Notes under the pieces: model-generated
Told to the model about the DNA's origin: nothing
The model's input: only the letters and a program-made list of their open reading frames with translations
Databases searched by the model: none
Program-made: the position numbers and the translations under genes
Shown: piece after piece, positions 1 to 32,854 of the stretch
Layout of the letters: every line of letters starts with the position of its first letter
Numbering within the stretch: the first letter of the stretch is position 1
Assembly (NCBI GenBank): GCA_017554185.1
Contig: JAFZIU010000103.1
Coordinates: forward strand, 1-32,854
Direction of reading: 5' to 3'
Origin: Spirochaetia bacterium
Lineage (GTDB): Bacteria; Spirochaetota; Spirochaetia; CADAEX01
DNA length: 32,854 nucleotides

Positions 1-1
1 A

Positions 2-82
2 TATGGATTAAGTATCAATTCCAAGGCAGGAGAGGGTACTGCGATAACAATAAGGATACCGGATGAGCTATGCGATTATTGA
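2..82 (+). CDS. sensor histidine kinase, C-terminal end (partial)
   Basis: Only the last 26 codons lie in the window. Frame 2 reads YGLSINSKAGEGTAITIRIP followed by DELCDY and a TGA at 80-82. The pattern GL-x-I-x-S-x-x-GEGT-x-x-x-I-x-IP is the typical end of a GHKL (HATPase_c) kinase domain, containing the G2 box. The stop overlaps the response regulator start (ATG at 70) by 13 nt, so the two are translationally coupled as a YesM/YesN-type two-component pair. Sensor and membrane parts are outside the window, so the signal cannot be judged. Confidence 0.75.
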   Translation, partial: YGLSINSKAGEGTAITIRIPDELCDY

Positions 83-795
83 TGATTGATGATGAACAGA
101 CCAGTTTTGAAATTATAAAAGCCACAATAGAGTGGAAGGCTTTTAACATTGTCCCTGAATATGCGGAAAGTGCTGCCGATGCAATGGAGAAAATAAAAGA
201 GGAGATACCAGATATTGTCCTTACCGATATAATGATGCCCGGCATGGACGGCTTTGAGCTTATAGAGTGGATCAAGACCAACAGCTACAACTGCGAGATA
301 ATAATACTTACAGCCTACGGCACCTTTGAGTATGCCCGCAAGGCCCTTGATTATGGGGTTACCGGATACCTTCTCAAACCTATCAATGAGGCCGAACTCA
401 AAGAACTTATCAACAAGGCAATTTATAACATCAATCAGAACTCAAGGCAGGCAGGTCATGTAAATGCAGTAAATTATTCCCTGCCGGTCCGGCTGGCCTG
501 TGAATACATCGATAAGAATTATCAGGAAGACATCAACCTGAACAAGATATCCAACTATGTCTCGCTCAGCAAGAATTATTTCTGCAATATATTCAAGAAA
601 GAGACCGGTATGACCATCTGGGATTACCTTATCAGGATCCGCATGGAAGAGGCCAAGAAAATGCTTTTGGAGACAGAGCAGAAGACCTATGAGATCTCTG
701 AGCGGGTAGGTTATGATGATCCCTCTTACTTCGGCCGGCTGTTCAAGAAATACACAGGATTCACCCCTATAGAGTTCAGAGACAGCAGCAGATAA
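70..795 (+). CDS. response regulator, receiver domain + AraC-type DNA-binding domain (YesN-like)
   Basis: A 241-residue protein. The receiver domain (about 1-120) has the acidic pair D7/D8, the phospho-acceptor D53 in LTDIMMPG, T81 and K103 in LLKP. After a short linker, two helix-turn-helix units of an AraC/XylS domain fill about 138-238 (NKISNYVSLSKNYFCNIFKK, then YEISERVGYDDPSYFGRLFK). This layout is that of YesN-type regulators, which commonly control carbohydrate uptake genes from a partner membrane kinase. The kinase end overlaps its start. The gene converges on the sugar-type ABC transporter and isomerase cluster, a plausible but unproven target. No usual residue is missing. Confidence 0.93.
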   Translation: MRLLMIDDEQTSFEIIKATIEWKAFNIVPEYAESAADAMEKIKEEIPDIVLTDIMMPGMDGFELIEWIKTNSYNCEIIILTAYGTFEYARKALDYGVTGYLLKPINEAELKELINKAIYNINQNSRQAGHVNAVNYSLPVRLACEYIDKNYQEDINLNKISNYVSLSKNYFCNIFKKETGMTIWDYLIRIRMEEAKKMLLETEQKTYEISERVGYDDPSYFGRLFKKYTGFTPIEFRDSSR

Positions 796-824
796 AAAAA
801 CCACCCTGTTTTTACACAGGGTGG
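794..824 (-). terminator. intrinsic terminator of the transporter/isomerase cluster
   Basis: Arms CCACCCTG (801-808) and CAGGGTGG (817-824) form a perfect 8-bp stem. Read on the minus strand the stem is followed by seven T (794-800). It lies just after the last isomerase gene, so it probably ends that operon. On the plus strand no good T run follows, though the hairpin may also help stop the response-regulator transcript. Confidence 0.8.
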
Positions 825-853
825 CAACAAATCTTTTAGGAGAATTATTTAAC

Positions 854-1750
854 CTAACTCTCCAATGATTTTTCTACTAATTCATTCAGCTCTCTGAACA
901 TCTTGCACCATGCCCCGGTAGAGAAGTTTGGGCCGATATCAAATGGAGGTGTCTCTACGCATACAGTATCGCTGAATCCTCTTTTGTTGAGTGCCTTGAA
1001 GAAGTCGCCCCATGGGAAGTGTCCATGGCCTGGCAACAGGTGGGAATCCCGGTCGCCGGCGTTATCTGCCAGATGGAAAGCTATGAGATGATCTTCCATG
1101 CCATAATAAGCTTTCATTGCATCTTTTCCATATGATAGCAGCGCATGGCCTGTATCAAGGCAGAAGCCTAAGAGAGGATGCTTATTCTCTTCATACAGTT
1201 TTATCAGGTGTTCATTCTTACTTCCAAGTCTGCCGCCGCCTCGGGGAGGCATATTCTCAATGGCAATCTTAAAATCAAACTGCTCACAGAACTTAAGCAT
1301 TTCCTGCAGCGATTTATTTGCCTGTCCGCAGATCCGGTCAAGTCCTTCTTTATCAACATCATAACAGCTTAGGCCATTGATGGCTGCACGTGTAGTGGGA
1401 TGAAGAATACCTATTTTAGCTCCGCACGCTGCAGCTTTTTCAATCCAGATTTTCATCTTTTCTACAACACGGGTTCTGTCAAGTTCATACAGTGTTGCAA
1501 TATCATCTAAGACAGGTTGTTCATAGGGCAGATGGAAAGTGTTTATCACAAGTCCTGCTGCCTTGAATGCTTCGCCAACCTTGGTAAGGTCTTCAACAGA
1601 GCCGTCAAAAAATCCATGGTCTGCCCATCCTTCCAACCCATAGAAGCCAGCTTTCTTTAGAATATCAATAGTCTCTGATACCGATTTATTACCTGCGACA
1701 AAACCATCATACGAAGGACAGAAGCGTAAATTTTTAATTCTGTTTTCCAT
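854..1750 (-). CDS. sugar phosphate isomerase/epimerase family protein, paralogue 1
   Basis: A 298-residue TIM-barrel protein of the AP-endonuclease-2/xylose isomerase-like superfamily, which covers ketose epimerases, hydroxypyruvate isomerases and inosose dehydratases. Candidate active-site residues are visible: E40, H117 (LHP), E165 (AIEN), D199 and H202 (LDTGHA), H226 (FHLADN), the GDRDSHLLPG loop, and E266 (VCVETPP). It is the third of three adjacent copies. The start directly follows the stop of the preceding copy, with GGAGGATTAA as ribosome site. A probable substrate is a sugar or sugar acid delivered by the upstream transporter; the exact reaction cannot be read from sequence. This is the most diverged copy in the middle segment: its residues around 119-125 lack the RRRWNG string shared by the other two. 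Confidence 0.85.
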   Translation of the reverse strand: MENRIKNLRFCPSYDGFVAGNKSVSETIDILKKAGFYGLEGWADHGFFDGSVEDLTKVGEAFKAAGLVINTFHLPYEQPVLDDIATLYELDRTRVVEKMKIWIEKAAACGAKIGILHPTTRAAINGLSCYDVDKEGLDRICGQANKSLQEMLKFCEQFDFKIAIENMPPRGGGRLGSKNEHLIKLYEENKHPLLGFCLDTGHALLSYGKDAMKAYYGMEDHLIAFHLADNAGDRDSHLLPGHGHFPWGDFFKALNKRGFSDTVCVETPPFDIGPNFSTGAWCKMFRELNELVEKSLES

Positions 1751-2650
1751 TTAATCCTCCAAAGATTTTTCCACTAATTCATTCATTTCCTTGAACATCT
1801 GGCACCAGGATTCATCAGAATATTTAGGGCCTATGTCAAAAGGTGGGGCCTCAACACATACATTGCCTGTGAATCCCCGCTTATTGAGTGCCTTGAAGAA
1901 ATCACCCCAAGGGAAGTTGCCGTGTCCAGGCAGGATGTGGGAATCCCGGTCGCCGGCATTGTCTGCCAGATGGAAGGCTATAAGGTGTTCCTCCATATCA
2001 TAATAAAGATCCATCACATCATATCCATAGGACATAAGCGCATGGCCTGTATCAAGGCAGAAGCCCAGGTTTGGATGCTTGTTCTCCTGGTAGATCCTTT
2101 TAAGATGTTCTCCACGGCTTCCCAGCATACCGCCGCCGTAGGGCTCTATATTCTCAACTGCAATCTTGAAGCCGAACTGCTCTCCGAACTTTAAAAGTTC
2201 CTGTAGTGATTTGCTCACCTGGCCGAACATCCTGTCTTCGCCTTCGATTTTGACATCATAGCTTTCCAGTCCGTTCCAGCGGCGGCGGGAGCAGGGATGG
2301 ATTATGCCTATGGAACTTCCGGCTGCAACAGCTTTCTCGATCCATCTTTTGACATTCTCTACAACTCTCCTGCGGTCGCATTCATAGAGGTTTGCTATGT
2401 CATTCATCTCCGAATGGCTATATGGGAGATGGAATGTACCTATGGAAAGGCCTGCGGCCTTGAAGGCTTCTCCTATCTTGGTAACTTCCTCAAGGGTTCC
2501 ATTGAAAAAACCTTCTCCAGAAATTCCCTCTATTCCATAGAACCCTGCCTTAAGGCACAGTTCGATTATTTCCTCTGGAGTATTCTTTGACTGCATGACA
2601 CCTGTATCATAGGATGGTACAAAGTGTAAATTCTTTATGTTGTTCTCCAT
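1751..2650 (-). CDS. sugar phosphate isomerase/epimerase family protein, paralogue 2
   Basis: A 299-residue TIM-barrel protein, middle of three tandem copies. It keeps the putative metal and catalytic positions: E in GIEG near 40, HP near 117, E in VENI near 165, LDTGHA near 199-203, FHLADNAGDRDSH near 226, and the last acid in VCVEAPP. ATG directly abuts the TAA of the upstream copy and GGAGGAG gives a strong ribosome site. Long stretches such as FPWGDFFKALNKRGF are identical to paralogue 3, showing recent duplication. Substrate unknown; retained active-site residues suggest a working enzyme, not a decaying duplicate. Confidence 0.85.
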   Translation of the reverse strand: MENNIKNLHFVPSYDTGVMQSKNTPEEIIELCLKAGFYGIEGISGEGFFNGTLEEVTKIGEAFKAAGLSIGTFHLPYSHSEMNDIANLYECDRRRVVENVKRWIEKAVAAGSSIGIIHPCSRRRWNGLESYDVKIEGEDRMFGQVSKSLQELLKFGEQFGFKIAVENIEPYGGGMLGSRGEHLKRIYQENKHPNLGFCLDTGHALMSYGYDVMDLYYDMEEHLIAFHLADNAGDRDSHILPGHGNFPWGDFFKALNKRGFTGNVCVEAPPFDIGPKYSDESWCQMFKEMNELVEKSLED

Positions 2651-3547
2651 TTACTCCTCCAGGGATTTCTCCACCAGTTCATTAAGTTCTTTAAACATCT
2701 TGCACCAAGCTTCAATGGAGTAGTTCGGTCCTATATCGAATGGCGGTGTCTCTACGCAGACATTGCCGGTAAAGCCCCGCTTGTTGAGCGCCTTGAAGAA
2801 GTCGCCCCATGGGAAGTTGCCATGGCCAGGCAGAATGTGTGAATCCCTGTCGCCGGCATTGTCTGCCAGATGGAATGCAATAAGATGCTCTTCCATGGCA
2901 TAGTAGGCGCTCATTACATCTTTTCCGAATGACATAAGGGCATGGCCGGTGTCCAAACAGAAGCCAAGGAGCGGATGCTTGCTGTCCTCGTAGATCCTGA
3001 GCATATGCTCGTTCCGGCTTCCCAGCATGCCTCCTGAATAGGGGACAAAGTTCTCAACTGCAATCTTGAAGTTGAACTGCTCACAGAATTTCAAAAGGTC
3101 CTGAAGTGATTTCTGCACCTGACCATATATCAGGTCTTCGCCCTCGATGGCAATATCGTAGCAGAGGAGGCCGTTCCAGCGGCGGCGGTTGCATGGGTGC
3201 ATTATTCCTATAGTGCTGCCGCATGCCACAGCCTTCTCTATCCAGCGCTTTGTCTTTTCCACGACACGGCGCCGGTCGCATTCATAGAGATTTGACATGT
3301 CATCCAGCTCCTGGTGTTCCCAGTTAAGGTGGAAGGTGTCCAGAGAAAGGCCGGCCTTCTTGAAGTCTTCTCCAATCTTGGTAAGTTCAGCCATGGAACC
3401 GTTGAATATTCCATATTCTGCCATTCCCTCGATTCCATAGAATCCAGATGCCTTGCAGATATCGATGATCTCAGAAGCTGATTTGTTCCCGGATAGAAAA
3501 CCATCGTAGCAAGGTACAAAACGTAAGTTCTTAAGATTGTTTTCCAT
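2651..3547 (-). CDS. sugar phosphate isomerase/epimerase family protein, paralogue 3
   Basis: A 298-residue TIM-barrel protein, first of the triplet in transcription order. I chose the ATG at 3547 over the one at 3559 because GGAGGGG ends five bases before it and the resulting length matches its sisters. Residues expected for the active site are present (GIEG, MHP, VENF, LDTGHA, FHLADNAGDRDSH, VCVETPP). It follows the ABC ATPase gene by 20 bp, so it is probably in the same transcript. Family knowledge points to epimerisation or aldose-ketose isomerisation of a sugar or sugar acid; the actual compound is unknown. Confidence 0.85.
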   Translation of the reverse strand: MENNLKNLRFVPCYDGFLSGNKSASEIIDICKASGFYGIEGMAEYGIFNGSMAELTKIGEDFKKAGLSLDTFHLNWEHQELDDMSNLYECDRRRVVEKTKRWIEKAVACGSTIGIMHPCNRRRWNGLLCYDIAIEGEDLIYGQVQKSLQDLLKFCEQFNFKIAVENFVPYSGGMLGSRNEHMLRIYEDSKHPLLGFCLDTGHALMSFGKDVMSAYYAMEEHLIAFHLADNAGDRDSHILPGHGNFPWGDFFKALNKRGFTGNVCVETPPFDIGPNYSIEAWCKMFKELNELVEKSLEE

Positions 3548-3567
3548 TTTCCCCTCCATTATTGTTA

Positions 3568-4578
3568 TTAATATTTTATGTACTGCTTTAAATGAAGCTC
3601 CTCTGCCCGGTGGCAGGCCACCTTATGGTTGCCGAAACAGCGCCGGCATGGCATTTCTTTCTTGCATCTCTCGGTGGCATAATGACAGCGAGGATGGAAA
3701 TAACAGCCGGTTGGAGGATTGATCGGGTTAGGAATCTCGCCCTCCAGGAAGATAGGTGCCATCTTGCGCAGCGGATCAGGCTCCGGAATTGCAGACATCA
3801 ATGCCTCTGTGTAAGGGTGCATAGGATTTTCGAACAATGTCTTCTTGTCTGCCTCTTCCACAATCTGCCCCAGATACATGACAATGATACGGTCGCTTAT
3901 ATGCTCTACAATACTTAAGTCATGGGCAATGAAAAGGTATGTGATATCCTTGATCACCTGAAGCTCTTTGAACAGGTTGATGATTTCGGCCTGTACAGAA
4001 ACATCAAGAGCAGATACAGACTCGTCACATACTACAAATTCAGGGTTTACTGCCAGCGCCCTGGCAATACCTATACGCTGCCGCTGTCCTCCGGAGAATG
4101 CATGAGGGAACCGTCTTAAGTGCTCCAGGTTCAGCTTGCACAGGTCTGCTATCTCACGGACACGGTTGTCTATCTCGCTCCTGCTCATGGTCTTGTTTGC
4201 CACAAGGGTCTCTGCTATTATATCTCGGACTGTCATACGTGGGTTCAGGGAAGAATATGGATCCTGGAACACCATCTGTATCTTTGATCTGATTTTATAA
4301 AGCTGCTTTTTCTTAAGTTTAAGAATGTCCACACTCTTCTCATCAGCAAAGTTATAGACAATCTCTCCGGCTGTAGGCTCCATTGCCCGCAAAACCAATC
4401 TTCCTAATGTTGTTTTGCCGGAACCGCTTTCTCCTACAAGCCCTAATGTCTCGCCACGGCGGATTTCGAAAGAGACATTGTTGACAGCCTTTACAGACAT
4501 ATTGCTTCTTCTGAGAAAACCTTTGTATATAGGAAATTCTTTGCTTAAGTTTTTTACGACAAGAATATTATCTTCCAT
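3568..4578 (-). CDS. peptide/oligosaccharide ABC transporter ATP-binding protein (OppF-like)
   Basis: A 336-residue ATPase of the Opp/Dpp family, working in the cytoplasm on the two membrane permeases. Seen: Walker [13 protein letters not shown] (about 51-62), Q-loop [14 protein letters not shown], signature [15 protein letters not shown], Walker B ending CDES then SALD, switch HDLS, and the C-terminal oligo/HPY extension with clustered cysteines ([13 protein letters not shown]). The Walker B acid E is followed by S where P is usual; the catalytic E is retained. It sits 3 bp after the partner ATPase gene. The neighbouring sugar enzymes argue for carbohydrate rather than peptide cargo. Confidence 0.92.
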
Positions 4579-4581
4579 ATC

Positions 4582-5589
4582 CTATTTCTCCTGTTCAAGG
4601 CATTTCCAGCAGAATACACTATGTGTTTCTGAATACTTCTTGATCTCCGGTGACCTCTGGTCGCACAGTCCTTTTATGGCCGATGGACATCTGGTGCAGA
4701 ATTTGCAGCCTTTCTGGATATCGAACGGTCCAGGAATCTGCCCCGGAATAGCTTCCAGCTTTCCACCCGTATTGCTTCCGATTTTAGGGATTGCCTTAAG
4801 AAGGTTGATGGTGTAAGGATGGCGGGGTTCATAGAAGATTTCCTCTGCTGTTCCCGACTCCATTATCTTACCCAGGTACATAATCTGTATAGTATCTGCC
4901 ATCTGGGCTATTACTCCCAGGTTATGGGTTATGAAGATTATGCTCATGTTGAATTCCTGCTGCATATCTTTCATAAGCTTAAGAATCTGGGCCTGGATTG
5001 TTACATCGAGTGATGTTGTCGGCTCGTCCGCAATAACTATGGAAGGGTTGGTGGAAAGAGCAATGGCAATCATGGCTCTCTGCCGCATTCCGCCGGAAAG
5101 CTCAAAGGAATACTGGTCTACACGTTTGTCAGGGTTGGAGATTCCAACCTTTGCCAGCATCTCTATGGACCGCTCACGTGCCTCCTGTTTAGTCATGGGT
5201 GTATGGAGCATAAGGCATTCGATCATCTGATGTCCTATGGTGTGTAGAGGTGAGAATGCACTCATAGGCTCCTGGAATATCATGCTTATCTCTTTGCCTC
5301 TGATATTGCTCAGAATAGGGCTTTTATCGGGAAGTGCATGAATTTTTATAGGATTGTCCGGATCCTTATAGTAATTGATTTCGCCAGTCTTTATCTCTGC
5401 TGTATCAGGCAGAATCCTCATGAAGGCCTGTGCTGTCACACTTTTTCCGGAACCGCTTTCACCAACTATTCCTACAGTTGAGTTTTTATCAACATTGAAG
5501 CTTACTCCGTCGACAGCTTTCAATACACCTTCCCGCAGGTTGAAATATACTGATAAATCTTTTACTTCAAGCAGTGTTTTTTTATCCAT
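4582..5589 (-). CDS. peptide/oligosaccharide ABC transporter ATP-binding protein (OppD-like)
   Basis: A 335-residue ATPase starting [18 protein letters not shown] set the start at 5589 because GAGG precedes it closely and the domain begins there; a longer frame to 5703 only overlaps the permease gene. Seen: Walker [14 protein letters not shown]-loop [14 protein letters not shown], signature [15 protein letters not shown], Walker [12 protein letters not shown], switch THNLG, and a C-terminal HPY region with cysteines (CKFCTRC, GLC). It forms a heterodimer with the OppF-like subunit, as in other Opp systems. It starts 8 bp after the OppC-like stop. Confidence 0.92.
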
Positions 5590-5597
5590 GGCATACC

Positions 5598-6713
5598 TCA
5601 AGATTTTTCTGAATATGGGTCGGCAGCATCTCTGAGTCCGTCGCCTACAAAGCTGAATGAGAGAACTGCAAGTATTACGAAGATGGAAGGAATGAGCATC
5701 CATGGGCTGCTCATTATAGTATCTATATTCTGTGCCGCTTTAAGCAGTACTCCCCAGCTGGTCACCGGTGGCCGGAGGCCAAGGCCCAGGAAGCTTAAGG
5801 AGGTCTCGCTCAATATCATGTTAGGGAACGATATGGTCAGGTCAACTATGATATAGCTTATGAATGTAGGTATCATATGCTTGAATATGATGCGCATATC
5901 GCTTGCTCCGCACAGCTTCGCAGCTACGATGAAATCTGCTTCCCTGATGGCTATGATCTGGCTTCTGATACGGCGGGCCAGGGTTGTCCAGCCGATAAAG
6001 CCCAGGATTATGGTCATCATGAAGTAGACTGTCTTAGGGCTCCATTCCTTGGGCATGGCGGCCGCAACACCCATCCACAGCGGATAGGTAGGAATAGAAC
6101 GTATGAATTCGGTCAGACGCTGGATGAAGTTATCTACCCAGCCTCCGAAATAGCCCGAAACACCACCTATGACAAGTCCAATTACAAATGCGATGAAAAG
6201 ACCCAGGACACCGATGGAGAGCGAGCTTCTGGTGGCAAATATAGTACGGGAGAAAACATCCCTGGCCATATTATCAGTTCCCCACAGGTGGACAAATCCA
6301 TTTTCCACACCATAGATATGGATGGAACCTGGCAGGATTCCGAAAAGCTTATACTTTTCCCCCTTTACAAAAAATTTAAGGGACTGGATATTGGTCTCAT
6401 CAACCACATACTCCATCTTAAGGGTCTCTTTGTTTCTTTCCCGCTTGAAACCATAGACATGCGGAACAGGAGAGAATTTTCCATCTGCGTTTTTGAAAAC
6501 TATTTTTGAAGGAGGGCAGAATACATTTTCACCATTTCTCTGTGTCGGGCCATAGGGTGCAAAAAATTCAGGGAACAGTGCAAATATAAGGAATATAGAA
6601 AGAATTGTTATTCCGACGATTGAAAGCCTGTGCTTGCGGAATCTCCACCATATGAGCTGCCATTGGGACGCGGTATAATATTTAATTTTTGAATTATCGT
6701 CTTGTATCTTCAT
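5598..6713 (-). CDS. ABC transporter permease (OppC-like)
   Basis: A 371-residue inner-membrane permease. One membrane helix near 30-50 is followed by a large extracytoplasmic insert (about 55-145) and then five more helices with a BPD_transp_1 domain. The EAA loop that contacts the ATPases is visible as IREADFIVAAKLCGASDMRI. The insert, with VKGEKYKLFGILPGSIHIYG and then LWGTDNMARDVFSR, is longer than in plain peptide transporters and resembles Opp-family importers linked to oligosaccharides; that link is family inference. Its start overlaps the OppB-like stop by 4 nt. Confidence 0.92.
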   Translation of the reverse strand: MKIQDDNSKIKYYTASQWQLIWWRFRKHRLSIVGITILSIFLIFALFPEFFAPYGPTQRNGENVFCPPSKIVFKNADGKFSPVPHVYGFKRERNKETLKMEYVVDETNIQSLKFFVKGEKYKLFGILPGSIHIYGVENGFVHLWGTDNMARDVFSRTIFATRSSLSIGVLGLFIAFVIGLVIGGVSGYFGGWVDNFIQRLTEFIRSIPTYPLWMGVAAAMPKEWSPKTVYFMMTIILGFIGWTTLARRIRSQIIAIREADFIVAAKLCGASDMRIIFKHMIPTFISYIIVDLTISFPNMILSETSLSFLGLGLRPPVTSWGVLLKAAQNIDTIMSSPWMLIPSIFVILAVLSFSFVGDGLRDAADPYSEKS

Positions 6714-7705
6714 ATCTTTATCCCCAGTCTGATTCTTGGATCCAAGATGGCAAGAAGGATATCAGAAATAAATGTTCCGATAATGGTCATCAAGCTCATA
6801 AAGATAAGCAGCGTTCCTGCAAGGTACATATCCTGGCTTAAAAGAGCGGTAAGATATAGCGGTCCCATGTCTGGGATAGAGAGTACAACTGCTACAATAG
6901 GGGAACCGGAAATTACATAGGAAAGTTCCCAGCCAAGGGTACTGGCAATGGGGTTCATTGCAGCTCTGACCGGGTATTTCATAATCAGTGCATTCCCCGA
7001 TACACCTCTGGCTTTGGCGGCTGTCACATACAGCTTGCTTTTCTCGTCCAGCAGTGTGGCACGCAAGGTTCTGATTACCTTTGCAGTTCCTGCCACAGCC
7101 AGAACTACAGCGGCAACCCAGATATGCTTAAGCATGTCCACTACCTTTGCCATGCTCCATGCCGCATTCTTGAATTCAGGCGAGAAAAGGCCGCCTACAG
7201 TAGTATGGGTATATTTTGTGCTGAAGTAGAGTAGCAGCAATGCCAGAAGGAAAGATGGAATAGAGAGCCCCAGATATCCGGCAAATGTAAAGAAATAATC
7301 GCCTAAAGTATACTGCCGCATGGCAGAATAAATTCCTATAGGTATGGCGATCAGATATGTAAAAAGCATGGTCAGGAGAGCCAGATAAGTTGTAAAGGAT
7401 ATTCTTTCACCGATTACAAACAGAACCGGGCTTTTATACCTGAAAGATATTCCAAAGTCTCCGCGGCTTACTATGCCCCATATCCATTTGAAATATCGTT
7501 CATGTACCGGCCGGTCCAATCCATATAGTGCTCTCATATTCTCGATTTCAGCCTTAGAGACCACTTCGCCCTGGTCTGACCGTCCTGCCGCAAAACTGTC
7601 TGTAAAGTCTCCTGGAGGTAACTCTATTATTATAAATACAACTATTGAAACAAAGAATATTGTGATTAATGTCGATAAAAGTTTTTTAAGAATGAAATTT
7701 ACCAT
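6710..7705 (-). CDS. ABC transporter permease (OppB-like)
   Basis: A 331-residue inner-membrane permease with an N-terminal helix (VNFILKKLLSTLITIF), a periplasmic loop with YGLDRPVHERYFKW, and a BPD_transp_1 core; the EAA-type loop reads YVTAAKARGVSGNAL. The start at 7705 is preferred to 7717: GGAG lies 5 bp before it within the first candidate's codons, while the upstream ATG has only the T tract of the preceding hairpin before it. It follows the binding-protein gene across a strong hairpin, so its expression is probably lower than that of the SBP. Confidence 0.9.
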   Translation of the reverse strand: MVNFILKKLLSTLITIFFVSIVVFIIIELPPGDFTDSFAAGRSDQGEVVSKAEIENMRALYGLDRPVHERYFKWIWGIVSRGDFGISFRYKSPVLFVIGERISFTTYLALLTMLFTYLIAIPIGIYSAMRQYTLGDYFFTFAGYLGLSIPSFLLALLLLYFSTKYTHTTVGGLFSPEFKNAAWSMAKVVDMLKHIWVAAVVLAVAGTAKVIRTLRATLLDEKSKLYVTAAKARGVSGNALIMKYPVRAAMNPIASTLGWELSYVISGSPIVAVVLSIPDMGPLYLTALLSQDMYLAGTLLIFMSLMTIIGTFISDILLAILDPRIRLGIKI

Positions 7706-7718
7706 CAATATCTCCATT

Positions 7719-7750
7719 AAAAAAGCTGCACTGCCGGTGGGCAGTGCAGC
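7719..7750 (-). terminator. intercistronic hairpin/attenuator after the SBP gene
   Basis: A perfect 11-bp stem, GCTGCACTGCC (7725-7735) with GGCAGTGCAGC (7740-7750) and a 4-nt loop, is followed on the minus strand by six T (7719-7724). It lies between the binding-protein stop and the permease start. Such sites usually let only part of the transcription through and stabilise the upstream message, giving excess binding protein over membrane parts. Confidence 0.85.
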
Positions 7751-7759
7751 GGAAGATAA

Positions 7760-9799
7760 TTACTGTTCAAGGTACCACTGACATGGTTTAATTGAATATT
7801 CGTAGTAGTATGTGTATCCCTTCATTGCAGGATCGATTGCGTTCTTAAGTCTGGATCCAACTACTATTGGTCCCTTGAGGTCATAAACTGTACCGATCAG
7901 GAACAGGTTCTTGACTACAATTTCTGACATCTCTCCAGCCAGTTTGTAATATTCTGGAGTTCCGAATTCAGTTGTCAGGAACTTCTCATACTTATCAAAG
8001 AGTGTCTTGACATCTTTAGGTGGCTCCATGCCTTCCTTACCATTGGTATTGTACCAGTTCAGCCATTCAACTCCACAGCCGAAAGAGTCACCGAACTCAG
8101 GAATGAATGGAGAATATTCTCTGTTGTAGAAGCTTGGAATCTCAGTTGTTGTAGGAGAGAAGATACCGATGTCATGGTCATTGTTAGCCAGAAGCTGCTT
8201 ATACAGGTCAGTATTTACTTCCTTGATCTCTGTTCTTACACCGATAGCATCCCAATACTCTTTAAGCATCTCAACCATAATTGCAGGTGAGCCCTGAGTT
8301 GTGAATGTAGCATAGATTACCAGCGGCTTGCCATCTGGGCGCAGGCGGAATCCGTCTTTGCCGACTTTAAGACCGATTTCATCAAGGAGTGCTTTTGACT
8401 TCTCTGGATTGTACTCTGCCATATATTTGGTCATCTCTGGTGTGATGAAGGAACAGGTCAATGGGTTACCTGGTGTGTACTGTGCTGGAGTACCGATTCC
8501 AAGGTAAACAATCTCGTTGATCTCATCTCTGTTCAGAGCCAGTGACAATGCCTGTTTGAACTTGATGTTATTGAAGAGCTCTCTGAGGACAGGATCCTTG
8601 TGGGTTGGGTTGAGAGCAAATGTTTTTGCAGATGTCAAACCGTTCTGGACAAGCTTAACCTTATACAGTCCCTTTGATTCATTCTCTTTAAGAGCTGTAT
8701 ACTGCTGCAGGCTCATACCCTGGTTCTTGCGGTCCACTTCGCCGTTCAATACCTTAAGGGTCATGATTTCCTGATCCTCGTGGAATACCTCATCAATCTC
8801 ATTGGTGTATGGAAGCTGGTTTCCTGCTGTATCTACAATATGATAGAATGGGTTTGCTTTGAACAGTCTGTGTTCTGTTGTCTCCTCAACCAGAACATGG
8901 GATTCCAGGGTCGGTACAGAAACAGGGAGCTTGCCGGACAGGCAATGAACACAGTCCTTCCAGTCGTTATAATAAACGCCGAAAAGCATTACCCAGTTAT
9001 CGAATCCTAAGGAAGCAGCCAGTTTGTCTGCATCTGGGTTGTACTTCTTATGGTACTTCATGAGAACGTGCTTAGGCTGGTATGGCTGGCAGTAGTAGCT
9101 TGCAAGCATGAGCAGGAATCCAGGAGCTGGTACGTTGAATCCGAACTTAACAGTGTATTTGTCTACAACTGTAACCTTCATAGGCTCTCCGCCGAATCTG
9201 AACAGGCTGTTTACTTTACCGGTAAGCTCTTTGTTGAGTTTGATGTCTTCCCACCAGAAGCGGATATCTTCTGTTGTGAAAGGCTCACCGTCAGACCACT
9301 TGTGTCCTTCTCTCAGATGGAATGTAAGCTCTGTGAAGTCGCTGTTCCATTCATAATCTTTTGCAACATCTGGAACAATAGCCTTAAGGTCATCTGTCAT
9401 TCTTACCAGGTTTACATGACGTATGGAAAGAACTTCTGATGTTCCAGACTCAGGTCCTCTGGACATAGCTCTGTATGTTCCGCCATATTTTCCGATTTCA
9501 TTGTATGGAGGAAGAACCATAACATCCTTAGGAAGTCTTTCTGCAACAGGAGGAAGACCAGCATTGTCAAAGATTGGGTTCTGCTTGAACTCAAGCTTCT
9601 TTCCGCTCAGTTTCTCATACTCTGCAAGTTCATACTGTCCTTGGTATTTTCCTGCAGGTATTCCTTTCATGTCTGCAATGGTTGGTGCGTCGCTCTTTGG
9701 TCCGGCTGCTGCGCCGCCAGAAGCTTTCTCGCCTTTAGCGCCAGCGAAGAGACCAAGTGCTACGAACAACATTAAACATGTTAGAAGTAGTTTTTTCAT
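7760..9799 (-). CDS. ABC transporter solute-binding protein, family 5 (SBP_bac_5)
   Basis: A 679-residue periplasmic binding protein, long for the OppA/DppA family (usually about 530-600). Residues 1-20 form a signal peptide (MKKLLLTCLMLFVALGLFAG); no lipobox cysteine follows, so cleavage is probably by signal peptidase I near LFAGA. A low-complexity linker KGEKASGGAAAG precedes the mature domain. Family pieces include LTFHLREGHKWSDGEPFTTE and FKQALSLALNRDEIN. AAGGAG precedes the ATG. With OppBCDF-like subunits it forms one importer. The flanking aldolase, dehydrogenase and isomerases suggest an oligosaccharide or sugar-acid glycoside as ligand, but a peptide cannot be excluded. Confidence 0.92.
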   Translation of the reverse strand: MKKLLLTCLMLFVALGLFAGAKGEKASGGAAAGPKSDAPTIADMKGIPAGKYQGQYELAEYEKLSGKKLEFKQNPIFDNAGLPPVAERLPKDVMVLPPYNEIGKYGGTYRAMSRGPESGTSEVLSIRHVNLVRMTDDLKAIVPDVAKDYEWNSDFTELTFHLREGHKWSDGEPFTTEDIRFWWEDIKLNKELTGKVNSLFRFGGEPMKVTVVDKYTVKFGFNVPAPGFLLMLASYYCQPYQPKHVLMKYHKKYNPDADKLAASLGFDNWVMLFGVYYNDWKDCVHCLSGKLPVSVPTLESHVLVEETTEHRLFKANPFYHIVDTAGNQLPYTNEIDEVFHEDQEIMTLKVLNGEVDRKNQGMSLQQYTALKENESKGLYKVKLVQNGLTSAKTFALNPTHKDPVLRELFNNIKFKQALSLALNRDEINEIVYLGIGTPAQYTPGNPLTCSFITPEMTKYMAEYNPEKSKALLDEIGLKVGKDGFRLRPDGKPLVIYATFTTQGSPAIMVEMLKEYWDAIGVRTEIKEVNTDLYKQLLANNDHDIGIFSPTTTEIPSFYNREYSPFIPEFGDSFGCGVEWLNWYNTNGKEGMEPPKDVKTLFDKYEKFLTTEFGTPEYYKLAGEMSEIVVKNLFLIGTVYDLKGPIVVGSRLKNAIDPAMKGYTYYYEYSIKPCQWYLEQ

Positions 9800-9831
9800 A
9801 GTTTCTCCTTTTTATCCTCGATTTTCTTTCA

Positions 9832-9837
9832 TTATAA
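9832..9837 (-). promoter_or_regulatory. possible -10 box before the SBP gene
   Basis: The minus strand reads TATAAT here, about 32 bp before the SBP start, in a 91-bp gap after the aldolase gene. No convincing -35 lies 16-18 bp upstream; that stretch is C-rich. An extra promoter for the binding protein is possible but weakly supported. Confidence 0.3.
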
Positions 9838-9890
9838 AATGGTGTTTTGGGGAGGGGGTAGGAGAAAATTATTGTTTTGTTCGGACTATG

Positions 9891-10547
9891 TTATGATTTT
9901 TGTCCGTACTTATTACGGAAGAAATCTGAAAAGAAATCTATATCCTTCTGAGGGATTTCCACCGGTCCGCCGATAGCCATAGAATTGATATAGACCATAG
10001 CTGTTTTCTCAATAATCTGGGAGGCGACAAAAGCCTTGGCCAGCGTTACATCGCAGCTGATGGCACCATGGTTGGCAATAAGGGCTCCCTGCCTGCCATC
10101 CAGAGCCTTTATACAGGCATCGGCCATCTCCTTTGTCCCCGGCATGGTATAGTCGGCAACTCTAATAGAGCCGCCCAGGATCTGCACCTGATCCTCGCAG
10201 ACAGGTGGAATCTCTTTACGGGCAGTTGCCACTGTAAGGGCATATGTTGAATGGGTATGGACAATTCCGTTGACATCGGGCCGGTTTTTGTAGATTTCTG
10301 CATGGACAATTGCCTCGATAGATGGCTTAAGAGGTCCTTCGTAAGACAAGCTGTCAATGTTTACAATGACCATCTGGTCTGGACTGAGCCTCTCATAGTT
10401 CATTCCTGACGGAGTTATTGCCATATATTCTTCATTTATTCTTGCCGAAATATTGCCCCAGGTGCCTGAAACCATTCCGCTGTGGTACATGTCCAATGCG
10501 GTTTTATAGACTTCCTGCTGTGCTGCCTTAGCTTTTTCCTTGTCCAT
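9891..10547 (-). CDS. class II aldolase/adducin family protein (fuculose-phosphate aldolase-like)
   Basis: A 218-residue zinc aldolase of the FucA/AraD fold. The phosphate-binding segment GTWGNISAR (28-36) and TPSG (45-48) are present, as are the metal ligands H97 and H99 (HTHSTYA) and H160 (NHGA), and the catalytic acid E78 (KPSIEAIVH). All four are offset by +5 from E73, H92, H94 and H155 of E. coli FucA, so spacing is fully conserved. Known family members cleave or decarboxylate sugar phosphates. It lies between the dehydrogenase and the transporter genes, pointing to catabolism of the imported compound. The substrate is not predictable. Confidence 0.9.
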   Translation of the reverse strand: MDKEKAKAAQQEVYKTALDMYHSGMVSGTWGNISARINEEYMAITPSGMNYERLSPDQMVIVNIDSLSYEGPLKPSIEAIVHAEIYKNRPDVNGIVHTHSTYALTVATARKEIPPVCEDQVQILGGSIRVADYTMPGTKEMADACIKALDGRQGALIANHGAISCDVTLAKAFVASQIIEKTAMVYINSMAIGGPVEIPQKDIDFFSDFFRNKYGQKS

Positions 10548-10561
10548 TGAATAAGTCCTCC

Positions 10562-11599
10562 TTAATACCGGTACTGGTACAGCATATGCTCCCCATTCAG
10601 GAATCGCTTAATATCGGCCACAATCATCTTTGTATGGTTTGCCAGGACATCATCGGTGGCTCCTGCTATGTGCGGAGTTATGACAACATTGTCCAGCTCT
10701 GTTATATAGGGATGGTTGTTGCGTATCGGTTCGCTGGCATATACATCAAATGCTGCACCGCGTATTCTCTTCTCACGCAGGGCGTCTATCAGCGCTTCTT
10801 CATCCAAGATGGCACCTCTGGAAGCATTGATGAAATATGCGGTAGGCTTCATCAGAGCAATCATCTCTCGACTGACAATGCCTGTGGTCTCGGGGGTGAC
10901 CTTCAGATGGCATGTGACAAAATCCGATTCCCGCATCAGATCTGCAACGCTTTCTGCCTTCCTGATTCCGAACTCCTCCACATCGATTTCGCCTACATAA
11001 GGGTCGTAGATAAGCAGTTCCATACCGATTGCCCGGGCAATCTTACCTACACGGCGGCCTATGCTGCCATATCCCAGTATGCCCAGGGTCTTGCCTTTAA
11101 GCTGTGTTCCCTTGAATATCATATAGGGGGAATCCATAGTCATATCCCAGATCACATCTTTCTTAAGTCCCGCGTGTGTTTCCTTGTGGAATCCGGGGTC
11201 GGCAGTATATTTCCCTTCCTTGAGGGCCCTGTATGCCTGAGGTATATTGCGGGCAACCGACAGCATAAGGCCTATTGTCATCTCTGCTGTGCAGTCGGAA
11301 TTTCTTCCGGGAGTATAAAGCACAGGAATATTTCTTTCTTTTGCAGCCTGCATGTCAACATTGACAGGTGTCGCTCTTGTACAGGCTATCAGGCGCAGAT
11401 TCGGAGCACTTTCAATGACTTTTCTTGTGATGTCGTCATAACTGGTTATTATGATATCCGCATCCCTGGTCTTGGCCACCAGCTCCTCTTCGCTGAACTT
11501 GGGCAGTCCAAGGGCCCAGCCCTGTTTATCCACTTCGCCCAGTTCATATAGAGGTTTCAATGCATTTTCTTCATATTCTGCAGAAAAGAAGATCTTCAT
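10562..11599 (-). CDS. D-2-hydroxyacid dehydrogenase (phosphoglycerate dehydrogenase-like)
   Basis: A 345-residue cytoplasmic NAD-dependent dehydrogenase. The Rossmann motif GILGYGSIGRRVG is followed by an acid in YDPYVGE, which favours NAD over NADP. The catalytic trio is visible: R in INASRGAILDE, E in YASEPIRNNHP, and H in ITPHIAGAT. The family reduces 2-keto acids or oxidises D-2-hydroxy acids. It is followed 14 bp later by the aldolase gene, so it probably handles a sugar-acid step of the same pathway rather than serine synthesis. No regulatory ACT domain is present. Confidence 0.9.
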   Translation of the reverse strand: MKIFFSAEYEENALKPLYELGEVDKQGWALGLPKFSEEELVAKTRDADIIITSYDDITRKVIESAPNLRLIACTRATPVNVDMQAAKERNIPVLYTPGRNSDCTAEMTIGLMLSVARNIPQAYRALKEGKYTADPGFHKETHAGLKKDVIWDMTMDSPYMIFKGTQLKGKTLGILGYGSIGRRVGKIARAIGMELLIYDPYVGEIDVEEFGIRKAESVADLMRESDFVTCHLKVTPETTGIVSREMIALMKPTAYFINASRGAILDEEALIDALREKRIRGAAFDVYASEPIRNNHPYITELDNVVITPHIAGATDDVLANHTKMIVADIKRFLNGEHMLYQYRY

Positions 11600-11630
11600 T
11601 TTTATCTCCTTAATTGAAATTATATATCAA

Positions 11631-12506
11631 TCATCCGACTTTGATAAGAATCACACCAAGTACAATGGAGAGAATTCCCGCTATCTTGTTCGGGGTGGCT
11701 TTCTCCTTGAGGAAGATGAAGCCCAGGATGGCACCGATGACTATTGATGTCTCCCGGATAGGGGTCACGTAGCTGGCCTTTGCCTCTGCAAACAGATAGT
11801 AGATCAAAAGGATAATAGCATAGCCGATGAAGCCTCCGTAGCCGATTATGCAGGAGTATTTCCATTCGTGCCTGAAGGTGGTGCGCATATGGCTGAAGGT
11901 ATAGCCGCGCTGGAACATAAGGAAGCCTATGGCAAGGCTCATGGCCACAACTCCACGTAAATTGTAGAGGAAGAGGGGATTGATGGTCTGCACTGCCACT
12001 CTGTCCACCAGGTTGTAGCCCACCATGGATAATCCGGTGAAGAATGCGATTTTCTGCTTCTTTATGCTCTCCCAGATATCAGAAAACCTTCTTCCGCGGG
12101 TGAGTGCAAAGAGGAATACCCCCAGGAGCACCAGCATGATGCCCACTATTGCCAGGTGTGATATCTGCTCGCCCAGAAAAATTGAGCTTAAGATTGCAAT
12201 GAACATGACCCCCGTCCCCCGTGTTACAGGATAGGCCATGGAGATGTCCGAACCTTCGTACATGAAGACAAGGAGCAGGGTGTTGAGCCCGGCAAAGAAG
12301 CCTGATGCCAGTATTACTGGAATTGCGTGGGGATCCAGACCGTGGATCATTATCAGGACCAGAGTGACAGGAAGTATTGTCAGATGGGATATCAGCAGTC
12401 CTGTGACCATCACCGAATAATCCCCGGACTTCTTTTTGGAGAAGAAGTTCCAGGTGGCGTTCAGGATGCCTGAGATAAGGGTAAGCACAAAGATGGTAAA
12501 GTTCAT
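11631..12506 (-). CDS. EamA/DMT-superfamily transporter
   Basis: A 291-residue membrane protein with about ten helices made of two repeated five-helix halves, as in the drug/metabolite transporter superfamily. Marker segments are PVTRGTGVMFIAILSSIFLG in the first half and PIRETSIVIGAILGFIFLKE in the second, the typical EamA end-of-half pattern. It starts the minus-strand cluster that continues into the dehydrogenase and aldolase genes, so it may export or import a pathway metabolite. Substrate unknown. Confidence 0.88.
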   Translation of the reverse strand: MNFTIFVLTLISGILNATWNFFSKKKSGDYSVMVTGLLISHLTILPVTLVLIMIHGLDPHAIPVILASGFFAGLNTLLLVFMYEGSDISMAYPVTRGTGVMFIAILSSIFLGEQISHLAIVGIMLVLLGVFLFALTRGRRFSDIWESIKKQKIAFFTGLSMVGYNLVDRVAVQTINPLFLYNLRGVVAMSLAIGFLMFQRGYTFSHMRTTFRHEWKYSCIIGYGGFIGYAIILLIYYLFAEAKASYVTPIRETSIVIGAILGFIFLKEKATPNKIAGILSIVLGVILIKVG

Positions 12507-12514
12507 CCGTATTG

Positions 12515-12544
12515 ATGATACACCTATGGAATTTTTTTTGTAAA
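12515..12544 (-). promoter_or_regulatory. putative promoter of the minus-strand catabolic cluster
   Basis: The minus strand shows TTTACA (12539-12544), an 18-bp spacer and TATCAT (12515-12520). It lies 8 bp before the EamA start codon, so any transcript would have almost no leader. The -10 box is imperfect. Confidence 0.35.
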
Positions 12545-12585
12545 GAGCATATAATCATTATACTAGAAATATTAATGGGGGAACT

Positions 12586-14013
12586 ATGTACGATATTGCA
12601 ATCATAGGTGCTGGTGTTGTTGGTGCTGCGATTGCCAGAGAGCTTTCCCGGTATCAGCTCAAGCTTATTGTGGTTGACAAGGGAAACGATGTCTGCGCAG
12701 GAACATCCAAAGCCAATTCATCTATAGTACATGCTGGATACGATCCAGAGCCGGGTACACTTATGGCCAAGCTTAACAGCGAAGGTAACCCGATGTTTGA
12801 CAAGCTCTGCAAGGAGCTTTCTGTGCCGTTCAACCGGTGCGGCTCTTTTGTTGTTGCCTTCACCGACGAGCAGGTGGAGACTCTCAAGGTGCTCCTGGAG
12901 CGGGGAAAGAAGAACGGCATCCCAGGCCTTGAGATTGTTGATGTCAAGAAGCTTCTCGAGAAGGAGCCTGCGGCAAGCCCAGATGCAAAGGCTGCCCTCT
13001 ATGCTCCTACAGCCGGTGTTGTAGACCCGATGCTCCTTACTACAGCCCTTATGGAGAACGCTGTGATGAACGGCGCAGACTATAAGCTGAACTATAAAGT
13101 TGACTCCATAGAGAAGACTGCCGGCGGCTATATAATCCACAGCGATGCAGGCGACATTGAGGCAGGATGTGTGATCAACGCAGCAGGCGTATACTCAGAC
13201 ATCATCCACAATATGGTGGCTGCACCTGACTTCTCAATCACACCGAAGATCGGCCAGTACTTCCTCCTGGACAAGAGCGAGAACGACAAGATCCAGTCTG
13301 TCCTCTTCCCATGCCCTGACAAGAATGGAAAAGGTATACTGGTTGCCCGCTCTGTTCACGGTAACGTAATCCTTGGGCCTACTTCCGATGTGGACCAGGA
13401 CAGGGACGACACAGGAACAACCGATGAGGCACTTGGCAGAGTACGCCAGGGCTGCTCCAAGCTGGTTCCCACCATCACCACCAGAAACTGCATAAGAAAC
13501 TTCGCAGGAATGAGAGCTGAGCCTTCCACAGGCGACTTCATAATCCGCGAGGTGAAGGATGCTCCTAAGTTCATAGATGTAGCTGGAATCAAGTCGCCAG
13601 GCCTTTCCGCAGCCCCTGCAATCGCCCTCTATGTGGTGGACATTGTAAAGAACTGCGGCATCAGGCTGGAAGCTAAGAAAGACTTCAACCCGATCGTAAA
13701 GCGGACAATCTTCATGGAACTTTCTCCTGCAGAGCAGGCAGCACTGGTAAAGAAAGACCCGCGCTACGGCCGGATCATCTGCCGCTGCGAGCGGATAACC
13801 GAGGGCGAGATTGTGGATGAGATCCACCGCCCGATCCCGGCAGTCACACTGGATGCAATAAAGCGGCGCTGCCGTCCTGGAATGGGTCGGTGCCAGGGAG
13901 GCTTCTGCGGACCTAAGGTGCACGAGATCCTGGCCAGAGAGCTTGGCTGCGAATGGAAGGATATTGTGCTGGACAAGAAAGGATCTTACATCCTTACAGG
14001 AAAGACAAAGTAG
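12586..14013 (+). CDS. NAD(P)/FAD-dependent oxidoreductase, DAO domain + BFD-like [2Fe-2S] domain (GlpA-like)
   Basis: A 475-residue flavoprotein. The dinucleotide motif GAGVVGAAIARELSRY opens the protein and the DAO fold continues to about 370. A C-terminal BFD-type domain has cysteines 399, 401, 436 and 441 (CRCER and CQGGFC) that can hold a [2Fe-2S] cluster. This resembles the anaerobic glycerol-3-phosphate dehydrogenase A subunit. The next two genes encode a pyridine-nucleotide flavoprotein and a DUF1667 protein, a known three-gene arrangement in anaerobes. GGGGGA precedes the ATG. Glycerol-3-phosphate is the likely substrate, but another hydroxy acid is possible; no glycerol kinase or facilitator gene is nearby. 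Confidence 0.88.
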   Translation: MYDIAIIGAGVVGAAIARELSRYQLKLIVVDKGNDVCAGTSKANSSIVHAGYDPEPGTLMAKLNSEGNPMFDKLCKELSVPFNRCGSFVVAFTDEQVETLKVLLERGKKNGIPGLEIVDVKKLLEKEPAASPDAKAALYAPTAGVVDPMLLTTALMENAVMNGADYKLNYKVDSIEKTAGGYIIHSDAGDIEAGCVINAAGVYSDIIHNMVAAPDFSITPKIGQYFLLDKSENDKIQSVLFPCPDKNGKGILVARSVHGNVILGPTSDVDQDRDDTGTTDEALGRVRQGCSKLVPTITTRNCIRNFAGMRAEPSTGDFIIREVKDAPKFIDVAGIKSPGLSAAPAIALYVVDIVKNCGIRLEAKKDFNPIVKRTIFMELSPAEQAALVKKDPRYGRIICRCERITEGEIVDEIHRPIPAVTLDAIKRRCRPGMGRCQGGFCGPKVHEILARELGCEWKDIVLDKKGSYILTGKTK

Positions 14014-14023
14014 GAGGGTGGAG

Positions 14024-15292
14024 ATGAATTTTGATTTAGTAGTAGTAGGCGGCGGTCCTGCCGGAATGGCAGCTGCCCTGGAAGCATATAACAACGGAAT
14101 CAAGAGCATTGCAATTGTAGAGCGGGATGTTGAGCCGGGCGGAATCCTTCAGCAGTGCATCCACAACGGATTTGGCCTCCATGTGTTCAAGGAGGAGCTT
14201 ACCGGTCCTGAGTATGCACAGCGCTTCATCAATATGACCAAGGATACAGAGATCAAGTACTTCCTTGATACAATCGTACTGGATATAGCTCAGGACAAGA
14301 CCCTGACTGTAATGAACAGCAAGCAGGGTATCTTCGAGCTCAAGGCTAAGGCTATAGTCCTTGCCATGGGCTGCCGTGAGCGGACCAGAAGTGGCATCGG
14401 AATCGCAGGCGACAGACCGTCAGGCGTATTCACAGCAGGTGCTGCACAGCGGTACATAAATATCGAAGGGCAGATGGTCGGTAAGAAGGTCATCATCCTG
14501 GGTTCCGGAGACATCGGAATGATCATGGCACGCCGTATCGTGCTTGAGGGCGGTCAGGTCATCGCAGTAGTTGCAAGAAGCTCCTTCCCCAAGGGACTTA
14601 CCAGAAACGTAGTCCAGTGCCTTGACCACTACAACATCCCTATGTGGTACAGCCACAACATCGTAGGAATCTACGGCAAGGAAAGAGTGGAGAAGGTTGT
14701 AGTTGCAGAGTGCGACAAGAAGACCAAGGCTGTGATTCCGGGCACCGAGAAAGAGTACGAGTGCGACACAGTGCTCCTTTCTGTAGGACTTATCCCTGAG
14801 AACGAGCTTTCACGTCAGGTTGGAATAAAGATCGACCGGAAGACATCGGGCCCAGTTGTAACCGAATCCATGGAGACTTCTATGGAAGGTGTGTTCGCCT
14901 GCGGAAACGTAGTGCATGTTCACGACCTGGTGGACTTTGTTACAGAAGAGAGCCGCAAGGCCGGAAGGAATGCTGCAAAATATATCAAGGGCGAGATAAC
15001 CAAGAACTCAAAGCCTAACACATTCAAGGTTACAGGCGGCCTTTCCTATGCAGTGCCTCACATGTTCAGACCAGAGAACCTGGACGAGAAGTTCGACATC
15101 CTTATGCGTGTGGACCGGGTGTTCGGCAAGTGCTGGCTGGTTATCACAGAAGAGGGCAAGGAGCTGGGCCGGTACAAGAAGCCGTTCCTGACCCCGGGCG
15201 AGATGATAAAGCTTACAGTTCCATCCTCTATCTTCAAGGGAATGGAAGGCAAGGAAATCGGAATCACTGTAGAGCCGGAGGAGGAGAAATAA
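14024..15292 (+). CDS. FAD/NAD(P)-binding oxidoreductase of the GlpA/DUF1667 operon
   Basis: A 422-residue flavoprotein starting MNFDLVVVGGGPAGMAAALE; I chose 14024 because GGAGGGTGGAG precedes it and the Rossmann motif begins at once. A longer frame from 13943 only overlaps the upstream gene. A second nucleotide motif, ILGSGDIGMIMARR, and a closing FAD contact, GVFACGNVVHVHDLVDFV, match class-II pyridine nucleotide-disulfide oxidoreductases. No CxxC redox pair of thioredoxin reductase type is seen. It probably passes electrons between the GlpA-like subunit and NAD(H), forming a soluble complex with its neighbours. It is 10 bp from the upstream gene and 1 bp from the next. Confidence 0.88.
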   Translation: MNFDLVVVGGGPAGMAAALEAYNNGIKSIAIVERDVEPGGILQQCIHNGFGLHVFKEELTGPEYAQRFINMTKDTEIKYFLDTIVLDIAQDKTLTVMNSKQGIFELKAKAIVLAMGCRERTRSGIGIAGDRPSGVFTAGAAQRYINIEGQMVGKKVIILGSGDIGMIMARRIVLEGGQVIAVVARSSFPKGLTRNVVQCLDHYNIPMWYSHNIVGIYGKERVEKVVVAECDKKTKAVIPGTEKEYECDTVLLSVGLIPENELSRQVGIKIDRKTSGPVVTESMETSMEGVFACGNVVHVHDLVDFVTEESRKAGRNAAKYIKGEITKNSKPNTFKVTGGLSYAVPHMFRPENLDEKFDILMRVDRVFGKCWLVITEEGKELGRYKKPFLTPGEMIKLTVPSSIFKGMEGKEIGITVEPEEEK

Positions 15293-15293
15293 T

Positions 15294-15656
15294 ATGGAAT
15301 GCTGTTATGAAAAGAAATTAGTATGTGTCTCCTGTCCGATGGGCTGCAGACTTACAGTCACAGTATGCGGTGACAACATCAATGTTACAGGCAACACCTG
15401 CAAGAGGGGCGAGGTCTATGGAAAGAACGAGGTGACAGACCCCAGACGCATGATCTGCTCCACAGCACGGATAGAGGGCGGTGTTCACCCGGTATGTCCT
15501 GTAAAGACAGACAAGCCTATTCCGGAGAAGCTTAAGTTCAAGTGCATGGATGTGATCAACAGCCTGGACCTCAAGTCTCCGGTCACAGCAGGCGATGTGG
15601 TGGCTGCCAACATCCTGGGCACAGATGTGAATATTGTAGTTACACGGAATATGTGA
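15294..15656 (+). CDS. DUF1667 domain-containing protein
   Basis: A 120-residue protein with cysteines at 3, 4, 11, 14, 18 and 36 (CVSCPMGC, then NTCKRG), an arrangement fit for metal or Fe-S binding. This is the characteristic DUF1667 small partner of GlpA-like/FAD-oxidoreductase operons; the exact role is unproven, but an electron-transfer subunit is likely. GGAGGAGG inside the end of the upstream gene serves as ribosome site, and the spacing is one base, so expression is coupled. Confidence 0.88.
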   Translation: MECCYEKKLVCVSCPMGCRLTVTVCGDNINVTGNTCKRGEVYGKNEVTDPRRMICSTARIEGGVHPVCPVKTDKPIPEKLKFKCMDVINSLDLKSPVTAGDVVAANILGTDVNIVVTRNM

Positions 15657-15659
15657 TGA

Positions 15660-16301
15660 TCAGAAAAGCTCGGTAAACTGAGTAAGCTGGGTTATTTCTT
15701 TGATGATGGGGGCAGGGAAGTTCTGCCGTGGTTTGAGGTTCTCATCCACCAGGACTCCTTTGCCCCCTATTTTTGTGTATGTGGTTATAGTCTCGGGAGC
15801 ATCGTCCACTAAAAGCACTTCTGCAGGTTCCAGCTTGAGGTCATCCAGCACATAGCGGAAGGACCGGGGATCGGGCTTTCCTATGAAGTGGCAGAAGGGC
15901 AGGTCGTAAATCTTTTTAAAGAAAGGAGTTATCTCAAGGTAGTCCATCACGTTCAGGGCATGGTTTGCCCAGGAGTTTGTGTATATGGAGCAGGGGACCT
16001 TAAGCTGGTCCAGCATGGTGATCAGCTCTGAGTTCTTGGGAAAATGATTCCAGAATTCAGTGGGATGTATAGCCCTGAAATAGCCGTAGATATCGGTGAA
16101 GCCGTACTTGCGCTGCAGCCAGTCGAGGGTGCTGGCGTAGACCCCGGCGGGGCGCTCTGCACGCATGCGGGCGGCCTCCTCGGCGGTTACCCCCAGGTAG
16201 GCGCCCACGAACTTGTTTATACGCGCCACCATAGCACCCTCGACCCCGGAGGAGCGGGGGTACAGGGTGTGGTCCACGTCCATAAGAATATGCTTTATCA
16301 C
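15660..16301 (-). CDS. HAD-family hydrolase (pyrimidine 5'-nucleotidase-like)
   Basis: A 213-residue HAD phosphatase. Motif I is DVDHTLYP (D8, D10), motif II the S/T of YTNSWANHA, motif III the K of GKPDPRSFRYVL, and motif IV LLVDDAPET. The DxD-x-TLYP start and small helical cap (about 16-90) match the SDT1-like pyrimidine 5'-nucleotidase group, so dephosphorylation of a nucleotide or other phosphoester is likely. H replaces the common G or N in motif I, which does not remove a catalytic residue. Its start overlaps the TatD stop by 4 nt. Confidence 0.85.
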   Translation of the reverse strand: MIKHILMDVDHTLYPRSSGVEGAMVARINKFVGAYLGVTAEEAARMRAERPAGVYASTLDWLQRKYGFTDIYGYFRAIHPTEFWNHFPKNSELITMLDQLKVPCSIYTNSWANHALNVMDYLEITPFFKKIYDLPFCHFIGKPDPRSFRYVLDDLKLEPAEVLLVDDAPETITTYTKIGGKGVLVDENLKPRQNFPAPIIKEITQLTQFTELF

Positions 16302-17134
16302 AGCGGAAGCCCCATCAAGGTCTTGAAATTACGGCACACCTGTACCGCCAGCTCCTCCGGCAAGGTGCCGCGCAGGGCCGCGATGCAGTCGTATGTATAG
16401 CCTACAAAGCCGCTCCAGTTAGGGTACTTCCGCACCTTCTGGGGTGTAAGGAACGGAGCGTCGGTCTCGGCCAGTATGCGGCCAGCCGGCACCTTGGCTG
16501 CAGCTTTCTGAATGCATTCTGACTTCTTGTAGGTTACATTGCCTGAGAAGGAGATATAGAACCCCAGGTCCAGGTACTTTCTTGCCCATTCCCAGTCGCT
16601 TGAGAAGCAGTGTATTATGCCGCCTTTTCCCAGCTTTGCACCGGCGAGCATGCTGTAAGTGTCGGGGTCTGCCTCCCGGGTGTGTATTATCACAGGCAGG
16701 TCAAACTGCTTTGCAATATCCAGCTGGGCTGCAAACAGCTCCTTCTGGGCCTGCACACCGCCGTACCCGAAGTGGTTGTCAAGGCCGATCTCGCCAACAG
16801 CCACCAGCTTGCCTCCATTCCGGTTTGCAGCCACCTGCTTCTCAAGCTCATCCAGCCGCCTCTTTAGGTCAGCCGGCTCCAGCTCCGACTTGCTCACCGA
16901 AAGGCCGTCTGTTATGTACAGCTCCTTGAACTGGTTCACCATCCCAAGCCGCTCTTCGAAAGTATCGGTGTTGGTCCCCACGTCAAGGGCAAGCTCAAGA
17001 CCGCCCTCGACACAGGTCTGGAACAGTGTCTTCCAGTCCATCTCCTTGGTCTGCCAGAGAATAAGGTGTGTATGTGTATCTGCAATGCCTGGGTACAGGT
17101 GCACCTGGGCAGCAACTTCTTCTGTCATGCTCAT
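16298..17134 (-). CDS. TatD family hydrolase (metal-dependent DNase-like)
   Basis: A 278-residue TIM-barrel amidohydrolase. Metal ligands are visible in order: H21 and H23 (DTHTHL), E in VAVGEIGLD, H in IIHTREADP, H in IIHCFSSDW and D in AETDAPFLTP. These fit the TatD family, with 3'-5' exonuclease or related hydrolase activity in the cytoplasm. The start may instead be the ATG two codons later; no strong ribosome site decides between them. It is coupled to the HAD gene by a 4-nt overlap. Confidence 0.9.
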   Translation of the reverse strand: MSMTEEVAAQVHLYPGIADTHTHLILWQTKEMDWKTLFQTCVEGGLELALDVGTNTDTFEERLGMVNQFKELYITDGLSVSKSELEPADLKRRLDELEKQVAANRNGGKLVAVGEIGLDNHFGYGGVQAQKELFAAQLDIAKQFDLPVIIHTREADPDTYSMLAGAKLGKGGIIHCFSSDWEWARKYLDLGFYISFSGNVTYKKSECIQKAAAKVPAGRILAETDAPFLTPQKVRKYPNWSGFVGYTYDCIAALRGTLPEELAVQVCRNFKTLMGLPL

Positions 17135-17173
17135 ATTGAAAATTTATTCCATTCAAGCTCTTTTGTAAACTGC

Positions 17174-17202
17174 TTGACTGTTATGCGCCCCTCAAGTAAA
17201 AT
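17174..17202 (+). promoter_or_regulatory. promoter of tRNA-Leu
   Basis: TTGACT (17174-17179), a 17-bp spacer and TAAAAT (17197-17202). The predicted start near 17209 is just before the tRNA 5' end, so it is very probably functional. Confidence 0.75.
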
Positions 17203-17212
17203 GAAAAGACCC

Positions 17213-17298
17213 GCCGGAGTGGTGAAATTGGTAGACACAGGGGACTTAAAATCCCCCGGCCCTTAAAAGCCTTGCGGATTCGAGTTCCGCCTCCGGCA
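17213..17298 (+). tRNA. tRNA-Leu (UAA)
   Basis: An 86-nt tRNA. Acceptor arms GCCGGAG and CTCCGGC pair fully, with discriminator A. The anticodon stem GGGGA/TCCCC encloses a 7-nt loop CTTAAAA, giving anticodon UAA. A long variable arm, as in class II tRNAs, contains GGCCCTTAAAAGCC. The T arm is GCGGA-TTCGAGT-TCCGC. CCA is not encoded. Confidence 0.97.
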
Positions 17299-17316
17299 TA
17301 TTAAATAAATGTATTA

Positions 17317-17345
17317 TTGACATTATCGCTCATTCTTGATAGATT
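17317..17345 (+). promoter_or_regulatory. promoter of tRNA-Lys/tRNA-Glu
   Basis: TTGACA (17317-17322), a 17-bp spacer and TAGATT (17340-17345) lie upstream of tRNA-Lys, leaving about 16-17 nt of leader. A separate promoter would explain the gap between tRNA-Leu and the next two tRNAs. Confidence 0.6.
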
Positions 17346-17368
17346 TTTGTCGTTGCATTTATTGTTTT

Positions 17369-17441
17369 GGGCTGCTAGCTCAGCTGGTAGAGCAACGCCC
17401 TTTTAAGGCGTGGGTCAATGGTTCGAATCCATTGCAGCTCA
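17369..17441 (+). tRNA. tRNA-Lys (UUU)
   Basis: A 73-nt tRNA. Acceptor GGGCTGC pairs with GCAGCTC with one G-U pair. D arm GCTC/GAGC; anticodon stem ACGCC/GGCGT with loop CTTTTAA, anticodon UUU; T arm AATGG-TTCGAAT-CCATT; discriminator A. CCA is not encoded. Confidence 0.97.
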
Positions 17442-17447
17442 AGACGC

Positions 17448-17519
17448 GTCTCCTTCGTCTAGGGGTTAGGACAACGGGTTTTCATCCCGTCAACACTGGT
17501 TCGATTCCAGTAGGAGATG
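17448..17519 (+). tRNA. tRNA-Glu (UUC)
   Basis: A 72-nt tRNA six bases after tRNA-Lys. Acceptor GTCTCCT pairs with AGGAGAT with a G-U at the first pair. Anticodon stem ACGGG/CCCGT with loop TTTTCAT gives UUC. T arm ACTGG-TTCGATT-CCAGT; discriminator G. CCA is not encoded. Confidence 0.96.
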
Positions 17520-17531
17520 CCTTTTCAACAG

Positions 17532-17560
17532 CCCGCACTTATCCGGTGCGGGTTTTTTTT
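17532..17560 (+). terminator. intrinsic terminator of the tRNA cluster
   Basis: CCCGCAC (17532-17538) and GTGCGGG (17546-17552) form a 7-bp stem followed by eight T (17553-17560), directly after tRNA-Glu. Confidence 0.9.
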
Positions 17561-17564
17561 GTCC

Positions 17565-18221
17565 CTAGAAGAAAAGATTGAATATCTGATGGCTGTACTT
17601 GGCCCACAGATTGGGGCTTTTATGCATCTTGGCTATATTCTCGTCGGTCAGCTGTATCTTGTATGATTTATTGAAAAGCATCTGATAGAAAAAGTGGCAC
17701 ACCTCTTTATCCACCTGGTCCAGGTCTTTATAGTTTATCTGCTTTATAGGGTCGTTCCTCCGGTGGAACAGGAACACGAATATGGCGTTCTGCATATCCT
17801 TTAGATAAGCCTCAAGACGCTCCTCTATGGTGGTTGGGTCGTTTGAGTCCACGCCGAAGTTAAGCCATGGCTGGGTGTCCAGGATAAAATGGCCTATGGG
17901 GTCGTTCTTCCGCGCTATCCTTATGGTTCCCCGGTTGTAGTTGGTCACCGGATTGCCATGCTTGTCAACCACCACCACTGTGCCGTCGGTATGGATGAAC
18001 ACCTGGTTCTGCTCCTCGCCCCTCATGCAGTGGATGTGGTATTCCTCGATGTTGTCCAGTATAAAGTAGATGATGGAGAGCTCTCTCTGGGGGATCTCCT
18101 GACTGGTGTCAAAGGAAAGTCCGAAAAGATTGGCAAAATAGGTCATGCGGCTTATCCCTTGTGCAGACAAGCTGGAGACCGAGATGAAGATCATAAGAAA
18201 AATGGGAAATAATTTCCTCAT
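17565..18221 (-). CDS. secreted hypothetical protein
   Basis: A 218-residue protein with a clear signal peptide (MRKLFPIFLMIFISVSSLSA, probable cleavage after SLSAQ). The mature part is soluble, with no membrane span, metal motif or repeat that I recognise; it ends in aromatic residues (IFNLFF). It is probably periplasmic or surface-exposed. It stands alone between the tRNA terminator and the divergent antiporter gene. The promoter's -10 box ends 7 nt before the ATG, and no ribosome site fits between, so the message appears leaderless. Function unknown. Confidence 0.75.
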   Translation of the reverse strand: MRKLFPIFLMIFISVSSLSAQGISRMTYFANLFGLSFDTSQEIPQRELSIIYFILDNIEEYHIHCMRGEEQNQVFIHTDGTVVVVDKHGNPVTNYNRGTIRIARKNDPIGHFILDTQPWLNFGVDSNDPTTIEERLEAYLKDMQNAIFVFLFHRRNDPIKQINYKDLDQVDKEVCHFFYQMLFNKSYKIQLTDENIAKMHKSPNLWAKYSHQIFNLFF

Positions 18222-18228
18222 CGGTTAA

Positions 18229-18257
18229 ATTATAACATGTGAAAATTGAGTTGTAAA
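18229..18257 (-). promoter_or_regulatory. promoter of the secreted hypothetical gene
   Basis: On the minus strand, TTTACA (18252-18257), a 17-bp spacer and a consensus TATAAT (18229-18234). The predicted transcription start falls at or within two bases of the ATG at 18221. Confidence 0.7.
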
Positions 18258-18297
18258 GTTTAATAAAAAGAGATACCATTCAGGCGGAGCTTAAGAA

Positions 18298-20394
18298 ATG
18301 GAAGGAGATATCACCGGTCTGATGACCACGCTTATTTTTCAGATAAGCGTAATTATTTTCGCAGTCAAGATATTCGGAAGCCTCACCGAGAAGATTGGCA
18401 TACCGTCTGTAATAGGCGAGCTTTTATCGGGTGTTGTAATAGGGCCTTATGCCCTGGGCGCAATCCCGCTGCCCGGCTTTCCCCATGGCCTTTTCCCTGT
18501 ATTCTCTGAATCCCTGGCTGTTACTCCGCAGCTCTATGGCTTTGCCATGGTCGCTTCCATTGTGCTTTTGTTCAACTCGGGTCTCGAGACCGACCTGGGG
18601 CTGTTCCTCCGCTATTCGCTGCGGGGCGGAATAATCGGTCTTTCCGGTGTAGTATTCTCCTTCATCTTCGGCGCCGGCACCTGCATGATAGTCCTGAAAA
18701 CCCATTTCTGGGATGCACCCTGCCTTTTCTTCGGCATAATGTCCACAGCAACATCGGTAGGAATAACAGCCCGCATCCTGTCGGACAAGAAGAAGATGGA
18801 TTCCCCCGAGGGTGTCACCACACTGGCAGCAGCTGTATTCGACGATGTCCTTGGTATCGTGCTCCTGGCTGTGGTCATGGGTATTGTGGCTGCTATGCAG
18901 CAGAACGGCGGCCACGGCATGAATGCCTCTGTCATAATGAACATTGCCTTCCGCGCCTTCGGTATATGGCTGGGATTCTCTGCAATCGCGCTTCTGTGCT
19001 CAAAGCGTATAGCTGCGCTTCTAAAGATGTTCCGCAGCTCCTACGATTTCTCCATATTCGCATTCGGCATTGCCCTCCTGTTTGCAGGACTTTTCGAGAA
19101 ACAGGGCCTTGCCATGATCATCGGTGCCTACATAACAGGTCTTTCCCTTTCCAGCACCGACATTGCTCCTATAATCCATGACCGCCTGGAAGGAATAACC
19201 GCCTTCATGGTGCCTCTTTTCTTCTGTGTCATGGGTATGATGGTTAATGTGGGCAAGCTTCTTGACAGTCACGTCCTTATCTTCGGGACAATCTATACCA
19301 TTGCCTGTATCATTGGAAAGCTTATCGGATGCGGCTGGCCATCCCTCTATCTGGGCTTCAATATCCACGGTGCGCTCCGCATAGGATGCGGCATGGTGCC
19401 GCGTGGCGAGGTTGCCCTTATCATAGCAGGCATCGGTCTTACTGCCGGTGTCCTTACCGAACAGCTTTTCGGTGTTGTCATCCTTATGACGCTGGTCACC
19501 ACAATTGTGTCACCTCCGGCTCTTACTATGGTGCTTGCCGGGTCCCAGAGGGGAACCCAGAAGGAGCTGAACAGCCTTGAGACCAAAACCTGCCACTGGG
19601 AATTCAAGACCGAGGAGATTGCCGACCTGGTTGAATACATGCTTATCAAAGATCTGCGCAAGGACGGTTTCTTCGTGCTCACCATCGACAGCGACAAAGG
19701 TATATATCATGCCCGCATGAACAGGATGGTCTTCACCATAACCCAGAACGGCAAGTCAATCGATATCTCCACCAGAGTGGGCAACGAGCAGTTCCTGAAG
19801 ACTTCAATGTACGAGGTGCTGCTGCGCTTCATGGATACCGAGAAGCAGAACAAGAACCAGGGAAGTGCTGTTGAGGCCGCAAAGAAGGATATGGCCGAAA
19901 CCGAGGAAAAGAAAGTGGATGTGGAAGTCCTCAAGGGGCGTATCTCCAAAGACCTTATCATATGCAATCTTGCTGCATCCAACAAGGATGAGGCAATCCT
20001 CGAACTGGTGGATCTGGTATCAACCTCAGCCAATATCACTGACAGACAGGTTCTCCTGGATGATATAATCCAGCGCGAGGCCAAGATGAGCACCGGAATG
20101 GAGCATGGAATCGCATTTCCTCATGCCAAGAGCGAAGGGGTCAAGCGTCTTACCATTGCAATAGGAAGAAAGAAGAGCGGTATCGAGTTCGATTCTCTGG
20201 ACGGACTGCCGGCACAGATCTTTGTGCTCATAGCTTCCCCTAAGGACGAGGCATCGCCGCATCTCCAGGTGCTTTCGGCAGTATCGGGAGTGCTCAGCAA
20301 GGAAGAGAACAGGAAGAAGATTCTTGATGCAAAGAACGCAGACCAGATAGCTTCAGTGTTCAGCGCAGAAAAATCCGGATCATCCTGGTTATAA
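18298..20394 (+). CDS. cation/proton antiporter (CPA2) fused to a PTS EIIA (fructose/nitrogen type) domain
   Basis: A 698-residue protein. Residues about 10-425 are a Na+/H+ exchanger domain with roughly 12 helices; the acidic pair D182-D183 (AAAVFDDVLG) is the CPA2-type ion-binding site. A soluble linker follows (about 430-550) with a charged stretch near 520-540. Residues about 555-695 match PTS_EIIA_2, with the phospho-acceptor histidine at 609 (GIAFPHAKS) and the typical GIEFDSLDG segment. The fusion suggests that phosphorylation state, and so sugar or nitrogen supply, tunes ion exchange. GGAG precedes the ATG. Its 3' end overlaps the convergent pepF gene by 35 bp. The transported ion (Na+ or K+) cannot be decided. 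Confidence 0.9.
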   Translation: MEGDITGLMTTLIFQISVIIFAVKIFGSLTEKIGIPSVIGELLSGVVIGPYALGAIPLPGFPHGLFPVFSESLAVTPQLYGFAMVASIVLLFNSGLETDLGLFLRYSLRGGIIGLSGVVFSFIFGAGTCMIVLKTHFWDAPCLFFGIMSTATSVGITARILSDKKKMDSPEGVTTLAAAVFDDVLGIVLLAVVMGIVAAMQQNGGHGMNASVIMNIAFRAFGIWLGFSAIALLCSKRIAALLKMFRSSYDFSIFAFGIALLFAGLFEKQGLAMIIGAYITGLSLSSTDIAPIIHDRLEGITAFMVPLFFCVMGMMVNVGKLLDSHVLIFGTIYTIACIIGKLIGCGWPSLYLGFNIHGALRIGCGMVPRGEVALIIAGIGLTAGVLTEQLFGVVILMTLVTTIVSPPALTMVLAGSQRGTQKELNSLETKTCHWEFKTEEIADLVEYMLIKDLRKDGFFVLTIDSDKGIYHARMNRMVFTITQNGKSIDISTRVGNEQFLKTSMYEVLLRFMDTEKQNKNQGSAVEAAKKDMAETEEKKVDVEVLKGRISKDLIICNLAASNKDEAILELVDLVSTSANITDRQVLLDDIIQREAKMSTGMEHGIAFPHAKSEGVKRLTIAIGRKKSGIEFDSLDGLPAQIFVLIASPKDEASPHLQVLSAVSGVLSKEENRKKILDAKNADQIASVFSAEKSGSSWL

Positions 20395-22108
20395 ATTCCA
20401 TACTCTCCTGGAAGAAATCCTTTTTCTCAACATCTATGCCTGCAAGCTTTGCAACACCCTTGATATCGGTGCGTCCGGTGGCCATGAGCACCTTCCTGTA
20501 GAGGGCAGGGAAGTTCTTCTTGTCCTCAAGATACTTCACATAAAGTCCTATGGAGAAAAGCTGTCCGAATGCATAAGGATAGTTGTAGAACCCAAGGTCC
20601 GGGCTGTAGTAGTGGCACTTCACCGCCCAAATGTAGGGGTGGAGCAGCTTGGGATCCAGTGCATCGCCGTAGGTGGCCTTCTGGGCATCGGTCATCATGC
20701 TGCACAGGGCATCGGCAAACAGCGGCCCTTCCTTCTGCTTCTCGAACACAGCCTTCTCGAAGTAGAAGCGGCACAGGATGTCAACAATAACCTGGGTAAC
20801 CTCCATCAGGAACATCTCGGTCAGGTACTTCTTCTCAAAGCCTTTTGCTTTGCTGATTGTTGTGTTGTACAGCATGGTCTCGGAGAAAATCGAGGCTGTC
20901 TCGGCCAGTGTCATGGGGTAGGCCCGTGCAAATGCGCACTCCTCCCGCAGGAGGTGGAAGTGATATGCATGCCCCAGCTCGTGGGCAATGGTGGATACGC
21001 CCGAGAATGTGGGGCTGAAGTTGCACATGACCCTGCTTTCCTTTGCAATAGGGAACGATGTGCAGTAGGCACCTCCCACCTTTCCTGCGTGTGGCGGGGA
21101 GTCTATCCATCCGTTGGCAAATGCGTTCTTTGCGAAAAGTCCCATGTCGGGAGCGAAGCTTCCGAAGGTCTGGATTATGTAGTCCCTTGCCTCTTCGAAG
21201 CTCCACACCTTGGGAGTAAAACCCTTCTGGGAGATAGGGGCAAAAAGGTCGTAGAAGGCCAGTTTCTTGATGCCCAACAGTTCTGCTTTTTTATTCAGGT
21301 ACTTGCGGAACTCAGGAAGGGATTCCTCCATCACAGAGATCATGGCATCCAGAGTCTTGGCCGACATCCTGGACTGGAACAGGGATTTCTCCAGGGCACT
21401 CTTCCAGCTGCGTCTGGTGTCCATGGTGGCTGCAGTCTTCTTTACGCCGTTAAGGGAGTAGGCAAGTGGAATCTCCATACTTTTCCATGCGGCAAGTTCT
21501 GCCTCGTAAGCCTTTTTCCGCACACTGCGGCTCTTGTCAAAGGCCAGGTTCCGCAGCTCTGTAATGCTCTTTCCATCGCCGGAAAGGGAAGATGATACAG
21601 CCTCCTGAAGCCTTCCCCATGCATCGCCGCCGGCAGCCTTCATCTCCTGTGCCAGGGCTTCCTCGCCCTCTGACATCTGGTGGTCTGCCTCCTTGAGGGA
21701 GTCCATTATGAACTGGGCCCGTTCTGATAAAATAGGGCTTTTCTTGAGCAGGGCAGGGATATCTTTCTTGTGCTTTTTAACAAGGCTGTTGAAAAGGACA
21801 AAGCACTCAGAAAGCTTCTGGTGCGCCTCCTCAAGCCGGGACACTTCTTTTAAAGCCCGCTCATCAGCGGTGTTCACCGAGAATACGGCATAGGCGTAGG
21901 AGAATAGGTTCTCCATAAGGTCCATGGCGCGCCCCAGAAGCTGCACCGCCTCCTCCAGGGCCTCTTTCCTGCCCTTGGAAAGCAGGGCCTTGAGTTCTTG
22001 GCACAGTGCCAGATAGTCTTTTATATCGCCCTGGTAGGCGGTGTCGTCAAAGCTTTTGTAAATGTTGGATAAGTTCCACATGGGAAGTGTGTCTGCTGTC
22101 TTTTTCAT
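20360..22108 (-). CDS. pepF: oligoendopeptidase F (M3 family)
   Basis: A 582-residue cytoplasmic zinc peptidase. The HEXXH site is in STIAHELGHAYHFH (about residues 376-380), followed downstream by the third ligand in ETASIFSETML. The substrate-binding end has the Tyr/Gly-rich part DLGFYNYPYAFGQLF. Length matches the family's roughly 600 residues. I set the start at the ATG at 22108; the frame extends to 22159, but that part runs through the rubrerythrin terminator hairpin. The role is cleavage of short peptides for nutrition or turnover. Its 3' end overlaps the convergent antiporter by 35 bp. Confidence 0.93.
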   Translation of the reverse strand: MKKTADTLPMWNLSNIYKSFDDTAYQGDIKDYLALCQELKALLSKGRKEALEEAVQLLGRAMDLMENLFSYAYAVFSVNTADERALKEVSRLEEAHQKLSECFVLFNSLVKKHKKDIPALLKKSPILSERAQFIMDSLKEADHQMSEGEEALAQEMKAAGGDAWGRLQEAVSSSLSGDGKSITELRNLAFDKSRSVRKKAYEAELAAWKSMEIPLAYSLNGVKKTAATMDTRRSWKSALEKSLFQSRMSAKTLDAMISVMEESLPEFRKYLNKKAELLGIKKLAFYDLFAPISQKGFTPKVWSFEEARDYIIQTFGSFAPDMGLFAKNAFANGWIDSPPHAGKVGGAYCTSFPIAKESRVMCNFSPTFSGVSTIAHELGHAYHFHLLREECAFARAYPMTLAETASIFSETMLYNTTISKAKGFEKKYLTEMFLMEVTQVIVDILCRFYFEKAVFEKQKEGPLFADALCSMMTDAQKATYGDALDPKLLHPYIWAVKCHYYSPDLGFYNYPYAFGQLFSIGLYVKYLEDKKNFPALYRKVLMATGRTDIKGVAKLAGIDVEKKDFFQESMEFITRMIRIFLR

Positions 22109-22124
22109 ACCTATAAAATAACAT

Positions 22125-22154
22125 AAAAAAAAGCCAGGGGATAGCCCTGGCTTT
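22125..22154 (-). terminator. intrinsic terminator of the MATE-like/perR/rubrerythrin operon
   Basis: AAAGCCAGGG (22130-22139) pairs perfectly with CCCTGGCTTT (22145-22154) around a 5-nt loop. Read on the minus strand it ends in a run of eight T (22125-22132). It lies between rubrerythrin and pepF. Confidence 0.88.
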
Positions 22155-22174
22155 ATCACCTGTACATCAGGTCA

Positions 22175-22741
22175 TTATTTGAAATATCTCTCAAGAAGAC
22201 CCTTGAAAGCCTTTCCATGGCGAGCCTCGTCCCGTGCCATCTCGTGAACTGTGTCGTGGATAGCATCCAGGTTGTATTTCTTAGCCAGTGTAGCCAGGTC
22301 TGTCTTTCCGGCTGTTGCACCGTTCTCTGCATCAACCCGCACCTGCAGGTTCTTCTTTGTGCTGTCGGTCACAACTTCGCCCAGAAGCTCTGCAAACTTA
22401 GCGGCATGCTCTGCCTCTTCAAGTCCAGCCTTCTCCCAGTACATGCCGACTTCTGGATATCCTTCCCGGAAGGCAACACGTGCCATAGCCAGGTACATAC
22501 CTACCTCGCAGCACTCTCCCTCGAAGTTGGATCTGAGTCCTGCAATGATCTTTTCCTGAACATCTGCCGGAACATCCGGTCCGAACTTCTTTCCGATGCC
22601 GACAACATGCTCTGCTGCCCAGCTCATCTCGCCCTCGACCTTCTTCCAGTCCGGTCCCGCATACTTACATACAGGGCATACTGCAGGTGCAGCAGCTCCC
22701 TCGAAAACATAGCCGCAAACAGGGCAAACAAATTTAGCCAT
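22175..22741 (-). CDS. rubrerythrin with N-terminal rubredoxin domain (reverse rubrerythrin)
   Basis: A 188-residue peroxide-scavenging protein. The N-terminal rubredoxin knuckles are CPVCGY (6-9) and CPVCKY (about 21-24), for one Fe. The ferritin-like domain follows with di-iron ligands in [20 protein letters not shown] and [12 protein letters not shown]. In ordinary rubrerythrin the rubredoxin part is C-terminal; this reversed order is known from anaerobes such as clostridia and treponemes, where it acts as NADH-dependent H2O2 reductase with partner reductases. It follows the perR-type gene by 23 bp with GGAGG before the ATG, so it is co-transcribed with its likely repressor. Confidence 0.92.
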
Positions 22742-22764
22742 CTTATTCCTCCATTATTTTATCA

Positions 22765-23148
22765 TTAAGCCTTTGTCAGGCAGTTTTTACATGTTCCACG
22801 CACAGTTATGTTCAGCTCCTCGCACTTGAAGCCGCTCTTCTCAAGCTGGCTGTTCAGGTCATCAAAGTTGAAGTTGTAGTCCATCACCATTCCGCATTTG
22901 GTGCACACAGCGTGGTTGTGGGGCTCTATAATACCGTCGTAGCGGTCGGCTCCCCCGGGCACCTTTATGCGCAGTATCTTTCCCTGCTCGGCCAGAAGGT
23001 TAAGGTTCCGGTAGACAGTTCCCATGCTTATTGTAGGGTCTACCTCCCGGGTCATTCCGTACACTTCCAGGGCAGTGGGGTGGATAAGGTTTGCCTTTAC
23101 AGTCCTGAGTACAAGTTCGCGCTGTTTTGAAAATCTCTGTGCTTTCAC
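22765..23148 (-). CDS. perR: Fur-family regulator, PerR-type
   Basis: A 127-residue repressor. The winged-helix domain has TALEVYGMTREVDPTISMGT then VYRNLNLLAEQGKI. The metal-sensing part holds HNHAVCTKCG and a closing CKNC, giving the two CxxC pairs of the structural zinc site. The start is GTG (23148), which shares one base with the TAG of the upstream gene; no in-frame ATG is near. Genome context (reverse rubrerythrin next in the operon) favours a peroxide sensor (PerR) over iron-sensing Fur, an inference. A dyad at 23149-23163 directly before the start could be its own operator. Confidence 0.87.
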   Translation of the reverse strand: MKAQRFSKQRELVLRTVKANLIHPTALEVYGMTREVDPTISMGTVYRNLNLLAEQGKILRIKVPGGADRYDGIIEPHNHAVCTKCGMVMDYNFNFDDLNSQLEKSGFKCEELNITVRGTCKNCLTKA

Positions 23149-24443
23149 TAATAAGAATTATTACTACTAATTCTCTTGAATGTCAAGTAGCCCGATTCTG
23201 CGGTCATGGCGAAGATATAGCTGATTGCGCCCACCATCAGGCCCACCATTGTGAAGCCCCTGTCCAGCACAATAACGGCCAGTGTCACGGCAATCAGGTT
23301 CAGTGTGACGGCCCATCCGATGTTCCTTGTGGTCTTGTTCCTTATGTTTATTGCCCGCAGCCATGCCACCACAGGGAAGGTGAAGAGTGTCAGCGAGATT
23401 ACCATGAGCGGCCCCTTGCAGAGCGATGCCAGCTCAGGTGTAAGTCCCGAGATATTTATAAGGATATGCTCCCGCACCGATGGAACGAAGATGCAGAAGA
23501 GGCAGGTTCCGCATACAACTGCACAGATCCTGAACACAGCCTTTCGGATCACCTGGTTGTTCTCCTTTGTGCTGAAGAGGGCTATGGAAGCCTCCTGGGT
23601 GGAGTAGCAGAGGGAGCGGAACACCGCGATTATAGAGATAACCTCGCTCCAGCCGGCCAGGGATTCGATGGGAAGCAGTCCCCGTGATATTCCCGCCGCT
23701 ATTATAGGGCGGTCTGCCTCGGTCACGAAGGATGTCATGGCAAGGGGCAGGTAGAAGAAGGTAAGGTCCTTCCAGCTCATGGTCTCCGGCGTTATCTTGT
23801 TCCGCAGCTGTTTAAGGACAGGGCGGGCGAAGAGGTAGGCCGATATTGCGCCGGCTGTCACACCCATGCTCAGGGCGATGGATGCCACGTAGCAGCCCGG
23901 TATGGTGCGCCAGGAGAGCATTATGGCAAGCGTTGCAATGGAGACGATTATCCTGATCACTGTGATAAGCGAAACCTGTACTGTGTGTCCGTTGCGGATA
24001 AGCACGCCCTGCCACAGGCGGCGCACTCCTATGGTGGGCACCCATGGAATCATGAGCAGGAATGATATCCTGGCAGGCTCTATGTAGTCCGGCTCAAGCT
24101 TTAAGAGTACAGTGCCTATGAAGTTGAAGGGCCCCGGCAGGATGCAGAAGATATGGATGACCAGAAGAAGGGCCAGCACCACCAGAAGGAAGTTCTTGAG
24201 CTTCTGGTAGTTGTTCCACGAGTCCGACAGGGCAGTGGCAGCAGAGAGCATCTGGATTATGGCTCCCTCCAGAAGCAGGGACAGCGAGGTGACCACAGTG
24301 AATATGGCCAGGTTCTCCTTCACGTTCCCAAGGCGGGATATAAAGGCGATCACAGCAGGGAACTCGAAGTTCATTATTATCTGCATGAGGGCAAGAGGAG
24401 CCCAGAATTTGAGGAATGTAGATACTTTGAGCTTTTGTTCCAT
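23148..24443 (-). CDS. MATE/MOP-superfamily-like membrane exporter
   Basis: A 431-residue integral membrane protein with about 12 helices. The first half (WAPLALMQIIMNFEFPAVIA) and the second (YLPLAMTSFVTEADRPIIAA) begin alike, indicating two repeated halves as in the multidrug/oligosaccharide/polysaccharide flippase superfamily, close to MATE or ANKH-like proteins. Substrate unknown. It is the first gene of the run to perR and rubrerythrin: its stop shares a base with the perR start. It could export a toxic or redox-active compound under peroxide control, which is a guess from context. Confidence 0.78.
   Translation of the reverse strand: MEQKLKVSTFLKFWAPLALMQIIMNFEFPAVIAFISRLGNVKENLAIFTVVTSLSLLLEGAIIQMLSAATALSDSWNNYQKLKNFLLVVLALLLVIHIFCILPGPFNFIGTVLLKLEPDYIEPARISFLLMIPWVPTIGVRRLWQGVLIRNGHTVQVSLITVIRIIVSIATLAIMLSWRTIPGCYVASIALSMGVTAGAISAYLFARPVLKQLRNKITPETMSWKDLTFFYLPLAMTSFVTEADRPIIAAGISRGLLPIESLAGWSEVISIIAVFRSLCYSTQEASIALFSTKENNQVIRKAVFRICAVVCGTCLFCIFVPSVREHILINISGLTPELASLCKGPLMVISLTLFTFPVVAWLRAINIRNKTTRNIGWAVTLNLIAVTLAVIVLDRGFTMVGLMVGAISYIFAMTAESGYLTFKRISSNNSY
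23149..23163. promoter_or_regulatory. candidate PerR/Fur box
   Basis: TAATAAGAATTATTA is a 15-bp near-palindrome (6-bp perfect arms, TAATAA/TTATTA, with a 3-bp centre). It resembles the 7-1-7 Fur/PerR box and ends immediately upstream of the perR start codon, inside the end of the MATE-like gene. Autoregulation is suggested but not shown. Confidence 0.45.
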
Positions 24444-24465
24444 TATTTTTCACCTGTAGCATTAT

Positions 24466-24495
24466 TTGCTACACCTCTTTTAGTATATTTATAGT
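24466..24495 (+). promoter_or_regulatory. putative promoter of the ADP-ribosylglycohydrolase gene
   Basis: TTGCTA (24466-24471), an 18-bp spacer and TATAGT (24490-24495) lie 24 bp before the ATG. AAGGAG (24509-24514) is the ribosome site. Confidence 0.5.
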
Positions 24496-24519
24496 GAAAC
24501 AAAAAGACAAGGAGTAAAA

Positions 24520-25368
24520 ATGTACGGAGCTATTTTAGGCGACATAGTAGGCTCGCCATACGAATTTGAACCCATCAACACAACAGATTTCCCGCTTTTG
24601 AGCGACGATTCCATGTTCACCGACGACTCGGTCATGACCATAGCAGTGGCAGATGTGCTTTTAGGTGCAGGGAAGAATCCTGACGAGAAGGCTGTAAAGA
24701 TGGCCCTTATCAAGAGCTTCAAGAAGTGGGGAGCAAAGTATCCGTTTGCAGGCTACGGCGGACAGTTCCACCACTGGCTTTTCTCTGATATGACCGAGCC
24801 ATACTACAGCTTCGGGAACGGCTCTGCCATGCGGGTTTCGGCGGCAGGCTGGCTCTATGACACAATGGAGATGACCCGGAAGGCAGCCCGCTGGACTGCT
24901 GAGATTACACATAACCACCCCTTCGGGATCGACGGGGCCGAGGCAACTGCCGCAGCCATATTCATGGCCAGGAACGGCAAGAGCAAGCAGGAGATAAAGG
25001 ATTACATAAAGGAAGAGTTCGGCTACAATCTGGACCGCACATGTGACCAGATACGGCCCGACTATGGGTTCGACGAGAGCTGCCAGGGTACAGTGCCCGA
25101 GGCAATTGTGGCCTTCCTGGACAGCAAGGATTACGAGGATGCCATACGGCTGGCAGTATCCCTGGGCGGGGATGCCGACACCCTGGCCTGCATCACAGGG
25201 GGCATTGCCGAGGCTTACTATGGCATGTCACCCAAGCTTATCCAGGCCTGCCGTGACAGCCTTATGCCCGATATGTTGGCGGTACTGGATCGGTTTGACA
25301 AGGTGAAATTTGATATCCTTATTAAGGATTCACTTAATGAAATGCGGGATGCACAGTATAAAGGCTAA
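24520..25368 (+). CDS. ADP-ribosylglycohydrolase family protein (DraG-like)
   Basis: A 282-residue all-helical hydrolase. Di-metal site elements are visible: GAILGDIVGSPYEF at the start, FTDDSVMT near 38-45, the NGSAMRVS segment near 100, and the closing SLGGDADTLACITGGIAEA. These motifs match enzymes that remove ADP-ribose from proteins or hydrolyse related N-glycosides. Which substrate applies here cannot be said; no partner ADP-ribosyltransferase is in the window. The last 4 bp overlap the convergent Nudix gene. Confidence 0.92.
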   Translation: MYGAILGDIVGSPYEFEPINTTDFPLLSDDSMFTDDSVMTIAVADVLLGAGKNPDEKAVKMALIKSFKKWGAKYPFAGYGGQFHHWLFSDMTEPYYSFGNGSAMRVSAAGWLYDTMEMTRKAARWTAEITHNHPFGIDGAEATAAAIFMARNGKSKQEIKDYIKEEFGYNLDRTCDQIRPDYGFDESCQGTVPEAIVAFLDSKDYEDAIRLAVSLGGDADTLACITGGIAEAYYGMSPKLIQACRDSLMPDMLAVLDRFDKVKFDILIKDSLNEMRDAQYKG

Positions 25369-25751
25369 AGCAGTTTTTCCACCTTATCAAGTATGCTTAA
25401 ATCAGCAGGGAGCCAGTTCACAGTACGAAGTGTATCTTTAGTAAGCCAAGCAGCGTTCTCGTGTTCTAAAAGTTCCAGTTTGCCGGAGACCACAGAACAG
25501 AGATAGCAATCCATAGAAAGATGGAAAGTAGGGTAGTCATATTCTATTGTGTCGATATGGCTGCCCACTTCTATTTCTGTGGCCAGTTCTTCCTGGATCT
25601 CCCGCTTCAATGCTTCCTGTGGAGTTTCATCGGGCTCAACCTTTCCCCCGGGGAATTCCCAGCCGTCTTTGAACTCACCGTAGCCCCGCTGGGTGGCAAA
25701 CAGCTTGTGGTCGCGGATAATGATGGCGGCTACAACATGGATGGTCTTCAT
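25365..25751 (-). CDS. Nudix hydrolase (MutT/8-oxo-dGTP diphosphatase-like)
   Basis: A 128-residue enzyme. The Nudix box is complete: G at the start of GKVEPDETPQEALKREIQEE, with the REIQEEL core (about residues 37-59). It begins MKTIHVVAAIIIRDHKLFAT, typical of MutT-like (d)NTP pyrophosphohydrolases that cleanse oxidised nucleotides. Tyr and Trp residues near the end (WLTKDTLRTVNWLPAD) also fit MutT. A -10 box ends 6 nt before the ATG, so the message is probably leaderless; no ribosome site is seen. Confidence 0.9.
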   Translation of the reverse strand: MKTIHVVAAIIIRDHKLFATQRGYGEFKDGWEFPGGKVEPDETPQEALKREIQEELATEIEVGSHIDTIEYDYPTFHLSMDCYLCSVVSGKLELLEHENAAWLTKDTLRTVNWLPADLSILDKVEKLL

Positions 25752-25757
25752 AAGGAA

Positions 25758-25787
25758 AATATATAATTTTACTTTTTTTCATGTCAA
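25758..25787 (-). promoter_or_regulatory. promoter of the Nudix gene
   Basis: On the minus strand, TTGACA (25782-25787), an 18-bp spacer and TATATT (25758-25763). The predicted start coincides with the ATG at 25751. Its -35 faces the -35 of the RNA promoter on the plus strand within the dyad TGTCAA-7-TTGACA. Confidence 0.65.
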
Positions 25788-25794
25788 TTATTAG

Positions 25795-25822
25795 TTGACA
25801 TATCCATTTTTTATGGTATATT
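25795..25822 (+). promoter_or_regulatory. promoter of the small twin-hairpin RNA
   Basis: TTGACA (25795-25800), a 16-bp spacer and TATATT (25817-25822) on the plus strand, with predicted start near 25829. The 43-bp interval between the Nudix start and this site is taken up by the two divergent promoters. Confidence 0.7.
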
Positions 25823-25828
25823 TTAAGT

Positions 25829-25885
25829 ATCATCCCAGTAGGCAAAGGCCTGCTGCCGCCTCACCAAAGGGTGGGGTTTTTTTTT
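25829..25885 (+). ncRNA. ~57-nt twin-hairpin RNA/leader upstream of the NYN gene
   Basis: Downstream of a strong promoter lie two hairpins: CAGTAGGC (25836-25843) with GCCTGCTG (25848-25855), and CCTCACC (25859-25865) with GGTGGGG (25870-25876). Both carry the same AAAG loop. The second is followed by nine T (25877-25885), so it is an intrinsic terminator. A ribosome site GGAGG follows five bases later for the NYN gene. It may be an attenuating leader, a riboswitch of a class I do not recognise, or an RNA antitoxin whose terminator sets the RNA-to-protein ratio. RNA boundaries are predicted only. Confidence 0.6.
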
Positions 25886-25900
25886 CTTTGGAGGTAAATT

Positions 25901-26494
25901 ATTACAAGAGTTGCTTTTTTTATTGATGGCTTTAATCTCTATCATAGCTTAAAGGAATATGCCCCTGATTGTAGGTGGCTAAACTTACGTAAGCTGTGTG
26001 AAACATATATTAATCCTCAGAAAGAATATATAACAGATATTTATTATTTTTCAGCCTTAGCAACTCACAAATCAGTTGATAATATTTATAAACACCAAAA
26101 ATATATTGCCCGCCTTAAAGCAGAGAATATTATTCCAATTCTTGGGAAATTCAAACGCAAAGATAAAATATGTCCAGTATGTAAAAGTGCATTTATTTCT
26201 CATGAAGAAAAGCAGACAGATGTAAATATTGCACTGAAAATTGTTGCAGAGGGAATTTTGGGGAAATATGACACAGGTATTCTTGTGTCAGGTGATACGG
26301 ATATGATTCCTGCAATACAGACAATTAAGATATTAGGTTTGCCTGTTAGAATAGGAGTTTTATTCCCACTAGGCAGAAAAACAAAAGAACTTGAAAACTA
26401 TGCTGATTTCTCTATAAAAATCAAAGAAAAAGAATTACGGGCAAGCCTTTTTGAAGCAAGTACCTCTCCCCAAGGTTGGGTTCCTGTTAAATAA
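25901..26494 (+). CDS. NYN domain (LabA/PIN-like) ribonuclease, apparent ATT start
   Basis: An intact frame of 197 residues. The N-terminal strand reads ITRVAFFIDGFNLYHS, the hallmark of NYN/LabA proteins; later acids are in KQTDVNIALKIV and SGDTDMIPAI, completing the metal-binding centre, and a CPVC motif sits near 85. These are PIN-like RNases. No ATG, GTG or TTG lies in frame before position 26258, deep in the domain, while a TAA at 25895 bars any upstream start. The only fitting initiation codons are ATT at 25898 or 25901; GGAGG (25890-25894) is six bases before 25901. It may be poorly expressed by design (AUU starts are known for infC), inactivated by a start mutation, or reflect a sequence error. 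Strongly AT-rich codon use marks it as accessory DNA. Confidence 0.75.
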   Translation: MTRVAFFIDGFNLYHSLKEYAPDCRWLNLRKLCETYINPQKEYITDIYYFSALATHKSVDNIYKHQKYIARLKAENIIPILGKFKRKDKICPVCKSAFISHEEKQTDVNIALKIVAEGILGKYDTGILVSGDTDMIPAIQTIKILGLPVRIGVLFPLGRKTKELENYADFSIKIKEKELRASLFEASTSPQGWVPVK

Positions 26495-26548
26495 GATTTT
26501 AAATGACAAAAAACTATCTTGTTTCTTATTAAGTCTGAACTTAGGTAA

Positions 26549-26584
26549 TTTAGCAGAGGTAGGATGCGGGCCTGCGATTTTTTT
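26549..26584 (+). terminator. hairpin + T-run element, copy 1
   Basis: Starts TTTAGCAGAGGTAGGA and ends CCTGCGA followed by seven T. GCAG and CTGC can pair. A near-identical element occurs at 27072-27108. Being 54 bp after the NYN stop, it probably ends that transcript. Confidence 0.5.
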
Positions 26585-26635
26585 GTGGTAAAAAATAGAT
26601 AAATGGATTATAATAAAAAAAGTTAGAGTTGTTCG

Positions 26636-26830
26636 ATGAATATAACTGATATTTCAAAAGATTTTACAATCGATGATATTCACATAATTAGAGAACATAA
26701 TTATGAAATGACAAAAGATCTATCTTTTGCAGAGCGCCATTGTTATTATAATGCAAAGGCTGATTCCTTTTTACATGAGTACAGTATTTCTGAAGAACCT
26801 GCAAAATTTGTTTCAGAGGAAACAGAATGA
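26636..26830 (+). CDS. small conserved-looking protein, possible antitoxin
   Basis: A 64-residue acidic protein with pattern DISKDFTIDDIHIIREHNYE followed by MTKDLSFAERHCYYNAKAD. From memory, short proteins with the FTxxDIHxIRExxYExTK pattern are common in gut Firmicutes and spirochaetes beside small toxin genes; I cannot verify this. No such toxin follows directly. A TATAAT at 26609-26614 may be its -10 box; its ribosome site is weak. Its stop overlaps the ATG of a 39-codon basic frame by 4 nt (ATGA). AT-rich composition. Function unknown. Confidence 0.5.
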   Translation: MNITDISKDFTIDDIHIIREHNYEMTKDLSFAERHCYYNAKADSFLHEYSISEEPAKFVSEETE

Positions 26831-26946
26831 AAATATGCCGAATCAAAAAGTATATTTTGCCAAAGTCTATATTAAAAACTCGCCAATCTCTATATCGAAA
26901 ATACGCCAAAGTCTATACTGAAAGCGTATATTTAAACCCATCGTAA
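26827..26946 (+). CDS. possible 39-aa basic peptide, coupled to the upstream small gene
   Basis: A short frame beginning MKICRIKKYILPKSILKTRQ, with many Lys and Arg. Its ATG overlaps the preceding stop as ATGA. It reads through the first cluster of 23-bp repeats, so the open frame could be a by-product of the repeat. The high charge and the coupling are the only arguments for a real gene. Confidence 0.25.
   Translation: MKICRIKKYILPKSILKTRQSLYRKYAKVYTESVYLNPS
26859..26927. repeat. 23-bp imperfect tandem repeats, cluster 1 (three units)
   Basis: Units start at 26859, 26882 and 26905, exactly 23 bp apart. Shared core GCCAA-x-x-TCTATA, then an AAA run near unit position 17-19. The same core (CCAAA-x-TCT, then TGAA) recurs in cluster 2. 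Because 23 is not a multiple of three, the conservation is not due to a repeated peptide. Confidence 0.6.
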
Positions 26947-27003
26947 TGAAGATTATTATTTGTTTTATAAGAAATTAAGTAAAAAATGTATCTATAAATT
27001 TTT

Positions 27004-27072
27004 TTCAAGCCCTTGGTTGAAAAATCTCCAAACTCTTGGTTGAAAAGTTGCCAAAGTCTGGAGTGAATATGT
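27004..27072. repeat. 23-bp imperfect tandem repeats, cluster 2 (three units)
   Basis: Units start at 27004, 27027 and 27050. Units 1 and 2 share CTTGGTTGAAAA; unit 3 reads GCCAAAGTCTGGAGTGAA, linking the cluster to the first. It is directly followed by the hairpin/T-run element at 27072 and then the large helicase-like gene. The 77 bp between clusters is AT-rich with no clear unit. Confidence 0.6.
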
Positions 27073-27108
27073 TTAGCAGGGGTAGGACTCTAACCTGCGA
27101 TTTTTTTT
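27072..27108 (+). terminator. hairpin + T-run element, copy 2
   Basis: TTTAGCAGGGGTAGGA leads into a GCAGG/CCTGC stem with an inner TAG/CTA pairing, followed by GA and eight T. It would end a transcript through the repeat clusters. It differs from copy 1 mainly in the 6-bp centre. Confidence 0.65.
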
Positions 27109-27144
27109 ATAGTTTTTTTTCAAAGGATGCGCTATTATTAAGAT

Positions 27145-29205
27145 ATGATTGATCGATACTTTTATGAAAATTCGTTTTCTGGATTTCTTTCTCAATCTAA
27201 TGAAGAAATTTTCGGTATATTATCGTCAAATAATAATTTCAATTTAGTTCTTCAGCAAAAAGATGCATGGCTTGAAGAAATACCAATAATGAAAGATCTT
27301 ATAAAACATTTTTCAGTAGGGAGGATTATATTTGAATATTCTATTCCTAGGTTAGGGAAAAGGATAGATGTAGTTTTATTGTTCTCGGGGATTGTTTTTG
27401 TTCTAGAATTTAAAATTGGAGAAAAATCTTTTTTAACAAGTGATGTGGAACAAGTTTGGGACTATGCTTTGGATCTTAAGAACTTTCATGAAGCAAGTCA
27501 TGATAAAATAATTATTCCAGTTTTAATTGCAACAGATGCAAAAGAACGTTCATATAAGTATTCACCCTGTCGATATGATGATAAAGTTTTTGAACCTATT
27601 TGTACTAACAATGCTAGTCTGTATTCAATTATTAGAACGATATTAGATTCAAATAGTAATGATAATGAAGATCTTTTGTCTTGGGCTAATAGTAGATATT
27701 CACCAACCCCAACAATAATTCAAGCGGCAAGTGCATTGTTTAATAATCATTCTGTTGAAGAAATAACACGGAAAGAAGCATCTGATGAAGATTTAATAAA
27801 AACAAATAAATTTGTTATTGATGTTATTACCAAGGCTAAAACGAATAAAGAAAAAGCTATTTGTTTTGTTACTGGTGTGCCTGGAGCCGGAAAAACTTTA
27901 GTTGGATTACAGATTGCTATCGAACAATTTGATAAAACTGAATTAGGGAAAAGAGATCTTGCAGTTTATCTTTCTGGAAATTATCCATTGGTAAGTGTAT
28001 TAACAGAATCTTTAGCAAGAGATAAAAAGAGGAAAGAAGAACAGAAGAATAAAAAGAAATATCCAATTACAAAGGCTAGACGGGATGTTCATTCGTTTAT
28101 TCAGATTGTGCATCACTATAGAAATACTTTTTTGGAAAAAATTAAAGATCCAATACAGAATGGAATAATAGAAATTGATGAGTCAAAAATTCCTAAATAT
28201 AAAGATGATGGCTATGCAGAAGTAGAGCATGTTGCAATATTTGATGAGGCCCAAAGGGCATGGACCCAAGAGCAATTGTCTAGTTGGTTGAAGAGGAAAA
28301 AACATATTTCAAATTTTCCATATTCCGAGCCTGAATTTCTCATTTGGTCTTTGGATCAGAGACCGGATTGGGCTGTTATCATTTGTCTTGTCGGCGGAGG
28401 GCAAGAGATTAATACTGGTGAAGCTGGAATTGCAGAATGGATTAATGCTCTTAATAATAAATTCGCTCATTGGAAAGTATATATTTCAAATCAATTAACA
28501 GAAAAAGAATATGCAGAAGGAAAAGTAAAACAATTAATATCTAAAAATATTAATGTGATAGAAAATCCGTATCTTCACTTATCTGTTTCAATGCGTTCTT
28601 TCCGCTCAGAAAAGTTATCGACATTTGTTCATGAATTATTGGATTTAAATATTAAACAAGCTCAATCGTTATATGGTGAAATAAAAAATGTTTATCCAAT
28701 AGTTTTGACACGTTCTTTAAATGCAGCAAAGAAATGGTTGCGTGAAAAAGCTCGTGGTTCCGAGCGGTATGGAATGATAGTGTCTTCACAAGCTTATCGT
28801 CTTAAACCTTTGGCAATAGATGTTCGTTTTAAACCAGATACTGTTCATTGGTTCTTGGATGATAAAAATGATATCCGTTCTTCATTATTTCTTGAAGATG
28901 TTGCAACAGAGTTCGATATTCAGGGTCTTGAATTGGATTGGTCTTGTATTATTTGGGATGGGGATTTTAGATACTCTAATTCTGGTTGGAAAAACTATTC
29001 CTTTACTGGTAGTAAATGGAAGAACATTAGGGCTAATGAAAGAAAAATCTACCAACTTAATGCTTATCGCGTTTTGCTAACTCGTGCTAGACGAGGTATG
29101 ATTATAGTTGTTCCAGAAGGTTCTGATGAAGATGAAACACGTCTGCCGGATTATTATGACCCAACTTATGAATATTTAAAGCAGATAGGTTTGGAAACAA
29201 TATGA
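27145..29205 (+). CDS. PD-(D/E)XK nuclease-like + DUF2075 (SF1 helicase-like) protein
   Basis: A 686-residue protein. The N-terminal part has D75 (RIDVVLL), E88-x-K90 (VFVLEFKIG) and Q103, the pattern of PD-(D/E)XK nucleases. A P-loop ATPase follows: Walker A TGVPGAGKTLVG (243-254), Walker B VAIFDEAQRAW (363-373), a sensor-like ICLVGGGQEINTGE near 415, and a C-terminal LNAYRVLLTRARRG near 640, as in superfamily 1 helicases and DUF2075/Schlafen-type ATPases. It probably acts on nucleic acid; antiviral defence is a reasonable guess from neighbours. Very AT-rich codons contrast with flanking core genes. A TATTAT ends 8 bp before the ATG and no good ribosome site is seen. Its stop overlaps the next gene (ATGA). 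Confidence 0.82.
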   Translation: MIDRYFYENSFSGFLSQSNEEIFGILSSNNNFNLVLQQKDAWLEEIPIMKDLIKHFSVGRIIFEYSIPRLGKRIDVVLLFSGIVFVLEFKIGEKSFLTSDVEQVWDYALDLKNFHEASHDKIIIPVLIATDAKERSYKYSPCRYDDKVFEPICTNNASLYSIIRTILDSNSNDNEDLLSWANSRYSPTPTIIQAASALFNNHSVEEITRKEASDEDLIKTNKFVIDVITKAKTNKEKAICFVTGVPGAGKTLVGLQIAIEQFDKTELGKRDLAVYLSGNYPLVSVLTESLARDKKRKEEQKNKKKYPITKARRDVHSFIQIVHHYRNTFLEKIKDPIQNGIIEIDESKIPKYKDDGYAEVEHVAIFDEAQRAWTQEQLSSWLKRKKHISNFPYSEPEFLIWSLDQRPDWAVIICLVGGGQEINTGEAGIAEWINALNNKFAHWKVYISNQLTEKEYAEGKVKQLISKNINVIENPYLHLSVSMRSFRSEKLSTFVHELLDLNIKQAQSLYGEIKNVYPIVLTRSLNAAKKWLREKARGSERYGMIVSSQAYRLKPLAIDVRFKPDTVHWFLDDKNDIRSSLFLEDVATEFDIQGLELDWSCIIWDGDFRYSNSGWKNYSFTGSKWKNIRANERKIYQLNAYRVLLTRARRGMIIVVPEGSDEDETRLPDYYDPTYEYLKQIGLETI

Positions 29206-29411
29206 AAACAAAGTTTAAAGTCGGAGATACTATCTCTTGGTATTGTGATAAAGATCAATGTATACACAAAGCAGTAGTTGAATTTGTAAATTATGCTGGA
29301 GTTGGATATCCTGATATAAACTATGAAGTTAAAACTATCTGTAGTGGACGAATGAAAACCTTATTTGTTGATGAATATGATGCTATGGAAAAGGATTTGC
29401 TTTGGGAATAA
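29202..29411 (+). CDS. small protein coupled to the DUF2075 gene
   Basis: A 69-residue protein beginning MKTKFKVGDTISWYCDKDQC, mostly beta by pattern, with no motif that I can name. ATGA overlap with the helicase-like gene means coupled translation, so it may bind or regulate that protein. Its last codons and stop (GGGAATAA) are shared with the recurrent island repeat, so the original 3' end may have been replaced. Confidence 0.6.
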   Translation: MKTKFKVGDTISWYCDKDQCIHKAVVEFVNYAGVGYPDINYEVKTICSGRMKTLFVDEYDAMEKDLLWE

Positions 29412-29439
29412 AAAAGCCTGTACCGTCTGATACAGGCTT
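29410..29439 (-). terminator. intrinsic terminator of the truncated Rpn gene
   Basis: AAGCCTGTA (29414-29422) pairs with TACAGGCTT (29431-29439) around the loop CCGTCTGA; on the minus strand a T run follows. The same hairpin and loop recur at 30106-30135 and 30865-30894. Confidence 0.75.
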
Positions 29440-29460
29440 CATGTAATAAGTTTGCTTTGA

Positions 29461-29742
29461 TTACAGTGCTTCCACCTGCTCAGCAGTAAGCCCGGTGATT
29501 TTTACTATGGTTTCGACAGGGATGTTTTCGGCCTTCATGCCACGGGCTGCTGTTTCAAGGCCTTGCTGTTCACCAATCTCAACACCTTCTTCTAATCCTT
29601 TGTCATGAGCAGCAATGCGGAAGGCCTCTCTATCAACTTCTGCTTTATATCTCATCTCCTGTATTGCCCATTCTCTTTCATCATCACTTATGGTCATAAG
29701 AATCTCTCCTGCCTCCCGTATCCCTTCATCGCTGCTCATTAT
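29461..29742 (-). pseudogene. 5'-truncated Rpn/PD-(D/E)XK family gene (C-terminal fragment)
   Basis: A 93-codon frame (MSSDEGIREAGEILMTISDD onward) matches the last third of the intact gene at 30916-31785, ending in the identical KITGLTAEQVEAL. The nuclease domain is missing: the homology begins abruptly beside the AT-rich repeat. Compared with the intact copy it has an insertion (GVEIGEQQGLETAARG). A second ATG at 29697 (MTISDDERE) has GGAG eight bases before it, so a 78-residue product is possible. It could be a dead remnant or a working small form that binds full-length Rpn. Confidence 0.7.
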
Positions 29743-29747
29743 AACAC

Positions 29748-29801
29748 ATTTTGCTTCAATTTTTGAGAAAAAAAGTTGAAAAATTTTTAGGGAATAAAAA
29801 A
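29748..29801. repeat. island repeat, copy A (AT-rich block without hairpin)
   Basis: Starts ATTTTGCTTCAATTTTTGAG and ends GGGAATAAAAAA. Near-identical blocks occur at 30051, 30817 and, shorter, 31834. Here the usual hairpin is replaced by the TTGACA of the next promoter. Confidence 0.75.
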
Positions 29802-29802
29802 G

Positions 29803-29831
29803 TTGACATTTCATTTTGCGTGAAGTATATT
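29803..29831 (+). promoter_or_regulatory. near-consensus promoter of the ~88-nt RNA
   Basis: TTGACA (29803-29808), a 17-bp spacer and TATATT (29826-29831) on the plus strand; predicted start near 29838. Confidence 0.78.
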
Positions 29832-30059
29832 TTATTTAACTTGAGGGTTGTTACTCTCAGGGCCCGAAGGTGAAAGCTGTCGGGCAGCCATAAAGAGGTT
29901 CTCTTTTGAGAGCCTCTTTTCTTTTACTATATATGTTCCATAATTACCTTTATTATCTTCAATAACTACAACAAAACCATCATATGTGTTCATAACAGAA
30001 TTAAGCTTTCCGTTTATCCATTGGACTGCCTTATATACTGCAAAAATTTTAATTTTGCT
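29832..30059 (-). pseudogene. open gene fragment lacking a start, abutting the island repeat
   Basis: An open stretch of about 75 codons on the minus strand reads IFAVYKAVQWINGKLNSVMN then TYDGFVVVIEDNKGNYGTYI and runs to a TAA at 29832. The upstream side is a TGA inside the island repeat. The only ATG gives 53 residues. The first 50 residues look like real protein; the last 25 run through the small-RNA hairpins. It looks like a gene cut at its 5' end by the repeat, as the truncated Rpn was. Family not recognised. Confidence 0.35.
29838..29925 (+). ncRNA. unassigned ~88-nt small RNA
   Basis: Between a near-consensus promoter and a strong terminator. Predicted parts: a short TGAG/CTCA stem (29842-29859), a GCCCGA/TCGGGC stem (29862-29867 with 29880-29885), and an 11-bp terminator stem (29893-29903 with 29908-29918) with TTTT loop and trailing T-rich tract. 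No plus-strand gene follows, so it is not a leader. It overlaps, in antisense, the end of a gene fragment read on the other strand. I do not recognise its family. Confidence 0.6.
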
Positions 30060-30136
30060 TCAATTTTTGAGAAAAAAGTTTGAAAAATTTTAGTTGGGGA
30101 AAAATAAAAAAGCCTGTACCGTCTGATACTGGCTTC
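30051..30136. repeat. island repeat, copy B (AT-rich block + hairpin)
   Basis: AATTTTGCTTCAATTTTTGA through the hairpin AAGCCTGTA-CCGTCTGA-TACTGGCTT (one stem mismatch). On the minus strand the hairpin with its T run terminates the toxin-antitoxin operon. Confidence 0.78.
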
Positions 30137-30165
30137 TTGAAATCCATACTGGTTGTATTGATGAT

Positions 30166-30450
30166 TCAATCCATCGGCATTGGAACAAGAGTATATCCAA
30201 TTGCATTCAGCACTTTGAATACTGTAGAAAAGGCTGGATTTCCCTGCGGGGACAACGCCTTATACAAGCCCTCTCTGGTAATTCCAGCTTCTCTTGCGGT
30301 TTTAGCCATTCCTCTTGCTCGTGCTATAGTATCTATTGCTTTAAGTAGTTCAGCAGGATCATTCTCTTTTGCAACTTCTGCCAGATATCCAGCCTGGAGT
30401 TCTTCATTATCAAGGTATTCTGCTGCGTCAAATTTCGATAATATTACCAT
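30166..30450 (-). CDS. HigA-type (XRE-like) addiction-module antidote protein
   Basis: A 94-residue DNA-binding antitoxin. N-terminal FDAAEYLDNEELQAGYLAEV is typical of the probable addiction-module antidote family; the helix-turn-helix is at about 50-85 (AREAGITREGLYKALSPQGN). It is expected to neutralise the toxin encoded just upstream and to repress the operon. AAGGAG lies seven bases before the ATG, inside the toxin's 3' end; the genes overlap by 23 bp. The toxin-first order is that of HigBA-like pairs. Nothing is truncated. Confidence 0.9.
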   Translation of the reverse strand: MVILSKFDAAEYLDNEELQAGYLAEVAKENDPAELLKAIDTIARARGMAKTAREAGITREGLYKALSPQGNPAFSTVFKVLNAIGYTLVPMPMD

Positions 30451-30763
30451 CTTTTATCTCCTTGGCAAGTTTCTTTGCCTGCTTAATATCAGCTTCTTGG
30501 CTTGATTTATCTCCACCAGTAAGCAAGATAATTAAATACTTTTCCCGATAGGTATAGTAGACCCTATAACCAGGTCCCACTGTAAATCTCAGCTCAAAGA
30601 TGTTATCACCAACCGATTTTGAATCTCCAGGATTACCATCTGCAAGTCTTTCAATGCGCCTTGCTATTATCGGTTTTGCTGCTAAGTCCCGCAAAGCTTT
30701 AAACCATTTTTTGAACTGTTCTGTTAGAAATATCTTATATTCATTGTGTAAACTATAGTTCAC
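30428..30763 (-). CDS. HigB-type RelE/ParE-superfamily toxin
   Basis: A 111-residue toxin with the Gp49/HigB-like pattern: FKKWFKALRDLAAKPIIARR, then a conserved IFELRFTVGPGYRVYYTY strand and the closing LLTGGDKSSQEADIKQAKKL. Such proteins are ribosome-dependent mRNA interferases. The start is a GTG at 30763; no in-frame ATG lies near it, and the ATG at 30744 is out of frame. A dyad overlaps the start. The antidote gene overlaps its end by 23 bp. Confidence 0.88.
   Translation of the reverse strand: MNYSLHNEYKIFLTEQFKKWFKALRDLAAKPIIARRIERLADGNPGDSKSVGDNIFELRFTVGPGYRVYYTYREKYLIILLTGGDKSSQEADIKQAKKLAKEIKDGNIIEI
30748..30763. promoter_or_regulatory. candidate operator at the toxin start
   Basis: GTAAACTATAGTTCAC is a 16-bp dyad matching at 7 of 8 positions, ending exactly at the GTG start of the toxin. 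It is a good candidate binding site for the antidote protein. A TTGACA (minus strand, 30768-30773) abuts it, but with usual spacing it would start transcripts inside the toxin gene. Confidence 0.4.
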
Positions 30764-30816
30764 GATTTGTCAAGTCATCCTTTTTCGTTCTAACTTTCTA
30801 CTACTCAAAAAAAATC

Positions 30817-30896
30817 AATTTTGCTTCAATTTTTGAGAAAAAAGTTTGAAATTATTTAGGGAATAAAAAAGCCTGTACCGTCTGATACAGGCTTCA
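30817..30896. repeat. island repeat, copy C (AT-rich block + hairpin)
   Basis: AATTTTGCTTCAATTTTTGA through GGGAATAAAAAA and the perfect AAGCCTGTA/TACAGGCTT hairpin. On the minus strand the hairpin ends the intact Rpn gene, and the block precedes the toxin gene. The 152-bp gap 30764-30915 is nearly filled by it. Confidence 0.8.
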
Positions 30897-30915
30897 TATA
30901 ATAAGTTTGCTTTGA

Positions 30916-31128
30916 TTACAGTGCTTCCACCTGCTCAGCAGTAAGCCCGGTGATTTTTACTATGGTTTCGGTTGGAATGCCTTCTGCTTTCATGCCTCGG
31001 GCGTCTTCAAGCTTACCTTCCTCCACACCCTTGTCATGGGATGCAAGCAGTCCGGCCTCATAGTCAACCTTTCCTTTATAGCGGCTCTCCTGTATGGCCC
31101 ATTCGCGTTCGTCATCGCTTATTGTCAT
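30916..31128 (-). CDS. possible internal small form of Rpn (C-terminal, 70 aa)
   Basis: Within the Rpn gene, ATG at 31128 (MTISDDEREWAIQ) has GGAG at 31137-31140, eight bases before it. The same ATG, spacing and GGAG are kept in the truncated copy (ATG at 29697). E. coli rpn genes are known to make such intragenic C-terminal proteins that inhibit the full nuclease; by analogy this could be an antitoxin. No expression evidence is available. Confidence 0.4.
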   Translation of the reverse strand: MTISDDEREWAIQESRYKGKVDYEAGLLASHDKGVEEGKLEDARGMKAEGIPTETIVKITGLTAEQVEAL

Positions 31129-31785
31129 AAGTATCTCTCCTGCCTCCCGAATACCCTTGCTGCTGCCCATAATGCTGTTCAAAAGCTCTCTCTTGCTCTT
31201 ATCAGTAATGTACTTTAAAAATATAACCCACTTTTCTATTTCTGTAAAGTTTTTTGACTCCCGCTCTCTTTCTCCGACCTTGACCAGCGGCATCTGGATG
31301 AAGATTATCTGCAGGTTGTCGACAAGTTCAGCATCACCGTTCCGCATGGTGAATGTCTGCATATATCCGCCCTCCCTGTCAAAAAGGGTGAAGTCTGTGA
31401 ACATCACTTGATAGACCCTGGGCATCTGGTGATAGGGCTTCCCCTGCATGTCGAAGCTGGACAGCATCCTGCATCCATAGTAGAGAGACCTGGCCTTGAG
31501 GTTGTCATTGCCCAGACAGGTCTGCATCTCGATGTTGATCCGCTCTCCGTCGGACATCCTGCACTGGAGGTCCAACCGGATATCCTTGGCATACAGGACT
31601 TCTGCGGGGAGTTCGTTATTCATAACCTCCACTGATTTCGGCTCATGCCCTATGATTGCTCCCACCAGCTGTTTCAGGGCGTCCTTGGACTTCTCTTCTC
31701 CCCTTGTGAAAAGGGATTTGAAAGTGCTGTCGATCCTTGGATCCAGCAATTTCTTGTCTTCTGGAATGAAATTTTTCTTATCCAT
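30916..31785 (-). CDS. Rpn family recombination-promoting nuclease / PD-(D/E)XK family putative transposase
   Basis: A 289-residue protein. The PD-(D/E)XK nuclease domain fills about 12-200: RIDSTFKSLF, then D72 (IRLDLQ) and E86-x-Q88 (INIEMQ), the ExQ variant usual in this family, then LKARSLYYGCRMLSSF. The C-terminal tail (about 205-289) has charged repeats DKGVEEGKLEDARGMKAEGI. Rpn proteins are DNA endonucleases that raise recombination and can act in phage defence. AGGAGG lies eight bases before the ATG. GC content is higher than in neighbouring island genes. A shorter start inside the frame at 31128 is discussed separately. Confidence 0.9.
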   Translation of the reverse strand: MDKKNFIPEDKKLLDPRIDSTFKSLFTRGEEKSKDALKQLVGAIIGHEPKSVEVMNNELPAEVLYAKDIRLDLQCRMSDGERINIEMQTCLGNDNLKARSLYYGCRMLSSFDMQGKPYHQMPRVYQVMFTDFTLFDREGGYMQTFTMRNGDAELVDNLQIIFIQMPLVKVGERERESKNFTEIEKWVIFLKYITDKSKRELLNSIMGSSKGIREAGEILMTISDDEREWAIQESRYKGKVDYEAGLLASHDKGVEEGKLEDARGMKAEGIPTETIVKITGLTAEQVEAL

Positions 31786-31833
31786 ATGCAGTTCCTCCTA
31801 AATTTGAACTGCCTAAGTAACGCAAAAAAAATC

Positions 31834-31859
31834 AATTTTGCTTCAATTTTGAGAAAACT
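31834..31859. repeat. island repeat, copy D (short)
   Basis: AATTTTGCTTCAATTTTGAG, preceded by AAAAAAAATC as in copy C, then a T/A-rich end. It lies between the divergent Rpn and Vsr genes and marks the right edge of the AT-rich island. Confidence 0.65.
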
Positions 31860-31893
31860 TTTTTAAAAAATATTTCTGTGGTATGATTGAGGT

Positions 31894-32343
31894 ATGGATA
31901 CAATGACCCCGGGACAGCGTCACAACAACATGGCTCATATAAAAAGTGTCTCCAAGCCGGAGGTGCTGCTGCGGAGCCGGTTGTTCGCCCTGGGACTGCG
32001 GTTCCGCAAGAACTACAGGAAACTGCCGGGTTCTCCCGATATCGTGTTCCCTAAGTTCAAGGCTGTGGTCTTTGTGAACGGCTGTTTCTGGCACGGTCAC
32101 CGGCATTGTCCTAAGTTCAAGGTGCCTTCCACCCATGTGGCATTCTGGCGGGGCAAGTTCAAGCGCAACAGGCAGCGGGACCGGGCCAATATCTCTGCAC
32201 TCCTGGATCTGGGCTGGAGAGTGGGGGTGGTGTGGGAATGCTCTATCACTGGAAGCAACCGGAATCAGAAGCTGGACAATATTGCCGGAGAGGTCTCGCT
32301 GTGGCTGGAAGAGGGGCTGGCAACTCCCTATATTGAGTGGTGA
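31894..32343 (+). CDS. vsr: very short patch repair endonuclease (Vsr)
   Basis: A 149-residue nuclease. It has the opening TPGQRHNNMAHIKSVSKPE, the active-site stretch LPGSPDIVFPKFKAVVFVNG and then CFWHGH with zinc-binding Cys and His, and the closing GWRVGVVWEC. Vsr nicks beside T:G mismatches produced by deaminated 5-methylcytosine and normally accompanies a Dcm-type cytosine methyltransferase; none is in the window. GAGG ends ten bases before the ATG at 31903 but only one base before the ATG at 31894, so the second may be the real start. GC-rich codons resemble the core genome. Its stop is one base from the convergent next gene. Confidence 0.9.
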   Translation: MDTMTPGQRHNNMAHIKSVSKPEVLLRSRLFALGLRFRKNYRKLPGSPDIVFPKFKAVVFVNGCFWHGHRHCPKFKVPSTHVAFWRGKFKRNRQRDRANISALLDLGWRVGVVWECSITGSNRNQKLDNIAGEVSLWLEEGLATPYIEW

Positions 32344-32344
32344 T

Positions 32345-32854
32345 TCAGTATTTCTTCAGTATCTCGCTGAAGTACCGGTATGTGGCGTTGACCTTCTTGA
32401 TGCTTTTGGGGTCGGCCTTGTCGGGCACCTGGTCCATGAGCATCTCCAGGCTTCCCAGGGTGGTGATGACCGAGTTGTCGAAGCTCCGGTCCGACTTTAC
32501 CCAGTAGTTGCCCCGCTCGTCGGTATGCAGTGTCATGAATCCCAGCACCTTGCCGTTCTTTTTCTTTGGGCACAGCCAGAGCAGTATGTTCATGCAGTCT
32601 GCAAGCTGGTCGAAGTGCTTGTTGGCACTTATGCTTCCCACAAAAGGCAGTTCCTCGGCAAACTTCCGGTCGGGGTGGATGTACGGTATCATCCGCTTCA
32701 CGTCCCTGAGCTTCTCGTTTATAAGGAACTCCATGTCCCGCCATACCACCTTGCACTTTAAGTCCTTGGACTGAGGGTCCACAACGAAGGAGCCTGACTT
32801 GATGACCTTGGCCAGGTTGTCCCACTGGAGTATGGCTGTCTTGTTCTTGTTGCC
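32345..32854 (-). CDS. hypothetical protein (5' end outside window)
   Basis: The frame is open to the window edge, giving at least 169 residues, beginning GNKNKTAILQWDNLAKVIKS in view and ending SEILKKY. A GTG at 32782 is an internal valine rather than a start, since the frame continues upstream with good codon use. The visible part is soluble and mixed charge (KVVWRDMEFLINEKLRDVKR, then LLWLCPKKKNGKVLGF). I recognise no domain. Confidence 0.6.
   Translation of the reverse strand, partial: GNKNKTAILQWDNLAKVIKSGSFVVDPQSKDLKCKVVWRDMEFLINEKLRDVKRMIPYIHPDRKFAEELPFVGSISANKHFDQLADCMNILLWLCPKKKNGKVLGFMTLHTDERGNYWVKSDRSFDNSVITTLGSLEMLMDQVPDKADPKSIKKVNATYRYFSEILKKY

Follow-up and report, generated by a model that had tools for sequence, protein, structure and literature searches.

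The NYN-type RNase gene at 25901-26494 of the window (the whole stretch of 32,854 nucleotides of contig JAFZIU010000103.1 that was analysed) is probably one half of a two-part module, the other half being a separately transcribed twin-hairpin RNA of ~56 nt that would partner the RNase in trans and would most likely be its antitoxin; toxicity of the protein, its binding by the RNA and its inhibition are inferred. There is also a reasonable case that the locus belongs to a large and undescribed class of RNA-protein modules, spread over at least 15 phyla and present on plasmids and viral contigs as well, in which twin-hairpin RNAs of ~50 nt hold NYN/PIN RNases. The partnership itself is well supported by sequence comparison, the twin-hairpin RNA being strongly associated with the HEC-09 subfamily of NYN proteins.

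The locus and its surroundings

The first-pass annotation had described a promoter, two hairpins, the second ending in nine T, a ribosome-binding site and a PIN-like RNase, and all of these are present in the window in that order. The features are as follows.

25771..27101: segment missing at the same site in congener G003 (L193; flanks 74-77% identity)
25795..25822, + strand: sigma-70-type promoter of the RNA, TTGACA-16 nt-TATATT, 11/12 matches, TG upstream
25795-25800 and 25817-25822, + strand: promoter boxes TTGACA and TATATT
25829..25885, + strand: predicted ~56-nt twin-hairpin RNA (folding, covariance model R2)
25830..25835, + strand: 5' leader UCAUCC, single-stranded, G-poor
25836..25855, + strand: hairpin 1, CAGUAGGC AAAG GCCUGCUG, 8 bp (folding, covariation)
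25858-25877, + strand: hairpin 2, 8 bp, AAAG loop (folding)
25877-25885, + strand: nine T after hairpin 2
25858..25885, + strand: hairpin 2 plus the nine T, an intrinsic terminator between RNA and NYN gene
25890..25895, + strand: Shine-Dalgarno sequence GGAGGT, 5 nt ahead of the ATT codon
25901..26494, + strand: NYN/PIN-fold RNase of the HEC-09 subfamily, 197 aa, apparent ATT start
27145-29205, + strand: Schlafen-group-3 helicase, PADLOC defence candidate PDC-S41 (4.4e-270)

The start of the RNA was inferred to lie 6-7 nt past the -10 box and its end was placed within the T-run. Nested fold predictions gave two plain hairpins that are adjacent and not alternative to one another. Taken alone the fold of the window RNA stands out only mildly from chance (z = -2.3, with 4 of 200 shuffles equally good), and it is because of the comparative evidence, the single-sequence fold being weak, that it is accepted as real.

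In profile searches the frame 25901-26494 matched Pfam NYN (PF01936) at 5.4e-11 and PADLOC HEC-09 at 2.7e-43, so that membership of both families is established above cut-off and with the conserved acidic residues. The acidic residues named in the first-pass annotation are present, and D9, E102, E103, D107, D132 and D134 are invariant across 36 relatives. An AlphaFold2 model of the protein (pLDDT 95) has an NYN/PIN-type fold, and its sole confident PDB match was 2qip, VPA0982 of Vibrio parahaemolyticus (E 1.8e-9, TM 0.63/0.76, 18% identity). What the first-pass annotation missed is the start of the gene: ATG, GTG and TTG are absent near the 5' end of the frame and the codon at the proper distance from the Shine-Dalgarno sequence is ATT (25901-25903), whereas the genes of close relatives begin with ATG or GTG. 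This suggests a rare start codon, a disabled toxin gene with weak or lost expression, or an assembly error.

The NYN gene was absent from six congeners. In one of them, G003, the position equivalent to 25770 is joined almost directly to that of 27102, from which it follows that promoter, RNA and NYN gene form a single indel of 1.33 kb; as judged by this alignment, RNA and gene have been gained or lost together in the window's genus. GC content around the locus is about 0.30 (vs 0.50), and the PDC-S41 helicase gene that follows has a counterpart at the equivalent position in two congeners, with about 74% DNA identity. An element that matches the 3' end of tRNA-Met in reverse complement occurs twice, at 26549-26584 and 27072-27107, with a T-run after each copy, and a related 25-mer lies within a tRNA-Met gene on contig C36 of genome G000; it is possible that these copies are attachment-site remnants beside the NYN insert. 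Degenerate tandem repeats of ~23 nt (GCCAAAGTCTATATTAAAA and similar) occupy 26859-27064, and congener G001 (L195) has a related array in the corresponding position. Further downstream, between two Rpn-family nuclease genes, 29801-29925 (+ strand) forms a second unit of promoter, hairpins and terminator (TTGACA, three hairpin-like segments and TCTTTTC); this unit is 85% identical in congener G004 (L205), is partly repeated on contig C32 of G000 and had no Rfam match. It is a candidate for another small RNA, one that to judge by its score of 10 bits with the NYN RNA model is not related to the NYN unit.

Conservation of the twin-hairpin RNA

Loci were fetched or counted from 47 relatives in a genome collection, 40 profile-matching Spirochaetota genomes, 407 plasmid records and 68 viral contigs, the last two figures being taken as signs of mobility. 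The version carried by E. coli was present in 12 of 5,426 complete genomes and was always plasmid-borne. Nearly every upstream region that was read has the same order of elements: a promoter-like site, then a short leader poor in G, hairpin 1, hairpin 2 after a linker that is mostly 0-3 nt long, and finally a T-run. A twin hairpin at dG <= -15 precedes 95 of 99 non-redundant HEC-09-like NYN genes, compared with 80 of 200 other genes (40%) and 21 of 109 shuffled sequences (19%), and at the stricter dG <= -23 the corresponding figures are 77 of 99 (78%), 22 of 200 (11%) and 3 of 109 (3%). The expectation of the first-pass annotation that covarying twin hairpins would be kept upstream of NYN genes was therefore met within the subfamily; distant NYN proteins had a twin hairpin at about the control rate. 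By record titles the genome loci belong to at least 15 phyla, which include Spirochaetota, Cloacimonadota, Omnitrophota, Planctomycetota, Bacteroidota, Pseudomonadota, Chloroflexota, Acidobacteriota, Campylobacterota, Verrucomicrobiota and Gemmatimonadota, with the caveat that a few assemblies may be misbinned. A promoter with at least 9 of 12 matches was found at 37 of 60 relatives' RNAs (mean 9.0 vs 6.8 in shuffles), its -10 box usually ending about 10-17 nt ahead of hairpin 1, and in the leaders of 94 loci, divergent copies likewise, G is rare and C is frequent at -4 and -1.

The RNA persists beside several broken NYN genes (L022, L040, L065, L070, L089 and L090) and intact NYN genes without it are rare (L155 and L185), but errors of metagenome assembly may account for part of these stops and frame breaks. 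At L090, whose genome lacks an intact copy of the gene, the match to the covariance model sits directly ahead of a decayed NYN start. The gene at L022, from an Aerophobetes assembly, has a single in-frame TAA near residue 28 and is otherwise intact, with the RNA kept.

Covariation was first seen in hairpin 1, at all 8 consensus pairs of an earlier alignment. MAFFT and RNAalifold applied to the first 27 RNAs retrieved hairpin 1 only, because the units differ in length. In the alignment designated A2 (16 sequences) double changes were found in 15 of 19 pairs and the covariation score exceeded that of all 500 shuffles, hairpin 1 covarying at 10 of 10 pairs and hairpin 2 having double changes at 5 of 9. 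Across 46 loci all four Watson-Crick pair types occur at most stem positions. The RNA is, on these alignments, a conserved and covarying structure that has been kept while the sequence of its stems varies almost freely. The loops are another matter: the identical AAAG loops to which the first-pass annotation drew attention do exist in the window, but among the 46 loci loop length and sequence differ, and the match in the window is consequently a coincidence.

A covariance model, R2, was built from the second alignment with both hairpins written in by hand. The window RNA, which had been held out of it, was recovered with E 7.8e-6 from 432 kb and with 6e-7 from the window. Over 85 loci (432 kb) R2 matched almost solely beside NYN genes and recovered at least 14 held-out RNAs. 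Of 20 genomes from many phyla that carry the NYN gene, 19 had the NYN-linked RNA as their top genome-wide match. The training set of R2 covered only a part of the family and other RNA subtypes escape it, and when it was applied with strict filters to 296 genomes it missed even the RNA of the window, so the lack of a match in that scan means little. The other matches from the scan of 296 genomes that were inspected (L091-L099) appeared by eye to be terminators, repeats or coding sequence, and no NYN gene was found at them. In the ~20 loci searched against Rfam, the window included, no family reached its gathering threshold at the RNA; weak matches below threshold to Thr_leader, sRNA71 and a plastid 3'UTR family were obtained on plasmid loci.

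Divergent copies, tandem units and the role of the RNA

The most informative exceptions are about 12 loci (L024, L026, L030, L033, L036, L041, L084, L151, L160, L164, L173 and L200) in which the RNA is encoded on the strand opposite to that of the NYN gene and points away from it, with hairpin 1 at 28-73 nt from the NYN start in the 11 that were measured. Most of these RNAs have a promoter-like site, clearest at L026 (TTGACT-19-TATAAT) and L200, and the C just ahead of hairpin 1 is kept in all but one of 11. On a quick tree of 96 proteins the orientation requires at least six changes. Judged by this arrangement the twin-hairpin RNA is a transcription unit of its own and cannot be solely a cis-acting leader or attenuator, and a ratio of RNA to mRNA set by the terminator cannot apply in the divergent loci. 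The number of units also varies. The window and most loci have one, but two are found at L020/L127 and L174 and three at L131 (all six hairpins predicted, z -8.7), L143/L144 (spacing 52 and 50) and L139. On plasmids of 3.5-4.3 kb from E. coli and Klebsiella (L080-L082) the NYN gene comes after two units and a terminator that is separate from them, the fold on the L080 plasmid having a z of -6.2; NZ_CP080176 is an example of the E. coli plasmids, at 3.55 kb.

A first question is whether the hairpins could be nothing more than intrinsic terminators that happen to lie ahead of the gene. With 40% of control genes passing the laxest threshold and a z of only -2.3 for the window the idea has some basis, but it is scarcely credible in the face of the strict thresholds, the specificity of the model, the covariation, the conservation of the leader and the divergent copies. 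A cis-acting leader that sets expression of NYN, as attenuator, riboswitch or autoregulatory target of the RNase itself, is harder to dismiss. Most loci are co-directional with the terminator a median of 23 nt ahead of the gene, and in those loci read-through must set NYN expression. However, the divergent copies, for all their separate orientation, keep leader and hairpins, tandem multiplication would be useless for attenuation, and the two hairpins of the folds are not alternatives to each other. Simple attenuation or an unidentified riboswitch, the alternative offered in the first-pass annotation, is ruled out as the sole role by the divergent copies, and in its broader form the cis explanation remains unlikely. 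Divergent copies and tandem units together favour, in so far as gene arrangement can decide, an antitoxin-like RNA acting in trans.

Two other roles in trans have to be considered. The C-rich single-stranded leader and, in some loci, a G-rich ribosome site beside it might indicate that the RNA is antisense to the NYN mRNA in the manner of a type I system, but predicted pairing with a locus's own start region was no better than with the genes of other loci (-23.8 vs -23.2 kcal/mol, mean rank 0.47). Membership of type I was rejected for this reason, and we consider an antisense role very improbable. The RNA could instead be a required cofactor or activator, the NYN protein being active only with RNA bound, and the strong association, the trans arrangement and the covariation fit this equally well. 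It nevertheless seems to us a minority possibility. The RNA lacks a variable, guide-like stretch, and tandem units and a terminator between RNA and gene are easier to understand as providing an excess of inhibitor. The RNAs beside broken genes, which a cofactor role does not favour, and the rarity of intact genes without RNA suggest that an antitoxin is the better fit, but few loci are involved and assembly errors may contribute.

If the RNA is an antitoxin, the module may be envisaged to work as follows. Transcription from the promoter would yield an abundant, terminated twin-hairpin RNA, and occasional read-through of the terminator a little RNase mRNA. The RNA would bind the NYN RNase and inhibit it; loss of the RNA, through loss of the plasmid or shut-off of transcription by a phage (both triggers are inferred), would free the RNase, which would then presumably cut cellular or phage RNA. 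Inhibition by RNA and release on its loss are inferred from type III systems and from AbiF/RCd22.

Comparison with known systems and implications

Type III loci consist of a promoter, an RNA antitoxin, a leaky Rho-independent terminator and an RNase gene, with the antitoxin kept in excess (PMC5086642). The NYN locus has the order of elements of ToxIN, CptIN, TenpIN and AbiQ (PMC5086642), its unit of ~50 nt resembles the TenpI and CptI repeats of 50 and 45 nt (PMC12373285), and the likeness extends to tandem units in some relatives and to an occurrence on chromosomes, plasmids and viral contigs. An RNA upstream with a Rho-independent terminator is present in the window and most relatives, about 12 being divergent. 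The type III-like layout proposed in the first-pass annotation thus holds across the NYN subfamily, with covarying stems; toxicity, RNA binding and inhibition are inferred. There are, however, clear differences. Type III toxins have the MazF-like ToxN/CptN/TenpN fold, whereas the toxin candidate here has an NYN/PIN fold; type III antitoxins are tandem repeat arrays, whereas the window and most NYN loci have a single unit; and the NYN RNA is, in nested predictions, two plain adjacent hairpins, the second usually the terminator itself, with no pseudoknot seen. A type III antitoxin RNA folds into a pseudoknot that binds and neutralises the toxin, and its precursor is cleaved by the toxin. The contrast with type III repeats had been noted in the first-pass annotation and stands for most loci, but the tandem units of some relatives partly remove it. 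Since the fold of the toxin differs and most loci lack a repeat array, the module is not type III by the definition of PMC5086642. Its layout is nevertheless like that of type III and its working principle probably is too, its activity being inferred.

The best functional precedent is AbiF/RCd22, described in 2025, in which a toxin other than ToxN is held by an RNA that binds the protein in cis and in trans (PMC12373285). In it, as at the NYN locus, a non-ToxN toxin is preceded by a terminator and by a structured RNA, here one in which motifs are repeated; the protein is of the Abi_2/AbiD/F family and the RNA motif is another one. The window protein matched NYN only and its RNA had no Rfam match, so that an AbiF-type module was rejected. 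Abi_2/AbiD/F proteins are HEPN-type, and PIN-type toxins are known in type II systems, whose antitoxins are proteins. An NYN protein associated with CRISPR in Bacteroides fragilis is a Mn-dependent endoribonuclease, and, unlike the NYN-RNA module, it adjoins cas6 in a type III CRISPR locus and has a proposed role in crRNA trimming (PMC11346440). HEC-09 itself (Hma-embedded defence candidate) comes from a 'guilt-by-embedding' screen in a preprint cited in PMC12988326; it is the same protein family as the window NYN, modelled as a single gene with protein only. No RNA component of HEC-09 was found in the literature searched, though a mention in the source preprint is not excluded. A search for NYN proteins with an RNA antitoxin or non-coding RNA, which did not cover preprints, likewise returned nothing.

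If the proposed module is confirmed, NYN/PIN would be the third toxin fold under RNA-antitoxin control, after ToxN and AbiF, and RNA antitoxins that are single-unit or divergently transcribed would be seen to exist. A widespread defence candidate modelled as a single gene gains an RNA partner, and those who test HEC-09 must include the RNA or deliberately omit it; should the RNA be an antitoxin, expression of the protein alone would be expected to give toxicity or escape mutants and not defence. The versions on small E. coli plasmids are directly testable in the laboratory, and the divergent copies and varying numbers of units are natural experiments on what is required of the RNA.

What the first reader, a model, noticed from the sequence alone, without database searches (positions are those of the whole stretch)
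29803..29925. Orphan ~88-nt RNA gene with near-consensus promoter and strong terminator
TTGACA-17-TATATT is among the strongest promoter matches in the window, yet no plus-strand gene follows; the RNA folds into two small stems and an 11-bp terminator. It starts where the island repeat ends, so it may be part of a mobile cassette or a regulator of neighbouring toxin or Rpn genes.
Basis: partly seen in the sequence, partly recalled or inferred. Interest (0 to 1): 0.55.

Follow-up and report, generated by a model that had tools for sequence, protein, structure and literature searches.

The report
Convergent RNA partner of nuclease toxins
The window holds a small structured RNA gene that belongs to a conserved pattern in spirochaete bacteria, in which stand-alone phage-type toxin genes are met head-on at their end by a dedicated RNA gene, probably their antidote.

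Summary
The RNA gene is real: promoter TTGACA-17-TATATT, two hairpins and a 12-pair terminator (fold z -5.8). It is not an orphan by origin. It lies exactly antisense to the last codons of a minus-strand CdiA_C (PF18451) toxin gene, of which only the last 69 codons remain here. Eight homologous loci (seven distinct) keep promoter, GNRA hairpin and terminator; 11 of 22 base pairs change on both sides. Five have a full-length toxin frame; three keep the RNA with a truncated, shortened or missing toxin. The 'island repeat' is not a cassette end but a promoter-like box of a competence-type regulon (SSB, RecA, RadC, ComEC, type II TAs, stand-alone phage polyvalent toxins). Within it 14 of 16 polyvalent-type toxin ORFs, but 3 of 84 others, have a convergent near-consensus promoter at the 3' end. 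Beyond the genus the pattern holds for CdiA_C (14 of 22 against 2 of 78 control ORFs) and stand-alone MuF_C (7 of 12 against 4 of 50). Best reading: a cis-antisense RNA antitoxin in the 3'-overlapping layout of RatA/SR6, but for nuclease-type toxins; direct RNA-toxin binding is the main rival. No transcript or activity has been tested.

The parts
29803..29831 (+). promoter of the RNA, TTGACA-17-TATATT
   Evidence: hexamers and TATATTTT are invariant in the 6 loci
29838..29927 (+). RNA gene, about 88 nt (start inferred from the promoter)
   Evidence: covariance model hit 29858-29925, 79.3 bits (the window is in the model)
29840..29861 (+). 5' hairpin, present only here and in the closest homologue (G006)
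29862..29885 (+). core hairpin with GNRA (GAAA) loop
   Evidence: 5 of its 10 pairs have changes on both sides
29892..29927 (+). terminator, 12 pairs plus U tract
   Evidence: 100% of cells paired, 6 of 12 pairs with changes on both sides
29832..30041 (-). remnant of a CdiA_C (PF18451-type) toxin gene: last 69 codons and stop; the RNA is antisense to its 3' part
   Evidence: full-length relatives L013, L002, L010, L043, L049
30053..30069 (-). core of the regulon box (gene sense CAAAAATTGAAGCAAAA) upstream of the toxin remnant; a promoter-like element, not a cassette end

Best explanation
The element is the RNA half of a toxin-RNA module. Shown by sequence: a sigma-70-type promoter lies just past the toxin stop codon and points back into the toxin gene; it heads a short RNA (about 50-90 nt) made of a conserved hairpin and an intrinsic terminator; in this subfamily the RNA is antisense to the last codons of a stand-alone CdiA_C toxin gene. 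Inferred: the RNA is made constitutively while the toxin gene is switched on with the competence-type regulon; [quoted passage not shown] In this window most of the toxin gene has been lost and the RNA is left as an orphan that could still silence a related toxin gene acquired by DNA uptake.
For: Eight loci (7 distinct) keep promoter, GNRA hairpin and terminator: 11 of 22 pairs changed on both sides, 93.4% of cells paired, 0 of 500 shuffles as high, slid structures 36-59%. In the toxin body third codon positions are least conserved (0.46-0.56), in the 20 RNA-overlapped codons they are 0.65-0.75 while protein identity falls; in G003 the tail is read in another frame yet the RNA is kept. Regulon test: convergent promoter with at most 1 mismatch in 14 of 16 polyvalent-type ORFs against 3 of 84 others (Fisher 1.7e-12), with 0 mismatches 10 of 16 against 1 of 84, the one being another copy of this RNA; same-strand control 2 of 100. 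Class-wide: 14 of 22 CdiA_C ORFs against 2 of 78 control ORFs (p 7e-10); stand-alone MuF_C 7 of 12 against 4 of 50 (p 4e-4; 3 of the 7 are the genus copies already counted). Regulon ORFs whose cluster is a type II TA family, which normally has a protein partner, have no convergent promoter. The orientation is convergent throughout, which antisense action needs and direct binding does not.
Against: No transcript, toxicity or neutralisation data. Within toxin subfamilies the hairpin is kept across genera beyond what pairing in cis requires, which suits direct binding. 8 of 22 CdiA_C, 5 of 12 stand-alone MuF_C and one LPD3 gene (L165) lack a convergent promoter at 1 mismatch. RNA copies also lie beside an ORF6N gene (L011/L185) and a vapBC operon (L079). 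Many relatives have the RNA mostly outside the coding region, so pairing would need a long toxin 3' UTR, not shown. My test found the promoter by pattern, so the search region and pattern were chosen after seeing the first cases.
Confidence: 0.55

Rival explanations
1. Type III-like: the folded RNA (GNRA hairpin plus terminator) binds and inhibits the toxin protein directly, as a decoy for a nuclease.
For: RNA shape goes with toxin family across bacterial families: hairpin plus terminator for CdiA_C, one long compound hairpin ending in the U tract for LPD3 and MuF_C; the GNRA loop is kept in all 8 loci; F1 RNAs are more alike (0.68-0.77) than toxin third positions (0.47-0.54) or flanks (0.44-0.52); RNAs persist without a matching toxin.
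Against: Always convergent, never the upstream co-directional repeat array that defines type III (as recalled); no tandem repeats; in this subfamily the RNA is perfectly complementary to the toxin mRNA in cis.
Confidence: 0.25
2. Only a convergent promoter plus terminator: it limits toxin expression by transcriptional interference or isolates neighbouring genes, and the RNA itself does nothing.
For: A strong promoter facing the gene is the commonest shared feature; sequence outside the hairpins varies.
Against: The core hairpin is not needed for interference, yet it covaries and is conserved; promoter-terminator units persist where the toxin is gone.
Confidence: 0.13
3. The RNA signals are a side effect of coding constraint on the toxin C-terminus, or chance.
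For: In long-ORF relatives (L056, L070) the same tail region is protein with similar residues.
Against: Reversed codon-position pattern and lower protein identity in the tail, different frame in G003, promoter mostly outside the CDS, a copy without toxin at C106, and controls.
Confidence: 0.04

Closest known systems
Type I toxin-antitoxin systems with 3'-overlapping antisense RNA (txpA/RatA, bsrG/SR4, bsrE/SR5, yonT/SR6)
   Same: [quoted passage not shown] PMC5848175 abstract).
   Different: Those toxins are small, usually hydrophobic peptides (yonT 58 aa; PMC6563280 abstract for the class); here the ORFs are 137-260 codons long and carry phage polyvalent or CDI-type domains, and the RNAs form structured families that go with the toxin family.
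Type I systems with nuclease or SOS toxins (RalR/RalA, SymE/SymR)
   Same: Antisense RNA restrains a non-membrane toxin (recalled; names appear in the review listing).
   Different: Pairing region and toxin families differ (recalled, not tested here).
Type III systems (ToxIN)
   Same: RNA antitoxin of a nuclease (recalled; one-line definition of type III in PMC11980606).
   Different: No upstream tandem repeats; own promoter; convergent.
CDI / polymorphic toxins and phage polyvalent proteins (CdiA_C, MuF_C, LPD3, LPD13)
   Same: Same toxin domains by Pfam; solo versions of such domains are described in PMC5512222 (passages).
   Different: Known immunity is by proteins (PMC3482391, passages); 'antisense' occurs 0 times in the held text of PMC5512222 and PMC3482391.

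Membership tests
Type I toxin-antitoxin | antisense RNA encoded opposite the toxin gene | tested here: met
   RNA lies opposite the last codons in this subfamily; in many relatives mostly beyond the stop
Type I toxin-antitoxin | RNA has its own promoter and terminator | tested here: met
   by sequence; no transcript
Type I toxin-antitoxin | RNA pairs with the mRNA and blocks translation or stability | not testable with these tools
   complementarity in cis only
Type I toxin-antitoxin | toxin is toxic when expressed alone | not testable with these tools
   Pfam CdiA_C only
Type III toxin-antitoxin | antitoxin RNA as tandem repeats upstream in the toxin operon | tested here: not met
   single convergent RNA
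CDI (CdiA/CdiI) | toxin as C-terminus of a large delivery protein | tested here: not met
   stand-alone ORFs of 174-211 codons in the genus
CDI (CdiA/CdiI) | immunity protein gene directly downstream | tested here: inconclusive
   next ORF downstream is lipoprotein-like in L002 and a longer ORF (DUF362-like by recall) in L013; no family search was made on them and the other loci were not examined
Known Rfam family | match at the gathering score | tested here: not met
   best BTnc231 19.6 bits against 80.4
   repeat lies upstream of core genes such as recA, ssb, radC in several genomes
CdiA_C (PF18451) toxin | Pfam score over the curated cut-off | tested here: met
   L013 28.8 bits over 26.6; L002 23.6, L010 21.6 and G003 24.3 are below it

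The most novel reading that the evidence does not exclude
A modular RNA-immunity system across Spirochaetia: phage polyvalent and CDI-type toxin domains of several families (CdiA_C, MuF_C, LPD3, LPD13), living as stand-alone genes, each carry a dedicated folded RNA antitoxin that co-evolves with the toxin family and inhibits it directly or by pairing; in rumen Treponema-like genomes these modules are wired into a competence-type regulon, and orphan RNAs act as immunity against incoming toxin genes.
Probability: 0.3. Interest if true: 0.92.

Novelty: new variant of a known kind. Interest (0 to 1): 0.8.

Why it matters
Polyvalent and polymorphic toxin domains are known with protein immunity. A recurrent RNA partner would explain how stand-alone copies without an antitoxin gene are tolerated, would extend antisense-type antitoxins to nuclease-type phage effectors, gives several new RNA families to test, and links toxins to a putative competence regulon in an uncultured rumen spirochaete lineage. 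It is directly testable by co-expression in laboratory strains.

Tried and rejected
Rfam at gathering and at relaxed thresholds: tRNAs elsewhere in the window only, nothing convincing for the RNA. Small protein encoded by the RNA: no shared ORF. Leader of a plus-strand gene: none follows. Cassette repeat: rejected. Phage copies of the close toxins: none in viral contigs by this pattern scan.

Model R1 outside the genus: most hits of 24-39 bits are plain terminators without a promoter, so only hits over 50 bits are claimed, plus L079 (34.6 bits, own promoter), L066 (20.3 bits) and L063 (13.6 bits, E 0.12), which fall exactly on the expected convergent site.

'tRNA-like' RNA at L123/L175: ARAGORN and Rfam do not call it a tRNA; I speak only of a T-arm-like hairpin. 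AlphaFold model of the toxin: pLDDT 76, PDB search without significant match (HindIII rank 3, E 0.12); sequence search of solved structures gave nothing credible.

Automatic promoter-plus-terminator detector: 14 of 100 ORFs, missing L164, L222, L228 and L244 and including L203 and L214, which look false; its L186 and L212 entries rest on a different promoter-like match from the one discussed. L186's own RNA has no visible U tract.

Dropped rows: 3 of 25 CdiA_C ends were out of view; L279, L287 and L296 (genus copies) were not entered. In one search, 27 of 30 MuF_C loci were entered (L316, L320 and L321, with in-frame stops, left out) and 12 of those 27 ends were out of view. Fetched boxes: 109 regions covering most but not all places (all of G001, three of four in G003, several 2-mismatch places and some contig-end copies left out) gave 115 boxes and 100 complete ORFs.

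Full report
What is there. In detail: TTGACA at 29803, 17-nt spacer, TATATT to 29831, two hairpins and a terminator of 12 pairs ending in a U tract, z -5.8. Rfam has no family for it. A search of the window's own genome and of relatives showed that the whole RNA lies opposite the end of a minus-strand reading frame (29832-30041, 69 codons and stop). That frame is the C-terminal third of a toxin whose full-length relatives match Pfam CdiA_C (L013 28.8 bits, cut-off 26.6; others 21.6-24.3, below it). The conserved stretch NPD...(I)D.K in the alignment recalls a PD-(D/E)XK nuclease motif (recalled, not tested; the AlphaFold model gave no significant PDB match).

Homologues. Eight loci carry the RNA: the window, own contigs C32, C102 and C106, genomes G003, G004 and G006, and a water-buffalo rumen Treponema contig whose RNA is identical to C102. 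Named matches come from yak, sheep and buffalo forestomach spirochaete MAGs. In the six loci both promoter hexamers are invariant. On alignment A5 (8 rows, 7 distinct) 11 of 22 pairs change on both sides, 0 of 500 shuffles reach this, and slid structures pair in only 36-59% of cells against 93.4%. The core hairpin carries a GAAA loop (GGAA once) in all eight. Five loci (C32, C102, G003, G006, L049) have a full-length toxin frame; in G004 it is shortened (174 codons, lacking internal stretches), in the window only the end is left, and at C106 the RNA follows an ORF6N-type gene.

RNA or protein constraint? In the toxin body the third codon position is the least conserved (0.46-0.56 identity), as in any gene; in the 20 codons under the RNA it is 0.65-0.75, while amino-acid identity drops from 0.54-0.65 to 0.35-0.55 (three pairs compared; the tail is short). 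In G003 the tail is read in a shifted frame and its protein aligns poorly, yet the RNA hairpins are kept. Long-ORF relatives (G290, L056 and L070) do show a similar protein tail, so the RNA may have arisen within an existing coding tail.

The island repeat. TTTTGCTTCAATTTTTG (up to 2 mismatches) occurs 21-32 times per genome in five of seven genomes of the genus (3 and 4 times in the other two) against 1-2 control matches per genome. In gene sense it is CAAAAATTGAAGCAAAA, with a near-invariant GT 25 bases after the start of TTGAAGC, and it stands a few tens of bases upstream of start codons. Pfam names among the downstream genes are SSB, RecA, RadC, a double-zinc-ribbon phosphoribosyltransferase (ComFC by recall), Mg_chelatase (ComM by recall), Competence (ComEC by recall) and a RecQ-type helicase, type II toxin-antitoxin genes (RelB, RelE, HigB, HicA, HicB, Phd/YefM, BrnT, Gp49, PIN, MazE-like), Rpn-type (PDDEXK_2) and ORF6N genes, and stand-alone phage polyvalent domains CdiA_C, LPD3, LPD13 and MuF_C. 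I read it as the promoter of a competence-type regulon; no regulator was identified.

The general pattern. Of 100 complete regulon ORFs, 17 have a convergent promoter with at most one mismatch within 150 bases of the stop: 14 of the 16 polyvalent-type ORFs and 3 of the 84 others (Fisher 1.7e-12); with no mismatch 10 of 16 and 1 of 84, the latter (L185) being a copy of this very RNA; on the same strand as a control 2 of 100. The class 'polyvalent-type' rests on Pfam, but weakly for L222 (CdiA_C at E 0.09), L175/L189 (LPD13 at E 0.044 for L175; nothing at 0.01 for L189) and L228/L244 (L244 below cut-off). Orthologues in sister genomes are counted separately; by sequence cluster, all members are positive in 6 of 8 polyvalent clusters. 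Of the two negatives, L190 (LPD13) has a convergent TTGACA-17-TACGAT and a long hairpin with seven U, and L165 (LPD3) has only a weak match. Each toxin family has its own RNA: hairpin plus terminator for CdiA_C, one long compound hairpin ending in the U tract for LPD3 and MuF_C, a short hairpin for L222, a T-arm-bearing RNA for the LPD13-like pair.

Beyond the genus. In 394 genomes of the class PF18451 gave 24 places. Of 25 CdiA_C ORFs entered (21 from that search, 4) 22 have their end in view; 14 have a convergent promoter with at most one mismatch, against 2 of 78 other ORFs of the same loci (p 7e-10). Three more (L274, L278, L280) have a two-mismatch promoter and a clear RNA; five have neither. 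Subfamilies recur across genera: G179/G355/G387 (4 of 23 pairs changed on both sides; 15-47 of 500 shuffles reach the measures of pairing and covariation; RNA identity 0.68-0.77 against 0.47-0.54 at toxin third positions), G073/G300 from two families (89% column identity), and two loci of G391. R1 finds L066, from another family, at exactly this site (20.3 bits, E 0.0019) and L063 weakly (E 0.12). For MuF_C, 7 of 12 stand-alone ORFs (under 350 codons) against 4 of 50 control ORFs are positive (p 4e-4), 3 of the 7 being the genus copies; 0 of 3 longer ones are positive. Related loci are counted separately, so these p values are optimistic.

Mechanism. The constant features are convergent orientation, own promoter, own terminator and a position at the toxin's 3' end. 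This is the layout of Bacillus RatA, SR4, SR5 and SR6, which bind the 3' ends of their toxin mRNAs and promote decay (PMC6562991, passages; PMC5848175, abstract). I therefore rank cis-antisense control first (0.55), direct binding of the toxin second (0.25), transcriptional interference third (0.13). Conservation of the RNA fold within toxin families argues for a role of the RNA itself and keeps direct binding alive. That the RNA outlives the toxin at three of eight loci fits an antidote or trans-acting immunity, but also mere decay in progress.

Literature. Nine searches of the held library listed no paper whose title or abstract describes an RNA partner of CdiA_C, MuF_C, LPD3 or LPD13 toxins. 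I read passages of PMC11980606, PMC6562991, PMC5512222 and PMC3482391 and saw the rest as listings or starts of abstracts. Most subscription papers and preprints are not held.

Noticed in passing
window 29749, 30053, 30819, 31836 and 21-32 places per genome in five genomes of the genus: Promoter-like box (gene sense CAAAAATTGAAGCAAAA, then T tract and GT) upstream of SSB, RecA, RadC, ComFC, ComM, ComEC, RecQ, type II TA, Rpn and toxin genes: a candidate competence regulon in an uncultured rumen spirochaete genus.
   Followed up: partly
L123:1501-1632 and the 3' end of the ORF in L175: A promoter-driven RNA with a tRNA-like T-arm hairpin and odd anticodon-like loop, antisense to the end of an LPD13-like regulon gene; ARAGORN and Rfam do not call it a tRNA.
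   Followed up: partly
L005:1453-1602 (own contig C43): Two orphan RNAs in tandem, one like the LPD3 partner RNA (without its own promoter, placed as terminator of another gene) and one like the L125/L222 partner RNA.
   Followed up: partly
L079:1450-1565 with vapBC at 1565-2262: A more distant copy of the RNA (34.6 bits) with a TTGATA-17-TATATT promoter, convergent to a VapC-like gene that already has a protein antitoxin (VapBC by eye).
   Followed up: partly
window 25795-26494: Strong promoter, then hairpins with a terminator at 25858-25877, then an NYN-type open frame without ATG, GTG or TTG start (ATT after GGAGG): possibly an attenuated leader (NYN by eye).
   Followed up: no
window 26540-26585 and 27065-27110: Two similar stretches TTTAGCAG(A/G)GGTAGGA...CCTGCGATTTTTTT flanking a gene-poor stretch.
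   Followed up: no
window 27145-29205: SLFN-g3 helicase protein matching PADLOC candidate defence family PDC-S41 at E 4e-270.
   Followed up: no
window 29461-29765 and 29832-30069: Two neighbouring regulon genes (Rpn-type, CdiA_C) have each lost their 5' coding part while the box and the 3' end remain joined: the same kind of internal deletion twice.
   Followed up: no
L042 (own C32) and L125 (G004 C57): The same site upstream of one lipoprotein-like gene holds different toxin and RNA modules in two sister genomes.
   Followed up: no
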